Shown: in pieces, positions 1-52,107 of the stretch | Layout of the letters: the number at the start of each line of letters is the position of its first letter | Position numbering within the stretch: position 1 is the stretch's first letter | Assembly: GCA_903921785.1 (NCBI GenBank) | Contig: CAIXRH010000128.1 | Location: 1 to 52,107, forward strand | From: an uncultured Pseudomonadota bacterium | Lineage (GTDB): Bacteria; Myxococcota_A; UBA796; SXON01 | Length of the DNA: 52,107 nucleotides | Direction of reading: 5' to 3' | Notes under the pieces: model-generated | Told to the model about the DNA's origin: nothing | Database searches by the model: none | Seen by the model: only the letters and a program-made list of their open reading frames with translations | Position numbers and translations under genes: made by a program

Positions 1-74
1 CGCCGCCGCCGCCGCGAGCGATGACGCCGCGCCCGCCCTGCGGTCCGCCTCACGCGGGAGGGCGCTGACGCGCG

Positions 75-91
75 GGCCCCCGCCGGGGGCC
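75..91. terminator. GC-rich hairpin downstream of the first lipoprotein gene
   Basis: A perfect 7-bp inverted repeat (GGCCCCC, loop GCC, GGGGGCC) lies just beyond the stop codon of the minus-strand gene ending at 102. There is no T-run, so intrinsic termination is only a possibility. The rest of the first 101 bases holds GCC-rich sequence with no gene I can support. Confidence 0.3.
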
Positions 92-101
92 GACGCCCTC
101 A

Positions 102-698
102 TCACGTGAACCAGTCGCCCTCGCCCTCCACGTGCGCGAACTCCAGCGCGTAGATGGTGCCGGGGACGATGTCGATCCCCGCTTTGTGGTTTGTGTTCTC
201 ACCCAGCGTGCTCTTGGTGGCCCACTCGGCCACGAGCACGAGGTCGGTGCAGTCGTCGGTGACCTCGTACATCCGCTGGTCGAGCAGGTCGGTGTCGGTC
301 TCCCACCAGGAATACTGCCCGTCGTACGTGGAGCTCCAGCCGGCGACAAAGACGAACCAGTCGGCGGGATCGTCGGGGCCGGTGCTGCCGTGGATGTAGA
401 GCTGGGCGGCGATCTCGGAGTCGGCCACGCCACAGGGGTTCGCTTCGTCCGGGGTGTCGTTGGTCTCGTGGTCTACGCAGTATCCGTCACCCGGGCCGGG
501 GTCGGGGATGTGGTAGGGGCCGCTGCCGGTCCACCCGCAGGAGGGGAGGGGGCCGGGATCGACCGAGTCGGCGGTGTCCGCGCCGGAATCGGCAGTGTCG
601 GCGCCGGTGTCCGCGGTGTCGGTGGCCGTGTCGGTCCGCGCGGTGTCGGTCGGGTCGAGGCGGAGCGGCCCGCACGAAAAGAGCAGGAGGAGCGTCAC
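102..698 (-). CDS. Asp/Thr-spacer lipoprotein of unknown function
   Basis: A 198-residue putative lipoprotein. It starts at a GTG whose bases overlap the TGA of the upstream amine oxidase gene (GTGA), which suggests translational coupling and decides the start although the frame is open further upstream. The export signal is extremely short: Cys9 follows VTLLLLFS with no basic residue. After the cysteine comes a spacer of Asp-Thr-Ala repeats (about residues 16-47), then a small Cys-containing domain that includes the phrase DPADWFVFVAG, reminiscent of the calcium-binding beta-sandwich (pre-peptidase C-terminal type) tails that often report on secreted proteins. I do not recognise a specific function; the neighbour suggests a role at the outer surface alongside the flavoenzyme. 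Confidence 0.8.
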   Translation of the reverse strand: MTLLLLFSCGPLRLDPTDTARTDTATDTADTGADTADSGADTADSVDPGPLPSCGWTGSGPYHIPDPGPGDGYCVDHETNDTPDEANPCGVADSEIAAQLYIHGSTGPDDPADWFVFVAGWSSTYDGQYSWWETDTDLLDQRMYEVTDDCTDLVLVAEWATKSTLGENTNHKAGIDIVPGTIYALEFAHVEGEGDWFT

Positions 699-2080
699 CA
701 GGCCTCCAGCCCCGGGGTGGTCGGCGTGTTCACGCCGAGCCGCTCCGCCTCGCGCAGGCCCGAGAGCACGGCGGCGTGCACGTTGCCGTAGTAGCGCCAG
801 TAGGTGCCTTCGCCCGCGAAGAGCAGGTGATCGCCCTCGGGTTCGGCGAGCGCCTGCACGTCGTCGCGGCTGGCGCCGACAGGGAGGAACGTGTAGCTGC
901 CGCGGGTGTAGGGATCGTTGGTCCAGTGGGTGACGGCGGTGGCCGCCGGCGCGGGGATGGTGCGCTCGAAGCCGGTTTCCAGGGTGGAGAGCGCCCCCGA
1001 CACGATCTGCTCGTCGGTCCAGGAGGCCTGCACCTCCCGCGAGAACCGCCCGCCATAGAGCCCGACCAGGGTGGGCGCCCCCGCGAGGTCGGTCACGTCG
1101 TAGAACTCGGGGAAGGTGCCGTCGGCGTCGCGGTCGACGAACGTGAGGCTGCCATCCCACCAGCGGGTGTCCCAGGTGAGCACCACCTTCTCGAGGTTCG
1201 CCATGTCGAGGTGGTCGAGCGCGGTCTGGCGGGCGTCCGAGAGCGCTGGTTCGAAGTCGATCGTGCCCGCGCGGAGCACGCCGACGGGCACGGTGACGAT
1301 GGCGTGGGTCCCCACGAAGGTCTCCCCCGCGGCGTCTACCTCGACGCCGTCGTCGCCCCAGCGCACCGCCGTGACCGGGTGCTCCAGCTCCACGTCGAGC
1401 CCCTCGGCCATCGCATCGACCACCCCGACGTAGCCGCCGACCGGGAAGTGGTCCCCGCCGGTGAGCGATTCCTCCTGCCACACCCAGGCCAGGGACTGCT
1501 CGTCGACCGGGCCGGCGTATTCCAGCTCGCAGAGGTACTGGTCCACCCCGTAGCGGCGAAAGCGGGCGTCCTGACCGGTCCATCCACCGTCGGCGAGCCA
1601 GCGGTCCCGCCCTTCGGCGACGGTCGCGTCGGCGCCGAGCGCCGTACGGAGCTCGGGCAGCGCGGCCACGAAGTCGTCCATCCCGGCCTCCATCGTGGTC
1701 CACGCGGGGTCGCCGACGGACTGTCCGGAGGCTTCGTCGTATACGCGGCTCCACGGAACCTCGTCGGGCACGTAGGTGAGGCCCTGTGCGTCCGCGAAGT
1801 CGGCGACCGGGTTCTCGTTCACCCCGTGCATCCACGCGGCGCCGAGGTCCACCGTCGCGGCGCCGACATGCTCGGTGTCGGTGCGCCCGCCGACGTGGTC
1901 CTTCGCTTCGAGCACCACCACGTCCACCCCGGCGTCCTGGAGCACCCGCGCGGCGGTGAGCCCGGCCATGCCGGCGCCCACGACGATCACCCGGGTGTCG
2001 GCGCGGGCGGCGGGGCTGGACGGGTCGACGTCCGGCGGGGTGCAAGCGGCGAGGAGGAGCAGCGGGGTGAGGCGACGCAT
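695..2080 (-). CDS. FAD-dependent flavin amine oxidase family lipoprotein
   Basis: A 461-residue protein of the flavin monoamine oxidase/polyamine oxidase family, which oxidises amines using FAD. The dinucleotide-binding motif VIVVGAGMAGL is near residue 32 and is followed by the family phrase LEAKDHVGGRTDT. The C-terminus has the FAD-contacting LLFAGEGTYWRYYGNVHAA segment, matching the family motif that ends the substrate/FAD domain. The chosen ATG gives MRRLTPLLLLAAC, a lipobox with Cys13, so the enzyme should be exported and lipid-anchored rather than cytoplasmic. Membrane anchoring through Cys is odd for a flavoprotein, which must fold with FAD outside the cytoplasm or travel folded; no twin-arginine motif is visible. 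Substrate cannot be told from sequence. Its stop codon overlaps the next gene. Confidence 0.88.
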   Translation of the reverse strand: MRRLTPLLLLAACTPPDVDPSSPAARADTRVIVVGAGMAGLTAARVLQDAGVDVVVLEAKDHVGGRTDTEHVGAATVDLGAAWMHGVNENPVADFADAQGLTYVPDEVPWSRVYDEASGQSVGDPAWTTMEAGMDDFVAALPELRTALGADATVAEGRDRWLADGGWTGQDARFRRYGVDQYLCELEYAGPVDEQSLAWVWQEESLTGGDHFPVGGYVGVVDAMAEGLDVELEHPVTAVRWGDDGVEVDAAGETFVGTHAIVTVPVGVLRAGTIDFEPALSDARQTALDHLDMANLEKVVLTWDTRWWDGSLTFVDRDADGTFPEFYDVTDLAGAPTLVGLYGGRFSREVQASWTDEQIVSGALSTLETGFERTIPAPAATAVTHWTNDPYTRGSYTFLPVGASRDDVQALAEPEGDHLLFAGEGTYWRYYGNVHAAVLSGLREAERLGVNTPTTPGLEAW

Positions 2081-2085
2081 GGGGT

Positions 2086-2091
2086 CCGCTA
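2086..2091 (-). promoter_or_regulatory. possible -10 hexamer TAGCGG, 5 nt before the ATG at 2080
   Basis: The hexamer ends five bases before the start codon and no Shine-Dalgarno sequence is obvious, so a leaderless transcript is plausible. The final G is atypical for a -10 element. Confidence 0.3.
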
Positions 2092-2171
2092 ACGCCTCCA
2101 CGGCACCGTCGGGGCGTGGATCGGGTGGCGGTGTGCGTCTAGGTACTCGCGCGGGGAACCGAGGAACGCGG

Positions 2172-2177
2172 TAGACT
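2172..2177 (+). promoter_or_regulatory. -10 hexamer TAGACT, 6 nt before the ATG at 2184
   Basis: TAGACT is followed by CCGTGC and then ATG, placing the predicted transcription start on the A of the start codon. The TAG of the hexamer is also an in-frame stop, so no upstream start exists. This is one of the clearest leaderless arrangements in the window. Confidence 0.55.
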
Positions 2178-2183
2178 CCGTGC

Positions 2184-3674
2184 ATGCTGGCCCTGCTCCT
2201 CCTCGCCTGCACCGACGCAGGTGTGCAGACCTACAACACCCCCCCCACCACCGCGATCATCACGCCGGAGGACGGGACCGCGGTTGATCCTGGCGATCTG
2301 GTCGAGCTCTACGGCGTGGCGCGCGACGAACAGGACGCGGCGGGCACGCTGCAGATCACCTGGCAGTCGAGCCTCGACGGGGTGTTCGACACCACCGCCC
2401 CCGACGGCAACGGCGACATGCACCTCGCCAAGAACGACTTCTCGGCGGGGCTCCACGTCATCACCCTCACCGCCACCGACAAGAAGGGCGAAGCGGCGAG
2501 CACCAGCATCAACCTCCAGGTGGGCGACGGCGCGAACCAGGCGGGTGCGCCCGCGATCGTCATCGTGAGCCCGAACGAAGGGGAGCAGGTCGGTTCCTCC
2601 GCGGTGATCGACCTCCTGGCCACCGTCACCGACGACCATGACGATCCGGCGTCGTTGCCGATCGAGGTGGTCGACGACCCGGACGGCATCGTCTGGAACG
2701 GCTACCCCACCGCCACCGGCACCTTGGAGGCGCCGTTTTCGCCGCACACCCTCGGCGTGCACACGATCACCGTCAACGCGCTCGACAGCGAGGGCAAAAA
2801 GGGCTCCGCGAGCGTGAGCTACGAGGTGATCCAGGACAACGTGCCCCTGGTGAACATCAAGGCGCCGGGCGACGGGGAGTGGTTCGACACGGTCGACAGC
2901 ATCACCTTCCGCGGCAACGTCACCGACGACACCACGCCGAACGAGCAGATCGCCGTGCAGTGGACGAGCGACATCCAGGGCGTCCTCGGCGCCGCCGTGC
3001 CCGACTCCAGCGGGGACACCACGTTCGCCACCTCGCTGATGGGCGGGACGCACGTGATCACCCTGAGCGCCACCGACCTCGACGGCAACATCGGTCGGGA
3101 CACGATGGTGGTGAACGTCGATGACCCCCTCGCCCGCGACGACGACGGCGACGGCTACACCGAGTACGGTGGCGACTGCAACGACGCCGACGACACGCTC
3201 TCTCCCGGCGAGATCGACATCTGCGACGCGATCGACCAGGACTGCGACGGCTACATCAACGACCCCTACTGGGACACGTACGAGTACAACAGCGGGATGG
3301 GGTACGCGTACCACCTCGGGAACGTCGACGGCGGCGGGCTCTGGAGCAACTCCAGCATCGAGCTCAGCGGCCTCACCTTCTCCGACGCCACGGACGATGA
3401 CTGGTTCTACTGGGAAGCCGACGACGAGATCTGGGACAACGTGGACGTGCAGGTGATCGCCTCGGGCCTCAACGTCGCCGGCGACTACGTCATCGAGCTC
3501 TACAGCGAAGGCGGCACGCTCCTCGGCTCCGACAGCGGCGACGGCAGCATCACCACCACCTTCACCAGCGACATCTTCGACGACGGCGACGACGCCTTCT
3601 ACGTCCGCGTGTACGCGATCTCCTGGCCCGCGGGCTCCTGTTCCACCAGCTACAAGCTGAAGATCAAGAGTTAG
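2184..3674 (+). CDS. Ig-like repeat lipoprotein with MopE-type metal-binding motif
   Basis: A 496-residue putative surface lipoprotein. The signal is only eight residues (MLALLLLA, then Cys9); an in-frame TAG at 2172 excludes an upstream start. Three Ig/PKD-like beta-sandwich repeats follow (about residues 20-115, 120-215 and 222-315), each with a P..(G/E)G.. strand and a motif of the form HVITLTATD or HTITVNALD. Around residues 318-360 sits a Cys/Asp-rich segment (DDDGDGYTEYGGDCNDAD, then DICDAIDQDCDG) that is the putative metal-binding motif known from MopE-like proteins and common in myxobacterial and other deltaproteobacterial surface proteins. The last about 130 residues form a beta-rich domain that I do not recognise. 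Likely a calcium-dependent adhesion or structural surface protein; that role is inferred. Confidence 0.85.
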   Translation: MLALLLLACTDAGVQTYNTPPTTAIITPEDGTAVDPGDLVELYGVARDEQDAAGTLQITWQSSLDGVFDTTAPDGNGDMHLAKNDFSAGLHVITLTATDKKGEAASTSINLQVGDGANQAGAPAIVIVSPNEGEQVGSSAVIDLLATVTDDHDDPASLPIEVVDDPDGIVWNGYPTATGTLEAPFSPHTLGVHTITVNALDSEGKKGSASVSYEVIQDNVPLVNIKAPGDGEWFDTVDSITFRGNVTDDTTPNEQIAVQWTSDIQGVLGAAVPDSSGDTTFATSLMGGTHVITLSATDLDGNIGRDTMVVNVDDPLARDDDGDGYTEYGGDCNDADDTLSPGEIDICDAIDQDCDGYINDPYWDTYEYNSGMGYAYHLGNVDGGGLWSNSSIELSGLTFSDATDDDWFYWEADDEIWDNVDVQVIASGLNVAGDYVIELYSEGGTLLGSDSGDGSITTTFTSDIFDDGDDAFYVRVYAISWPAGSCSTSYKLKIKS

Positions 3675-3678
3675 GGAT

Positions 3679-3721
3679 TAGGCTTTGGACGGTAGGCTTT
3701 AGGCTTTAGGTCCGAACGCGG
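3679..3721. repeat. left inverted-repeat arm flanking the four-helix-bundle pseudogene
   Basis: This 43-bp arm aligns without gaps to the reverse complement of 4418-4460. I count 36 of 43 identical positions, including an exact 13-mer (GGTCCGAACGCGG). It contains tandem copies of the heptamer-like word TAGGCTT. The 15-mer GGTCCGAACGCGGGC is itself directly repeated at 3709-3723 and 3728-3742. Confidence 0.75.
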
Positions 3722-3748
3722 GCCGCAGGTCCGAACGCGGGCGAGAGG

Positions 3749-4102
3749 TCAGGGGCGGAGCGAGCGAAGGAGGCCGGCGAGAACCTTGCCGGTCTCGGTG
3801 GAAAGCGCGGCCAAGTCTCGGTGGGCGTCGGGCGGGAGCAGCCCGAGGCGCGCGGCGTGCGACAGCTGGTCCTCGACCTCGCGCGTGGATGCGTAGGCGA
3901 TGTCGAGGAAACGAAGGTAGTCGCCCTCGGAGTGTCGCGCGCAGCCTTCGACGATGTTCGAGGGCACGGAGACTGCTCCTCGCCGAAGCTGGGTCGTCAA
4001 CCCGAACATCTCCTCACGCGGGAACGTTCAGGTGTGCTGATACACCATCAACGCCAAGCGGTCCGCCAGCTCGAAGGCCCGAAGCTTGGTGTGATCGCGC
4101 AT
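3749..4102 (-). pseudogene. four-helix-bundle protein (S23/23S rRNA intervening-sequence family) with an in-frame TGA
   Basis: The downstream 86 codons from 4009 encode the recognisable core of this family: FGLTTQLRRGAVSVPSNIVEG, then YLRFLDIAYASTREVEDQL. This matches the usual FGLTSQLRRAAVSIPSNIAEG pattern. Reading upstream in the same frame from an ATG at 4102 gives the expected first helix (MRDHTKLRAFELADRLALMVYQHT) and the TFPREE linker, interrupted only by TGA at 4028-4030. Full family length is about 115-120 residues, and the restored frame gives 117. A CGA-to-TGA transition would explain the break. Either the gene is dead, or only a truncated product starting at 4009 is made. Family members form small homo-oligomeric helical bundles; one branch (Avd) serves diversity-generating retroelements, but no reverse transcriptase is nearby. 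Confidence 0.8.
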
Positions 4103-4210
4103 GCCAATTTCCACGGGTGTACCCCGTGGTGACGACGTCCGCGAGCGCCCGCGCCGCATCGCAGTCCCAGCGTGGGTGGCGCCGCCGTTCGCCCTGCGAC
4201 ACGGCCCGTC

Positions 4211-4464
4211 CGCGCTCGGACCCCCAGCCTGAAACCCCCGGTCTACAGGCTGCTCGGCGCAGAGCCGAGCTCACCGGGGGAAAAGGCTCGGCCAAAGCGA
4301 TCACTGCCCCGGCCGCGTTCGGACGAGAAGCCTAATGCCTCCGGTCTCCAGCCTGCTCGGCGCCAAGCCGAGCTCGACCCCGAAAAACAACCGCGGCCGG
4401 AGCGATCACCGCCCCGGCCGCGTTCGGACCAGAAGCCTATAGCCTCCGGTCTAAAGCCTCTTAG
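4211..4464. repeat. tandem repeat of about 104 bp, 2.4 copies, with a conserved hairpin
   Basis: Copies begin at 4211, 4314 and 4419, each with CGCG(C/T)TCGGA, followed by an (A/C)AGCCT...GCCTCCGGTCT-like segment and a GCTCGGC/GCCGAGC stem. In copies 1 and 2 the 7-bp stem is perfect and the 5-nt loop differs (GCAGA and GCCAA), which is what selection for structure would give. Copy 3 is cut short and runs into the stop of the FG-GAP gene. The stretch 4103-4460 contains no gene I can support apart from these repeats. Confidence 0.75.
4418..4460. repeat. right inverted-repeat arm flanking the four-helix-bundle pseudogene
   Basis: This is the partner of 3679-3721 in inverted orientation and coincides with the third, truncated copy of the 104-bp tandem repeat. 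A further copy of its 30-bp inner part lies at 8996-9025. Confidence 0.75.
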
Positions 4465-6350
4465 AAACAGCCGTTCCCGTACCCCTCGTTGTCCGTCTCG
4501 TCACACTCGGTGACGCCGCTGGACGTCGAGCCGGAGCCGCCGTCCACCTTGATGGTGAGGCCGTAGAGATCGCCGGTGATGCCGGTGATCTCGATCGACT
4601 CCGAAGCCTCCATGGTGCCGGCGCGGATGCCCGCCGTCCAGGTGGTGCTGTAGAGCCAGGTGTCCACCCCGTCGACGTTGCCCCAGATCTCGACGTTCAC
4701 CGGGTCGGTGATGTCTTCGATGCCATCATTGCCGACGGACCACGCCACGGTGATGTTGCCGTGCGCGCACTCCTCGGTGCAGATGTCCTGGATGTCGGCG
4801 ATGAGGTTCTGCTTCGGGAAGACCGCCTCGATCGGCGGGCCGGCGCGGAAGCTGTTGTAGTTCGCTGGCGGTCCCCAGTTGATGTCCGGCGAGGCGGGGA
4901 TGCTCATGTCGGAGTTCACGTTGGTGATCGAGAACCCGCTCTCGTTCCAGTACTTGAAGCCGGCGACGAAGGCGTTGGCCTTGTCTTCCATCACGTACAC
5001 GCCGGAGCTGTAGGTGCCGAAGGCCATGTCGACGTGACCGTCGGCGTCGAGGTCGGCCACCACGGGCATCTGCCCGCAGTAGGACTGCGCGCCGGTGAGG
5101 GTGGAGAGCAGGTCGCCGGTGTCGCCCTTGAGGATGTGCAGGCCGTCGTTGGAGACGTGCAAGACCTCCCAGACGCCGTCGCCATCGAGATCGTAGGCGG
5201 ACACGCCGTCGAAGAAGGTGGTGCTGGTGCCGGACCACGTCCACACCTGGGTGCCGTTGGTCTCGATCATGGTGACGCCGGGGGCGACCGGGACCGCGAT
5301 CTCGGGCTCGCCGTCGCCATCGAAGTCCGCGACGGCCGGCGGCCCGGTGTAGCCGGAGGAGGCGAGCGACGTGGACCAGATCTGGCTGCCGTCGTGGTTG
5401 AACAAGGAGACCTTGCCCTGGGACGCGACGACGACCTCGGCTTCGGGGTCGGAGTCGAAGTTGCCGACCGCGGGGAACCCGTCGGAGCCGCCCGTCGTCA
5501 TCACGGTGCCGCCCGACTTGCTGTAGGCAGCGTTGCCGACGATGACCTCCTGGTCGCCGTCGAGATCGATGTCGGCCGCGATGGAGTTCGGCGCTTCACC
5601 GGAGATCGCCGAGCCGTACCCGTAGGAGCCGGTGGCGAGGGTGGAGCCGGTCTGGCCGTTGATGATGACGCGGCCGGTGTAGACCTCGGGCTTGCCGTCT
5701 TCATCGAGGTCGGCGATGCCGATGGCGCCGCAGTACTGCTTGGTGCCGGTGGAGCCCGGACCGCTCCAGTAGCTGGAGCCGTCCTCGCCGTGCACAGCGA
5801 GGCTGCCGTAGAGGCCGCCCACGACCACCTCGGGCTTGCCGTCGCCGTCGAGATCGCCGATGGCGGGCGTGCTCTGCTCGATGTTCGAGCTGCTCACCTT
5901 CCAGAGCTGGGTGCCGTCGGGCTCGTAGGCGATGATGAAGCCGGAGTACGGGGCGGCGACGAGGTTGGGGGTGTCGTTGTCGTCGACCACACCGTCGCCG
6001 TTGTCGTCGTCCAGCTGGCCGACGGCCACCGTGCCGAGCATCGTGCCGAGCGTGGTGTCCTTCCACTTGTAGGAGAGCGACCAGTCCGGCGTGGACTTCG
6101 GGGGAGACTCGCAGTCGGCGCGCTGCACGAGCGTCGTGGCGGCGTAGGTGGGCAGCACGTCGTCGCACGTGGGGTCGGAGACGATGAGGCCGCCGCTGTC
6201 GTCGTTGGTGTCATCGACCGACGTGTCGACATCCGGGGCTTCGAAGGCGGTGTCGGTGTCGAACCCCTGCCTCTCGGTGGTCTTGCCGGAGAGGTTGTTC
6301 TCCGTCACGCATGCGGCGAGGAGCAGGGTGAGGGGGACGATCAGGCGCAT
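4461..6350 (-). CDS. FG-GAP/VCBS-repeat lipoprotein
   Basis: A 629-residue putative surface protein. MRLIVPLTLLLAAC places the lipobox Cys at residue 14, followed by an Asp/Thr-rich spacer to about residue 60. From about residue 100 to 430 there are repeated blades with the Asp-rich calcium loops of FG-GAP/VCBS propellers: DLDGDGKPEVVVGG, DLDEDGKPEVYTG, DIDLDGDQEVIVG, DFDGDGEPEIAVP, DLDGDGVWEV and DLDADGHVDMAFG. The C-terminal about 190 residues look like a CARDB-type adhesion module (VAWSVGNDGIEDITDPVNVEIW). Upstream, TATGCT about 20 nt from the ATG and a GGAG at a normal distance indicate a conventional leadered transcript. Such propellers bind calcium and mediate surface contacts; the ligand is unknown. 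The stop codon abuts the intergenic repeat. Confidence 0.88.
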   Translation of the reverse strand: MRLIVPLTLLLAACVTENNLSGKTTERQGFDTDTAFEAPDVDTSVDDTNDDSGGLIVSDPTCDDVLPTYAATTLVQRADCESPPKSTPDWSLSYKWKDTTLGTMLGTVAVGQLDDDNGDGVVDDNDTPNLVAAPYSGFIIAYEPDGTQLWKVSSSNIEQSTPAIGDLDGDGKPEVVVGGLYGSLAVHGEDGSSYWSGPGSTGTKQYCGAIGIADLDEDGKPEVYTGRVIINGQTGSTLATGSYGYGSAISGEAPNSIAADIDLDGDQEVIVGNAAYSKSGGTVMTTGGSDGFPAVGNFDSDPEAEVVVASQGKVSLFNHDGSQIWSTSLASSGYTGPPAVADFDGDGEPEIAVPVAPGVTMIETNGTQVWTWSGTSTTFFDGVSAYDLDGDGVWEVLHVSNDGLHILKGDTGDLLSTLTGAQSYCGQMPVVADLDADGHVDMAFGTYSSGVYVMEDKANAFVAGFKYWNESGFSITNVNSDMSIPASPDINWGPPANYNSFRAGPPIEAVFPKQNLIADIQDICTEECAHGNITVAWSVGNDGIEDITDPVNVEIWGNVDGVDTWLYSTTWTAGIRAGTMEASESIEITGITGDLYGLTIKVDGGSGSTSSGVTECDETDNEGYGNGCF

Positions 6351-6468
6351 GGCGACTCCGCAGGGTGTGCAGCATAGGGCATGCCGCAGCGAAACTCAAT
6401 ACGCATCCCGCATCGAAGACGTGACAGTTTTGTTTGGCTGAATTCGCGAACGGCGCCGGGACCGCTGG

Positions 6469-6474
6469 TACACT
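6469..6474 (+). promoter_or_regulatory. -10 hexamer TACACT upstream of the gene at 6493
   Basis: TACACT lies 18 nt before the ATG, predicting a short leader of about 12 nt that contains CGAGG. The upstream stretch (about 6380-6450) is noticeably more AT-rich than its surroundings, as expected of a promoter region. Confidence 0.4.
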
Positions 6475-6492
6475 GCGGCGCGAGGCTCTCCG

Positions 6493-7104
6493 ATGCTGCT
6501 CATCCTCTTCTCCGTGGCGTGCTCCCCCGATGCCGACGGCTCCTCCTCCACGGACTCCGCTGGGAACAACAACTCCAACGGTGGCGCCGACACCGCGGAC
6601 ACCGGCTCCGGTACCGATACCGGTGACGACACCAGCAACGTGGACACCGACACCGACACCAACGGCGACACCGCGATCAACGACACCGACACCGGCGACG
6701 ACGACGCGGACATCACCGGCGTTTTCAGCGGCAGCCCGTTCACCATGAACTTCGCCGACGCGCCGAACCCCGACATCCGCTGCCAGGAGAGCGGCGACTA
6801 CTACTTCCAGCTGCAGGACGCGAGCGGCACCTGGCAGCTCACGGTGAACGTGGCGCAGCCGGTGGAAGGAGCGACCGTCTCCTACCCGAGCCTCGGCACC
6901 AACACCTTCGCCCTGGGCGTCGTGAACACCTGGGCGCTCGACACGACCTACCACGGCACCGTCTCCAGCGCGCGCGTCACGGTGGACGCGGTGAAGCCGA
7001 CCATCCGGGTGACCGGCAGCTTCGAGGTCACCTGGGTGGCGGACGGCAACGGAAACCCGGCGGCGAACGCCTCGGGCACGTTCGACATCGGCTGTCGGGA
7101 CTAG
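6493..7104 (+). CDS. Asp/Thr-spacer lipoprotein of unknown function
   Basis: A 203-residue putative lipoprotein. The signal MLLILFSVA precedes Cys10 and has no basic residue. Reading back in frame there is no start codon before a TGA at 6439, so this short signal is not an annotation error. Residues 15-75 are a low-complexity Asp/Thr/Ser/Asn/Gly spacer (blocks such as DTDTDTNGDT). The remaining about 125 residues form a beta-rich domain with a cysteine near each end (RCQESGD and IGCRD) that could make a disulfide. No family is recognised. It is convergent with pgsA. Confidence 0.82.
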   Translation: MLLILFSVACSPDADGSSSTDSAGNNNSNGGADTADTGSGTDTGDDTSNVDTDTDTNGDTAINDTDTGDDDADITGVFSGSPFTMNFADAPNPDIRCQESGDYYFQLQDASGTWQLTVNVAQPVEGATVSYPSLGTNTFALGVVNTWALDTTYHGTVSSARVTVDAVKPTIRVTGSFEVTWVADGNGNPAANASGTFDIGCRD

Positions 7105-7111
7105 CGCGGAT

Positions 7112-7126
7112 CGGCGGCAGGCGCCG
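7112..7126. terminator. small hairpin between convergent genes
   Basis: CGGCG/CGCCG with a 5-nt loop sits in the 34-bp gap between the convergent genes ending at 7104 and 7139. It has no T-run; bidirectional termination is only a guess. Confidence 0.2.
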
Positions 7127-7138
7127 CGGCTCCCTTGC

Positions 7139-7759
7139 TCACCCGGTGGGCAGGTGCTTGCGCTCTTCGTGGTGTTTGTAGAAGCCCCACCCGTACTCGA
7201 TCGCGCTGGCCACGCTCAGCGCGATCGACTGCCACAAGAGCGCGATGCCGACCGTGTGGGCGTCGAGCGTGAGGGTGAACCGGCCGATCCCGAGCGGCGC
7301 CTGGTAGTGGAAGAGCAGGAAGCCGAGCGCGGTGGACTGGTAGGCGGTCTTGAACTTCCCCAGCGCGCCGGCCTTGATCACCAGCCCTTCGGAGACGGCG
7401 ATCTGCCGCAGCGCGCCGATGAGCAGCTCGCGCGCCTCAAGCACGAGCACCATCCACGCGGGGACCCAGCCCAGCGGGATCATCATCACCAGCGTGGCGA
7501 GGACCATGAGCTTGTCGGCGATGGGGTCCAAGAACGCGCCGGCGACGCTCTGCACGTCCCACTTTCGGGCCAGCCACCCATCGACCACGTCGCCGATCAT
7601 CGCCGTGACGAAGATGATCATCGACCAGATCGCGAGGGTCCGCCCTGGGGTGGACCACAACAACGCCACCATCACCGGGACCGCGGCGCAGCGGCCCAAC
7701 GTGATGAGCATCGGCAGGTTGGTGAAGCCGGGGCGGCGATACCAGGGGCGACGGGTCAA
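7139..7759 (-). CDS. pgsA: CDP-diacylglycerol-glycerol-3-phosphate 3-phosphatidyltransferase
   Basis: A 206-residue membrane enzyme that makes phosphatidylglycerol phosphate from CDP-diacylglycerol and glycerol 3-phosphate, the committed step to phosphatidylglycerol. The complete CDP-alcohol phosphatidyltransferase signature D-x2-D-G-x2-A-R-x8-G-x3-D-x3-D is present (GDVVDGWLARK, then GAFLDPIAD). N-terminal NLPMLITLGRCAAVPVMV is typical of PgsA, and several hydrophobic helices follow. The start is uncertain: I chose TTG at 7759 because GAGG lies five bases upstream and it sits 20 bases after the stop of the lytic transglycosylase gene. A later start at the internal Met would lose a few residues. 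Related CDP-alcohol transferases with other acceptors cannot be fully excluded. Confidence 0.85.
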   Translation of the reverse strand: MTRRPWYRRPGFTNLPMLITLGRCAAVPVMVALLWSTPGRTLAIWSMIIFVTAMIGDVVDGWLARKWDVQSVAGAFLDPIADKLMVLATLVMMIPLGWVPAWMVLVLEARELLIGALRQIAVSEGLVIKAGALGKFKTAYQSTALGFLLFHYQAPLGIGRFTLTLDAHTVGIALLWQSIALSVASAIEYGWGFYKHHEERKHLPTG

Positions 7760-7779
7760 ACCATCCTCGCGGGGCGACC

Positions 7780-8376
7780 TTACTGCGTCACCCGGCGGTT
7801 GTCCCGGAAGTGTTCGTAGAGGCCCATCACCCGCGCGACGTAGGTGCGGGTCTCGTCGTAGGGGGGGATGCCGCCGTACTTCTGCACGCTCTCGGGTCCG
7901 GCGTTGTACGCCGCCACCGCGGACTCGTACCGCCCGAACCGGGCGACCTGCTTCGCGAGGTACGCCGCGCCGCCCTTGATCGACTCGTGGGGATCGAAGA
8001 TGTCCGCCACGCCCATGGCGCGCGCGGTGCTCGGGAGCATCTGCATCAGCCCCTTGGCGCCCGCGCGGGAGATCGCCCCGGGGTTCATGCGGCTCTCGGC
8101 CACGGCGACCGCCTTGATCAGCTCCGCGGGCAGGCCCTCTTCCACCGCGGCTTCGATGAACCAACTGTCGTAGGCGTCGAGGTTGGCGATGCGGTCGAGC
8201 CGGGGCATCGGCACGCCGTTGGGGAGCGTCTGGTCGGGCACCGTGTCGCTCCACCAGAGCTCAAACCCGGCGTGATCGGGCGAGTCGGTGAGCACCACCG
8301 TGCCGTTCGGCGCGGTGTAGGTGTAGTAGTCGCGCGCGGACGCGGACGACACGGTGAGGGCCAGGGCGAGGAGCAC
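7780..8376 (-). CDS. secreted lytic transglycosylase (SLT family)
   Basis: A 198-residue exported protein expected to cleave peptidoglycan glycan strands with formation of 1,6-anhydromuramic acid. Residues 1-14 are a short signal (VLLALALTVSSASA) beginning at GTG. A small DYYTYTAPNGTVVLTDSP segment resembles the DUF4124-type strand pair often found before SLT domains. The SLT domain follows: catalytic Glu in AVAVAESRMNPGAIS, then AKGLMQMLPSTA, the AVAAYNAGPESV loop and a C-terminal TRTYVARVM. The GTG start is supported by TATGCT ending eight bases upstream; the frame is open further upstream but that part is repeat-derived sequence (Pro/Ser/Arg-rich) and not protein-like. pgsA follows 20 bases downstream. 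Confidence 0.85.
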   Translation of the reverse strand: MLLALALTVSSASARDYYTYTAPNGTVVLTDSPDHAGFELWWSDTVPDQTLPNGVPMPRLDRIANLDAYDSWFIEAAVEEGLPAELIKAVAVAESRMNPGAISRAGAKGLMQMLPSTARAMGVADIFDPHESIKGGAAYLAKQVARFGRYESAVAAYNAGPESVQKYGGIPPYDETRTYVARVMGLYEHFRDNRRVTQ

Positions 8377-8384
8377 CGTGTCGG

Positions 8385-8390
8385 AGCATA
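8385..8390 (-). promoter_or_regulatory. -10 hexamer TATGCT, 8 nt before the GTG at 8376
   Basis: TATGCT then CCGACACG then GTG, with no Shine-Dalgarno sequence. This fits a leaderless start and helps choose the GTG over upstream codons in the open frame. Confidence 0.45.
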
Positions 8391-8659
8391 GCAGGGATCC
8401 ACCTGTCGAGGGGCGGGTGGCGCGAGGTCGGCTTGCCCCCCGGCCGGCGGCGTGCCGGGAGGAGCGACCGGCGGCGGGCCTGGCGGGGCGGGCGTGCTTC
8501 GCCGCCGCGGCGTCTGCGCCGACCTGCGCCCGGAGCGGTGACGGTTCACGGCCGGGCTCCGCCCGGCCGGCACCTGAGGCGGTGGACCGGAGCGGTGAGG
8601 GGGGTGAGGTGTCCTTGTGTTTTGTGCTTCGTCGGAGAGGTTCGCGGGAAATCGGGCGT

Positions 8660-8792
8660 TGTGCGTCCCCCCATCCGGCGCGCTCGGAGGCTGGAGGCCG
8701 GAGGCTGGAGGCTTGAGGCGGGAATCGGGGCGTGGTGAGTCCCCTCATCCGGCGCTGCGTGCCACCTTCTCCCGGGGGGAGAAGGGGAGGAA
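8660..8792. repeat. first copy of duplicated intergenic repeat
   Basis: It starts with a CATCCGGCGCGCTCGGAGGCTGG segment and ends with a nearly perfect copy of a 72-base block (8721-8792: AATCGGGGCGT, GTGAGTCCCCTCATCC, GGCGCTGCG, CCACCTTCTCCCGGGGG, AAGGGGAGGA). Compared with the second copy it has an additional stretch of GGAGGCT words in the middle. The CTTCTCCC/GGGGAGAAGG part is an inverted repeat that can form a hairpin. Confidence 0.75.
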
Positions 8793-8839
8793 TCGTGCGA
8801 TCGCGTACATTCCTTTGTTGAGGCGATGTGGGGCTCAGT

Positions 8840-8942
8840 GCGTTCCCTCATCCGGCGCGCTCGGAGGCTGGAATCGGGGCGTCGTGAGTCCCCTCATCCG
8901 GCGCTGCGCGCCACCTTCTCCCGGGGGGGGAAGGGGAGGATT
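8840..8942. repeat. second copy of duplicated intergenic repeat
   Basis: The same order of blocks as 8660-8792, with the block 8870-8942 matching 8721-8792 at all but a few positions. The word CCTCATCCGGCGCTGCGCGCCACCTTCTCCC resembles a widespread bacterial intergenic repeat type that is often mis-translated as short ORFs. Confidence 0.75.
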
Positions 8943-8995
8943 CGCGACCCCATGCGCGATTGAATGGCGATGATGCGGTCGCCGCCCTGCGGGCC

Positions 8996-9025
8996 TAAAG
9001 CCTAAAGCCTGAGGTCTAAAGCCTC
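8996..9025. repeat. dispersed copy of the AAGCCTAAAGCCT repeat
   Basis: It matches 4431-4460 at 25 of 30 positions by eye, including the exact 13-mer GGTCTAAAGCCTC. It lies directly behind the stop codon of the HD-GYP gene. Confidence 0.65.
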
Positions 9026-9028
9026 TTT

Positions 9029-10897
9029 CTACATATTTGGATCGACGACGCTCGTCCACAGCCGGCGCGCCGCGAGCATCTCCACCACGTCCCCCATGAC
9101 CTTGCCGGCCGCGGCCTCAGCGCGGAGGATCTGGAGCGCCTTCTCCGGCGACATCGCCCCCTTGTAGGGGCGATCGCCGGCGGTGAGGGCGTCGAAGATG
9201 TCGGCGATGGTCATCAGCCGCGCGCCGTAGGGGATCGCATCTCCACGGAGGCGGCGGGGGTAGCCCGAACCGTCGACCTTCTCGTGGTGGGCGTAGGCGA
9301 GCGAGGGCACGTTGCGGAGCTCGCGCGTCCACGGGATGACCCGGAGAAACCGGTAGGTGTGGTCGACGTGGCGCTCGATCTCCAGGCGCTCCTCAGGGTC
9401 GAGCGTGCCCATGGGGATGCAGAGCCGGCGCACCTCGCGTGGGTAGAGCACCGGCTCCGCCTCGCTGAGCCGCCACCGCTCGGCGACCGCACGGATGGCG
9501 TGCGATTCGGTCTCCCCCACCCGGTTGAGCCGGTTGAGGCGGCGGACCAGGGTGAGGTCGTCGTGCAGTTGGGCGAGCCGTGCCGGGGGCGACGAAGGGT
9601 CGGCGTGCTCCCGGAGCGCTTCGAGCTGGGCCTGAAGCGCCGCCACCCGGAACCGCTGCTCGATCTGGGCGAGCTCCCAGGGGTAGAGCCGCGCCGCCTT
9701 GAGCAGCACCTCCTCGCGCACCGCGACCTTCCCGAAGTCATGGAGGATCGCGGCGTAATGCAGCTCTCGCAGCTCTCGCTGGCTGAAGCGCACGCTGGCG
9801 AACGGCCCCTCCTCGGAGTCGGAGACGTGCCGCGCCAAGAGCTCCGTGAGCTGCGCCACCCGATGGCTGTGGCCGCCGGTGCTCGGATCACGAGCCTCGA
9901 TGGCGGTGACGGCGGCTTCCACAAAACCGTCGAACAACGTGGTGATCTCGCGGTAGAGTCGGTAGTTCTCCAGCGCCACCGTGGCCTGGCTGGCGATGGA
10001 TCGCGCCAGGGCGACGTGCCGGTCGGTGAACTGCGTGACCCGATCGAAGCTCGCGAGGGGGATCCCGGCCACACTTTTGTGGTTCACGAAGAGCAGCACG
10101 GCGATGACGCGCCCGTCGCGGTCCATCAGCGGGACCAGCAGCGCGGAGCGGGTTTCGTAGCCGGTGGCGTCGTCGAACGTGCCGTTGGGGCGGTACGGCA
10201 CGTCCCGCGGGAGCATCCGCACGTCGGGCACGTTCATCGGCAAGGCGCGGTGGGCCACGAAGCCGACGAGACTGCTGTCGTCCACTGGGATGGTGGTGCG
10301 GGGGGGGAAGAACGGCACCGTGTCGTTCTGCGCCGCGGCGAAGCGCATCATCCGCGCGGCGCGGGCCCCGCCGAGCGTCGCATCCGCGCCGACGGCCGTG
10401 TCGTCGATCAGGTAGATGCTGGCGCCGTCGGCGCGGAGGGCGCGGCGGCTGTGGGTGAGCAGCTCGTCGAGCAGCTGGGTGCGGTCGGTGATCGCGGAGA
10501 GCGCGTACCCGATCTGGTTGAGCACCGCGATCGTCTCCCGCTCGCCCTCCTCCCGGGCGCGGAGGAGCTCGGTGTCCACGAGGTTGCGCAAGGCACGGGG
10601 CAGCCGCGGCTCCACCTCGTCGGGCGGGATGACATCCCAGGCGGTGAAGGCGGTGTCGTCGGAGATGACGATGCACCGGTTGTTCAGCCGCGCGGGGGAG
10701 GTGATGCGCGTGAGGTCCACGATGAGGATGCGGACCACCGCTTCGCTCGAGGGCATCAGGTCGGGGCGCACGAAGGCCGCGCCCAGCCCCGCCGCGATCC
10801 GCGCCACGATGCCGGCATACGGCGAATTCGCGGGCATCAGGGCGACTTCGACGCTCGGCGCCTCGTTGAGACTGGCGGTGGTGTCGCCGCGGGCCAT
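9029..10897 (-). CDS. GAF and HD-GYP domain protein, probable cyclic di-GMP phosphodiesterase
   Basis: A 622-residue cytoplasmic protein. After a variable N-terminal domain (about residues 20-130), a GAF sensor domain spans roughly 150-330 (from ETIAVLNQIGYALSAITDR to ASQATVALENYRLY). An HD-GYP domain follows to the C-terminus with GHSHRVAQ, the metal-binding HDFGKVAV, and the defining YAHHEKVDGSGYP, then MTIADIFDALTAGDRPYK. All hallmark residues for hydrolysis of cyclic di-GMP are present. An insertion of about 100 residues rich in Arg and Glu separates HDFGK from the next conserved histidine (ERHVDHTYRFL), longer than in the usual domain. The ATG follows eight bases after the stop of the small membrane protein gene upstream, with which it is likely cotranscribed. 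Confidence 0.85.
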   Translation of the reverse strand: MARGDTTASLNEAPSVEVALMPANSPYAGIVARIAAGLGAAFVRPDLMPSSEAVVRILIVDLTRITSPARLNNRCIVISDDTAFTAWDVIPPDEVEPRLPRALRNLVDTELLRAREEGERETIAVLNQIGYALSAITDRTQLLDELLTHSRRALRADGASIYLIDDTAVGADATLGGARAARMMRFAAAQNDTVPFFPPRTTIPVDDSSLVGFVAHRALPMNVPDVRMLPRDVPYRPNGTFDDATGYETRSALLVPLMDRDGRVIAVLLFVNHKSVAGIPLASFDRVTQFTDRHVALARSIASQATVALENYRLYREITTLFDGFVEAAVTAIEARDPSTGGHSHRVAQLTELLARHVSDSEEGPFASVRFSQRELRELHYAAILHDFGKVAVREEVLLKAARLYPWELAQIEQRFRVAALQAQLEALREHADPSSPPARLAQLHDDLTLVRRLNRLNRVGETESHAIRAVAERWRLSEAEPVLYPREVRRLCIPMGTLDPEERLEIERHVDHTYRFLRVIPWTRELRNVPSLAYAHHEKVDGSGYPRRLRGDAIPYGARLMTIADIFDALTAGDRPYKGAMSPEKALQILRAEAAAGKVMGDVVEMLAARRLWTSVVDPNM

Positions 10898-10905
10898 GGG
10901 GTTCC

Positions 10906-11322
10906 CTACTCCGGCGGAGGTGGAGTTGTCACCTCGCCCTCCAAATCGACCGCCGCCTGCACCAGCGCGCCCACCAGCTGATCGAGCCCCGCGAGGTGCT
11001 CCGCGGTGGGGTTCGTCCATCGGCTCACCAGCGCCCCGTCGTCGGTCGTGGCGACCGCGGACTCGGAAGAGTCGGTGTTTGCCGAGCAGTCTACGGCGAC
11101 CAGCAAGACGGGCGGCGGCCCCTCTTGCAACGACACGGTGAAGAATCGCCCCTCGCTCCGCCCGACGACCTCCACCCGGTCGCCGAGGGAGCGCACCACC
11201 AGGCCCCGCCGCGCGGCCCAGCCCCGAACGGCGGCCGTGGCGGAGGTCTCCCGCGGGCGCCCGAGCCACCACGCGGCCAACCCGGACCCGACCAGCAGCA
11301 CCAGCGCGAGAGCGACGCTCAC
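10906..11322 (-). CDS. small membrane-anchored hypothetical protein
   Basis: A 138-residue protein starting at GTG. Residues 1-20 form one hydrophobic helix (MSVALALVLLVGSGLAAWWL) followed by Arg, so the rest should be cytoplasmic or the segment could act as an anchor. The soluble part has a short alpha/beta pattern and a Pro-rich tail (TTPPPPE). No family is recognised. It lies eight bases upstream of the HD-GYP gene and probably forms an operon with it. The start is supported by TAGCGG six bases upstream; the promoter is interlocked with that of the divergent gene at 11353. Confidence 0.7.
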   Translation of the reverse strand: MSVALALVLLVGSGLAAWWLGRPRETSATAAVRGWAARRGLVVRSLGDRVEVVGRSEGRFFTVSLQEGPPPVLLVAVDCSANTDSSESAVATTDDGALVSRWTNPTAEHLAGLDQLVGALVQAAVDLEGEVTTPPPPE

Positions 11323-11328
11323 CCCCGC

Positions 11329-11334
11329 CCGCTA
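11329..11334 (-). promoter_or_regulatory. possible -10 hexamer TAGCGG, 6 nt before the GTG at 11322
   Basis: It is separated by only six bases from the oppositely oriented TACCTT at 11341. The final G is atypical. Confidence 0.35.
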
Positions 11335-11340
11335 TCCGGT

Positions 11341-11346
11341 TACCTT
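11341..11346 (+). promoter_or_regulatory. -10 hexamer TACCTT, 6 nt before the ATG at 11353
   Basis: TACCTT then GCTCCC then ATG, with no Shine-Dalgarno sequence; fits a leaderless transcript. The two divergent start codons are only 30 bases apart. Confidence 0.5.
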
Positions 11347-11352
11347 GCTCCC

Positions 11353-11922
11353 ATGTCCTGGCTCTTCCTCCTCGCCGCGTGCACGGAGACCCCGACCTCT
11401 GGGCACCCCTTCGAGCCGGTCCCAGTCGAAGCGGCGGCTCCGGCGGCCAAGGCGGCCCCGGTCGGCGATGATCGTTTCGCTTCGGGCGCGGAAGAGCCGT
11501 TCCGCATCAGCAGCGAAGAGATGGCCGCGAAGGCCTCGGGTGGAGCCGCGACCAGCGAGGAGCCCTCGGCCGCCGGTCCGCTCGCGCCGTCGGATGCGGC
11601 GATCGCGGGAGGGGGCGCGCCGAGGGTGGCTCCGGCGGTGGCAACCGCAGCCGCCGTTTCAGCGCCCGCGCTCACCGCGGTGCCGGCCACGGCCGGGTTC
11701 CCGGTGCGGCTGGTGAGCACGATTCCCCAGGCTCAGCCGCCTCGTGCGGTGCTCGGCCTCGCGGATGGCAGCGAAGTGGTGGTCTCGCCCGGATCGGTGC
11801 TTGGCCCCGAGGGCCTGGTGGTGATGGCGGTGCTCGACGGCAAGGTGCAGCTCGCGCGCGTCCGCGCCGCGGGGGATCACGCCACGATCGACCCCGTGGA
11901 GATCACCGCGCAGTACCGGTAG
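11353..11922 (+). CDS. lipoprotein with possible PilP/GspC-like C-terminal domain
   Basis: A 189-residue putative lipoprotein. MSWLFLLAA precedes Cys10; the signal has no basic residue. Residues 15-115 are an Ala/Pro/Glu-rich low-complexity linker. The last about 75 residues are a compact beta domain (FPVRLVSTIPQAQPPRAVLG, then SEVVVSPGSVLGPEG, then GKVQLARVRA). The pattern of a variable linker and a small domain handling a value-plus-modifier motif recalls the homology region of type II secretion GspC and the type IV pilus lipoprotein PilP, but the match is weak and no pilus or secretion genes are nearby. It converges on the receiver-domain gene ending at 11950. Confidence 0.75.
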   Translation: MSWLFLLAACTETPTSGHPFEPVPVEAAAPAAKAAPVGDDRFASGAEEPFRISSEEMAAKASGGAATSEEPSAAGPLAPSDAAIAGGGAPRVAPAVATAAAVSAPALTAVPATAGFPVRLVSTIPQAQPPRAVLGLADGSEVVVSPGSVLGPEGLVVMAVLDGKVQLARVRAAGDHATIDPVEITAQYR

Positions 11923-11949
11923 GGTCGGCGCGTCGGTCCGCCGGTGGGC

Positions 11950-13146
11950 CTAGCCCTCTTCGGCGATCAGCGCCGCGATCCGGTCTCGGAAGGCGTTCGG
12001 CGTGAACGGCTTTCGGAGCACCGGCGCATGGACCTCGCCGATGACGTCGTCGTCGTGGGCGGTGACGAGGAGCACCGGGAGCTGCGGCAGCCAACGCCGG
12101 GCTTCGAGCACCAGCTCGGTGCCGCCCCGGCCGGGCAGCACGGCGTCGGTGACGAAGGCCTTCAGTGAGCGCCCGCGCGTGCGCAAGAACATCGAGGCGG
12201 CGACGCCGTTGTCTGCCTCGATGACGCCGTAGCCCTCCCGGCGCAGCACCGCGCCCATCAGGGCGAGCACGGAGGGGTCGTCATCGACGACCAGCACCGT
12301 GCCCAACCGGGGCTTCACCAGCCCGGAGGCGCCAGAGAATGCCGGGAACTGCATCACCACGGCGCCGTCGGGATCGACCAGTAGCCGCCCGCCGGCCGTC
12401 TCCGCGGCCTGCCGGGCGGGGTCCACGTCCAGCCCCTCCGTGGGCACGCCGGACGCCGTCCCGAGCCGCACCCGGCCCGAGTCCGCCGTGGACTCCACGG
12501 AGATGCGCACTGTCTCTCCTTCGGGCACGGCGCGGCTGAGCGCGCCGACGAGCGCGGCCACCGCCCAGAAGACCCGCTCCCGAATTGCATCGACCACGCA
12601 GTCCTCCGGGAAATTCCCGAGGGTCAGCGGGAGGGGGCCGGAGAGCGCCGCCACGGCGTCGTGGGTGACGGAGCCGAGGTTCACCGCTTCCCGCCGGGAG
12701 CCCGTCTGCGTGGGCGAGAGCCCGAGCACGAGCTGCCGCAGCGCGCGCAGCTCCTCCACCGCGGCCAGCGCCTCGTGGAGCGCGTTGACCACCGGCTCGG
12801 GCGGCCGCTCCCGGAGCGCGGCGCCCAGGGTGTTCTCCAGCGAGTCGCGAGCGCGGTCGAGACGGCGGACCACGCTGGTGATCACCGCCTCCTGCGCCAC
12901 GCCCGCGCCTTCCCCGGAGCTGAGCACCAGGAAGCCCGACTCCACCGCCTCCGCGCGCACGGCGACGGAGGCGCGGCCCTCGACGACCAGGAAGCTCCCG
13001 CCCGGCCGCCGACTCAGCTGCGCCCGCCGGTAGCCGGGCGCCCACCCCTCGAACGCGTCGTTGACCACCACCAGGGTGCCCGTCGCGTCCGCCAGGGCCG
13101 CAGGGGCCTCCAGCAGCGCGATGAGCCCGGCGAGGTCAGGGGACAT
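11950..13146 (-). CDS. degenerate histidine-kinase-like protein with intact receiver domain
   Basis: A 398-residue cytoplasmic protein. Residues 1-75 may be a reduced PAS-like domain. Residues 80-270 follow the layout of a histidine kinase (helical pair, then ATPase-like fold), but I cannot find a phospho-accepting His box, and the segment where the ATP-binding N-box should lie reads ALVGALSRAVPEGETVRISV, lacking the invariant Asn. The C-terminal receiver (about 282-398) looks functional: VLVVDDDPSV acidic pocket, Asp in AFVTDAVLPGRGG, Thr in LLVTAHDDD and Lys in LRKPFTP. It may therefore receive phosphate from a separate kinase. The ATG overlaps the last 11 bases of the ABC permease gene, so it is translated as part of that operon, perhaps controlling it. 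Confidence 0.8.
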   Translation of the reverse strand: MSPDLAGLIALLEAPAALADATGTLVVVNDAFEGWAPGYRRAQLSRRPGGSFLVVEGRASVAVRAEAVESGFLVLSSGEGAGVAQEAVITSVVRRLDRARDSLENTLGAALRERPPEPVVNALHEALAAVEELRALRQLVLGLSPTQTGSRREAVNLGSVTHDAVAALSGPLPLTLGNFPEDCVVDAIRERVFWAVAALVGALSRAVPEGETVRISVESTADSGRVRLGTASGVPTEGLDVDPARQAAETAGGRLLVDPDGAVVMQFPAFSGASGLVKPRLGTVLVVDDDPSVLALMGAVLRREGYGVIEADNGVAASMFLRTRGRSLKAFVTDAVLPGRGGTELVLEARRWLPQLPVLLVTAHDDDVIGEVHAPVLRKPFTPNAFRDRIAALIAEEG

Positions 13147-13969
13147 CCGTCCTCGAGAACCGGGCGATCCCGATGGCCCACACCAGCGCGATGAACCCGA
13201 AAACCTCGGCGAACTGCACAGGGTTGAACTCGTCCATCCAGTGGTCCCACACCGTGAGCAGGCTCACGAGGGTGTAGTGCGAGGCCGTGCCGGCCCAGCT
13301 CATGTTCCCCACCATCGCGAGCAGGTTCAAGAGCGCGTACCCGAACAGATCGAGGATCAAGGTGAAGGCCAGGGCGATCACCACGCCGCCGACCGAGCTC
13401 ACGAAGGTGGCGAGGGCGGTGGCGAGGCCGATGAGCGCCACGTCGCTCACGAAGCAGAGCAAGAACCCGAGGATCGCCCTGTTGAGCGACTCGTCAGGGT
13501 CGGCCACGGACTGGTCCATCGCCGGGCCGCCGAAGAGCCAGTAGCCGACGGCCAGGGTGGTCGCGAGGCTCACGACGATCGACGTGGCGGAGAGCGCCCA
13601 CAACGCCAGCTGCTTGGCGGCGAGCACGCTCCATCGCGGCACGGGACGCACCAGGAGCTCCCTCAGCGTACGCTCCGACCGCTCTCCAGAGACGGACAGC
13701 GCGGTGGCGAGGGTGAGCAGCAGCGGCAGCAGGAGCACGTTGCGACTGCGCATGCACCACTTCATGGCGCTCACGAGGTCGAACGAATTGAGCCCCATCG
13801 AGGTGTGGCCCTGCACGGTGCTGGTGGTGGCGGAGCCGTTGATGAGGTGGAGGAACCCGAGCGTGACCAGCGGCACGAAGATCGCCATCAGGAGCGTGGC
13901 CCAGCCCGAGAAGCGGCTGAAGACCTTGAGGAGCTCCACCCGGAGCATCGCGAAGAACTGCCTGGGCAT
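13136..13969 (-). CDS. ABC-2 type transporter permease
   Basis: A 277-residue integral membrane protein with about six hydrophobic segments, the first after FRVELLKVFSRF-like basic residues (MLRVELLKVFSRFSGWATLL) and the characteristic cytoplasmic loop SGERSERTLRELLVRPVPR that couples ABC-2 permeases to their ATPase. The ATG at 13969 overlaps the ATPase stop (TGATG); a GTG one codon earlier is also possible. Together with the ATPase gene it should form a one-permease, one-ATPase exporter of the drug/polysaccharide/lipid type. Substrate unknown. Confidence 0.87.
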   Translation of the reverse strand: MPRQFFAMLRVELLKVFSRFSGWATLLMAIFVPLVTLGFLHLINGSATTSTVQGHTSMGLNSFDLVSAMKWCMRSRNVLLLPLLLTLATALSVSGERSERTLRELLVRPVPRWSVLAAKQLALWALSATSIVVSLATTLAVGYWLFGGPAMDQSVADPDESLNRAILGFLLCFVSDVALIGLATALATFVSSVGGVVIALAFTLILDLFGYALLNLLAMVGNMSWAGTASHYTLVSLLTVWDHWMDEFNPVQFAEVFGFIALVWAIGIARFSRTDVP

Positions 13970-14907
13970 CACGCCACCCCCGGCTCGGACGAGGTGACAG
14001 AGAGGAACAGCTCCTCCAGCGTGCCGGCGCGGGGCACCAACGAGGAGACCTCCACGCCCGCGAGGACCAGCGCCCGATTCACGACCGCCGGCTCCAGCCC
14101 CTTGAGCTTGAGCAACATGCGCCCGGCTTCGCCATCTCCTTCGACGGTGACGCCCTCGAGCTTCGAGAGCACCGTGAGCGCGGCCGGACGATCACTGACC
14201 CCGACCTCCAGGTCGGTGGAGCCGCCCAGGCGCTGGACCAGCTCCTGCACGGTGCCTTCGGCGCGGAGCTCCCCGCGATCGAGGATGCCCACCCGGGTAC
14301 ACATCGCCTCCACCTCGCTGAGCAGGTGGGAGCTCACGAAGACGGTGAGCCCATCGCGCCGCACCAGCTCGGTGAGCAGCTCGCGGACCTCGCGCATGCC
14401 GCGCGGATCAAGCCCGTTGGTGGGCTCATCGAGCACCAGGAGCTTCGGCCGCCCGAGCAGGGCGCGGGCGATGCCCAGCCGCTGCCGCATGCCGAGGGAG
14501 TAGCCGCGGACCTTCTCCTTGGCTCGGTCCCTCAGCCCCACCCGGTCCAGCGCTTCGTCGATGTCGGCGGCGCTGCCCCGGCCCGCGTACGCGGCGGCGA
14601 TGGTGAGGTTGGCCCGGCCCGAGAGCCAGTCGTTGAACGCGGGGGTCTCCACCATGGCGCCGACCTCGGCGCGTTGGCGGACCATGTCGCGCTCGCCGAA
14701 GATCTCGACCGTGCCCTTCGAACGGGCGATCAGCCCGAGGATCGCACGGATTGCCGTGGTCTTTCCCGCGCCGTTGGGGCCCAGGAAACCGTAGAGGTCC
14801 CCCGGTTGAACCCGGAGGTCGAGCTTGCGGACCGCGGCCCGTTTGCCGTAGAAGCGCGACAGGCCGTTGACGGCCAGCGCAGGAACGTCACTTGTCACCA
14901 GCCTCAT
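13969..14907 (-). CDS. ABC transporter ATP-binding protein (ABC-2 exporter)
   Basis: A 312-residue ATPase that should energise the adjacent permease. Walker A is GPNGAGKTT (about 43-51), the signature motif is YSLGMRQRLGIA, Walker B is LLVLDEPTNGLD, and the H-loop is VSSHLLSEVE. The C-terminal about 90 residues form the extra domain typical of exporter ATPases of the CcmA/DrrA type. An AGG precedes the ATG by a few bases. It is the first gene of a three-gene operon (ATPase, permease, kinase-like protein) with overlapping junctions and is divergent from the lipoprotein at 14949. Confidence 0.9.
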   Translation of the reverse strand: MRLVTSDVPALAVNGLSRFYGKRAAVRKLDLRVQPGDLYGFLGPNGAGKTTAIRAILGLIARSKGTVEIFGERDMVRQRAEVGAMVETPAFNDWLSGRANLTIAAAYAGRGSAADIDEALDRVGLRDRAKEKVRGYSLGMRQRLGIARALLGRPKLLVLDEPTNGLDPRGMREVRELLTELVRRDGLTVFVSSHLLSEVEAMCTRVGILDRGELRAEGTVQELVQRLGGSTDLEVGVSDRPAALTVLSKLEGVTVEGDGEAGRMLLKLKGLEPAVVNRALVLAGVEVSSLVPRAGTLEELFLSVTSSEPGVA

Positions 14908-14948
14908 CCTCGTGTAGACAGCGCCCCCCTGCTAACCCGGGATCTGCC

Positions 14949-16244
14949 ATGGTCGCGCTTCTCCTGCTCAATGCCTGCCTCGATCCCGTCCAGAAGGACT
15001 CCACCGACGGCACCGACAGCGGCGACACCTCCGGTGGCGGCGGCGGCGGGGGCGTCACCATCCAGGACATCCGCGCCGGCGCGGTGGGCGACGGCGAGAC
15101 CGTCAGCCTCACCGGCGTCCTCGTCTCCTCCCCGCTCACCCGCGCGGACGCCGACTCTGGCAAGTCCGACGGGTTCTTCGTCCAGGACCCGGCGGGCGGC
15201 GAGAACAGCGGCCTCTACGTCTGGTCGCAGGGCCAGTTCGGCACCGAGCTCACCGTCCAGGAGGGCGATGAGGTCACGGTCAACGGCCAGATCAGCGACT
15301 TCTACGGCTGGCTTGAGCTGGCGGTCGGCGACGCGTCGGCCATTCAGGTGACCGGGTCGGGCACGCTGCCCGAGCCGACGAACCTCGGCGATGGCGCTGG
15401 CGTGGACTGGGACAAGTGGGAGAGCGTGCCGGTCACCCTGACCAACCAGACCCTGGTCGACGTCAACGACTTCGGCACCGGCCTGCTCTCTTCGGGCCTG
15501 AGCCTCGACGACGGCTTCGTGTTCAACGAGTACGACTGCCGCGGCAGCTACGCCTCCACGACCGGCATCATCTTCTTCCACGACTACGATGGCTCCGTCA
15601 CGACGGACGACTGGTCGATCAACGACCGCACCACCGATGAGCTCGCCGGCTACACCGCCCCCGAGGCGATCGACACCACGATCCGCGAGATCCGCCAGGA
15701 CGGCGTCTGCGGCCCGGTGCGCGTCACCGGCGTCATCGCCACCGCGCCGAGCTACGGCGAAGACAAGGACCGCACCTACGTGTTCATCCAGGACGCGGGC
15801 GGCGGCGAGTACAGCGGCATCGTGGCGTTCAGCCCCGCGGGCTACACCGCCTACGACGTCGGCACCACCTTCACGATCGAAGGGAGCGTCTCCAGCTACT
15901 ACGGCCTCGCGGAGCTCTATGTCGGCGACACCGGTTCGCTCACCGCCACCGGCGATGCTGAGCCCACCGCGTCCGTCATCACCGATCCGGTGACCGACTG
16001 GATGCCCTGGCAGTCGGCGCTGGTCACCATCCCCGACGTCACCGTCGCGGATGCGTCCACGCTCACCACCTACGGCACGGTGCTCACCGACAAGGGCGTG
16101 TACGTCGACAACCTGTTCACCCTGTACGACGCCGAAGATGGCACGCACTGGTCGAGCATCACCGGCCCGCTCAACTACACCAGCTACGACAACGTGCCGC
16201 AGTTCCTGGTGGAGCCGCGCACGACGGATGATCTGAAGGAGTAG
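14949..16244 (+). CDS. OB-fold-like repeat lipoprotein
   Basis: A 431-residue putative lipoprotein. MVALLLLNA precedes Cys10; then comes an Asp/Thr/Gly spacer ending in a run of seven Gly. Two similar halves follow (about residues 35-190 and 225-385). Each contains an ACTG-like order of motifs: a variant of IRxGxVxDGExVxxTGVL, then GFFVQDPAGGENSGLYVW or TYVFIQDAGGGEYSGIVAF, then GDEVTVNGQISDFYGWLEL or GTTFTIEGSVSSYYGLAEL. This is the pattern of OB-fold domains seen beside secreted nucleases and in nucleic-acid binding surface proteins. The nuclease itself is absent. Internal duplication is clear by eye; function is inferred only as a binding protein. Confidence 0.83.
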   Translation: MVALLLLNACLDPVQKDSTDGTDSGDTSGGGGGGGVTIQDIRAGAVGDGETVSLTGVLVSSPLTRADADSGKSDGFFVQDPAGGENSGLYVWSQGQFGTELTVQEGDEVTVNGQISDFYGWLELAVGDASAIQVTGSGTLPEPTNLGDGAGVDWDKWESVPVTLTNQTLVDVNDFGTGLLSSGLSLDDGFVFNEYDCRGSYASTTGIIFFHDYDGSVTTDDWSINDRTTDELAGYTAPEAIDTTIREIRQDGVCGPVRVTGVIATAPSYGEDKDRTYVFIQDAGGGEYSGIVAFSPAGYTAYDVGTTFTIEGSVSSYYGLAELYVGDTGSLTATGDAEPTASVITDPVTDWMPWQSALVTIPDVTVADASTLTTYGTVLTDKGVYVDNLFTLYDAEDGTHWSSITGPLNYTSYDNVPQFLVEPRTTDDLKE

Positions 16245-16246
16245 CC

Positions 16247-16273
16247 CGGCCTCGGGCTCAACCCGACCGGCCG
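16247..16273. terminator. stem-loop between convergent genes
   Basis: CGGCC-TCGGG-loop CTCAA-CCCGA-CC-GGCCG forms a 10-bp stem with a two-base bulge just behind the stop of the gene ending at 16244. It has no T-run but is the best hairpin in this gap, which is otherwise empty to 16331. Confidence 0.45.
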
Positions 16274-16331
16274 TGATCACCGCTCGCCCGGCGAGGACGC
16301 GGCGCTGGGGGGGGCGGGATTCCCGGCATCA

Positions 16332-17918
16332 TCAGTACAGCGCCCACACCTTCCGCTCGTCATCTTCGGCGAGCAAGGTTGCGTGGTCCTTGAGCGCCCG
16401 CACCGAGGTCCGGAACGTGGCCTCGATCGCGACGTGGGGGTGGACCACGACGTACCGCACCCCGAGGCCCGTCGCGCGGGTGACGGCGTCCTCCCAGGGG
16501 AGCTCGTTGCGGGCGACCTTGCGGAGGTCGGCGAGCACGCGGAGGCCGGCGGCGTTCATCCCGCTGTTGAGCGAGGCCGTGAGCGGGTGGCCGTGAACGG
16601 ACTGCTCAAAGAGCCGGGTTCGGGCGTACCCGGCCGGCAGGCTCACCACCGCGCCGTCGGGGGCGTCTCGCAGCGTGACCAGTGGCGCCGGAGCGGAGGC
16701 GTCCGACACCTCCGGCAGGTGCCGCGCTGGCGAGATCAGCAGCGACTCCGCGACGATGAACGCCCCGAGCCAGCCCGGCGCGCGGTCCGCGAGGAGCCCG
16801 AGGGCGAGAGGGGCGACGGTGGCGATGCGGTAGAGCAGGGAGAGCCCGTCGAACCCGGGGAGGCGCTCCAGCGCTGCGTAGGGAAGCGGCAGCGCGTGCA
16901 TGTGCCAGGGGACGGGGCCCCCGTTGATCACCAGGACCGGGCCCATCGCCAGCACCAGGCTCGCGACGGTGGTGAGCCAGAGCGCGCGGCTCCGACCCTT
17001 CCACGCCGCGAGGCCGAGCAGCACGAAGCCGAGGTACGCGGTGTGCACCAGGTCGCTGGCGTTCTGCTCGAGGTGGCTGAAGTCCGGCGCGCGGAAGTCC
17101 CCCGGCATCACGAAGACGCGGGGGTCTGCGGCGCCGACGGTGCGGCGGAGGCGGGCAAGGGTCTCGGCCGACTTGATGTCCACCAGCCCGTCCGCGGCGT
17201 GGCTCGCCAGGTTGTAGGCGTGCGCGAGGGGGAGGAGGAGCAGGGTGGCGAGCACCAGCGCCGGCCACAGCCGCCAGCCGCCCTTCTGGAACAGCGCCAG
17301 CGAACCGACCAGGAGAAACGCCCCGACCCCGGCGTACCAGCCGCCGCCCACCGCGGCCAGGGCGAGCCCGAGCCCCGCGAGTGGCACCCGCAGCCACGAC
17401 CGCCCCTCCGGCTCGGTCGCCCGGGCCGCCAGCAACCCGGCCAGCGGCAACCATGCGAGCGCGACCGCCTCCGAGGAGCCGTTCTGCAGGTGCGACAGGC
17501 AGATCGGCGCCCACACGTAGGCGAGCCCGGCGATCCAGCCGCGGCCGCCGAGGCGCCTCCCCAACGCGTCCGCGAAGAGCCCGCCGAGCGTCACGTGCAC
17601 CAGCACGGTCAAGGCGTAGGCGAGCGTCGCTCCCCACGCGAGGGTGATCGGCGCGGCCAACGCCGCGTTGAGTGGATCCGCCACCAGGAGGGTCCCGCCG
17701 CTGGGGTAGTCGAGCAGGGTGGTGTGGGTCGGGAAGCGCCCCTCGGCGAGCCCGTGCGCCACGAACCAGTAGGACCAGAGGGCGTTGTAGACGTCCGTCC
17801 GCACCCCACCGACGGTGGTGAGGGTCGGGTGGAGGACCAGCGGCCACGTCGCCGCGACCGCCGAGCCGCCGTACACCGCGGCGCGCAGCGCCCAGCGGGC
17901 GGGCCGGCGCCGGCTCAC
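16332..17918 (-). CDS. multi-spanning membrane protein, GT-C-glycosyltransferase-like
   Basis: A 528-residue protein with a basic N-terminus and about ten to twelve hydrophobic helices over residues 10-390, then a soluble tail of about 130 residues. The early loop VRTDVYNALWSYWFVAHGLAEGRFP contains the acidic residue context found in the first luminal loop of GT-C fold glycosyltransferases (mannosyltransferase/arabinosyltransferase-like), which use polyprenyl-phosphate sugars. It also resembles uncharacterised membrane proteins of this type in other bacteria. The ATG overlaps the TGA of the TldE-like gene (ATGA), so it is the last gene of that operon. Its specific reaction cannot be told. Confidence 0.75.
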   Translation of the reverse strand: MSRRRPARWALRAAVYGGSAVAATWPLVLHPTLTTVGGVRTDVYNALWSYWFVAHGLAEGRFPTHTTLLDYPSGGTLLVADPLNAALAAPITLAWGATLAYALTVLVHVTLGGLFADALGRRLGGRGWIAGLAYVWAPICLSHLQNGSSEAVALAWLPLAGLLAARATEPEGRSWLRVPLAGLGLALAAVGGGWYAGVGAFLLVGSLALFQKGGWRLWPALVLATLLLLPLAHAYNLASHAADGLVDIKSAETLARLRRTVGAADPRVFVMPGDFRAPDFSHLEQNASDLVHTAYLGFVLLGLAAWKGRSRALWLTTVASLVLAMGPVLVINGGPVPWHMHALPLPYAALERLPGFDGLSLLYRIATVAPLALGLLADRAPGWLGAFIVAESLLISPARHLPEVSDASAPAPLVTLRDAPDGAVVSLPAGYARTRLFEQSVHGHPLTASLNSGMNAAGLRVLADLRKVARNELPWEDAVTRATGLGVRYVVVHPHVAIEATFRTSVRALKDHATLLAEDDERKVWALY

Positions 17919-19612
17919 TTCCGCTCGATGGCCAGGACGCGGGGTTCGCCGCCCACCGCCACGTCGAGCTCCATCTCGCTGACCAGCACCGAGGGCACGT
18001 CCCAGGTGACGGGCACGCCGCCGGTGGCGCCGATCATGTAGCGCTGCGGGCCCGGAGGGCCGTCGAGCATGTCGATCGGGCCGGCGCCTGCAGACGCCCC
18101 GACGATGTCGCGCAGCGCCCGCCGATCCACGCCCACGAAGCGGAGGTTCCGCACCGGATCGCAGGTTCCGTTCGCGTGGAGCAGGCAGGCTTCGTACGGC
18201 GCGGTGAGCCCCGCGAGCGGGCCCTCCCCGGAGAACGCCACGTCGAGGTGGTCGACCATCGCGGGCGGCATCAGCCGCTGGATCACCAGCACCCCCTCCT
18301 GCCCGACCTCCTTGGCGAGGCGGATCGCGTCCGCGCGCAGCTTCTTCTCGGCGAGCAGCTTCGGCGGCTTCACGTGGACGAACCCGGGGAGGGCCCCGCG
18401 GCGGTCGTTGCCGAGCCCGCGCCCGTGGCCGGTGGACTCGGTGCGGTCCTTGCCGGGAATCCTCGACATCAAGACGTCCTTGAGGACGCCGTCGAAGATC
18501 AGGTCGACCTTGTGGGGGACGACGCCTTCGTGGTCGATCGCGTACTCGCCCGCGGCGCCGGTGTGGCTGGTCGGGTCGTCCCAGGCGGTCCAGCCTTCGG
18601 GGAGCAGGCGGCGACCGAGGCGGGCGAGGGGCACGGCGCCGCCGCCGAAGTCGTCGCCGGAGTCGTCCTCTTCCATCGGCCGGGTGCCGGCGAGCTCGGG
18701 GGCGAGGAGCTGGCTGAAGAGCTCGGCCGCAGCCGGGCCTTCGAAGAGCACGGGGCCGAGCCAGGGCTTGGGCGCTGGCGCGGCGGCGGTAGCGAGCAGG
18801 CGCGTGGCCATGTCGTGCGCCGCGGCTTCGAGCGCGGCGGCGTCAGGGAGCGAGCTCGCGTCGCGGCCCACCCACCACCGAGCGTCGCGAACGGAGGAGC
18901 CATCGGCGCGGCGGACGTTGGCTTCGACGCGGATGACCACGTTGCCGGTGGGTTGCCACGCGGCGGTGCCGGTGGTGTCGAGGAGCAGGCGCCAGCCGTG
19001 CCAGTCCCGGACCTCCACCTGCGCGGACTCCACCCCGGGGATGGACGCCGCAGCGCTCAGCGACCGCGCCAGCGCGTCCACCTCCTCGTTGCTCCAGGCG
19101 TTCCCGGGATGGGCGCCCGGGGCGCGCACGGTCGGGGGTACCGGCTGGTAGTCGGGCGGCGGCGGCTCCTTGAGGCCCTTGCGCGCCGCGAGCTTGTGCG
19201 AGAGGGTCTCCACCGCGTGTTTGTACGCAGTGTCGGTGGCGAGCCAGGCTTCGCGGCGGATGGCCAGCTCGTTGTCCTCGACCGGCAGTCGACGCGACTC
19301 CACGCCGTCCGGCTCGCCGAAGCCGCTGAAGTTGGACGAGTCGACCGTGTAGTCGCCCACCCGCACCTCGGTGCGGACGTTGCGGTACCGTTCGTCCGTG
19401 GAGCGCACGAGCGTGCCATCCTCGGCGAGCGAATCGCGCATCGCGCCGTCGAGCACGTCGTAGAGCACGAGGTAGGGCGGGGCGCCGTCGGGGAGCTTCA
19501 GGCCGCGGGCGCGGTCGAGCTCGGCGCTCAGCGCGGACTGGAGCACGGTCGACGGGGCCGGGATGGTCCCGGTGGGCGCGGCGAGCGCGGCCGCGAAGAG
19601 CAGCGGGCTCAT
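17915..19612 (-). CDS. exported TldE/PmbA-like protein lacking the zinc motif
   Basis: A 565-residue protein related to the TldD/TldE (PmbA) family. A short signal MSPLLFAAALA precedes APTG. At the position where TldD has its HExxxH zinc site (here in the phrase GPVLFEGPAAAELFSQLLAPEL, residues 286-307) there is no His or Glu pair, and the C-terminal segment aligning with the TldD zinc Cys reads ATGGVPVTW without Cys. That is the known situation in TldE, the non-catalytic partner in the TldD-TldE heterodimer that degrades unfolded or leader peptides. The ATG overlaps the TldD-like stop codon by four bases, which fits production of the two subunits in equal amounts. Unusually for the family, both subunits carry export signals. 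Confidence 0.82.
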   Translation of the reverse strand: MSPLLFAAALAAPTGTIPAPSTVLQSALSAELDRARGLKLPDGAPPYLVLYDVLDGAMRDSLAEDGTLVRSTDERYRNVRTEVRVGDYTVDSSNFSGFGEPDGVESRRLPVEDNELAIRREAWLATDTAYKHAVETLSHKLAARKGLKEPPPPDYQPVPPTVRAPGAHPGNAWSNEEVDALARSLSAAASIPGVESAQVEVRDWHGWRLLLDTTGTAAWQPTGNVVIRVEANVRRADGSSVRDARWWVGRDASSLPDAAALEAAAHDMATRLLATAAAPAPKPWLGPVLFEGPAAAELFSQLLAPELAGTRPMEEDDSGDDFGGGAVPLARLGRRLLPEGWTAWDDPTSHTGAAGEYAIDHEGVVPHKVDLIFDGVLKDVLMSRIPGKDRTESTGHGRGLGNDRRGALPGFVHVKPPKLLAEKKLRADAIRLAKEVGQEGVLVIQRLMPPAMVDHLDVAFSGEGPLAGLTAPYEACLLHANGTCDPVRNLRFVGVDRRALRDIVGASAGAGPIDMLDGPPGPQRYMIGATGGVPVTWDVPSVLVSEMELDVAVGGEPRVLAIERK

Positions 19613-21309
19613 CGGGCACCCCCGGGGACACCGAGCAGCGGCGGTCGATCGTTGCCCTTCTCTCGGCGTTGTACCTCTACGTCTTTCACCAGGAGGCTCG
19701 GTGCGCTCGCGCTCACCGGCACCCAGCCGCTCTCCGCGCCGCACACGCCGTTGAACACTTCGGTCTCCCCGCCGGCGGCGAGGATGTTCGCGAAGGTGGT
19801 CAGCGGGGTGCCGATGAGGTCCACCCCGCGCACGAGCTCGTCGGGCCGGCCGTCGGCGTACACCCGCCACACGGTCACGGGCTGCACGGCGAAGCTGTTG
19901 GGCGTGCTCCGCCCGGTGAAGGTGAAGCCGCCGGAGATGTCATCGAAGATGAGCCCCCAGGGTTTGCCCTGCTTCTTCACCTCGTCCACCAGGCGCTTGC
20001 GCAGCTCGGGGAAGGGGATCACCCCGTCGGCCTGCACCATCAGGTTGCCCTGCCGGGCGACGACGGCGTTGCCGGGCTGGCGGCGGCCGTGCCCGTTGCT
20101 GCGCCCGAAGCCGGCGACGGGCTCGCGCGACATCAGGAAGTTCTTCAGGACGCCGTGCTCGACGAGGGGGACGCGCTCGGCGGCCACGCCCTCGTCGTCC
20201 ACCGCGTAGTGTCCGTTGAGGTCGACGTTGCCGAGGCGGGCGAGGGTGGGGTCGTCGACCACGCTCAGGAACGCCGGGAGGATGGACTGCCCGACCCGGT
20301 TGGTGAACGTCTGGCCTTCATCCTCATCCTTCTGTCGGTGTCCCTCGATGCGGTGGCCGAAGATCTCGTGGAAGAAGACGCCGGCGGCGCGGCCCCGGAG
20401 GATCGCGGGGCCGGTCCACGGGTCGATGACCGGCGCGTGGCGCAGCGCCACCACCCGCTCGGCCACCCCGCGCGTCATCGCCTCGATCGCCGCGCGGTCA
20501 GGGAGGTGGTCCGCTGAGGCGACGTCCACGTAGTCGTAGACCGACAGGTTCATCCCGTCGTCCGCCACGGTCTGCGCCCAGGTGGCCACGCGGAGGTGGC
20601 GCCATGCGTCCCGAACGGCGGTGCCCTCGTTGGTGGCGATCCACCGGTCGTCTTCGGTCACGACCAGCTGCACGGCGCTGTCGTAGACCTCGGGGTAGTG
20701 CAGGTAGATGGAAGAGACTTCGCGGGTGAGCGCCTGCCAGGCCGGGGTGTCCACCACGATGGCGGGCGCGGGGGCGTCCAGGGTCACGGCCGCGGCGGCC
20801 GAGAAGTCGGCCGAGGTGTCGGTGCGCGCGACCTTCACCTGCTCGTTGCTACGCACCTTCACCAGACGGGCACGCCCGGCGCGGAACACGTCGTCGGTGG
20901 CGCGGAGGAGCTGGCGACGGAGGGGGTCGAGCGGGCCGTCGAAGCCGACGTACCATTGCGGGCGGGGCGTCTCGGAGAAGAAGCCTTGGTCGCGGAGCTT
21001 GTGGGTGCTGTCGAGCTGCATCGAGCCGACGCGCACATCTACGTCCAGCGAGCGGAGATGCTCGGGAACCGTGCCCGCTTCCGCGCCGTGGGAGCCCTGG
21101 ATCGTGAGCTCCCGATGGTCCACCAGCTCGTATTCTACGAAGTAGGCCGGGTCCGGCTCCTTCGCGAGCTGCTCGGACACCTCGCCGAGGGCCCCCTTGA
21201 GGACCGCCAGCACATCTTCCGACGGAGTGACCGCCGCGCTGGCGGCCGGCGCGGCGGACAGGACGAACAACGAGCCGGCCACGAGGCCCCACCACGAGCG
21301 GGTCTGCAT
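19609..21309 (-). CDS. exported TldD-like zinc metallopeptidase
   Basis: A 566-residue protein of the TldD metallopeptidase family. The zinc site is complete: FFHEIFGHRIEGH gives His314, Glu315 and His319, and the third ligand Cys523 lies in GVCGAESGWVPVSASAP, matching the TldD CGKDGQSVPVG-type segment. Other family phrases include GHGRRQPGNAVVARQGNL and GFTFTGRSTPNSFAVQP. The N-terminus MQTRSWWGLVAGSLFVLSAAPAASA is a normal signal peptide, so the enzyme is predicted to act outside the cytoplasm; classical TldD is cytoplasmic and processes peptide antibiotics such as microcin B17. The start is supported by TACGCG six bases upstream. It leads the TldD, TldE, GT-C operon. Confidence 0.88.
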   Translation of the reverse strand: MQTRSWWGLVAGSLFVLSAAPAASAAVTPSEDVLAVLKGALGEVSEQLAKEPDPAYFVEYELVDHRELTIQGSHGAEAGTVPEHLRSLDVDVRVGSMQLDSTHKLRDQGFFSETPRPQWYVGFDGPLDPLRRQLLRATDDVFRAGRARLVKVRSNEQVKVARTDTSADFSAAAAVTLDAPAPAIVVDTPAWQALTREVSSIYLHYPEVYDSAVQLVVTEDDRWIATNEGTAVRDAWRHLRVATWAQTVADDGMNLSVYDYVDVASADHLPDRAAIEAMTRGVAERVVALRHAPVIDPWTGPAILRGRAAGVFFHEIFGHRIEGHRQKDEDEGQTFTNRVGQSILPAFLSVVDDPTLARLGNVDLNGHYAVDDEGVAAERVPLVEHGVLKNFLMSREPVAGFGRSNGHGRRQPGNAVVARQGNLMVQADGVIPFPELRKRLVDEVKKQGKPWGLIFDDISGGFTFTGRSTPNSFAVQPVTVWRVYADGRPDELVRGVDLIGTPLTTFANILAAGGETEVFNGVCGAESGWVPVSASAPSLLVKDVEVQRREKGNDRPPLLGVPGGAR

Positions 21310-21315
21310 GCTCTC

Positions 21316-21321
21316 CGCGTA
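21316..21321 (-). promoter_or_regulatory. possible -10 hexamer TACGCG, 6 nt before the ATG at 21309
   Basis: TACGCG then GAGAGC then ATG. The GGAGAG overlapping it could alternatively serve as a ribosome-binding site, so the leaderless reading is less certain here. Confidence 0.3.
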
Positions 21322-21355
21322 TTCCGGACGGGCGGGCGGGGCCGCCGCAGGTCGG

Positions 21356-21769
21356 TCAGAGGTCGTCGTCGTCCTCGCCGCCCATCTCATCGAAGAAGCC
21401 GTCGGGGTCGTCTTCGTCGTCTTCGTCGTCTTCTTCGACGTCGTCGTCTTCGTCCTTGGTGGTCCACTCGATGTCGCAGACCTTCTCCAGGAGGGCCACG
21501 ACGTCCTCACCGGTGAATTCGAACTCCTGGTTGCTCTCGAATTCTTCTTCGAGGACCTCAAGGAGCGACGCATCGAGCTCGCCGGAGGACTCCAGCTTCA
21601 ACAACAGCTCATCGGCGTCGTCGAGCTTGAGCTCCTCGGCCACGGTGGCGATGAGCTCAACGAGGTGGGCGGCCACGGTCTCGGGCTCGGGCGTGCCAGT
21701 CTGGGCGTCGAAGTATTCGTCGAGCTGCTCGACCATGGTGTCGCGCATCTCATGGGGGAGTTGCATCAT
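21356..21769 (-). CDS. small protein with extremely acidic C-terminal tail
   Basis: A 137-residue cytoplasmic protein. Residues 1-95 are helical and Leu/Glu-rich (for example VAAHLVELIATVAEELKL); from about residue 105 the tail is almost all Asp and Glu (with DEDDDVEEDDEDDEDD). Two adjacent ATG codons start it, with GGAG seven bases upstream; TATACG about 20 bases upstream is a candidate -10. It is 46 bases upstream of the TldD-like gene. Unrecognised family; the polyacidic tail could bind basic partners or metal ions. Confidence 0.72.
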   Translation of the reverse strand: MMQLPHEMRDTMVEQLDEYFDAQTGTPEPETVAAHLVELIATVAEELKLDDADELLLKLESSGELDASLLEVLEEEFESNQEFEFTGEDVVALLEKVCDIEWTTKDEDDDVEEDDEDDEDDPDGFFDEMGGEDDDDL

Positions 21770-21824
21770 GCTCGGCTCCGGGGTGGCCGCGCGTATAGCG
21801 CCGCCCCGCGCAAGCATCAAGGGC

Positions 21825-22241
21825 TCAACGTTGAGGCACCGCCACGGGCCACGTGAGGTTGTAGTAGTCGTACCCCTCGCGGAGCTTCTGGAGCACCAGT
21901 TCACTCTCCGGAGAGTGCATGGTGCGGGACTCCACGGCGGCGTCGAACTCCTCGGTCGTCGGGCACACGTCCATCGGGTTGGTGCCGTGGCGGCGGGCGG
22001 TGCGTTCCAAGAGCGAGTTGGTACGCTTGAAGAACTCCCGCATGTCGGCGCGCGGATCGCCGTTGGTGGCCTCGGTGCCGGCGGCGCCGATGGACACGCC
22101 CTCCACGGTGGCGGACTCGTTCACCACGTAGATGAGCAGGAAATAGCCCAGCGCCCCGTTCACCAACATCATCGCGGCGTTGATCGCCAGCGTGAGCTTC
22201 ACCAGGCGGGTGAGGCGGGTGATCGAGGGGTCGTCGGCCAT
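21825..22241 (-). CDS. single-pass membrane hypothetical protein
   Basis: A 138-residue protein with a basic N-terminus (RLTRLVKL) followed by one hydrophobic helix (about residues 17-40) and a periplasm-facing or cytoplasmic helical domain of about 95 residues with one Cys. No family is recognised. It is codirectional with the acidic-tail and TldD genes downstream. The start is supported by TAGGCT seven bases upstream. Confidence 0.7.
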   Translation of the reverse strand: MADDPSITRLTRLVKLTLAINAAMMLVNGALGYFLLIYVVNESATVEGVSIGAAGTEATNGDPRADMREFFKRTNSLLERTARRHGTNPMDVCPTTEEFDAAVESRTMHSPESELVLQKLREGYDYYNLTWPVAVPQR

Positions 22242-22248
22242 CGTCGGG

Positions 22249-22254
22249 AGCCTA
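22249..22254 (-). promoter_or_regulatory. -10 hexamer TAGGCT, 7 nt before the ATG at 22241
   Basis: TAGGCT then CCCGACG then ATG, with no Shine-Dalgarno sequence; leaderless arrangement. Confidence 0.45.
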
Positions 22255-22367
22255 TCCCCTGGTCGGTGCCGCCGCCGTGCCGTCGGTCACCATGACACCG
22301 CGCGACGTCGCCCAGCGGGACAGGCGGCCGCGTTTCGGGGTATACGGGCGGCCCTGGAGGTACCCCC

Positions 22368-23504
22368 GTGCTGCTCGCTCTCACGTTCACCGCCCTCGCC
22401 GCCCCGAAGTCCGCTCCTGCCGGCCCGCCGTGCCTGGCGGAGGCCCAGAAGGCGCTGGCGGACGCGAGCCCGAACACCGCCGGAAAGGCCTGGTTGGATG
22501 TGGCCACGTGCGACGCGGCCGCGGGCAAGGCCACCGCCCCTGAAGCGTGGAAGCGCATCATCGCCGGCTCCGGGGCCGACGCGGCCGCGGTCAAGGCGAT
22601 CGAGCTCGGCCTCGGCGATACGATCCGCACCTGGGTGGAGACCCTTCAGCCCGACGAGAAGAGCGCCTTCATCAACGTGCTCGGCGAGCAGTGCACCAAC
22701 GCGGTCGTGCCGCCGTTCTTCCTGGATACCCAGAAGGCCGTGGGCGACAAGTTCTGGAGCGGTCGGTGGTACGCGGGGCTGGATGAGTGCCGGGTCCCGG
22801 CCGCCGTGGAGGCGCTCAACGCCGGCCTCGAGAGCCAGAAGGGCGACCCCACCCGGTTCAAGTCCATCCTCGAGACGCTCAGCCGCAACCTCGGGAAGGA
22901 CGCGGTTCCCGTCCTCGCGGCGAAGCTGGCCGCGGAGAAGGACAAGGAGCTCGCCACCTACATTGTCGGCGCGTTCGCCGACGCGGCGGGGGTGGGCTCG
23001 GTCGCCGGCGTCAACGTCGAGGCCGAGCAGGCCGCGATCACCGAGATCAAGAAGGCGGCCCCGACGCTGCCCGAGCCGGCCGTCGATCAGGCGCGCAACA
23101 CGCTCCTGGCGCTCGGCTCCGAAGCCGACAGCGATGCGATGGCCGCCCAGCGGTACCGCACCCTGGCCCAGGCGGATGGTTCGCTCCAGTACGGCATCTA
23201 CGTGACCAAGATCGCCACCTGCAAGAAGGACTCGAAGATCGAGGTCCACACCGCGCTGGTGACCGGCGCGGGGCGCACGTGGCCCGACCAGGTGGTTGCC
23301 CGGGTGCAGCCGGCGGTTGGCCAGCTCCAGTGGCACCTCCCGAAGGACTGCACGGGCGAGGTGGTCATCGTCGCCTCGGAGAAGCCGCTGAAGGACAAGG
23401 CCGCGTTCGAGGCGTTCACCGCCGCGCAGGACACCGACCTCCAGAAGAAGAACGCCGGCTTGAAGGCAAAGGTGTTCGCCGACCCGCCGATCCCGCTCCA
23501 GTAG
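22368..23504 (+). CDS. secreted helical-repeat hypothetical protein
   Basis: A 378-residue exported protein beginning at GTG, with an excellent GGAGG seven bases upstream; the frame has no other start between it and the previous in-frame stop. The signal MLLALTFTALA is short and uncharged, followed by APKSAP. Residues 20-260 are Ala/Glu/Lys-rich paired helices reminiscent of HEAT-type repeats (for example RFKSILETLSRNLGKDAVPVLAAKL). The last 110 residues form a beta domain with paired cysteines (KIATCKKDSKIEVHTALV and LPKDCTGEVVIVAS). No specific family is recognised. TATACG at 22341-22346 is a candidate -10. Confidence 0.8.
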   Translation: MLLALTFTALAAPKSAPAGPPCLAEAQKALADASPNTAGKAWLDVATCDAAAGKATAPEAWKRIIAGSGADAAAVKAIELGLGDTIRTWVETLQPDEKSAFINVLGEQCTNAVVPPFFLDTQKAVGDKFWSGRWYAGLDECRVPAAVEALNAGLESQKGDPTRFKSILETLSRNLGKDAVPVLAAKLAAEKDKELATYIVGAFADAAGVGSVAGVNVEAEQAAITEIKKAAPTLPEPAVDQARNTLLALGSEADSDAMAAQRYRTLAQADGSLQYGIYVTKIATCKKDSKIEVHTALVTGAGRTWPDQVVARVQPAVGQLQWHLPKDCTGEVVIVASEKPLKDKAAFEAFTAAQDTDLQKKNAGLKAKVFADPPIPLQ

Positions 23505-23584
23505 CGGGTCGCGGTCCGCCTTCCGGATCGGCCCCGTGGTGCGGAGCGCGATGGTGCGCATCCCCACCCTCGGCGATTCAAGAG

Positions 23585-23626
23585 GCCGACGGCAAGCGCA
23601 CGGTCGCACTTCGAGAGACGGTCGGC
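23585..23626 (+). terminator. possible terminator behind the secreted helical-repeat gene
   Basis: GCCGAC (23585-23590) pairs with GTCGGC (23621-23626), followed by GTTTTCTCT. The loop is long (about 30 nt), so strength is uncertain. The 152-base gap 23505-23656 between convergent genes holds nothing else visible. Confidence 0.3.
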
Positions 23627-23656
23627 GTTTTCTCTGGCGGACGCCGCCGGGCGGGA

Positions 23657-24874
23657 TCAGCTGGCGAACAGCTTGATCGTCGCGGCGGCCTCGCGCGCCA
23701 GCGCCAGGGTGTCCGCGTCGTCGGGGTGCCGCACCACGAGGTTGCCGTCGGAGAGGAACGTCTGCGTCCAGTCGCGGCGCGGGGCGCCGATCGGGAGCAC
23801 GTCCACGCGGGCCAGGTTGGCGCGGTGGCGCTCCACGAAGGTGTCGAGCCCGTCCACCCGCTGGATGCGTCCGCGCCCTTCGGCACGTTTGAACACGATC
23901 GCCGCCGACCACGGGCGGGGTGGCCGGGCCGGGACTCGCCCGTGGACCACGGCCGCGGCCCAGTCCCGGTAGAGGTCCTGATCGTCGGCGTAGTTCATCA
24001 GGTCGACCATGTTGGCGCCCGGGGGACGGCAGGCGATCTCCCCGAAGATGGCCGTTCCGTCGGGCTTTCGGAACCACTCCATGTGGGAGACGCCCGTCCC
24101 CATGCCGAGCGCCGCGACGGCTGCACGGCCGAGCTCCACGCCGCCGCGAAGCTCTGGGAGCTCCACCGAGCGGAAGGCATGGATGATCGGGCTGATCCAC
24201 TCATTGCGGCGGGCGACGAGCACCCCCGGTTCGTACCGGCACACGCTCTCGTAGACGATCCGTCCGTCCACGCAGAGGGTCTCGTAGGTGAACTCGTCGC
24301 CGTCGATGAACTCCTCGACGGTGGCCTCCGGCACGTGCGCCATCGACGCGAGCGCACCTTCAAAACCTTCTTCGTCGTCTACCCGGTGGGTGTCGGCGCC
24401 GCCGGCACCATCGACCGGCTTGAGGATCGCCGGGTAGCCGACGACGCGGATCGCGTCGCGCGCTTCAGCCACCGTCCGCACCCGGACCGTCCGCGGAACC
24501 CGCAGACCCGCGGCCTGCACCCGCTCGCGCATCAGCGGCTTGTCGCGGAAGCCCCGAACGGTGTCCACGCTCATGCCGCGGAGCCCGAGGTCTTCGCGCA
24601 ACTGGGCCGCCAGAAGCGCCACGGGCTCCCAGAGCGCCTCCAGGCGATCGGGGCGGCGGCCGCCGAGCCACGCGTGGATTCGCCTACGTACGTCCACGGG
24701 GTCGCCCATCGCGGGGACGTGCAGATACGAAGCGAGGGAGCGCCGCGCGCTCGGCGGGAGCTCGTGGACGGGCGTGTCGCCCACCCCGTGCACCCGGGCG
24801 CCCACCTCGGCGAGCCCCCGCGTGAATTGCTGCATCTCGGGCGGGTAGCTGGGGGAGAGGAAGACGACGTCCAT
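23657..24874 (-). CDS. ATP-grasp superfamily carboxylate-amine ligase
   Basis: A 405-residue cytoplasmic enzyme expected to couple ATP hydrolysis to forming a bond between a carboxylate and an amine or thiol via an acyl phosphate. The N-terminal pre-ATP-grasp region (1-105) precedes VVGYPAILKPVDGAGGADTH (ATP-contacting Lys and Gly-rich loop), VEEFIDGDEFTYETLCVDG, and the metal-binding EIACRPPGANMVDLM near residue 280. These features are typical of the biotin-carboxylase-like branch used in peptide and amino-acid ligation. Two ATGs are adjacent at 24877 and 24874; I chose the second because TACACT lies exactly seven bases upstream of it. It stands alone, divergent from the ion-channel operon; substrate unknown. 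Confidence 0.85.
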   Translation of the reverse strand: MDVVFLSPSYPPEMQQFTRGLAEVGARVHGVGDTPVHELPPSARRSLASYLHVPAMGDPVDVRRRIHAWLGGRRPDRLEALWEPVALLAAQLREDLGLRGMSVDTVRGFRDKPLMRERVQAAGLRVPRTVRVRTVAEARDAIRVVGYPAILKPVDGAGGADTHRVDDEEGFEGALASMAHVPEATVEEFIDGDEFTYETLCVDGRIVYESVCRYEPGVLVARRNEWISPIIHAFRSVELPELRGGVELGRAAVAALGMGTGVSHMEWFRKPDGTAIFGEIACRPPGANMVDLMNYADDQDLYRDWAAAVVHGRVPARPPRPWSAAIVFKRAEGRGRIQRVDGLDTFVERHRANLARVDVLPIGAPRRDWTQTFLSDGNLVVRHPDDADTLALAREAAATIKLFAS

Positions 24875-24881
24875 CATGGTC

Positions 24882-24887
24882 AGTGTA
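24882..24887 (-). promoter_or_regulatory. -10 hexamer TACACT, 7 nt before the ATG at 24874
   Basis: It forms a back-to-back pair with TAGACT at 24896 on the other strand, eight bases apart (AGTGTA-gccgggtg-TAGACT). This supports the second of two adjacent ATGs as the leaderless start. Confidence 0.5.
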
Positions 24888-24895
24888 GCCGGGTG

Positions 24896-24901
24896 TAGAC
24901 T
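24896..24901 (+). promoter_or_regulatory. -10 hexamer TAGACT of the ion-channel operon
   Basis: It lies 43 bases before the ATG at 24945, giving a leader of about 35 nt with GTGGAG near the start codon. This operon therefore looks leadered, unlike many neighbours. Confidence 0.45.
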
Positions 24902-24944
24902 CCCCGCGCACGGTCACCCAGCCGTGCCCCGCGTGGAGTCAACG

Positions 24945-26276
24945 ATGCGGATCGTAGGTGCAGTCATGTTCGTCGTGCTCGTCTGCCTGTGGCCGATGAC
25001 GGCCATGGCCCAGGATGAAGGCGGGCCTGTCGCGGAGGCGTCGGCGGTCACCGAGGCGGTACCCGTGGCGATGGACGGAACGCCGATCACACCGGCCGTG
25101 ATCGCGCCGGTTGCGGCTGCGGCGCCGCGCGCCTCGGTCATGGTCCTCGACGCGTGGTCCGAGGCGGTCACCTTCACCGAATCCGACCGCAAGGAGTGTC
25201 GCGCCAAACACCACGGCGACGGGCTGTGCCCCGACCAGGCGGCGCGCCTCGGCGACATGCTCACCCTCGATGTCCAGGGCCTCGCGCAGGCGATCGACGA
25301 CGCCGGGGGGGAGTGTGAGTCCCTCGTCCTGTTCCTCGCGGGGCTCCCGATGCGGGGAATCCACCCCTCCCGGTGTGATCCGGACAACGGACACGTTGGC
25401 TTCCTCCTCGCGCGAACGGAAGAGGGAAACGACGCGTGGAAGGAGCTCCTCGGCCACCCCACCGCGTTCCGCAAGGTGGTCCAGGCGACCATTGGCTCGT
25501 CCGACACCCGTTCCTACCCGCGGAAGAACGGATCCGTGCCGCTGATGCTCACCCAGATCCCCACCAGGCCGTTCGTGGCCTTCCTGATCATCGCCCTCGG
25601 CACCCTGGCCATCGTGGGCTTCCTCGGGCGCACCACCGCGCTGCTGCGCGACCCGAGCGGCTCCGCCGACCGTGAGGAGCGGCTCCGCCCCTACAGCCTC
25701 TCCCGGGTGCAGCAGGCGTTCTGGTTCGTGCTCTCGGTGCTCGCCTACCTCTTCGTATGGCTGATGACCGGTGAGCTCGACAGCCTTTCGACCTCGGTCC
25801 TCGCGCTCATCTCCATCAGCAGCGGCACGGCCCTCGCGAGCGAGGCCCTGGGGAGCTCCCACACCACGCGCCTCATCAGCAAGGAGAAGAAGCTCCGGGA
25901 GCAAGCGCTGCGGCTCTACGCCTCCCGGGCCAGGCTCGACGGGGCCGACCACACCGACGACGAGCGGCGCACCGCCGACGACGCCGTGCGCCTCAATGAA
26001 GAGGCGCTCAGCGCGCTCCAGGCTGCCATTCGCAAGGGGGAGACCGAGGGCTTCTTCACCGACCTGGTGCGGGATCCCGCCGGGGTGAGCCTCCAGCGGG
26101 CGCAGATCGCGGTGTGGACGGTGGTCCTCGGGGTGATCTTCGTCTACGAGGTCTATGCGCGGCTGACCATGCCCGAGTTCAGCGCGACCTTGTTGAGCCT
26201 CATGGGCATCAGCTCGGGCACCTACCTCGCCGGCAAGACCGTGAGCGGGGCAGGAACCGAGTCGGCGGCGGGCTGA
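24945..26276 (+). CDS. membrane protein with duplicated transmembrane hairpin, partner of the ion-channel gene
   Basis: A 443-residue protein. A signal peptide (MRIVGAVMFVVLVCLWPMTAMA) is followed by an extracytoplasmic domain (about 65-205) with four to five cysteines (KECRAKHHGDGLC, GECES, SRCDPDNGH) that may form disulfides. Then comes one helix (208-227) and a pair of related two-helix hairpins: residues 251-300 (SLSRVQQAFW...ISISSGTALASE) and 382-431 (SLQRAQIAVW...MGISSGTYLAGK). Both begin with an RxQxAxW motif and end with ISSGTxLA. A charged helical segment (about 310-375) separates them. The first hairpin resembles a family of uncharacterised bacterial membrane proteins with the AFW...TGELD...SVLAL pattern. 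It ends three bases before the channel gene and should be cotranscribed with it. Confidence 0.8.
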   Translation: MRIVGAVMFVVLVCLWPMTAMAQDEGGPVAEASAVTEAVPVAMDGTPITPAVIAPVAAAAPRASVMVLDAWSEAVTFTESDRKECRAKHHGDGLCPDQAARLGDMLTLDVQGLAQAIDDAGGECESLVLFLAGLPMRGIHPSRCDPDNGHVGFLLARTEEGNDAWKELLGHPTAFRKVVQATIGSSDTRSYPRKNGSVPLMLTQIPTRPFVAFLIIALGTLAIVGFLGRTTALLRDPSGSADREERLRPYSLSRVQQAFWFVLSVLAYLFVWLMTGELDSLSTSVLALISISSGTALASEALGSSHTTRLISKEKKLREQALRLYASRARLDGADHTDDERRTADDAVRLNEEALSALQAAIRKGETEGFFTDLVRDPAGVSLQRAQIAVWTVVLGVIFVYEVYARLTMPEFSATLLSLMGISSGTYLAGKTVSGAGTESAAG

Positions 26277-26279
26277 GGC

Positions 26280-27347
26280 GTGGGTGCCCTCTTCTGGCTT
26301 CTCGCGGCGGTCGCGGCGGCGCCGGCGCTCGCCGGGCCGCCCACGCTGCCGGAACCGGGCGGCCTTGGCGACGCGGACTCGGGGGAGCCGGCCCCGGCCG
26401 TTCCGACCGCGGGCGCGGCGGCCGATCCGGCTGCGGGGCGCCCCCCTTCGTGTGTGGTCGGGGTGTACGTCATCAACCTCAACCACCTCTCCCCGGCGGA
26501 TCACAGCTTCGGCGCCGACTACTGGATCTGGTCGGACTGCGGGGCCAACTACACGCCGCTCACCGGCGTCAAGATGATCAACGGCCGAAAGCCCGACCGC
26601 GGGGACGAGATCGTCGGGCCGCTCGAGCGGGTGCCCGGCCGCTGGTGGGCCTACCGCAAGGTGAGCGCCAGCTTCGACCACGAGTGGGACATGGCGGCGT
26701 TCCCCTTCGACCACCACACCCTGGAGATGGTCTTCGAGTACACCGACGACGAGGTGCAGGCGTTCCGGCTCCTCCCCGACCTCCCGGGCACCCGGATCGA
26801 CCCCGAGGCCCACCTCGACGGCTGGTCGATCGGCCCCGCGTTGGTCCGGGGATGGACCTACACCTACCCTACGGTCTTCGGGGATCCGAAGCTCGCCGGC
26901 CGTAGCACCAGCGACTACTCCCGACTCACCGTGTCCGTGGCGGTCGATCGCACCGGCCTCGGCACCTTCGCCAAGCTCATCGCCGGCGTCGTCAGCGCGG
27001 TGCTGGTCGCTCAGCTCTCCTTCCGGCTGGACGCTCGGCAGACGTCGCTGATGAGCTCCCGGATGAGCATGGTCGTGGGTGCGCTGTTCGCGGTGGTGGT
27101 GAACATGCGCGCGGTGGAGTCGGTGCTCGGTCGGTCGGAGGACTTCACCCTCATCGACCGGGTGCACCTCGTCGCGCTCGCGCAGGTGGTGATCTGCGGG
27201 TCGCTCGCCATCCTCTCCCGCCGGATGGTCGAGGAGGGCCGGGAGGCGCTCGCGGCGAAGCTGGACCGCTGGGGGTTCGTCCTCGGCTTTGTGTGGTTCT
27301 TCGGGGCGGTTGGGCTGCTCATCGGGGTGCAGTCGCTGCTCGGCTAG
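26280..27347 (+). CDS. prokaryotic pentameric ligand-gated ion channel subunit
   Basis: A 355-residue protein with the layout of the Cys-loop receptor superfamily (GLIC/ELIC-like). A signal peptide (1-19) and Pro/Ala linker lead into a beta-sandwich ligand-binding domain with VVGVYVINLNHL and ADYWIWSDC, the diagnostic FPFD motif of the pre-M1 loop region at 141-144 (DMAAFPFDHHTLEMVFEY), and four hydrophobic segments: M1 (about 229-250), M2 (258-280), M3 (294-315, starting at the family phrase FTLIDRVHL) and M4 (331-353). There is no Cys-loop disulfide, as usual for bacterial members. It should form a homopentameric channel gated by an extracellular ligand or protons; the ligand and ion selectivity cannot be read. 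GTG start, three bases after the partner's stop codon. Confidence 0.8.
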   Translation: MGALFWLLAAVAAAPALAGPPTLPEPGGLGDADSGEPAPAVPTAGAAADPAAGRPPSCVVGVYVINLNHLSPADHSFGADYWIWSDCGANYTPLTGVKMINGRKPDRGDEIVGPLERVPGRWWAYRKVSASFDHEWDMAAFPFDHHTLEMVFEYTDDEVQAFRLLPDLPGTRIDPEAHLDGWSIGPALVRGWTYTYPTVFGDPKLAGRSTSDYSRLTVSVAVDRTGLGTFAKLIAGVVSAVLVAQLSFRLDARQTSLMSSRMSMVVGALFAVVVNMRAVESVLGRSEDFTLIDRVHLVALAQVVICGSLAILSRRMVEEGREALAAKLDRWGFVLGFVWFFGAVGLLIGVQSLLG

Positions 27348-27359
27348 CCCGGGTCGGTC

Positions 27360-28682
27360 TCACCACCGCAGCTTCTGCCGCCCGAGCGCGAGCTCCAGCC
27401 CACGGATCCCGTGCGCAGCGTCGCCGATCACGTCAAGGTAGAGCTGCGGATCGCGGGTGCGCATCGCGTCGAGGTCGTCAAAGGTGCCCTGCTTCTTCAG
27501 GGCCCGGATCGTCACCACGAGGTTCTGGGCGGCGCCTTCGATCTGGGTGAGCTGAAGGTCGTCGGGGCTGAACAGCCCGAGGATCTGGAGGCGGCTCATC
27601 GACTCCAGCCAGTGCCCGAGGAACTTCATCCGCTGAACCAGGAGCTTCTCGCGGAACTCGCGGTGCTGGGTGATGGCGGCGTCGTAGATGCCCAGCTCGA
27701 TCGGGAGCCGGTAGAGCAGGAGCGGCCCCTGCGCGCTCACGTACTTCCGGTCCTCGGGTTTTCCGAAGCCGCGCGCGACCGCGTACGCGGTGCCTTGGAG
27801 GAGATGCGCGCCACCGCAGGTGTAGGAGAACAGGGGCTGCCCCTTGCGCTCGAAGGGTTCGCCCGCCCTCATGGCGTCGAACATGAACTTCGACTCGCGG
27901 GTGAGCAGCAGCACCATCGCGTCCGTGAGGCTGTCGAGGTCCATCGGGGTGCCGTTCTCGGCTACCCAACGCAGGTCCGCGTCGGGGGCCCAGGCGGCGA
28001 GCGCCTGTACGCCCCAGGGCATGTCGTTGGGGTCCTTGAAGCTCGACTTGTTCTCTGAGGCCTTGAGCCACGTCTTCAAGAGCGTGTAGCGGTACAGGTC
28101 GGCCGCGGTCACGGCCGAAGCGCCCATCGGGAACGAAGCGTCGGGCGTGACCCCCACTTCGCTGAGGTTCTTGAGGATGAGGTCGGTGTGCGACTCCACC
28201 GGCACGCCCCCCCGTTCAGCGGGGAAGCCCACGAAGGTGAGCGGGCCGATGGTGCGCGGCTCGGCGTACACCGAGAAGAGGTAGGGCACCGCGGGCAGCT
28301 GGTTGGTGAGCCGGAATTCAGGGCCGCGGGCGAGGATTCCATGGGCGATGGCCCAGGCGTTGTCGGGGTCCCCGTCGCGGGCCTCCACCACCTTGCCGAG
28401 GGTGAGCAGCGTCTCGTCGTAGTCGGGGATCGTCGGGATGGGCCGGCTCACCGCATCCTCGTGGGGCGGAGCCACGGGGCTGAGCTCCCGGATGTTCTCC
28501 ACGGTCCACACCCGCCCGGTGGGGGGGGCGGTGGGCGCGGGCGCGGGTTCCGGCGCAGGGACGATGGGCGCGCTGGCTTCGTCGTCGTCGAGGCGAGGAT
28601 CCTGCCCCTGCGTGGCGCGGAGCACCCCGAGGGTGGCCACGAGGGCCACCAGCCCGAGGAGCGCGCCGGTGGAGCGTTTCAC
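27360..28682 (-). CDS. membrane-anchored hypothetical protein, coupled to the glycan-binding gene
   Basis: A 440-residue protein starting at GTG one base after the upstream stop codon (TGA-C-GTG). Residues 6-24 are a hydrophobic anchor or uncleaved signal; 30-57 are a Pro/Ala linker. The remaining about 380 residues are mainly helical, with one conspicuous segment YTCGGAHLLQGTAYAVARGFG in which Cys-Gly-Gly-His resembles an active-site loop. No family is recognised. Its tight spacing with the propeller protein suggests they work together outside the cytoplasm. Confidence 0.75.
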   Translation of the reverse strand: MKRSTGALLGLVALVATLGVLRATQGQDPRLDDDEASAPIVPAPEPAPAPTAPPTGRVWTVENIRELSPVAPPHEDAVSRPIPTIPDYDETLLTLGKVVEARDGDPDNAWAIAHGILARGPEFRLTNQLPAVPYLFSVYAEPRTIGPLTFVGFPAERGGVPVESHTDLILKNLSEVGVTPDASFPMGASAVTAADLYRYTLLKTWLKASENKSSFKDPNDMPWGVQALAAWAPDADLRWVAENGTPMDLDSLTDAMVLLLTRESKFMFDAMRAGEPFERKGQPLFSYTCGGAHLLQGTAYAVARGFGKPEDRKYVSAQGPLLLYRLPIELGIYDAAITQHREFREKLLVQRMKFLGHWLESMSRLQILGLFSPDDLQLTQIEGAAQNLVVTIRALKKQGTFDDLDAMRTRDPQLYLDVIGDAAHGIRGLELALGRQKLRW

Positions 28683-28683
28683 G

Positions 28684-30525
28684 TCACTTCTTGCCTTCGG
28701 CCTTCTTGGCCGCGGCGGCCTCTTCCTGGGCCTGCACCTCGTCGAGGTGCATCTGCATCGCGTCCACCGGGGTGATGCTGTCTCGATCGGTGATGAGCAC
28801 AGTGCCCTGGTACACGGCGAAGCGGGGGTGGATCAGATCGTGGTCCACCGCGCGGACCTTCCATTCGAGCTTGCCGGGCTTCTTGAACTTGAACACCCAG
28901 CCGGTGTCGGTGAGGCACCACATCTCGCCCTTCTCGTCGAGCGTCACGTCGAGGTCCTCGAACCCCTCGCCGAGGATCGCCTGATCGATGACCGTGCCAT
29001 AGCGGAAACCATCGGCGTTGTAGGTAACGATCTTGCGTCCGAAGGCCATGTAGAGCTTGCCGTCGTCGCCGACCTCCACCGCGTTCGGGGTGCCGTCCTG
29101 GATCACCCACGCGCCGAGCTTCTCCGACTTGGGGTCGAAGACGACGGCATCATTCCCGATGATCGCGACGATCTGCTTCTTCTTCGGCATCCAGGCCAGG
29201 TAGCCCTCGCCGCCGACCTTGGGCTGCACCGCGTCGTCCACCGGCACGGTCCAGCCGATCTTGCCGTTGCCCTCTTCGTCGAAGATCTGGAGGCGACCCG
29301 CGGCGTCCAGCACCATGAAGCCGTCGGCGTCCTTGCCGGGGATCAGCTCGATGTCGACGGGGTTTTCGAAGGAGCCGCTGTCCTCGTTCGCCATGGAGCC
29401 GGCCGCGTACCAGGGCCGGCGAGAGCTGAACCAGTAGTCGCTGACGTCCTTGGGGGCGCCCCACTGCTTGTCGGAGACGCCCGCCGGGGAGAACCGCTGG
29501 ATCCGGTTGTTGCCGACGTCGGCCACGTAGGGGATGCCCAGGCGATCCACCTCGATGGCCAGGGGCTCGCCGAAGCTCTGGAATGCTCCGACCTCCCAGC
29601 CTTTCTCGCCGAAGGCCCGGATGTTGTGGCGGCCGCCGCTCGCGAGGTCGCGCCAGGCCCAGAAGTACTCGACGTCGTCCTGGATCGCCTCCTGCTGGCG
29701 TCCGATCGCACGCATCGCCGCGTACTCCAGCCCCGGGATGCCGGAGGGGTCCTTCAGCTTCTTGAGCGCCTTCATCGCGATCTCGTCGGGGACGAGGCCG
29801 GCGGCGCGGTACCCGGCCGGCACCAGCGCGCTGACCTTCTTGCGCAGGTACTCGGGGCCTTCGCCCGCGGCGTCCATCAGGAACTGGAGCGAAGCTTCGT
29901 CTTCGGGCTCGGCCTTGTGCTTCTCGTAGGCGGCGAGCGCCAGCTCCTCGTACTTCTTCTGGAGCGCGAGGCCCTCCTTGGAGTCGCGCCACGCGTCGAC
30001 CTTCTCGACGGCGCGGGCGCGCTCGCCCTCGGTGAAGTTCACCGCGATCTCGGAGATGAACATGTCGGTGTAGACGCCGCCTTCGAAGGACTCCACCACC
30101 TCCACGCGCACCTTGCGCCCGGTGACCGAGAGCGGCAGGTCCACCCGCTTCATCTCGTCCTGGATGCGCACGGTGTCGCCGACCTTGGCGCCATCCACCC
30201 ACAGCTGGATCACCTTCGGGCGCGCGTATTCTTTGTAGGTGCGGGTGCCCTTCTCCATGTCGCCTGGCCAGATCGACACGTCTTCGAGCTTGGTGGCCGT
30301 GCCCAGATCGATCTCGATCCAGCTCGCCGCGCCGGGGCCCATCTCGCCTTCGGCCCAGCCGGTCTCGAAGAGGCCGTCGAACGCGAGGTCGGCGGTGTGC
30401 TTGCCCGCGGAGTCGGTCATGAACGAGGAGGCGGTGATCGCCGAGCCGGCGAGCGCCGGGGTGCTCAGGATCACGGCGCCGACGGTGAGGCAGCCGCGGA
30501 GGATCGAGGAGCGGGACAGGTGCAT
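28684..30525 (-). CDS. secreted glycan-binding (F5/8- or NADase-type) and beta-propeller protein
   Basis: A 613-residue exported protein. A signal peptide (ending STPALAGS) is followed by a domain at about residues 28-165 with ASSFMTDSAGKHTADLAFDG and GWAEGEMGPGAASWIEIDLG, the pattern of a discoidin/F5-8 type or NADase-type glycan-binding domain. A helical stretch with HEAT-like spacing follows (170-290), then NHL/PQQ-like propeller strands from about 300 (DVGNNRIQRFSPAG, GFMVLDAAGRLQIFDEEGN, GKLYMAFGRKIVTYNADG). The tail is Glu/Ala/Lys-rich (AQEEAAAAKKAEGKK). I chose the ATG at 30525 over a TTG at 30531 because GGAG lies eight bases upstream; TACGCT at 30552-30557 is a plausible -10. First gene of an operon with the membrane-anchored protein downstream. 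Confidence 0.82.
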   Translation of the reverse strand: MHLSRSSILRGCLTVGAVILSTPALAGSAITASSFMTDSAGKHTADLAFDGLFETGWAEGEMGPGAASWIEIDLGTATKLEDVSIWPGDMEKGTRTYKEYARPKVIQLWVDGAKVGDTVRIQDEMKRVDLPLSVTGRKVRVEVVESFEGGVYTDMFISEIAVNFTEGERARAVEKVDAWRDSKEGLALQKKYEELALAAYEKHKAEPEDEASLQFLMDAAGEGPEYLRKKVSALVPAGYRAAGLVPDEIAMKALKKLKDPSGIPGLEYAAMRAIGRQQEAIQDDVEYFWAWRDLASGGRHNIRAFGEKGWEVGAFQSFGEPLAIEVDRLGIPYVADVGNNRIQRFSPAGVSDKQWGAPKDVSDYWFSSRRPWYAAGSMANEDSGSFENPVDIELIPGKDADGFMVLDAAGRLQIFDEEGNGKIGWTVPVDDAVQPKVGGEGYLAWMPKKKQIVAIIGNDAVVFDPKSEKLGAWVIQDGTPNAVEVGDDGKLYMAFGRKIVTYNADGFRYGTVIDQAILGEGFEDLDVTLDEKGEMWCLTDTGWVFKFKKPGKLEWKVRAVDHDLIHPRFAVYQGTVLITDRDSITPVDAMQMHLDEVQAQEEAAAAKKAEGKK

Positions 30526-30627
30526 GCGCAAGACTCCGAGTTCGCCGGTTAGCGTACGGAAGGGTGGACCGCCAAAGCGGGGGGTGCCAAAGGTGCGTGA
30601 GATGACGGCTCGCGCCGCCGCGGATGA

Positions 30628-30641
30628 ACCCGTCGGCGGGT
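30628..30641. terminator. small hairpin behind the gene ending at 30655
   Basis: ACCCG-TCGG-CGGGT forms a 5-bp stem with a UUCG-like tetraloop (TCGG) downstream of the minus-strand stop codon. No T-run is present. Confidence 0.25.
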
Positions 30642-30654
30642 CGGAGCGTCCCGA

Positions 30655-31431
30655 TCAGCGGAAGATGTAGCCGACCAGGGTGGCCAGTTCGCCCGACGGG
30701 GCGAACGCGTCGGCGGGGTCGAGCCCGCCGGTCGCCCGGAGCTGTAGCAGCAGCGGGACGTCGGTCGGCGCGAGCGACAACGCGAGGAGGGCCTCGCCGC
30801 GCAAGGTCCAGGCGAAGGTGGCGGGCTCCCACTCCACGTGTGCTTCGGCGCGCGCGAGGAAGACGTCATCGAGGTTGCCGCCCCCGCCGAGCCCTCCCGT
30901 GACCATCAGCTCCCCACGACCGGGTCCGCCGCCGGTGGGGTAACGAACCGTGCTGCGGCCCCCGAACGTCGGCCCGAGCCAGCCGGTTCGCGACGGGATG
31001 TCGGCCAGCTTCAGGAGGTCGACCAGGCCTTCGCCGCCCAAGTCCATGCGGAGGGCGTCGCCCTCCCAGGCGTCGGCGCCGAGGGTGAAACACGGCGAGC
31101 CGAGCACGAGCGGCTCCTCGGGCTTGGGCGGGGGGCCGGTGGGATGGGCGGGAGGCGGAGCGTGATTGGTCTCCGAACGTTCATCGCGTTGGGAGCTGCT
31201 GCGGGGCATGAAGACCGGGGTGACGCACCCCGCCCGGATGTCCCACTTCCGCATCAACGGGAGCGCCTCGGTGGGGGGACCCACCGCCGCCCCGACCCAG
31301 ATGGAGCCCCCGCCGGTGCTGGCCGCCACGCCCGACGCGGCGTCACCGGAGTCGTCCACGATCACGACGGCACCGACGCCGACATCCTCGAAGATTCCCG
31401 CCTTGGCGGCGGTCAGGGCCCAAAGGAGCAT
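30655..31431 (-). CDS. secreted hypothetical protein
   Basis: A 258-residue exported protein. The chosen ATG gives the short signal MLLWALTAAKA followed by GIFEDVG, and lies five bases downstream of TACACT; the in-frame ATG ten codons earlier has no such support. A Gly/Ala-rich stretch, a Pro-rich linker (PPAHPTGPPPKPEEP) and a beta-rich C-terminus with the repeat-like VTGGLGGGGNLDDVF follow. Two cysteines (AGCVTP and SPCFTLG) could pair. The N-terminal segments VGVGAVVIVDDSG and GGGSIWVGAAVG might be an outer-membrane-associated fold. No function is recognised. It reads away from the flippase-like gene cluster start. Confidence 0.68.
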   Translation of the reverse strand: MLLWALTAAKAGIFEDVGVGAVVIVDDSGDAASGVAASTGGGSIWVGAAVGPPTEALPLMRKWDIRAGCVTPVFMPRSSSQRDERSETNHAPPPAHPTGPPPKPEEPLVLGSPCFTLGADAWEGDALRMDLGGEGLVDLLKLADIPSRTGWLGPTFGGRSTVRYPTGGGPGRGELMVTGGLGGGGNLDDVFLARAEAHVEWEPATFAWTLRGEALLALSLAPTDVPLLLQLRATGGLDPADAFAPSGELATLVGYIFR

Positions 31432-31436
31432 GCCGC

Positions 31437-31442
31437 AGTGTA
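31437..31442 (-). promoter_or_regulatory. -10 hexamer TACACT, 5 nt before the ATG at 31431
   Basis: TACACT then GCGGC then ATG, with no Shine-Dalgarno sequence; decides between two in-frame ATG codons. Confidence 0.42.
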
Positions 31443-31479
31443 GCGCGCTTTCACGCGCCATGGCCCGCGCAACGACCCT

Positions 31480-32484
31480 TCAGGCCGCGCGTCGGGGCCG
31501 GGCCAGCAGGCGATTCACGAACAGCAGCGCGATCGCGCCCATCAGCACGCCGGTCCACAACGTGGCGGTGCGGATGAGCATCGAGACGGCGGTGACTTCG
31601 TCCTTCGGGAGCGCCAGCAGCGTCATCGGCATGCCGACGAGCATGGTGTCGGCGACGCCCAATCCGCCGGGCGAAACGCCCCCCGCGACCGTAGCGAAGG
31701 CGTACAGGAAGCTCGACGCCTCCAACGACACGTCGCGATCGAAGCCGCGCCACATGAGCTGGTAGCCCCAACACTCGGCGAACCAGGCGATCCCCGAGAT
31801 GACCATGGTGACGAAGAGCGGCCAGGGCGCGAGGCAGAGCCGCATCGCCTTGTAGAGCTCCTCCAGCTTGTCCGTGAAGCGGGACAGCACCTTCAACCGC
31901 CCCATGGCGTGAAGGATGGCCAGGGACGCGCGCTCGTTCATCAGGATGACGATGCCGACCGCCACGAGCCCGATGACCCCGTACACGTACACCGTCTTGT
32001 CGCTCGCGAACTTGCTCACCGAGACGGCGGCGATGATCAGCGCCGCGATCCCGTCGGTGAGCCGTTCGGTCACCAGCGCGGGGATGGTGCGGGTCATCGG
32101 CACCCCGGTACGCTCCCGCACCAGGTAGGGCTTGAGCACCTCTCCGGCCTTCGCCGGGCTGATCACCATCGCCAACCCGGCGACGAAGATCAGCGCCGAC
32201 TCGCCCCAGGGGAGCTTCACGTCCAGCCGGCCGAGGAGCCAGTGCCACTTGAGGAAACGCAGGAGGTAGTTGCCGACTACGGTGAGAACGATGCCGACGA
32301 CGAACCAGATCCACTGGAAGCGCCCCAAGGCGCTGGCGACCTCGGGAATCCCCGCCCAGATGCCGAAGGCGACGTACAACATGGCGGCGCCGGCCACCGC
32401 CCAGGCCAGCCACGAGCGAAAACGGTGCGTCAGGTCGGCGGAGGTCGTCGGGCTGGGCTCGGCTGGCGTCGGCGCGTCGGTCAC
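31480..32484 (-). CDS. YbhN/AglD-type flippase-like membrane protein
   Basis: A 334-residue integral membrane protein of the lysylphosphatidylglycerol synthase transmembrane (YbhN, UPF0104) family, with about eight hydrophobic helices. Family features include the early FLKWHWLLGRLDVKLPWGESALIF-like segment (split here as RFLKWHWLLGRLDVKLPW), then PAKAGEVLKPYLVRERTGVP, and later SPGGLGVADTML, close to the usual PGGLGxxE motif but with Asp-for-Glu style variation. Members move or modify lipid-linked substrates. The GTG start is supported by TACCCG exactly six bases upstream. It is divergent from a glycosyltransferase, so a shared role in lipid-linked glycan handling is plausible but inferred. 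Confidence 0.82.
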   Translation of the reverse strand: MTDAPTPAEPSPTTSADLTHRFRSWLAWAVAGAAMLYVAFGIWAGIPEVASALGRFQWIWFVVGIVLTVVGNYLLRFLKWHWLLGRLDVKLPWGESALIFVAGLAMVISPAKAGEVLKPYLVRERTGVPMTRTIPALVTERLTDGIAALIIAAVSVSKFASDKTVYVYGVIGLVAVGIVILMNERASLAILHAMGRLKVLSRFTDKLEELYKAMRLCLAPWPLFVTMVISGIAWFAECWGYQLMWRGFDRDVSLEASSFLYAFATVAGGVSPGGLGVADTMLVGMPMTLLALPKDEVTAVSMLIRTATLWTGVLMGAIALLFVNRLLARPRRAA

Positions 32485-32490
32485 GGGCGG

Positions 32491-32496
32491 CGGGTA
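32491..32496 (-). promoter_or_regulatory. possible -10 hexamer TACCCG, 6 nt before the GTG at 32484
   Basis: TACCCG then CCGCCC then GTG. It faces away from TACCCT at 32546 on the other strand. The final G is atypical. Confidence 0.38.
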
Positions 32497-32545
32497 ACCC
32501 GTCGCGAGGTCGCCAGGCGCGCGGCGCACCGACCGCGAATTCGGA

Positions 32546-32551
32546 TACCCT
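32546..32551 (+). promoter_or_regulatory. -10 hexamer TACCCT, 6 nt before the GTG at 32558
   Basis: TACCCT then CGACCG then GTG, with no Shine-Dalgarno sequence; leaderless arrangement. Confidence 0.5.
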
Positions 32552-32557
32552 CGACCG

Positions 32558-33910
32558 GTGCGCATCCTCGTCGTCCACCACGGCCGCCTCCCCGAGGGCG
32601 CCGAGCCCACTACCGGCGGGGCAATCCGCGCCGCCCAGCACGTCACCGCGCTCGCCGCTGGCGGGCACGATGGGGTCACGCTCGCCCGCGCTCAGGATGG
32701 GCCCGGCGGTTTCACGGGGCCGCGGCATCTCCGCGCCCTCGCGGGGAAGGCCCGTCCCGACTGGATCCTGTGCGTAGCGCCGGAAGAGGCCCCGGCGCTC
32801 GCCGGCCTCGCCCCGCTGGTCGTCGATCTGTACGCCCCGCGCCTGCTGGAGGCCGCCTGGGAGGGCCAGCAGGAGGACGAAGCGCGTCGGGCGCTCCTCG
32901 CCGTCGATGCGGCGGACGAGGTGCTCTTCTCCAACCCGCGCCAACGGTGGTTCTGGCTCGGCGTGCTCGGACTCGCCGGCTGGGACCTCCAGCGGAGCCC
33001 GGGCCGGGTCGTCCCGCTCGCCACGAGCCCGGCGCCCGCGGCCCGGCGCCCGCGGAAGCCCAGGGTGATCGTCGGCGGTCATCCTTGGCCTTGGCAAGAT
33101 GCGCGAGATGTGCTCGCGCGAGCCGTCGCCCACCTGGGAAAGCGCGCCTCCGTCGTGAGCTACGGGCTCCCCGCCATCGAGGGCGTGGAGTCGCACCCCG
33201 TGGTCCCGCGTGCCGAGTGGCAGGCAGCGCTGGCCGGCGCCACGGTAGCGCTGGACCGCTATTCGCCGCACGTCGAACGCGAGCTGGCGCTCTCCTTCCG
33301 GCAGCTCGACTACCTCAGCGCCGGTCTGCCGCTGATCACCGACGCCGACACGCCGATCGCCGACGGCGTCCGCCGCCACCGCGCCGGCTGGGCCGATGAG
33401 ACCCTGGAGGTCGCGTTGGACGCCGCGCTCGCCGAGGATCGCGGCGCGGGCGCCCGCGCGCTCGCGGCGGAGTACGCGCCGGAGCGGGCCGCTTCGGCGC
33501 TCCTGGCGTGGGTCCCCTCCGCTCGGACTCGCGACTGGAGCGCCGTTCGCTGGTCGAAGGAGGCCGCGCGCGCCATCGCGAAGGGCGAGGCGGACCGGGT
33601 CCGGCGCGAGGCGGCCGAGGCGGAGGTGGTGCGCAAACGCGCCGAGGTCGACGCCCTGGTCGGCCAGCTCCGCGCCCTCACCGCGAGCGTCGAACAGCTC
33701 GCCGCCGCCCAGGCGGGCATCGCGGGCTTTCGACGGGAGACGGTGCAGGTGCTCGGTACCCGGCTCGCCGGCCAGACGGAGGAGGCCGAGGCGCTCCGGC
33801 GCGAGCTCGCCATCGCTCGCGCCGAGGCAGACAAAAAGGAGCTGGAGCTCGGGCAGCTCCGCGGAGAACGGGATCGCCTCGGCGGTGTGCTCCGCCGTCT
33901 GGGGCGCTGA
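32558..33910 (+). CDS. GT4-like glycosyltransferase with C-terminal coiled coil
   Basis: A 450-residue cytoplasmic protein. Residues 1-320 have the two-Rossmann layout of GT-B enzymes: MRILVVHHGRLPEGAEPTTGG at the N-terminus, a central DLYAPRLLEAAWEGQQ segment, and in the second half PRVIVGGHPWPWQDA (KPRVIVGGHPWPWQD), ELALSFRQLDYLSAGLPLIT and an FxxR/E-type DETL segment, where GT4 enzymes bind the nucleotide sugar. From about residue 345 to 450 a long charged helix rich in Ala, Glu and Arg predicts a coiled coil (for example EAEALRRELAIARAEADKKE), unusual for this family and suggestive of oligomerisation or partner binding. Leaderless GTG start with TACCCT six bases upstream. Confidence 0.8.
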   Translation: MRILVVHHGRLPEGAEPTTGGAIRAAQHVTALAAGGHDGVTLARAQDGPGGFTGPRHLRALAGKARPDWILCVAPEEAPALAGLAPLVVDLYAPRLLEAAWEGQQEDEARRALLAVDAADEVLFSNPRQRWFWLGVLGLAGWDLQRSPGRVVPLATSPAPAARRPRKPRVIVGGHPWPWQDARDVLARAVAHLGKRASVVSYGLPAIEGVESHPVVPRAEWQAALAGATVALDRYSPHVERELALSFRQLDYLSAGLPLITDADTPIADGVRRHRAGWADETLEVALDAALAEDRGAGARALAAEYAPERAASALLAWVPSARTRDWSAVRWSKEAARAIAKGEADRVRREAAEAEVVRKRAEVDALVGQLRALTASVEQLAAAQAGIAGFRRETVQVLGTRLAGQTEEAEALRRELAIARAEADKKELELGQLRGERDRLGGVLRRLGR

Positions 33911-33968
33911 GGAATCACCCGAACCGGACGAATGGCGTTCCTCCGGTTAGCTGCCAGATTCTCCCCGA

Positions 33969-34691
33969 GTGGCCATGTCTGAAGCTCCGCGCCAGATCGC
34001 GCTTGGCGACGCGTTCGCCGTCACCTCTGATGCGCGATGGATGAACAAGGTCCTCACCGTGGGCGCGTGTACGCTCATCCCGCTCGCCGGGATCTTCCAG
34101 TTGCTCGGCTACGAGGAACGGAACTACCGGCATGCGCAGGAGGGCGGCGAGGGGCTCCCCGACCCGATCCTGGGCGAGGACATCGTCGCCGGGTTCATGA
34201 TGTGGCTCAAGTCCCTCGCCAACATGTTGCCCATGCTCCTGGTCACGCTCGGCTGCTTCTTCGGCTGCACGTTCGTCCCGACGCTGGTCGTGGCAGGCGG
34301 CGCCTCGGCAGCCGGGATGGATCAGGACAATCCGCTGCCGGCGTTGGTGATGATGGTCTCGATGCTGTTCAGCTACGCCGGCCTCTTCGTGGGGAGCCTG
34401 CTCATCGGCGTGCTGAGCATCGACTTCACCCGGCGGCTCTTCAACGGGGAGTCGCTCCCGGTGCTCTCCCCGGGGGTCTCGATCCGTGCGATCCGCCGCA
34501 ATGTCGGTCCGTTCCTGCTCACCTGGCTGGGGAGCATGGGGGCGGGCTTCGTGGGCTCGCTCGGCGTGGTGCTCTGCTACGTCGGGTTGTTCGCCACCTT
34601 GCCGCTGAGCATGGTGATCCGCGGCCGGCTCCTCGCCCAGTGGGACGCCGTGGTGAAGGCCAACGAGCCGGTGGAAGAGTTCGGCCGCTGA
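33969..34691 (+). CDS. DUF4013-like membrane protein
   Basis: A 240-residue integral membrane protein with about five hydrophobic helices. It resembles the DUF4013 group of uncharacterised membrane proteins: ARWMNKVLTVGACTLIPLAGIFQLLGY near the N-terminus, then LPDPILGEDIVAGFMMWLKSLANMLP. The start is either this GTG (GATTCT six bases upstream) or the ATG two codons later; I cannot decide. It follows the glycosyltransferase by 58 bases and converges on the GH15 gene, from which it is separated by three bases. Confidence 0.75.
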   Translation: MAMSEAPRQIALGDAFAVTSDARWMNKVLTVGACTLIPLAGIFQLLGYEERNYRHAQEGGEGLPDPILGEDIVAGFMMWLKSLANMLPMLLVTLGCFFGCTFVPTLVVAGGASAAGMDQDNPLPALVMMVSMLFSYAGLFVGSLLIGVLSIDFTRRLFNGESLPVLSPGVSIRAIRRNVGPFLLTWLGSMGAGFVGSLGVVLCYVGLFATLPLSMVIRGRLLAQWDAVVKANEPVEEFGR

Positions 34692-34694
34692 CGC

Positions 34695-36782
34695 TCAGCG
34701 GCGGCGCCGCCCAGCCGCGAGGAGCAGCGCACCGGCTGCCGCGGCCAACCCGGCCGCGCCTTCGGTTTCGCACCCACATGCGGGGGTGTACGCGGCGTCG
34801 ACCGCATCGGTGAACGGGGGCTTCACGGTGGGTGCGCAGGTCGCGGTGGACTCGGCGCGGTCGGCCATCGCGAGCACGTAGAGGCCGGCGCCGAAGCCGA
34901 GCATCGGCGTGGGCCCCTCGAAGCTGGCGTCGTCGGGGTCCATCAGCTCGGGAATCTGCCGGTCGTTCGCCAGTGCCTGTTGGGTCACCCAGTCCTCCAG
35001 CTCGCTGGCGCGCGCCGTCGCGCACGCCCGGCGGAGGGCGGGGGCGAGTCGGAGGTCGGCGAAGGCCCACTCCTGGGTGTCGTAGGCGCTGCCGTCGTCG
35101 TTGCGGGAGAACCCGATGCCGCTGGGCACGCGCAGCGCACCGTCCCACGCGGCGAGGGTGGGCGCGAAGGTGCTGCCCTTGGGATCGATGATCCCGAAGT
35201 TGTAGGCCTCTGCAGCGGCGATGTCGAGGTAGTCGGCGCCGTTGTTGAGCTCGGCGAGGTTGCCGGCGAGGACGCCGGAGGCGTCGTGGAGGTGCAGGCC
35301 GATCGACGTGCGGATCTGCGCGGCGGCGGTGCGGTATGCGGCGGCGCGCGGGTCTCCGAGCTGGTCGGCCACGTTGGCCGCAGCGTCCAGCCCCGCGACG
35401 GCCATCACGCTGGTGTAGGTGAATTGCTTCTCGTTGCCGAACCAGTGCCGCTCCCAGATGGAGCTGTCCGCGCGGATGAGGTTGGTTCCGGGCACGATCT
35501 GGCTCATCAGCGGATCGGCCACCTCATCCAAGGCACGAGGACCGAGCTCGGCCAGGAGCACGCCGTCGTCAGACGCGGTCGCCGTCCGGTCGAGCGCCCA
35601 GAGGAACAGGCCCCAATTGTCGAGCTCGATGTTCGGGCCGGTGTCGTCCTCGTCCGACCACTCGCTGCCGTCGCCATAGAGCCGGCAGACGGAGACCCCG
35701 TAGCTCCCCAGCCCGAGCCACGCAGCGTACCTCCCGGCTTTCCCCGACTGGAACAGGAAGCGGAGCGCGTCGGCGGCCTCGTCCGGGTGGCCGGTCCCCG
35801 CGAGCGCGGCGATGGCGTAGGCCGAGTCGCGCACCCAGGCGATGTTCCAGGTGTGGGGGAATTCTTCGTCGGGCGCGGCGACGGGGAGGGAGGCGGGGAT
35901 CTGCCCGAACTGGGGTCCCGGCTCGCGCACCTGCGCCATCGTGAGGAGCGCGAGCTGCTGGCGGAAGACCGCGGTCTCGGCGGGATCGAGGTCCGGCGGC
36001 GTGCGGGTGGATGCGTGCCACTGCGCCCACCAGCCGAGCTCGTCGCGGAGCCAGGTGCGGGCGTCGTGGTCGAGCTCAGCCCAGCCCGGCGATGCGTCGT
36101 TGCTGGTGAAGACGCCGACCCAGCGGTCCTCCCCGGGGCCGAGCGCAGGGATGTTCCAGCCGAAGCCGGGCACCTGGTCGGAGCCGTAGTCGGCGCAGTC
36201 GCCCGCGACCCGGTGGCCGAGGAGCACCGAATCGTACACCGACTCGCACGAGGCGTGGACGGCGCCGGGAGCCCGATACCAAAGGTTCACCGAGCTTCCC
36301 CGCTCCACGACCATGTCCGGGCGGTCATGCGCGGTGGTCTCGGTGCCCCCGGGCTTCCAATTGTGCAGGGACGCCAGCTCAAACGCGGGGGATGGCGTCG
36401 TGAGGCTGGTGTTTCGTACCCGCGTGACCTGGGCGACGCCCCACCCGTCGAGCGTCATCGGCATGAACGCGTACTGGGTGAACTCCAGGTCGCCCACCCG
36501 CTGCACGCTCTCGAGAATCCCGGTTCCGTCCACGGTGCGGACCGAGTCGGGGGCCACCAGCCAGTTTCCGGTTCCCGAGAGGTCCGTGTAGCCGAAGTAG
36601 CTGTCGTACAGCAGGTCGGCGCTGGAGCTCTCGGCGTCGTACTGCTGATACACATGATCCCAGCCCTGGGTGAGCCGGTCGGTGTCGTAGACGAGCACGC
36701 CGTAGCCGTTGGCGCTCACGTGCGTCCACGTCGACGTGAACGGTTCCACCGCGAGGGCGCTCGCGGCGAACAGCAGGATCAT
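34695..36782 (-). CDS. secreted GH15 glucoamylase-like enzyme with MYXO-CTERM tail
   Basis: A 695-residue exported protein. A short signal (MILLFAASALA) is followed by a beta-sandwich domain (about 13-255) and an alpha/alpha-barrel catalytic domain of the glucoamylase/trehalase clan (260-655). HTWNIAWVRDSAYAIAAL contains the substrate-binding Arg-Asp, and IRADSSIWERHWFGNEKQFTY contains the general acid Glu444 in the typical GIWE context. The C-terminus ACGCETEGAAGLAAAA with a hydrophobic helix and GRRRR is a MYXO-CTERM-like sorting signal, so the enzyme may be attached to the surface and released. It should hydrolyse alpha-linked glucans or oligosaccharides. ATGA overlap with the amylase gene upstream. 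A glucodextranase or trehalase-type specificity is also possible. Confidence 0.85.
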   Translation of the reverse strand: MILLFAASALAVEPFTSTWTHVSANGYGVLVYDTDRLTQGWDHVYQQYDAESSSADLLYDSYFGYTDLSGTGNWLVAPDSVRTVDGTGILESVQRVGDLEFTQYAFMPMTLDGWGVAQVTRVRNTSLTTPSPAFELASLHNWKPGGTETTAHDRPDMVVERGSSVNLWYRAPGAVHASCESVYDSVLLGHRVAGDCADYGSDQVPGFGWNIPALGPGEDRWVGVFTSNDASPGWAELDHDARTWLRDELGWWAQWHASTRTPPDLDPAETAVFRQQLALLTMAQVREPGPQFGQIPASLPVAAPDEEFPHTWNIAWVRDSAYAIAALAGTGHPDEAADALRFLFQSGKAGRYAAWLGLGSYGVSVCRLYGDGSEWSDEDDTGPNIELDNWGLFLWALDRTATASDDGVLLAELGPRALDEVADPLMSQIVPGTNLIRADSSIWERHWFGNEKQFTYTSVMAVAGLDAAANVADQLGDPRAAAYRTAAAQIRTSIGLHLHDASGVLAGNLAELNNGADYLDIAAAEAYNFGIIDPKGSTFAPTLAAWDGALRVPSGIGFSRNDDGSAYDTQEWAFADLRLAPALRRACATARASELEDWVTQQALANDRQIPELMDPDDASFEGPTPMLGFGAGLYVLAMADRAESTATCAPTVKPPFTDAVDAAYTPACGCETEGAAGLAAAAGALLLAAGRRRR

Positions 36783-39157
36783 CTCGGCACCAGGACCCGG
36801 CTGCCGTGGGCGGGCACGCTCACCGACAGGCTGTCGCCGGAGGTGGAGAAGGTGTCCCCCGTCAGTATGTCCACGTAGGTACCTTCGGCGAGGCCGGCAA
36901 AGGCCACCCCGTTCTGGAGGGTGCGCTCGCCGTCGCCGCGGTTGAGCAGCACCAGCACCGCGTCGTCCTGGTAGGCGCGGGCATAGGCCCACACCTCGGG
37001 CTCGTTCTCCCACCAGCCGACGGTGGTGCCGAGGGCGAACGCCGGATGCTCACGGCGGGCCTGCCCGAGCGCCTGCACGTGCGCCAGGGTCTCCGCTTCG
37101 TCGGCCGAGAGGTCGTTCCCGAAGCGCATCTCCTGGCGGTTGTCGGGGTCCGCGTAGCCGGGGAGGCCGATCTCGTCGCCATTGTAGATGAGGGGCAAGC
37201 CCGGGGAGGTGAGCAGGAAGGTCCAGGCGAGACGGAGGCGCTCGTAGGGCTCCGGATAGCCGGGCGCGGTGTCGGCGGTGTGGAGCGAGCCGTCGTCCCC
37301 GCAGGGACTGTCGCCTCCGAGGCTCGACACCTCGCCGGAGGCCTGGGCGATGAAGCGCTCCACGTCGTGGTTGCCGAGGAACGTGGACATCGAGGCGCCG
37401 CCGTACGCAGCGTTCGACGAGGAGACCGCGCTCGCGAGGGAGCCGTCGCCGTTGCTCAAGCCGATCTCGTCGCGGGCGAAGGCTTGCACCACGGCGTAGT
37501 AGAGCGGGAAGTCGAACTGGGCGTCGAGCTGGGCGTCACCCAGGTAGCTGGCGATCTTCTCTCGTCCATCGAACGTCTCGCCGATGGTGCGGAAGTCCTC
37601 GGTGCCGCCGGCGTCGGTGTGCTCGATCTCCTCGCGGATGCGCGTCTGCGCGTTCACCACGACGCTGTGCGGCATGTGCTTCACCGCGTCGATGCGGTAG
37701 CCGTCGATCTCCCAGGTCTTCGCGAAGTCGATCGCGGCGTCCACCGACTTTGCCAGCGCCTCGGTCTGGGCGTAGTCGATGTCGGGGAGGTACTCGGCGA
37801 ACCAGCAGCTCTCGGGCCGCTGATCCCAGTTCACCACCCCGTCGCCGTCGTCGTCGTCCACGCAGAGGTGCTCCTCGTTGAACCACTCGGGGCGGGTCTG
37901 GTACCAGTCGTGGTCCCGGTGGACGTGGTTGGCCACCCAGTCGACCATCACCCGCATGCCGCGGGCGTGGGCGTCGGCGACCAGGGCCTGCAGCTCCGCT
38001 TCATCCCCGAAGTGTTCTTCGAGGCGGTCGCTGTGGGGCCAGTAGCCGTGGTAGCCGGCGTAGGTGGCGCCGCATTGCCCGTCCCACGCGCCCTCCGCGT
38101 TGTCCAACGGCGCGGTGATCCACAGCACCGTTACCCCGAGGTCGTCGAGATAGTCGAGCTTCGACCGAAGTCCGGCCCAGTCCCCGCCCGCGTAGTCCAC
38201 GTCGGCGCCTTCGCCGGCGTTGAGGGTGGCGTCGCCGTCCGCGAAGCGGTCCACGAAGGCGAAGTACAAGAGCCCGGTGGACCAGTCGCGGTCGTCGGTC
38301 CACAGGGGGACGTACATCGGCTCGGCGTTGTCCGCGCCGAACCGCAGGGTGTGTCGGCCGGCGGAGAGGCCGGAGGTGGCGAAGTGGAAGGTGCTGCCGT
38401 CCCAGCCGTCGACCGGCTCCCCGTCGAGTGTGGCCCAGCCTTCGGTGATTTTTCGGTCGGCCTTGCCGTCCACTTCCAGGCTGCCGGTCGGCTTGTCGAC
38501 GTTGACGTTGGTGACCGAGAGCTGTGCGACCCGGCAGTCGGGCACGACCAGCATGGAGTTGCAGGTGTTGCCGCCGGTGGGACACGTGGGGTCGTACGCC
38601 TGCCCCTCGTCGCACTGAATGGTCGCACGCTCGGGGTCACACCGCCACGCGCCGCCTTCCACCAGCTTGTAGGGGTACTCTCCGGCGGGAAGGAGGATGT
38701 CCACGGCCCAGGTGCCGTCCGTCTGTTTCTCCATCGGCGTTTCGCTGGAGGACCAATCGTTGAACGACCCGGCCACGCTCACCGAGCTGGCGCTGCTGAC
38801 CGCCGTCACCCGGATGGAGCACGCGTCGGTGCGCTCGCGATCGCTGACCTCGACCTCGACGTGCGTCGCCGTCTCCTGCCCACACTGGTCGCGGGCGAGG
38901 AGGGTGATCGTGGAGTACCCGACGAAGCCCGGCTCTCCGGTGACGGTGAGGACGTCCCCCAGGACCGAGACGACGACCCCCGGGTCGGCCTCGGCCTCGA
39001 AGGTGAGGACATTGCCGGTGGCGTAGGCGCTGAGCTGCACCTGCACGTCGACGCCGTCGGCCACGGTCATCGGCGCGATCTCCGCCCACTCCGGCGGCGC
39101 CTGACAGCAGGCGGCGGCGAAGACCGTCGAGGCGGCGAAGCGCCAGCCCGACCTCAT
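36779..39157 (-). CDS. GH13 alpha-amylase lipoprotein
   Basis: A 792-residue exported enzyme that should hydrolyse alpha-1,4-glucans. MRSGWRFAASTVFAAAC places a lipobox Cys at residue 17. An Ig-like domain (about 23-105), a CBM48-type domain with VSVAGSFNDWSSSETPM (about 110-215) and a linker domain precede the GH13 barrel (from about 295). The three catalytic residues are present: Asp490 in DGYRIDAVKHM, Glu527 in TIGETFDG and Asp598 in FLGNHDVERF, plus the first-region WVANHVHRDHDWY. A calcium-site-like DDDDGDGVVNWD insertion lies near 435. A C-terminal beta domain ends the protein. The start is fixed by the ATGA overlap with the upstream gene; it is in turn coupled to the GH15 gene. Confidence 0.9.
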   Translation of the reverse strand: MRSGWRFAASTVFAAACCQAPPEWAEIAPMTVADGVDVQVQLSAYATGNVLTFEAEADPGVVVSVLGDVLTVTGEPGFVGYSTITLLARDQCGQETATHVEVEVSDRERTDACSIRVTAVSSASSVSVAGSFNDWSSSETPMEKQTDGTWAVDILLPAGEYPYKLVEGGAWRCDPERATIQCDEGQAYDPTCPTGGNTCNSMLVVPDCRVAQLSVTNVNVDKPTGSLEVDGKADRKITEGWATLDGEPVDGWDGSTFHFATSGLSAGRHTLRFGADNAEPMYVPLWTDDRDWSTGLLYFAFVDRFADGDATLNAGEGADVDYAGGDWAGLRSKLDYLDDLGVTVLWITAPLDNAEGAWDGQCGATYAGYHGYWPHSDRLEEHFGDEAELQALVADAHARGMRVMVDWVANHVHRDHDWYQTRPEWFNEEHLCVDDDDGDGVVNWDQRPESCWFAEYLPDIDYAQTEALAKSVDAAIDFAKTWEIDGYRIDAVKHMPHSVVVNAQTRIREEIEHTDAGGTEDFRTIGETFDGREKIASYLGDAQLDAQFDFPLYYAVVQAFARDEIGLSNGDGSLASAVSSSNAAYGGASMSTFLGNHDVERFIAQASGEVSSLGGDSPCGDDGSLHTADTAPGYPEPYERLRLAWTFLLTSPGLPLIYNGDEIGLPGYADPDNRQEMRFGNDLSADEAETLAHVQALGQARREHPAFALGTTVGWWENEPEVWAYARAYQDDAVLVLLNRGDGERTLQNGVAFAGLAEGTYVDILTGDTFSTSGDSLSVSVPAHGSRVLVPR

Positions 39158-40350
39158 CGCGACCTCCGCGCGACGGGGACGGCGGCGCCGTCGGCGATGG
39201 TGGCGGGACCGGAGATGGGCTCGGGCCAGCGGCGGAGCACGTCGGCGGCGGGGGCGACCAGGAAAGCGTCGTTGGGCACGGCCATACCGTACCCCAGCCG
39301 CACGCCGGCGCCGACACGTGCGCGGTGTCCGATGGCGGATCCGAGGAAGAAGGTGCCGGCGGACACCCGACCCGCGGCGGACTCGACCGAGATCGGCTGA
39401 CCGAACGACAGGTCGAAGGTGCAGACCCCAAGAGCGGTGAAGCTCTCCCGGCCGAAGAGCGTGGCCTGATGGCCCACCCCGGCGCTCACGTAGGCCCCTT
39501 CCGCGAGCACACACAGGGCGAGGTGCGTCTGCCGCCCCACCGTGGCGCGCCGACCGATGCTGGACGCGGTGACGTGGGCCATCGGCTCGATCCGCGCGCC
39601 GTCGCCGACCACCACGCCGCGGAGCACCGCCCCCGCGCCGACCTCTACGTCATCGCCCAGCTCGCAGGCTTCGATGACCGCGGTGGGATGCAGCTTCGCC
39701 CGCGCCCCGACGCGGCTGAGCGCGCGGAGCACCTCGGCTTCCCGGAGCCGACCCGCTCGCCACAGGACCGACACGGTGGTGCTGAGCTTCGTCCACCAGG
39801 GGGCCTCGGCGAACTCCGCGGCCCGCTCGCGGCCCAGCGCGCTGAGCGCGATGCCGTTGAGGCGCACCAGGTGTGCCCAGTGGTCTACGTCGTGGGCCAC
39901 CGCGATCCCCGAGACGAGGTCCTGCTGCGCGTGGAGCAGCGCAGGGTGGTCGAGCACCGGCTTGCCGGCCTCGAAGCCCCCGTCGACCTCGATCTCGTCC
40001 AGCTGTGCGAGGTCGCTCGCGGGACTTCCGGCCGGCACGACGCCGATCGTGGGGTGCGCGGGGTCGTCCGCCAGCGGGCTCACGTGTCGCAACCACCCTT
40101 CGTGCCTCACGACGAGGCGACCGGGCTTTCCGACGGCGAGGAGGCGGCGGACGAGCGTCGCCGTGAACCAGGTGTGGGCGCCGAAGACGAGGCGGGGCTC
40201 TTGGAGATCGTCCTCGCCGAGGGCGTGGCCTGCCGTGCGGAGCGCCGCCGCCTGGGACTCGGCCAGGGTGCCGCCCAGGACGGGGAGGGTGGCCGCGGGC
40301 TCGTCGAACGGGGCCAGCCGGGCGGCGTGGGGGAGGCGGACTGCGCGCAT
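39154..40350 (-). CDS. left-handed beta-helix protein with sugar-nucleotidyltransferase-like N-terminus
   Basis: A 398-residue protein. The N-terminal about 200 residues resemble the nucleotidyltransferase-like region of GlmU-related putative sugar nucleotidyltransferases (LAPFDEPAATLPVLGGTLAE, RLVFGAHTWF), but no clear Gly-rich nucleotide loop is visible, so this half may be inactive. From about 215 the hexapeptide pattern of a left-handed beta-helix begins (KLHPTAVIEACELGDDVEVGAGAVLRGVVVGDGARI), the fold of acyltransferases. It leads the operon with the GH13 and GH15 enzymes, with ATGA overlap to the amylase. That context suggests a role in alpha-glucan or surface polysaccharide metabolism. 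TACGTT eight bases upstream supports the ATG. Confidence 0.78.
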   Translation of the reverse strand: MRAVRLPHAARLAPFDEPAATLPVLGGTLAESQAAALRTAGHALGEDDLQEPRLVFGAHTWFTATLVRRLLAVGKPGRLVVRHEGWLRHVSPLADDPAHPTIGVVPAGSPASDLAQLDEIEVDGGFEAGKPVLDHPALLHAQQDLVSGIAVAHDVDHWAHLVRLNGIALSALGRERAAEFAEAPWWTKLSTTVSVLWRAGRLREAEVLRALSRVGARAKLHPTAVIEACELGDDVEVGAGAVLRGVVVGDGARIEPMAHVTASSIGRRATVGRQTHLALCVLAEGAYVSAGVGHQATLFGRESFTALGVCTFDLSFGQPISVESAAGRVSAGTFFLGSAIGHRARVGAGVRLGYGMAVPNDAFLVAPAADVLRRWPEPISGPATIADGAAVPVARRSR

Positions 40351-40358
40351 CGATCGGG

Positions 40359-40364
40359 AACGTA
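40359..40364 (-). promoter_or_regulatory. -10 hexamer TACGTT, 8 nt before the ATG at 40350
   Basis: Shares a 42-bp intergenic gap with the opposite TACCCT at 40381. Confidence 0.4.
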
Positions 40365-40380
40365 GCGCGCCGCGCCGCGT

Positions 40381-40386
40381 TACCCT
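40381..40386 (+). promoter_or_regulatory. -10 hexamer TACCCT, 6 nt before the ATG at 40393
   Basis: TACCCT then CCCCCC then ATG, with no Shine-Dalgarno sequence; leaderless arrangement. Confidence 0.5.
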
Positions 40387-40392
40387 CCCCCC

Positions 40393-42777
40393 ATGGCGAC
40401 CGTGCTCCCCTCCGCGCTCCCGGGCCTCCCGCCCGGAGCGGTCGAGGTGCTCCTCGAGCGTACCGGCGCGATGATCTACGCCCTCGACGCGGAGCAGCGC
40501 CTGGTGTCGATGAACCGTTCGCTTCGTGAACGGCTGGACCTCGATGGCGTCGATCTGGCCGATCTCCGTGCGTTTTTGCGCGTCGTCTGCCCCGAGCCCG
40601 CCCTGCGCGAGGTGGTCGCGGCCGCTCACCAGAAGGTGCTCGGCGGGGAACGTTCGCGGGATGGGGAGTGGGTCTTCACCTCCCGAACGGGGGACGTGCG
40701 CACGATCCGCTGGCAGCTCTCGGGGTGGGGGGAAGGCGCGGCCCGGTCGCTGGTGGCCGTCGGTGAGGACGTCACCGACCGGCGGAAGCTGGAACACTGG
40801 GTGCGCCTGCAGAACGCGCTCTTGGAGCAGGTGCCCGAGGCGGTCATCCTGGCGGACGCCGAGGGGCGGATCCTCCACTGGTCGGGTGGCGCCGAGCGGC
40901 TCCTCGGGTACAACCCGCGCAGCGCGCTGGAGCGGCCGCTCTCCAACGTGATCGCCGGAGAAGATCCCCGGGGGCAGATGCTCGCCTGGGTGGACCGTGC
41001 TCGGCAAGAGGGTAGGTTCGACGCAGTGCATGCCCTGCGCCGCGAGCGGGGGGACACCGTGGAGTGTGAGCTCCACGTGGCGCGGGTGCAGAATGAGCGC
41101 GGCGCGGTCATGGCCATCGCGGTCGTGGCGGCGCCGGTCTCCGCGCCGGTGCCGGCGGCGCCTGCCCATGGGGAGCCCGGCGACCGGGTCCGGGAGCTCG
41201 ACCGTGCGGTTTCGGCGCTCATCGCCGTCCCGGCGGTCGTGGCGGCGCCGGATGGGAGCGTCCGCGCCTGGAGCCGTGGCGCCGAGCGGCTCGCGTCCAT
41301 GGGCGCCGCGCGTGCCCGCGGGCGCCGGGTGCTCGACGAGGTGATGGTGGTCCCCGAGCTCGGCTGGGACGGGCTGCTCACGCGCCTCGCGGGCCGGGGG
41401 AAATACGCGGCCACGGTGGAGGTCGTACGGTCCTCCGGCGGCCGCACGCGCGCCGAGCTCGACGCGGTGGCCCTGAAGGCGCCGGACGGCACGATCGACA
41501 CGGTCCTGCTCCTCTTCGTGGACCGCGCGGAGACCGACGGCGTGATCGCCGAGAGCCGGCGCACCAAAGAGCGCGCGTTGGAGAGCGTGTTCGTCGAGGG
41601 GCTGGTGCGCCGGATGCTCGACGGGTTCGCCTGTTTCGAGCCCGATCACCGGGTCGTCCTCGCCCGACTCGCCGATGTCCGCGCGCTCGCCCGTCTGGTG
41701 AGCGCCGGCGCCCCGATGCGCGAGTTCGACCAGCTTCTCCGGCGTGTGCGCCCGGGGCAGACCGACCGCGAGCTCGACACCTTCATTGAACAATTCGGCG
41801 AAGGGGTGTCCCGGCTGCGCACCCTCGCGCAGGACGTGGTGCGCTTCTCCACCCGGGACGCCGACGCGCCCACGCCCGTGCGGCTGTCCCGGGAGCTCGA
41901 AGCGGCGAGAGACCTCGTCGGTCACGCGTTCGAGAATCGCATCGAGATCGAGTTCGTGGTGGAAGACCTGCCCCCGGCGCGCGCGGCGCGCGGCCCGCTC
42001 CTCCGGGGCCTGTGCCTGGTGCTCCTGGCCGCGGCCGAGAGCTTCCCGGCCGAGCATACCGGGCGGGTCCAGGTGGAGGGAAAGGTCTCGGGCGGCTTCG
42101 TCGTGGTCGAGGTACGCGACAACGGCGCCGGCTACAGCTCCGAGGTCCAGAGCCGGATCGCCGACCTCGACTTCCTCGCGGCACAGACGGGCTTTGCCCC
42201 TTTGTTCCTCGGGATGGCCCGCGAGGCGATCCGTTCGGCCGGCGGCAGCCTGGAGCTCGGCAGCGCGATCGGCACCGGCGCCCGGCTCAAGGTGAGCTTC
42301 CCCACGGCGGATCAGCCGGCGTCGGTGCGGCCGATCGAAGCGGCGCGTCCGCAGGCAGCGATGCGCGGCCGGGTGCTGCTCGTCGAGGAGGACGCGCTGT
42401 TGCGCCGGGCGCTGGAACGTCACCTCGGGGAGATCTTTGAGGTACGTAGTTTCGCCACGGTAGCCGACGCCATCCCGCAGCTCGCGGAAGCGCGCCCCGA
42501 CGTGGCGGTGATGAGCCTCCCGCGGCCGGAGAGCTTCGGCCTGCGGCTGTACTCGCGCCTCACCGAAGCCGCGCCGGAGCTCGGACGAAACTGCATCGTC
42601 GTCACCCCGCCGGGGATCAAGTCGACCACGCGGGAGCGGCTGGTCGCCCAGGGCGCGATCGTGCTGCAGCGCCCGGTCGACTTCACCACGCTCCGCACCA
42701 TCGTGGATCGCCTGGTGCCCGGCGAGCTGGTCAACATCGGGGAAGAGCTGGGCGAGGTCGGTCCGGACGAGACCTGA
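40393..42777 (+). CDS. PAS-domain protein with degenerate kinase core and pseudoreceiver
   Basis: A 794-residue cytoplasmic protein. Three PAS-like domains (about 17-130, 135-255 and 275-380) are followed by a kinase-like region. I find no His phosphorylation box, and the ATP-binding region keeps the G1-like VRDNGAGY but not the N-box Asn. The C-terminal receiver-like domain (about 660-775) has the acidic start (VLLVEEDAL) but the phosphoacceptor position reads PDVAVMSLPRP instead of an Asp, and the conserved Lys is replaced in VLQRPVD. So it is a sensory scaffold rather than a working hybrid kinase. It is monocistronic; the complementary strand of its whole length is also open, but only as a shadow frame. 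Confidence 0.8.
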   Translation: MATVLPSALPGLPPGAVEVLLERTGAMIYALDAEQRLVSMNRSLRERLDLDGVDLADLRAFLRVVCPEPALREVVAAAHQKVLGGERSRDGEWVFTSRTGDVRTIRWQLSGWGEGAARSLVAVGEDVTDRRKLEHWVRLQNALLEQVPEAVILADAEGRILHWSGGAERLLGYNPRSALERPLSNVIAGEDPRGQMLAWVDRARQEGRFDAVHALRRERGDTVECELHVARVQNERGAVMAIAVVAAPVSAPVPAAPAHGEPGDRVRELDRAVSALIAVPAVVAAPDGSVRAWSRGAERLASMGAARARGRRVLDEVMVVPELGWDGLLTRLAGRGKYAATVEVVRSSGGRTRAELDAVALKAPDGTIDTVLLLFVDRAETDGVIAESRRTKERALESVFVEGLVRRMLDGFACFEPDHRVVLARLADVRALARLVSAGAPMREFDQLLRRVRPGQTDRELDTFIEQFGEGVSRLRTLAQDVVRFSTRDADAPTPVRLSRELEAARDLVGHAFENRIEIEFVVEDLPPARAARGPLLRGLCLVLLAAAESFPAEHTGRVQVEGKVSGGFVVVEVRDNGAGYSSEVQSRIADLDFLAAQTGFAPLFLGMAREAIRSAGGSLELGSAIGTGARLKVSFPTADQPASVRPIEAARPQAAMRGRVLLVEEDALLRRALERHLGEIFEVRSFATVADAIPQLAEARPDVAVMSLPRPESFGLRLYSRLTEAAPELGRNCIVVTPPGIKSTTRERLVAQGAIVLQRPVDFTTLRTIVDRLVPGELVNIGEELGEVGPDET

Positions 42778-42954
42778 AGCCCGATCAGGGCGCCATACAC
42801 CGTCGGTGCCCGGTCCACCCTCGTCAGGCGCAACGACCGTCAGCCCTCCGCCTCCACCGCCCACCGCCGGGCAGCGTCGGGAGTCGTGATCTCCGGACCG
42901 TGCAAGGCCGGTGCAACGGCCGCGGCGGCGCCGCCTGCGGGTGGACGCGCCGGA

Positions 42955-42960
42955 TACCCG
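42955..42960 (+). promoter_or_regulatory. possible -10 hexamer TACCCG, 7 nt before the ATG at 42968
   Basis: TACCCG then CTGGGGC then ATG. It supports this ATG over start codons further upstream. The final G is atypical. Confidence 0.35.
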
Positions 42961-42967
42961 CTGGGGC

Positions 42968-43366
42968 ATGCAACGCCTGCTCTTCGTGCTCTGGGGCCTC
43001 GGCATCACCGCAGGCGCCGTCTGGATCCGGTTCGGACGCCCGCAGGACACCAGCCCGGCGATCGCGGCGCTGGTCTACTCTGAGCCCTTCCACGTTTTCG
43101 CCCACCTGCTGCTGTACGGGACGATGGCGTGGTTGGCGGCTCGGAAGCTGCCATTGGCGTGGGTACCGCCGGCGGTGGTGGCGCTGGGCGCGGTGCAGGA
43201 GCTGGCGCAGGTGGTCGGGCTACGCTCGCCGGGTGCTCCGGAGCTGTTCGACCTCGGCGTGGACACCACGGCCGCGCTCCTGGTCGTCGCGGGCCTGAGG
43301 CGCTGGCGGTCCGGCGCGGCGGCTCACCCGCCGGCGGCTCAGCCGCCGGCGGCCCAGGCGTCGTAG
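42968..43366 (+). CDS. VanZ-like membrane protein
   Basis: A 132-residue protein with about four hydrophobic helices. The pattern SEPFHVFAHLLLYGTMAWLAARKL followed by LGAVQELAQV with Gln-Glu, and DLGVDTTAALLVV with the conserved Asp, is typical of VanZ-like proteins (family VanZ). Original VanZ gives low-level teicoplanin resistance, but most members have no known function. The ATG is supported by TACCCG seven bases upstream. The gene overlaps the end of the convergent SGNH gene by 28 bases, which would require read-through into an antisense region; its last residues are repeated Ala/Pro (PPAAQPPAAQ). Confidence 0.78.
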   Translation: MQRLLFVLWGLGITAGAVWIRFGRPQDTSPAIAALVYSEPFHVFAHLLLYGTMAWLAARKLPLAWVPPAVVALGAVQELAQVVGLRSPGAPELFDLGVDTTAALLVVAGLRRWRSGAAAHPPAAQPPAAQAS

Positions 43367-44577
43367 TCGGCGAGCAGGGCGTCGGCGAGCGCGTCGCCGA
43401 GAAGCTGGAGCCCGTAGGGCGTCACGTGGACGAGGTCGCCGGTGCCGATGCCGCGGGCATGGCCCCAGGTGAGCGCGCTGCCGGCGCCGCCCATGGCGGC
43501 CCAGGTGCTCCAGAAGGCGCAGCCGTGGGCCGTCGCCACTCGGGACTGCACCAGCACCAGGTTCTTCATCCCCGGACGGGCCTTCTCCGCGCCGTCGGCC
43601 TCGTCCACGAAGCCCTGGTCGAGCGGGCTGACCACGAGGCAAGACGCGCCCTTCGCGCCCTCCAGGATGGTGGACAGGGCGCTGTCGTAGATCGGGGTGT
43701 ACGCCTCGCCCTCGCGGCTGAGCAGCGCCGGGAAGCCCGCCTCGTTGCCGCCGAGCATCACCACCACGAGGTCCGCGCCGCGCTGCGCCATCTGCGGCGG
43801 CAGCCCCGTCTTGGCGTAGGTGGTGAAGGAGCGGCTCCCGACCCCGACCACGCCGAGGGACTCCCAGGTTGCGCCCGGGTTTCCCGTCTCCAGCACGACG
43901 CCGTAGACCGGGACGGTGCCGCCGCTGGCGCCGAAGGCGAGCTTCTCGAACCCGTCGGGCATGTCGAGGGAGAACCGGCGATCTTCGGTGGCGGCCGCGG
44001 CGGCCGCGCCCCGGCCGATCTCCTTGTCGTCCGCGCTCACCCAGTAGCTGCCGTAGCCGGCGCCGCCCTGGTACCAGAGCTCGACGTGGCGCTGCCGAAC
44101 CGGGGCCTTCGCGGCGTCGATCGCGCGGATCACCGCGTGGCCGCCGCTCCGGACGATCCCCACGATCCCGCCAAGGCCGTAGCGCCCGCCCGCGCCGCCG
44201 AGCAGGATCGTGCGCCACTCCCAATCCCCCGAGCGGCTGCTGCTCACGTCACTTCGCTGGTTCCACATGGGGTTGAGCCCCGCGGAGACGAAGCCCGGCC
44301 CCGCGTCCCCGAAGCGCGTGGTCAGGCGGGCGCGCACGGTGCGCGCGAGGCCGTCTGCGGCGATCGTGGAGTCCCCGTAGTGGAGCGCCCGCGCGACCCC
44401 CTTCCCCTCGGACGCCGCCTTGAGCGCCGTGAACCAACGAGCCAGGCCCTTGTGGCCGGGGTCCACGACCGCCGTGGGCACCGGCTTGACCGAGGCGGCC
44501 TCGGCGGGCTCCGCGGCGAGCGAAAGGGCGACGAGGGCGAGCAGGCCAGCAGCGAGGAGCGTGAGGGGGCGGGTCAT
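43339..44577 (-). CDS. secreted SGNH/GDSL-type hydrolase
   Basis: A 412-residue exported esterase-like protein. A standard signal peptide (MTRPLTLLAAGLL to AEA) precedes block I ALHYGDSTIAADG (nucleophile Ser70), block III VVVMLGGNEAG (oxyanion Asn) and block V DLVHVTPYG (Asp381 and His384), so the catalytic triad is complete. A beta-rich domain (about 120-240) is inserted between blocks I and III, as in enzymes that remove or transfer acetyl groups on cell-wall polysaccharides (AlgX/PatB-like branch). It is the last gene after the GT51 transglycosylase (12-base gap), which suggests peptidoglycan or another wall polymer as substrate. Confidence 0.85.
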   Translation of the reverse strand: MTRPLTLLAAGLLALVALSLAAEPAEAASVKPVPTAVVDPGHKGLARWFTALKAASEGKGVARALHYGDSTIAADGLARTVRARLTTRFGDAGPGFVSAGLNPMWNQRSDVSSSRSGDWEWRTILLGGAGGRYGLGGIVGIVRSGGHAVIRAIDAAKAPVRQRHVELWYQGGAGYGSYWVSADDKEIGRGAAAAAATEDRRFSLDMPDGFEKLAFGASGGTVPVYGVVLETGNPGATWESLGVVGVGSRSFTTYAKTGLPPQMAQRGADLVVVMLGGNEAGFPALLSREGEAYTPIYDSALSTILEGAKGASCLVVSPLDQGFVDEADGAEKARPGMKNLVLVQSRVATAHGCAFWSTWAAMGGAGSALTWGHARGIGTGDLVHVTPYGLQLLGDALADALLADYDAWAAGG

Positions 44578-44589
44578 CAGCGGCGCGCT

Positions 44590-46128
44590 CTAACGGTCCG
44601 CCACCGCGGGCGGCACGAAGTGGACGTCCCGGCCGAGCGCCTCGGCGCGGAGCTGGGGGTCGAGCCCGACCATGTTGTCGAGGATCCAGGCGAGCCGACG
44701 GCCGTTCACACGGCCCCCGGCGTACTCCTTCGCCCACCCGCCGCGAGGGTTGCGGAGGATGCTGGCGAGGAACGCGGCCTCCTCGGGGAGCAGTCCCTGC
44801 GGTTCCTTGAGGAAGTAGGCCTCGGAAGCCTGCCGGGCGCCGAAGAGGTCCGGGCCCCACTCCACGATGTTGAGGTACAGCTCGAGGATGCGCGGCTTGC
44901 CGAGCTCCCGCTCCATCTCCACTGCGTAGAGCAGCTCCTGGAGCTTGCGGGCGTACGTGCGGTCGCCGCGGAGGAAGAGATTTTTGGCGAGCTGCTGGCT
45001 CAGGGTGCTGCCGCCGCGCACCACCCCGCCGGCCTTCGCGTTGTCGTCCTGGGCGGCGAGCATCCCCTCCACGTCGTAGCCGGGGTGGGCGAAGAAGCGG
45101 GCGTCTTCCGCCGCGATCACCGCCATCGGGAGGTACTCTCCGAGGCCGGGGAGCGCGCGCCAGTCGGGGTCGGCGTCGCCGGAGGTGCGGGTGACCTCCC
45201 CGCCGTGGGCGTCGTGGCCGATCCAGGTGTAGGTGCCACCACCGCGGTAACTCTCGCGCACCAGCCCATCGACGGCGAAGTCGTCGAGCGTCGGCTCCAC
45301 GTGCAGCGAGAATGGATCAAGGGTGAACCTGCCTTTCGCCGCGATGGTGCCGCGGATGTCGGCGCGGCGGGCCTCGGGGACCAGCCCCTCCACCACCGCG
45401 TAGGCATCCGCGATCGGCGTCTCGGGGAGCGTGAAGCGGCCCGTGACCCGGGTGGGGCCGCCGACGTCGGCCTCGACCTCCGCGTGCACGGCGCCGACCG
45501 AGGCGTGGCCCCGGAAGCTGCGCCCGGAGAGCTCGCCTTCCGCCCGCACCGGTACGTCGGCGAGGGTGCCGCCGAGATCGGCGGTGGTCAGCGTGCACGT
45601 ACACTCGGCGACGAGGTGGTGGCCGTCGCCCTCGCCGGGGGTGACGACGACGCGGACCTCGCCGTAGGCGGTGGGGAGGGTCAGCTCGGCTTCGTCGCCG
45701 TCGACGCGGGCGCCTTCGCCGGTGAGGTGGCGCTCGGGGAGCACCTCGCCGGAGAGCGAAGGGAGCGGGGTGCCGTCAAGGACGAGGCCTTCGACGCGGA
45801 CCTGGCGCACGAACGGCACTTCGGGGAGCTCCCCGGCGCTCGCGTCGGCGCTCGGCTCCGCGCGGGCGACGGCGCCCGCGGCGCCGGCCCCGGCGGCGAC
45901 ATGCACGTCGGTGAGGGTGAGCACGCCGTCCCAGGCGAGGGTGGCGTCGGCGGCACGGATGCGTCCGGCGGTCGCGGGGCCGAGGCACAGGCCTGCGCGG
46001 CACCAGTGGGCGCTCTCCACGGCGACGCCGTGCGCGCGCACGACCGCCGGCACGAAGCCCGGGAGCAACGCCGCCAGCGGGAGCGCGACGAGCAGCACGA
46101 GCACCACCACGGTGGCGATCCGCTTCAT
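44590..46128 (-). CDS. GT51 peptidoglycan transglycosylase with AsmA-like N-terminal region
   Basis: A 512-residue membrane-anchored enzyme that should polymerise lipid II into glycan strands. A signal anchor (4-29) leads to about 290 residues of beta-rich sequence resembling AsmA/DUF-type periplasmic repeats (for example EGLVLDGTPLPSLSGEVLP). The GT51 domain occupies about 325-490: catalytic Glu341 in MAVIAAEDARFFAHPG, RGGSTLSQQLAKNLFL, RKLQELLYAVEMERE and KPRILELYLNIVEWG. There is no transpeptidase domain. Monofunctional enzymes (MtgA-like) are usually about half this length, so the extra N-terminal region is unusual. It overlaps the YihY gene by four bases. Confidence 0.87.
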   Translation of the reverse strand: MKRIATVVVLVLLVALPLAALLPGFVPAVVRAHGVAVESAHWCRAGLCLGPATAGRIRAADATLAWDGVLTLTDVHVAAGAGAAGAVARAEPSADASAGELPEVPFVRQVRVEGLVLDGTPLPSLSGEVLPERHLTGEGARVDGDEAELTLPTAYGEVRVVVTPGEGDGHHLVAECTCTLTTADLGGTLADVPVRAEGELSGRSFRGHASVGAVHAEVEADVGGPTRVTGRFTLPETPIADAYAVVEGLVPEARRADIRGTIAAKGRFTLDPFSLHVEPTLDDFAVDGLVRESYRGGGTYTWIGHDAHGGEVTRTSGDADPDWRALPGLGEYLPMAVIAAEDARFFAHPGYDVEGMLAAQDDNAKAGGVVRGGSTLSQQLAKNLFLRGDRTYARKLQELLYAVEMERELGKPRILELYLNIVEWGPDLFGARQASEAYFLKEPQGLLPEEAAFLASILRNPRGGWAKEYAGGRVNGRRLAWILDNMVGLDPQLRAEALGRDVHFVPPAVADR

Positions 46129-47351
46129 CCGGCGACGAGCTCCGCGAGCGTTGAAGCGAGGCCGGGAGCCAGCGGCGCGGCCTCCGCCAGCGCCGCGCCG
46201 GGCGCGCCGGGCTCCCCGAGCGGGCGTGAGGTCTCCCGGTATCGACGCACCACATCGCCGCCGGTGAGGGAGTTGAGCGGGGCTGCCGGGGCGTAGGCGG
46301 GACCGACGCTCAGCAGCAGCCCGGCCTCCTGGAGCGTCTCCAAGGCGGCGGCCACATGGTCAGGGTCCGTGCCCAGACGCGCGGTCACCAGCGGCTCTTC
46401 GGAGGGGCCCTTCCCCGCCTGGAAGTTCGCCGCGATCACCAGCATACATTGGAGGGCGAAGAAGGCGTCGGGGGACCGCTTGTGGTCGCCGTCGACCAGG
46501 CGCTGTTCGGCGCGGGAGAGCTCGATCCACCGCTGGTCCACGCACGCGACCTCCACCCCGACGAGCACGATCACCCAGACGATGTAGATCCAGAGCAGCA
46601 GCACCGGCACGAAGGCGAGCGAGCCGTACACGAGCACCGCCGTGCCGGACCGCTTGAAGAGCTCGATGTACATGGAGAAGCCCCACTTCGCGACCTCGAA
46701 CGCCACCGCGGAGAGCCCGCCGCCGATGATCGCGCTGCGGGGCCGCACCCGCGCGTCGGGGAGCGCGCGGATGGCGAAGATGAACGCGGCCATCGTGACC
46801 AGCAGCGGCACCACCTTGTGCAGCGGCTGGGAGGTGGCGGCCTCGGCCCGGGCGGTGAGCGAGAAGCCGAACGCGGTGACCACCGGCGCCAGCGTGATCG
46901 TGACGTAGTACAGGGACAATCGGGTGGCGAGCGGCTTCTGGGCGCGGGTGTTCCAGACCCGGTTGTAGGCCTCTTCGGCCGCCAGGAAGATCCGGGTGCT
47001 CGCGGCGAACGCGACCACGAGACCGACCACGCCGATCTTCTTCGCGTCCACCTGGGTGGGGAGGCCCACGGCGTCCCAGTTGGGGAGGAGCGTGGTGAGC
47101 GCGCGGCCGGCGAACGTGGAGAAGGAGAGCCACGCCTCCAGGCCGAGCGCGCGCAGCACCAGGGCAGTGAGGATCAACGCCGGCACCAGCGCCACAAGCG
47201 ACCAGTACGACAGCGTGCCGGCCCGCACCATCACCGAGTCGCGGTTGATCTTCCGGATCAGCACCGCCAGGAAAAGCAGCCCCCGCCGCGCCCAGCTGGA
47301 CAGGCCGGCCTTCCGCAACAGGTCCCGGTAGATCCGCTCGACGAAGTGCAT
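46125..47351 (-). CDS. YihY/BrkB family inner-membrane protein
   Basis: A 408-residue protein. The first about 300 residues have six hydrophobic helices in the YihY/virulence-factor-BrkB pattern (DSVMVRAGTLSYWSLVALVPALI, VFGFSL-like segments, YGSLAFVPVLLLWIYIVWVIVLVGVEVA). The C-terminal about 105 residues look like a winged-helix extension (VAAALETLQEAGLLL), as in some family members. Function in bacteria is not settled. The ATG at 47351 has TATCGG seven bases upstream; the open frame upstream of it is Pro/Arg-rich and not protein-like. First gene of an operon with the transglycosylase and SGNH genes. Confidence 0.82.
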   Translation of the reverse strand: MHFVERIYRDLLRKAGLSSWARRGLLFLAVLIRKINRDSVMVRAGTLSYWSLVALVPALILTALVLRALGLEAWLSFSTFAGRALTTLLPNWDAVGLPTQVDAKKIGVVGLVVAFAASTRIFLAAEEAYNRVWNTRAQKPLATRLSLYYVTITLAPVVTAFGFSLTARAEAATSQPLHKVVPLLVTMAAFIFAIRALPDARVRPRSAIIGGGLSAVAFEVAKWGFSMYIELFKRSGTAVLVYGSLAFVPVLLLWIYIVWVIVLVGVEVACVDQRWIELSRAEQRLVDGDHKRSPDAFFALQCMLVIAANFQAGKGPSEEPLVTARLGTDPDHVAAALETLQEAGLLLSVGPAYAPAAPLNSLTGGDVVRRYRETSRPLGEPGAPGAALAEAAPLAPGLASTLAELVAG

Positions 47352-47358
47352 CGAGGGC

Positions 47359-47364
47359 CCGATA
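47359..47364 (-). promoter_or_regulatory. possible -10 hexamer TATCGG, 7 nt before the ATG at 47351
   Basis: TATCGG then GCCCTCG then ATG. The final G is atypical. Confidence 0.32.
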
Positions 47365-47487
47365 ACGGGCGCGCTCCCGCCGGGCGATGGCGGCCCGCGC
47401 CGCGGCGGCGCCGCGATGCGCGCCGGACCGCGCCTGAGCCACGCGGACCGGGCCCAGCGCATCGCCCAGATAAGCGTTGGACTTCGG

Positions 47488-48810
47488 CTATTGAGCCGGT
47501 ACGATCACGAAGAGCTCCCGGCCCCCGCGCTGCACCAGGACCCGGTGTCCGCCCGGCGCGGCGAGCATGGACTGCACGGACGCCCCGTCCTTCACCGGCT
47601 TCTCGTCGACCTTCAGCAGCTTGTCGCCGGGGGCGAGGCGCTTGTCGTAGCGGCTCTCGGGGTCCACGGCCTTCACCGTGGTGCCGTCGAGCTCCACGAC
47701 CGGCCGCGCGCTGGGCGACTTCACCGCCGGGGCGGTGCCGTATTCGCCGCGGGCGAGGGCGTCTTCCGTGGGGCGTTCGCCGAGCGTGGCGGTGAGGGTC
47801 TGCGGCTTGCCGTCGCGGATCACGTCCAGCTTGACCTGCTTGCCGGGCTTGAGCGCGCCCACCGCGCGGACGATGTCGTCGCCGCGTTTCACCGGCGCGC
47901 CGTCGAGGGCCACGACGAGGTCGCCCGCCTTGAGCCCCGACTTCTGCGCGGGCGTCCCGTTGGTCACCTCCGCGACCGCGACGCCGCCGCCCTTGCCGCC
48001 CATCTGGGTGGCGGTGGCTTCGTCCACCTCGGCGAGCTGCACGCCGAGCCAGCCGCGCGACACCGAGCCCTTGGTCTTGAGCTCCTCCACCAGCGGCTTC
48101 ACCTGATCGATCGGGATGGCAAAACCGATGCCCTGGCCGACGATCGCCGTGTTGATCCCGATGACCCGGCCCTGCATGTCGAAGAGCGGCCCGCCGGAGT
48201 TCCCGGGGTTGATCGCGGCCTGGGTCTGGAGGAAGTCGTCGTAGGGGCCGGCGCCGATCGCCCGGCCCTTGGCGGAGACGATGCCCAGGGTGACCGAATG
48301 ATCGAGGCCGAACGGGTTGCCGATCGCGAGCGACCAGTCACCGACGCGGACGCCGGATGAGTCGCCGAGCTCGGCGAAGGGGAGGGGAGAGGGGGCGTCG
48401 ATCTTCAGTAGTGCCACGTCCGTGCGCGAATCGGTGCCGACGACGCGGGCGGTGAAGTGCCGTTCGTTGCCGAGGACGACGTCGACGGTGTCGGCGTGCT
48501 CCACGACGTGGTTGTTGGTGAGCAGGTAGCCATCGGCAGAGATGAGGAAGCCGGAGCCTTGACCCTCGGTTTCGGGCATCTGCATGTGGTCCATGAACGG
48601 GCGGACCCACGCGGGGACCTGCGCGTCGTCCATCGAGAGCTTCTGCTTCACCGCGATGCTCACCACGGCGGGGCTGAGCTGATCGACGAGCGGGGCGAGG
48701 CTGGCCGGCGCGGCCGGGGTGATGGCGAGGGGCGCCGGCGGCGGGGCGGCGACGGCGAAGGAGGGGATCGCCACGGCGAGGGCGAAGGCGGCGAAGAGCG
48801 GCATCCTCAT
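47488..48810 (-). CDS. HtrA/Deg family periplasmic serine protease
   Basis: A 440-residue exported protease and probable chaperone for misfolded envelope proteins. The signal peptide ends AVAA; the trypsin-like domain carries the full triad: His101 in LTNNHVVEH, Asp131 in SRTDVALLK and Ser205 in INPGNSGGPLF. Two PDZ domains follow (about 255-345 and a less typical one at 355-440); the first has RGWLGVQLAEVDEATA. The protein may act as a trimer-based assembly like DegP. A leader of about 20 nt carries GGAG six bases before the ATG, and TATCCT at 48834-48839 is the candidate -10. Single gene, divergent from the PEBP gene. Confidence 0.92.
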   Translation of the reverse strand: MRMPLFAAFALAVAIPSFAVAAPPPAPLAITPAAPASLAPLVDQLSPAVVSIAVKQKLSMDDAQVPAWVRPFMDHMQMPETEGQGSGFLISADGYLLTNNHVVEHADTVDVVLGNERHFTARVVGTDSRTDVALLKIDAPSPLPFAELGDSSGVRVGDWSLAIGNPFGLDHSVTLGIVSAKGRAIGAGPYDDFLQTQAAINPGNSGGPLFDMQGRVIGINTAIVGQGIGFAIPIDQVKPLVEELKTKGSVSRGWLGVQLAEVDEATATQMGGKGGGVAVAEVTNGTPAQKSGLKAGDLVVALDGAPVKRGDDIVRAVGALKPGKQVKLDVIRDGKPQTLTATLGERPTEDALARGEYGTAPAVKSPSARPVVELDGTTVKAVDPESRYDKRLAPGDKLLKVDEKPVKDGASVQSMLAAPGGHRVLVQRGGRELFVIVPAQ

Positions 48811-48890
48811 CAGGGTCTCCAGGAGTACAGCCCAGGATAAACAGGCCGGCGTGGCGGTTCGTCACGGGACGGGTCACGTTTGGTGCCACC

Positions 48891-49355
48891 ATGCTTCCCC
48901 TCGTCTTCGAGCTCGTCACCACCGCGTGGGAGCCGGGCGCCGCCATCCCGGCAACGTTCACCTGCTCCGGGGCAGACGTTTCGCCGCCGCTGGCGTGGGG
49001 TGCCCCGCCCGCCGGAACCGGGAGCTTCGCGCTCATCCTCGACGATCCCGACGCCCCCGGGCGCACCTGGCTGCACTGGACGGTGTGGAACCTCCCCGCG
49101 ACCGCTCGGAGCCTTCCGGAGGGCGTGAAGGCCGAGGCGACGGGGATGGAGCAGGGCACCAACGACTTCGGCAACGTCGGCTATGGCGGCCCCTGTCCGC
49201 CGCCGGGCCATGGAGCCCATCGGTATTTCGCCAGGCTCTATGCGGTGGATCGGGTGCTGCCGTTGAAGCAGGGGGCCAGCCGGGTGGAGCTCGACGCGCA
49301 GCTCAAGGGGCATGTGCTCGCCAGCACGGAGCTGATGGGGAAGTTCTGGCGCTGA
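48891..49355 (+). CDS. YbhB/YbcL family PEBP-like protein
   Basis: A 154-residue protein of the phosphatidylethanolamine-binding (Raf kinase inhibitor-like) family. Recognisable phrases are VSPPLAWGAPPAGTGSFALILDDPDAP, LHWTVWNLP and the ligand-pocket GYGGPCPPPGHGAHRYFARLYA, all typical of the bacterial YbhB/YbcL branch. No signal peptide is present, so it is cytoplasmic. Biological ligand unknown. Neither a clear Shine-Dalgarno sequence nor a TANNNT hexamer is visible upstream. Confidence 0.9.
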   Translation: MLPLVFELVTTAWEPGAAIPATFTCSGADVSPPLAWGAPPAGTGSFALILDDPDAPGRTWLHWTVWNLPATARSLPEGVKAEATGMEQGTNDFGNVGYGGPCPPPGHGAHRYFARLYAVDRVLPLKQGASRVELDAQLKGHVLASTELMGKFWR

Positions 49356-49426
49356 ACCGCGGGTGAACGTGCCGAGCTCGGCGCGCTCCCTGCGTTTTTT
49401 TGACACGCCGGGCGCGCTGCGTCGGG

Positions 49427-49432
49427 TATCGG
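49427..49432 (+). promoter_or_regulatory. possible -10 hexamer TATCGG, 5 nt before the ATG at 49438
   Basis: TATCGG then AGCCC then ATG. TTGACA at 49400-49405 resembles a -35 box but the spacing of 21 is too long. The GGAG in the gap could also act as a ribosome-binding site. Confidence 0.3.
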
Positions 49433-49437
49433 AGCCC

Positions 49438-49950
49438 ATGCGCCTGACCTTCCTCCTCCCCCTCACCGTGGCCTGCACCACCGCGCCTGGAACCGGCGGA
49501 ACCGGCGCCACCGACACGGCGGACACCGCGGCCGACACCGCCGACACGTCGGTGGACACCGCGGACACCGGCGGGAACGACACGGCGGACACCGGCGGGA
49601 CCGGACATTGCCCCACCGACGAGACCGCGATGTGCGGGATGCTCAAAGGCACGGTCCCCGGCGCCTTCTTCGCCGTGCGTCTGTACCCCTCGGGGGCGTC
49701 GCTGCCGGCGGCCGACATGATGCTGGACCCGACGGTCTTGGAGATCACCTTCCCGTTCGCCTACACCATGAAGGCCGACGCGTTTCATTCGGACACCCCC
49801 GCTGGGGTGTACGACGCGGTGCTGGTCATCGAGAGCAACGGCGACGGCAAGCTCGACAAGGACGTCGACACCACGCTCACCTCCGCTGCGAGCCCGGTGA
49901 CCATCACTGAGGGCGTCGGCCTCGACGGCGTGGACTTCGTCGTCCCGTAG
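49438..49950 (+). CDS. Asp/Thr-spacer lipoprotein of unknown function
   Basis: A 170-residue putative lipoprotein. MRLTFLLPLTVA precedes Cys13, followed by a spacer of DTADT repeats (about residues 24-57). The C-terminal 110 residues form a beta-rich domain with a cysteine pair (GHCPTDETAMCG) and the calcium-loop-like SNGDGKLDKDVDTTL; the order of strands recalls small Ig-like or carboxypeptidase-regulatory-like domains. Function not recognised. Confidence 0.82.
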   Translation: MRLTFLLPLTVACTTAPGTGGTGATDTADTAADTADTSVDTADTGGNDTADTGGTGHCPTDETAMCGMLKGTVPGAFFAVRLYPSGASLPAADMMLDPTVLEITFPFAYTMKADAFHSDTPAGVYDAVLVIESNGDGKLDKDVDTTLTSAASPVTITEGVGLDGVDFVVP

Positions 49951-49978
49951 CCGCGGCGCGGGTGGCGGACTACTTGGC

Positions 49979-49993
49979 GGCAGGGACCCTGCC
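49979..49993. promoter_or_regulatory. perfect palindrome abutting the cytochrome c start codon
   Basis: GGCAGGG-A-CCCTGCC, two exact 7-bp arms around one central base, ends on the base before the ATG at 49994. In DNA it could be an operator; in RNA it could form a hairpin (5-bp stem with 5-nt loop) at the ribosome entry site. No Shine-Dalgarno sequence is otherwise evident. Confidence 0.45.
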
Positions 49994-50302
49994 ATGCTGC
50001 TGCTTTTGCCCCTCGCGCTCGCCGCCGACCCGGCCAACGGGCGCGCGATCTTCGAGGCGAACTGCACCTCCTGCCACGGCCTCGCCGGCGACGGGAAGGG
50101 GCCGGCCGCGTTTGCGCTGAAGGTGAAGCCGACGGACTTCACCCAGCCGGTCTGGTGGGGTACCCGCACCGACACCGACGTCTCCGCCGCGATCCGCGCG
50201 GGCAAGCCGGGCACGCCGATGACCGGCTTCGCCCAGCTCAATGAAGCGCAGGTGGGGGACCTCGTCGCCTACCTCCGCGCCCTCTCCCGGCCCGTCCAGT
50301 GA
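49994..50302 (+). CDS. small secreted c-type cytochrome
   Basis: A 102-residue protein with one haem c site CTSCH in FEANCTSCHGLAGDGKG (about residues 21-37) and the distal methionine probably in GTPMTGFAQL. The class I fold length is normal. The signal MLLLLPLALA is very short and uncharged, and no earlier start exists in the frame. It should be periplasmic and carry electrons; no oxidase or other respiratory gene is in the window. The last bases GTGA overlap the start of uppP. Confidence 0.87.
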   Translation: MLLLLPLALAADPANGRAIFEANCTSCHGLAGDGKGPAAFALKVKPTDFTQPVWWGTRTDTDVSAAIRAGKPGTPMTGFAQLNEAQVGDLVAYLRALSRPVQ

Positions 50303-51108
50303 CCCTGCTCCAAGCCCTGATCCTCGGCATCGTCGAGGGCATCACCGAGTACCTGCCGGTGAGCTCCACCGGCCACCTGCTGCTCACCGAGCGTGTGCTC
50401 GGCATCCCCCACACCGACGCGGCGGACACCTACGCGATCTGCATCCAGGCCGGGGCGATCGTCGCGGTGCTCGGGCTCTACCGGGCGCGGGTGATCCAGA
50501 TCCTCCGCGGGCTCGCGGGGCAGGACGCGGAGGGCCGAGACCTGTTCGTGAACCTCGTGGTCGCGTTCGTGCCCGCGGCGGCGATCGGGTTTCTCTTCGA
50601 CAAAAAGATCGACGCGCTGCTCTTCGGGTTGCGCCCGGTGGTGGTGGCCTGGGTCGTCGGCGGGGTGGTGATCCTCGCCACCCGCGGGCGGAAAGGCACG
50701 CGCACCCTGCCCCAGATCGACGTGAAGACCGCCGCGCTCATCGGCCTCTGCCAGACGCTGGCGCTCTGGCCTGGCACCTCCCGGTCCTTGGCGACGATCC
50801 TCGGCGCGGTCCTGCTCGGGGTGTCGATGCCCGCGGCGGTAGAATTCAGCTTCCTCCTCGGGTTGATGACCCTTGGCGCTGCCACCAGCTACAAGGGCCT
50901 CAAGGACGGCGCCGAGATGGTGCAGACCTTTGGTTGGGGGCCGATCGTCCTGGGTTTCGTGGCGGCCGGGGTGAGCGCGGCGGTGGCGGTGAAGTGGCTG
51001 GTCGGGTGGCTCCAGTCCCACGGCATGGAGCTGTTCGCCGCTTGGCGTATCGGCCTGGGGATCGTGGTCGGCGCGCTGATCGTGGCGGGCCTGCTCCCGG
51101 CGGGGTGA
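50299..51108 (+). CDS. uppP: undecaprenyl-diphosphate phosphatase
   Basis: A 269-residue membrane enzyme (UppP/BacA) that recycles undecaprenyl pyrophosphate to undecaprenyl phosphate for peptidoglycan and surface polysaccharide synthesis. The two catalytic motifs are intact: EGITEYLPVSSTGH near residue 14 and PGTSRS (LALWPGTSRSLATI) near 155. About seven to eight hydrophobic helices. It starts at GTG overlapping the cytochrome c stop codon. It also confers bacitracin tolerance in other bacteria. Confidence 0.95.
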   Translation: MTLLQALILGIVEGITEYLPVSSTGHLLLTERVLGIPHTDAADTYAICIQAGAIVAVLGLYRARVIQILRGLAGQDAEGRDLFVNLVVAFVPAAAIGFLFDKKIDALLFGLRPVVVAWVVGGVVILATRGRKGTRTLPQIDVKTAALIGLCQTLALWPGTSRSLATILGAVLLGVSMPAAVEFSFLLGLMTLGAATSYKGLKDGAEMVQTFGWGPIVLGFVAAGVSAAVAVKWLVGWLQSHGMELFAAWRIGLGIVVGALIVAGLLPAG

Positions 51109-51112
51109 GGCG

Positions 51113-52057
51113 ATGACCCTGCTCTTCCGCCGGACGTGGGATGCGGGCGCTCTCCGCGCCGCCCACCCTCCCCGGTTCACGGACGCCAACAAGCAGGCGG
51201 TGGTGGCCGTGGGCGAAGGGCCTTGGTCCGGTACGGTCACGGTGTCCCGGTATGGTCCGGCCCCGCTGCCCGCGGCGATTCCCGCTGCGGCGCCGGCGTG
51301 GGAGGTCGCCTCCGGCCACTTCACGTACGGCGACGGCGACGCCGGGTTCACCACCTGGCACCTGAACTTCGCCGATCCCGAGCTGTTCTTCGCCTACGGC
51401 GGGCGGCTCTTCGCGCAGGACGAGGTGCAGGCCACGGAACACCCTGCGCTCGGGAGCGTGCGCGAGGCGCTGCTCGCCGAGGGCCTCGCCGCGCGTACGA
51501 CCAGCGTGGAGGGGCCGACGCCCGTCCTCGTGAGCGGGGTCGAGCGGCGGATCGAGGTGGACACGGCGCCTTCGCTGGAGAACATCGGCGGGCTCTATGG
51601 CAATCGTTTCGCGGCGGCGCCGCGCGCGAAGGTGGTGGCGGCCACGACGGCGCTGCGCCCCCCGCCGGTGAGCAACATCCTCGCGATCGCGGCGCCGGTG
51701 GGCGGCGTGGGTGCGTACACCCGCGCGCAGCTCCGCGCCGTTTTGGTCACCGCCTACAGCGGCTTCGCCGCCGCGGGGGCGGAGTCGCCCTCGCCGGTGG
51801 AGGTGCGCACCGGCTTCTGGGGCTGCGGCGCGTTCGGCGGCAACCGCACCGTGATGGTGGCGCTCCAGCTCCTCGCCGCGCGGCTCGCCGGCGTGGCGCG
51901 GCTCCGCTTCTACGCGTTCGACGCGGCGGGCGCGCGCGACGCCGAAGCGGGTGCCGCGGAGCTGGCGTCGCTGCTCTCGCGGGCGAGCACGCCCGATGCG
52001 CTCCTGGACGCGCTCGCGGCCCGGGCGCACCGCTGGGGCGTCAGCGACGGGAATTGA
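51113..52057 (+). CDS. possible poly(ADP-ribose) glycohydrolase-like protein
   Basis: A 314-residue cytoplasmic protein. The segment WHLNFADPELFFAYGGRLFA followed by QDE (residues 102-104) resembles the PARG signature, in which a Gly-rich loop is followed by Gln-Glu-Glu; here the first Glu is Asp and the catalytic second Glu (Glu104) is kept. The C-terminal GFWGCGAFGGNR (about 234-245), then LQLLAARLAGVARLRFYAFD, matches the PARG segment TGNWGCGAFGGD. PARG enzymes remove ADP-ribose polymers. The match is by eye and moderate; a related family without this activity is possible. GAGG lies just before the ATG, four bases after the uppP stop. Confidence 0.6.
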   Translation: MTLLFRRTWDAGALRAAHPPRFTDANKQAVVAVGEGPWSGTVTVSRYGPAPLPAAIPAAAPAWEVASGHFTYGDGDAGFTTWHLNFADPELFFAYGGRLFAQDEVQATEHPALGSVREALLAEGLAARTTSVEGPTPVLVSGVERRIEVDTAPSLENIGGLYGNRFAAAPRAKVVAATTALRPPPVSNILAIAAPVGGVGAYTRAQLRAVLVTAYSGFAAAGAESPSPVEVRTGFWGCGAFGGNRTVMVALQLLAARLAGVARLRFYAFDAAGARDAEAGAAELASLLSRASTPDALLDALAARAHRWGVSDGN

Positions 52058-52058
52058 G

Positions 52059-52076
52059 GCCGGGCGAACGCCCGGC
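52059..52076. terminator. hairpin behind the last gene
   Basis: GCCGGGC-GAAC-GCCCGGC is a perfect 7-bp stem with a GAAC tetraloop, two bases after the TGA of the last gene. No T-run follows; the last 30 bases are GC-only sequence. Confidence 0.4.
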
Positions 52077-52107
52077 TCCGGGCGGCGCGGCGGCGGCGCC
52101 GCGGCAG

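Follow-up and report, generated by a model that had tools for sequence, protein, structure and literature searches.

A divergent pentameric ligand-gated channel gene and the duplicated-hairpin membrane protein gene that adjoins it in an uncultured bacterium

The DNA analysed here, a stretch of 52,107 nucleotides referred to as the window, holds two adjoining genes. The second of these encodes what is, by sequence homology, a bacterial pentameric ligand-gated ion channel (pLGIC) of the Cys-loop/Pro-loop superfamily, and the first encodes a membrane protein that belongs to no named family. The two genes are not a conserved pair and a fixed two-component receptor is not supported; the locus probably consists of a channel gene that adds a divergent member to a known family and, next to it, a gene for an uncharacterised, independent membrane protein. 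In structural work, bacterial pLGICs stand in for the neurotransmitter receptors of animals, and little is known of what most of them do or bind in nature. Had the partner been conserved, it would have offered a direct handle on these roles and ligands, whereas an unconserved pair gives none. Of use all the same are a divergent subclade of channels, which has a cysteine pair of its own and spans the phylum and Streptomyces plasmids, and a widespread, unnamed family of membrane proteins worth naming and testing.

Layout of the two-gene unit

The sequence-only reading had the first gene, called here the partner gene, ending three bases before the second within one operon; the spacing is confirmed and the operon is probable (Table 1). 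The partner gene closes at 26276 and the channel gene opens at 26280 on the same strand, leaving a gap of 3 bp, and codon-usage scores are positive for both (159 for the partner gene and 138 for the channel gene). Since the genes to either side lie on the other strand, the two form an isolated unit, and it is from this co-oriented, closely spaced arrangement that we infer them to be probably co-transcribed. The spacing itself is ordinary and says little alone, because gaps of 10 bp or less, or overlaps, are found in 12 of the 26 same-strand neighbour pairs predicted within the window.

Table 1. Features of the partner and channel genes (positions are those of the window; residues are numbered within each protein)
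Feature	Position	Strand	Details	Basis
Gene 1, partner gene	24945..26276	+	ATG 24945, stop 26274-26276, 443 aa	
Partner protein, N-terminal parts	24945..26276	+	Signal peptide 1-25; low-complexity linker 26-76; exported alpha/beta domain ~99-205; TM1 207-230	
Partner protein, C-terminal parts	24945..26276	+	TM2-TM3 hairpin 252-305; cytoplasmic coiled coil 305-363 (predicted topology); TM4-TM5 hairpin 383-434	
Partner protein, first hairpin	25692..25859	+	Residues ~250-305, SLSRVQQAFWF...SISSGTALASE	Self-comparison, family alignment
Partner protein, second hairpin	26085..26249	+	Residues ~381-435, SLQRAQIAVWT...GISSGTYLAGK	Self-comparison, family alignment
Gene 2, pLGIC subunit (by homology)	26280..27347	+	GTG start 26280, stop ending 27347, 355 aa	
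Channel protein, parts	26280..27347	+	Signal peptide; extracytoplasmic beta-sandwich ligand-binding domain ~55-225; M1-M4 ~226-350	
Cys58 ... Cys87 pair	26451..26540	+	Ligand-binding domain	Alignment, tree
FPFD Pro-loop motif	26700..26711	+	Residues 141-144, in place of the animal Cys-loop	Alignment
M2 pore helix	27060..27125	+	RMSMVVGALFAVVVNMRAVESV, 0' to about 21'	ELIC profile alignment

The channel

The second gene had been assigned to the Cys-loop superfamily, and its FPFD motif, signal peptide and four helices, together with a profile match to solved channels, bear this out. Scanned alone against Pfam and NCBIfam, the channel protein gave nothing above cut-off. Of 58 related genomes, 15 yielded relatives; these were aligned, and the resulting 15-row profile aligns with solved ELIC and GLIC chains along almost all of their length (best E 1e-27, range to 1e-14). 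The homology revealed by this profile comparison covers both the ligand-binding and the transmembrane domains. A leave-one-out design checks that the window channel itself belongs, beyond its relatives alone: a profile of the other 14 rows finds it with an E of 1e-69, compared with 0.8 or worse for 51 shuffled or reversed controls, and with an E of 1e-39 when the closest relative, at 46% identity, is also left out of the profile. The NCBIfam model LGIC_1 matches all 15 members of the channel alignment and TIGR00860 matches 14 of them, the window protein itself being matched weakly. Within the FPFD motif, P142 and D144 are invariant across the 15 aligned relatives.

Hydropathy shows four C-terminal hydrophobic helices following the beta domain. 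A single-sequence AlphaFold2 model of the channel is poor (pLDDT 43) and consists of beta strands followed by helices at 225-251, 258-283, 291-318 and 322-354; the first six PDB fold matches to this low-confidence model are to GLIC and DeCLIC and are weak, with an E of 0.005 at best. A search of the window's own genome with Pfam PF02931 returned no match, its controls being silent too, and no channel relatives were found on viral contigs.

Like ELIC, GLIC and DeCLIC (PF02931/PF02932, LGIC_1, TIGR00860), the window channel has a signal peptide, a beta-sandwich and four C-terminal helices, and it shares with them the Pro-loop FPxD, the absence of the Cys-loop cysteine pair and a short M3-M4 loop. 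It differs from them in having the Cys58-Cys87 pair and a longer M1-M2 link, and in the absence of an acidic residue at -1'/-2'. To most relatives within the phylum it is ~20-28% identical. A tree of 35 channels places it beside the 46% relative (support 100/98), and these are next joined by two Streptomyces plasmid proteins (98/95). Cys58, Cys87 and the longer M1-M2 link are common to the four-member subclade and, as a set, are absent from the other rows. When numbered from the ELIC profile alignment, M2 would have Ser at 2', Phe at 9' and Arg at 16'; since it would carry an acidic residue at neither -1' nor -2', cation selectivity cannot be assumed.

Other members of the channel family were encountered in varied settings. 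pLGIC genes on Streptomyces and Azospirillum plasmids (L045:4752-5888, L046:4857-5897, L047:4830-5870) are annotated as hypothetical or are unannotated. Channel-family frames of ~820-890 residues (L036:161-2674 on G015:C202, L086 and L088) probably continue beyond M4 into a long additional C-terminal part. In two congeners (G008 and G010), another channel of the family lies directly 5' of a second gene (L024:2616-4363, L025:1122-2869), and that pair is kept in both; by its motif, the gene that follows the channel there would be FHA-domain-like.

The duplicated-hairpin protein

The earlier description of the first gene product, as a protein with several membrane helices and a duplicated hairpin, agrees with what was found. 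There are five helices, and the two hairpins align with each other with a score of 75 versus 25 +/- 4.8 for shuffles (Z 10.4); they are a true internal duplication. An AlphaFold2 model built from 16 sequences has a pLDDT of 72, with ~80-90 in the exported domain. In the predicted topology the exported domain is outside and the coiled coil inside, in keeping with both the signal peptide and the number of helices. The exported domain had also been called Cys-rich. Its export is supported by the signal peptide, but the epithet says too much: the exported part has four cysteines (85, 95, 124 and 144), of which only 124 and 144 are common to the paralogue in the same genome, and no exported-part cysteine is common to the wider family.

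Pfam and NCBIfam contain no family that accounts for the partner or its relatives, and neither it nor they gave a PBP or Cache match in Pfam. A fold search of the partner model against the PDB gave no match at E <= 0.001, and the PADLOC defence families gave nothing of weight. BAR-domain coiled coils were the top PDB hits, at an E of 0.1 only, and were discounted as the fold. A contig scan for relatives with a two-row alignment found none, its patterns being too narrow, and a four-row alignment then yielded 20 loci. Relatives with the same layout occur in Acidobacteriota, Lysobacter, Verrucomicrobiota, Bacteroidota and Alphaproteobacteria. The window partner aligns with these along its full length at 26-37% identity (44-45% for the paralogue); the parts come in the same sequence and the hairpin motifs are conserved. 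It departs from them at the start of the first hairpin, which is usually SLGRTQMAFW and in the window copy is SLSRVQQAFW, and in having a channel gene beside it. The family is uncharacterised, undescribed and patchily distributed.

Three genes of this family adjoin genes for the following proteins: a muramidase in Lysobacter, a phage-lysozyme-like protein in Blastocatellia and a peptidoglycan-binding glycosidase in Spartobacteria (L057:4144-4725, L058:6054-6662, L066:5777-6682). These neighbours hint at a cell-envelope role for the family. The solo paralogue in the window's own genome, on contig 221, lies downstream of genes resembling lsp and lgt.

Distribution of the two families and the relation between their products

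The sequence-only reading proposed the membrane protein as a fixed partner of the channel, and a lack of adjacency in relatives was named beforehand as one observation that would count against this. Such a lack is what was found, and in the several hundred genomes covered the two families are distributed independently, with the proviso that divergent partners may escape these searches. Across the phylum, the channel family is present in 43 of 284 genomes and the partner family, by confident matches, in three (the window's own, G013 and G279), and the two genes are adjacent in the window and in none of the 283 other genomes. Two of the three genomes with a confident partner also have a channel, where 0.45 would be expected, and in the second of these the genes are on different contigs. 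No channel lies within up to 5 kb to either side of any of the 20 named partner loci; 17 of the 19 genomes that contain these loci lack a channel altogether, and the remaining two have theirs on another contig. A candidate pair in Amaricoccus was rejected, since the genome has both families but on different contigs. Among 147 genomes of Blastocatellia, a class in which the partner family is common, there are 18 with a strong partner match and four with a channel; in the single genome with both (0.5 expected by chance) the channel match is weak and on another contig, and adjacency is again nil. The window's own genome has a second partner copy, 45% identical, with no channel beside it (L020:4626-5906, G000:C221). 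The nearest channel relative, at 46%, comes from a genome with no partner-family match (G020), where the channel lies at a contig end and the 265 bp readable upstream hold no partner.

Orthologues of the two flanking genes occur in almost every congener, mostly at 71-78% and 62-71% identity; there the two are on separate contigs or distant from each other, have other neighbours in the regions read, and lack the pair. The pair thus sits where this lineage has been rearranged; a less likely alternative is an error of assembly. The explanation that we favour, and hold to be likely, is that a stand-alone pLGIC and an independent membrane protein share a unit through such a rearrangement. The channel subunit would be exported and, to judge from the family, five copies would assemble in the cytoplasmic membrane, where a periplasmic small molecule may bind the beta-sandwich and open the M2-lined pore. 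The partner would be an independent inner-membrane protein whose beta-domain faces the periplasm and whose two copies of the hairpin are linked through a cytoplasmic coiled coil. The rearrangement would have put both genes in one transcription unit without making the proteins obligate partners. Since close channel relatives live without the partner, the channel would most likely work alone, as those relatives must.

An isolated two-gene unit with a 3-bp gap, both of whose products are exported to the same membrane, could also be expected of a lineage-specific accessory subunit or ligand presenter, the periplasmic beta-domain docking on the channel's ligand-binding domain and the hairpins packing on M4, thereby modulating gating. 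Precedents exist. Periplasmic binding domains (PBP-II, Cache, PBP-I, MCP-N) have been described for bacterial pLGICs, either fused to the channel or encoded in its operon, the PBP-II and Cache genes lying in operons beside the channel genes (Tasneem et al., PMC549065), and in DeCLIC an N-terminal modulatory domain is fused to the channel (PMC9897478). The former study is the relevant precedent for bacterial pLGIC operons, and the operonic cases in it correct the earlier view of such channels as stand-alone genes. The likeness to these cases is that a pLGIC gene adjoins a gene for an exported domain; the window partner, however, is anchored by five helices, falls into none of these domain families in the searches run, and its pairing with the channel is unconserved. 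The pair is conserved nowhere examined, the partner has a solo paralogue in its own genome and close channel relatives are found in genomes without the partner, all of which make an accessory subunit unlikely. There is a similarly small chance that the hairpin protein has been recruited in this lineage to form a two-gene bacterial receptor, with the periplasmic domain presenting or sensing ligand.

The two proteins need not touch in order to be useful together, and might serve a shared response, such as one to ionic stress or to stress on the cell envelope, with the operon being advantageous in this lineage. Their place in one transcription unit is consistent with this, as is the proximity of some partner-family genes in other phyla to muramidase, lysozyme or peptidoglycan-binding genes. 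However, such a context is seen at close range in only three of ~20 loci, no such envelope gene lies beside the window pair, and the pair is unconserved, so that a shared response also seems improbable. An assembly artefact joining two non-neighbouring places in the genome would be compatible with the 362 contigs of the assembly and with the separation of the flanking genes in congeners, but is very improbable, given that the junction is inside a 52-kb contig, that both reading frames are intact, that coding composition at the junction is typical of the window and that the flanks vary among congeners too.

Elsewhere in the window, 4461-7104 and 49438-49950 encode several proteins that are predicted to be exported and have long low-complexity linkers rich in Asp and Thr (DTADTGDTAD), which recur in relatives of this genome. 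At 17915-21309 are two adjoining minus-strand genes of ~565 residues; the product of the one at 19609-21309 shows the motif HEIFGH, which we take to resemble that of TldD/PmbA-type metalloproteases.
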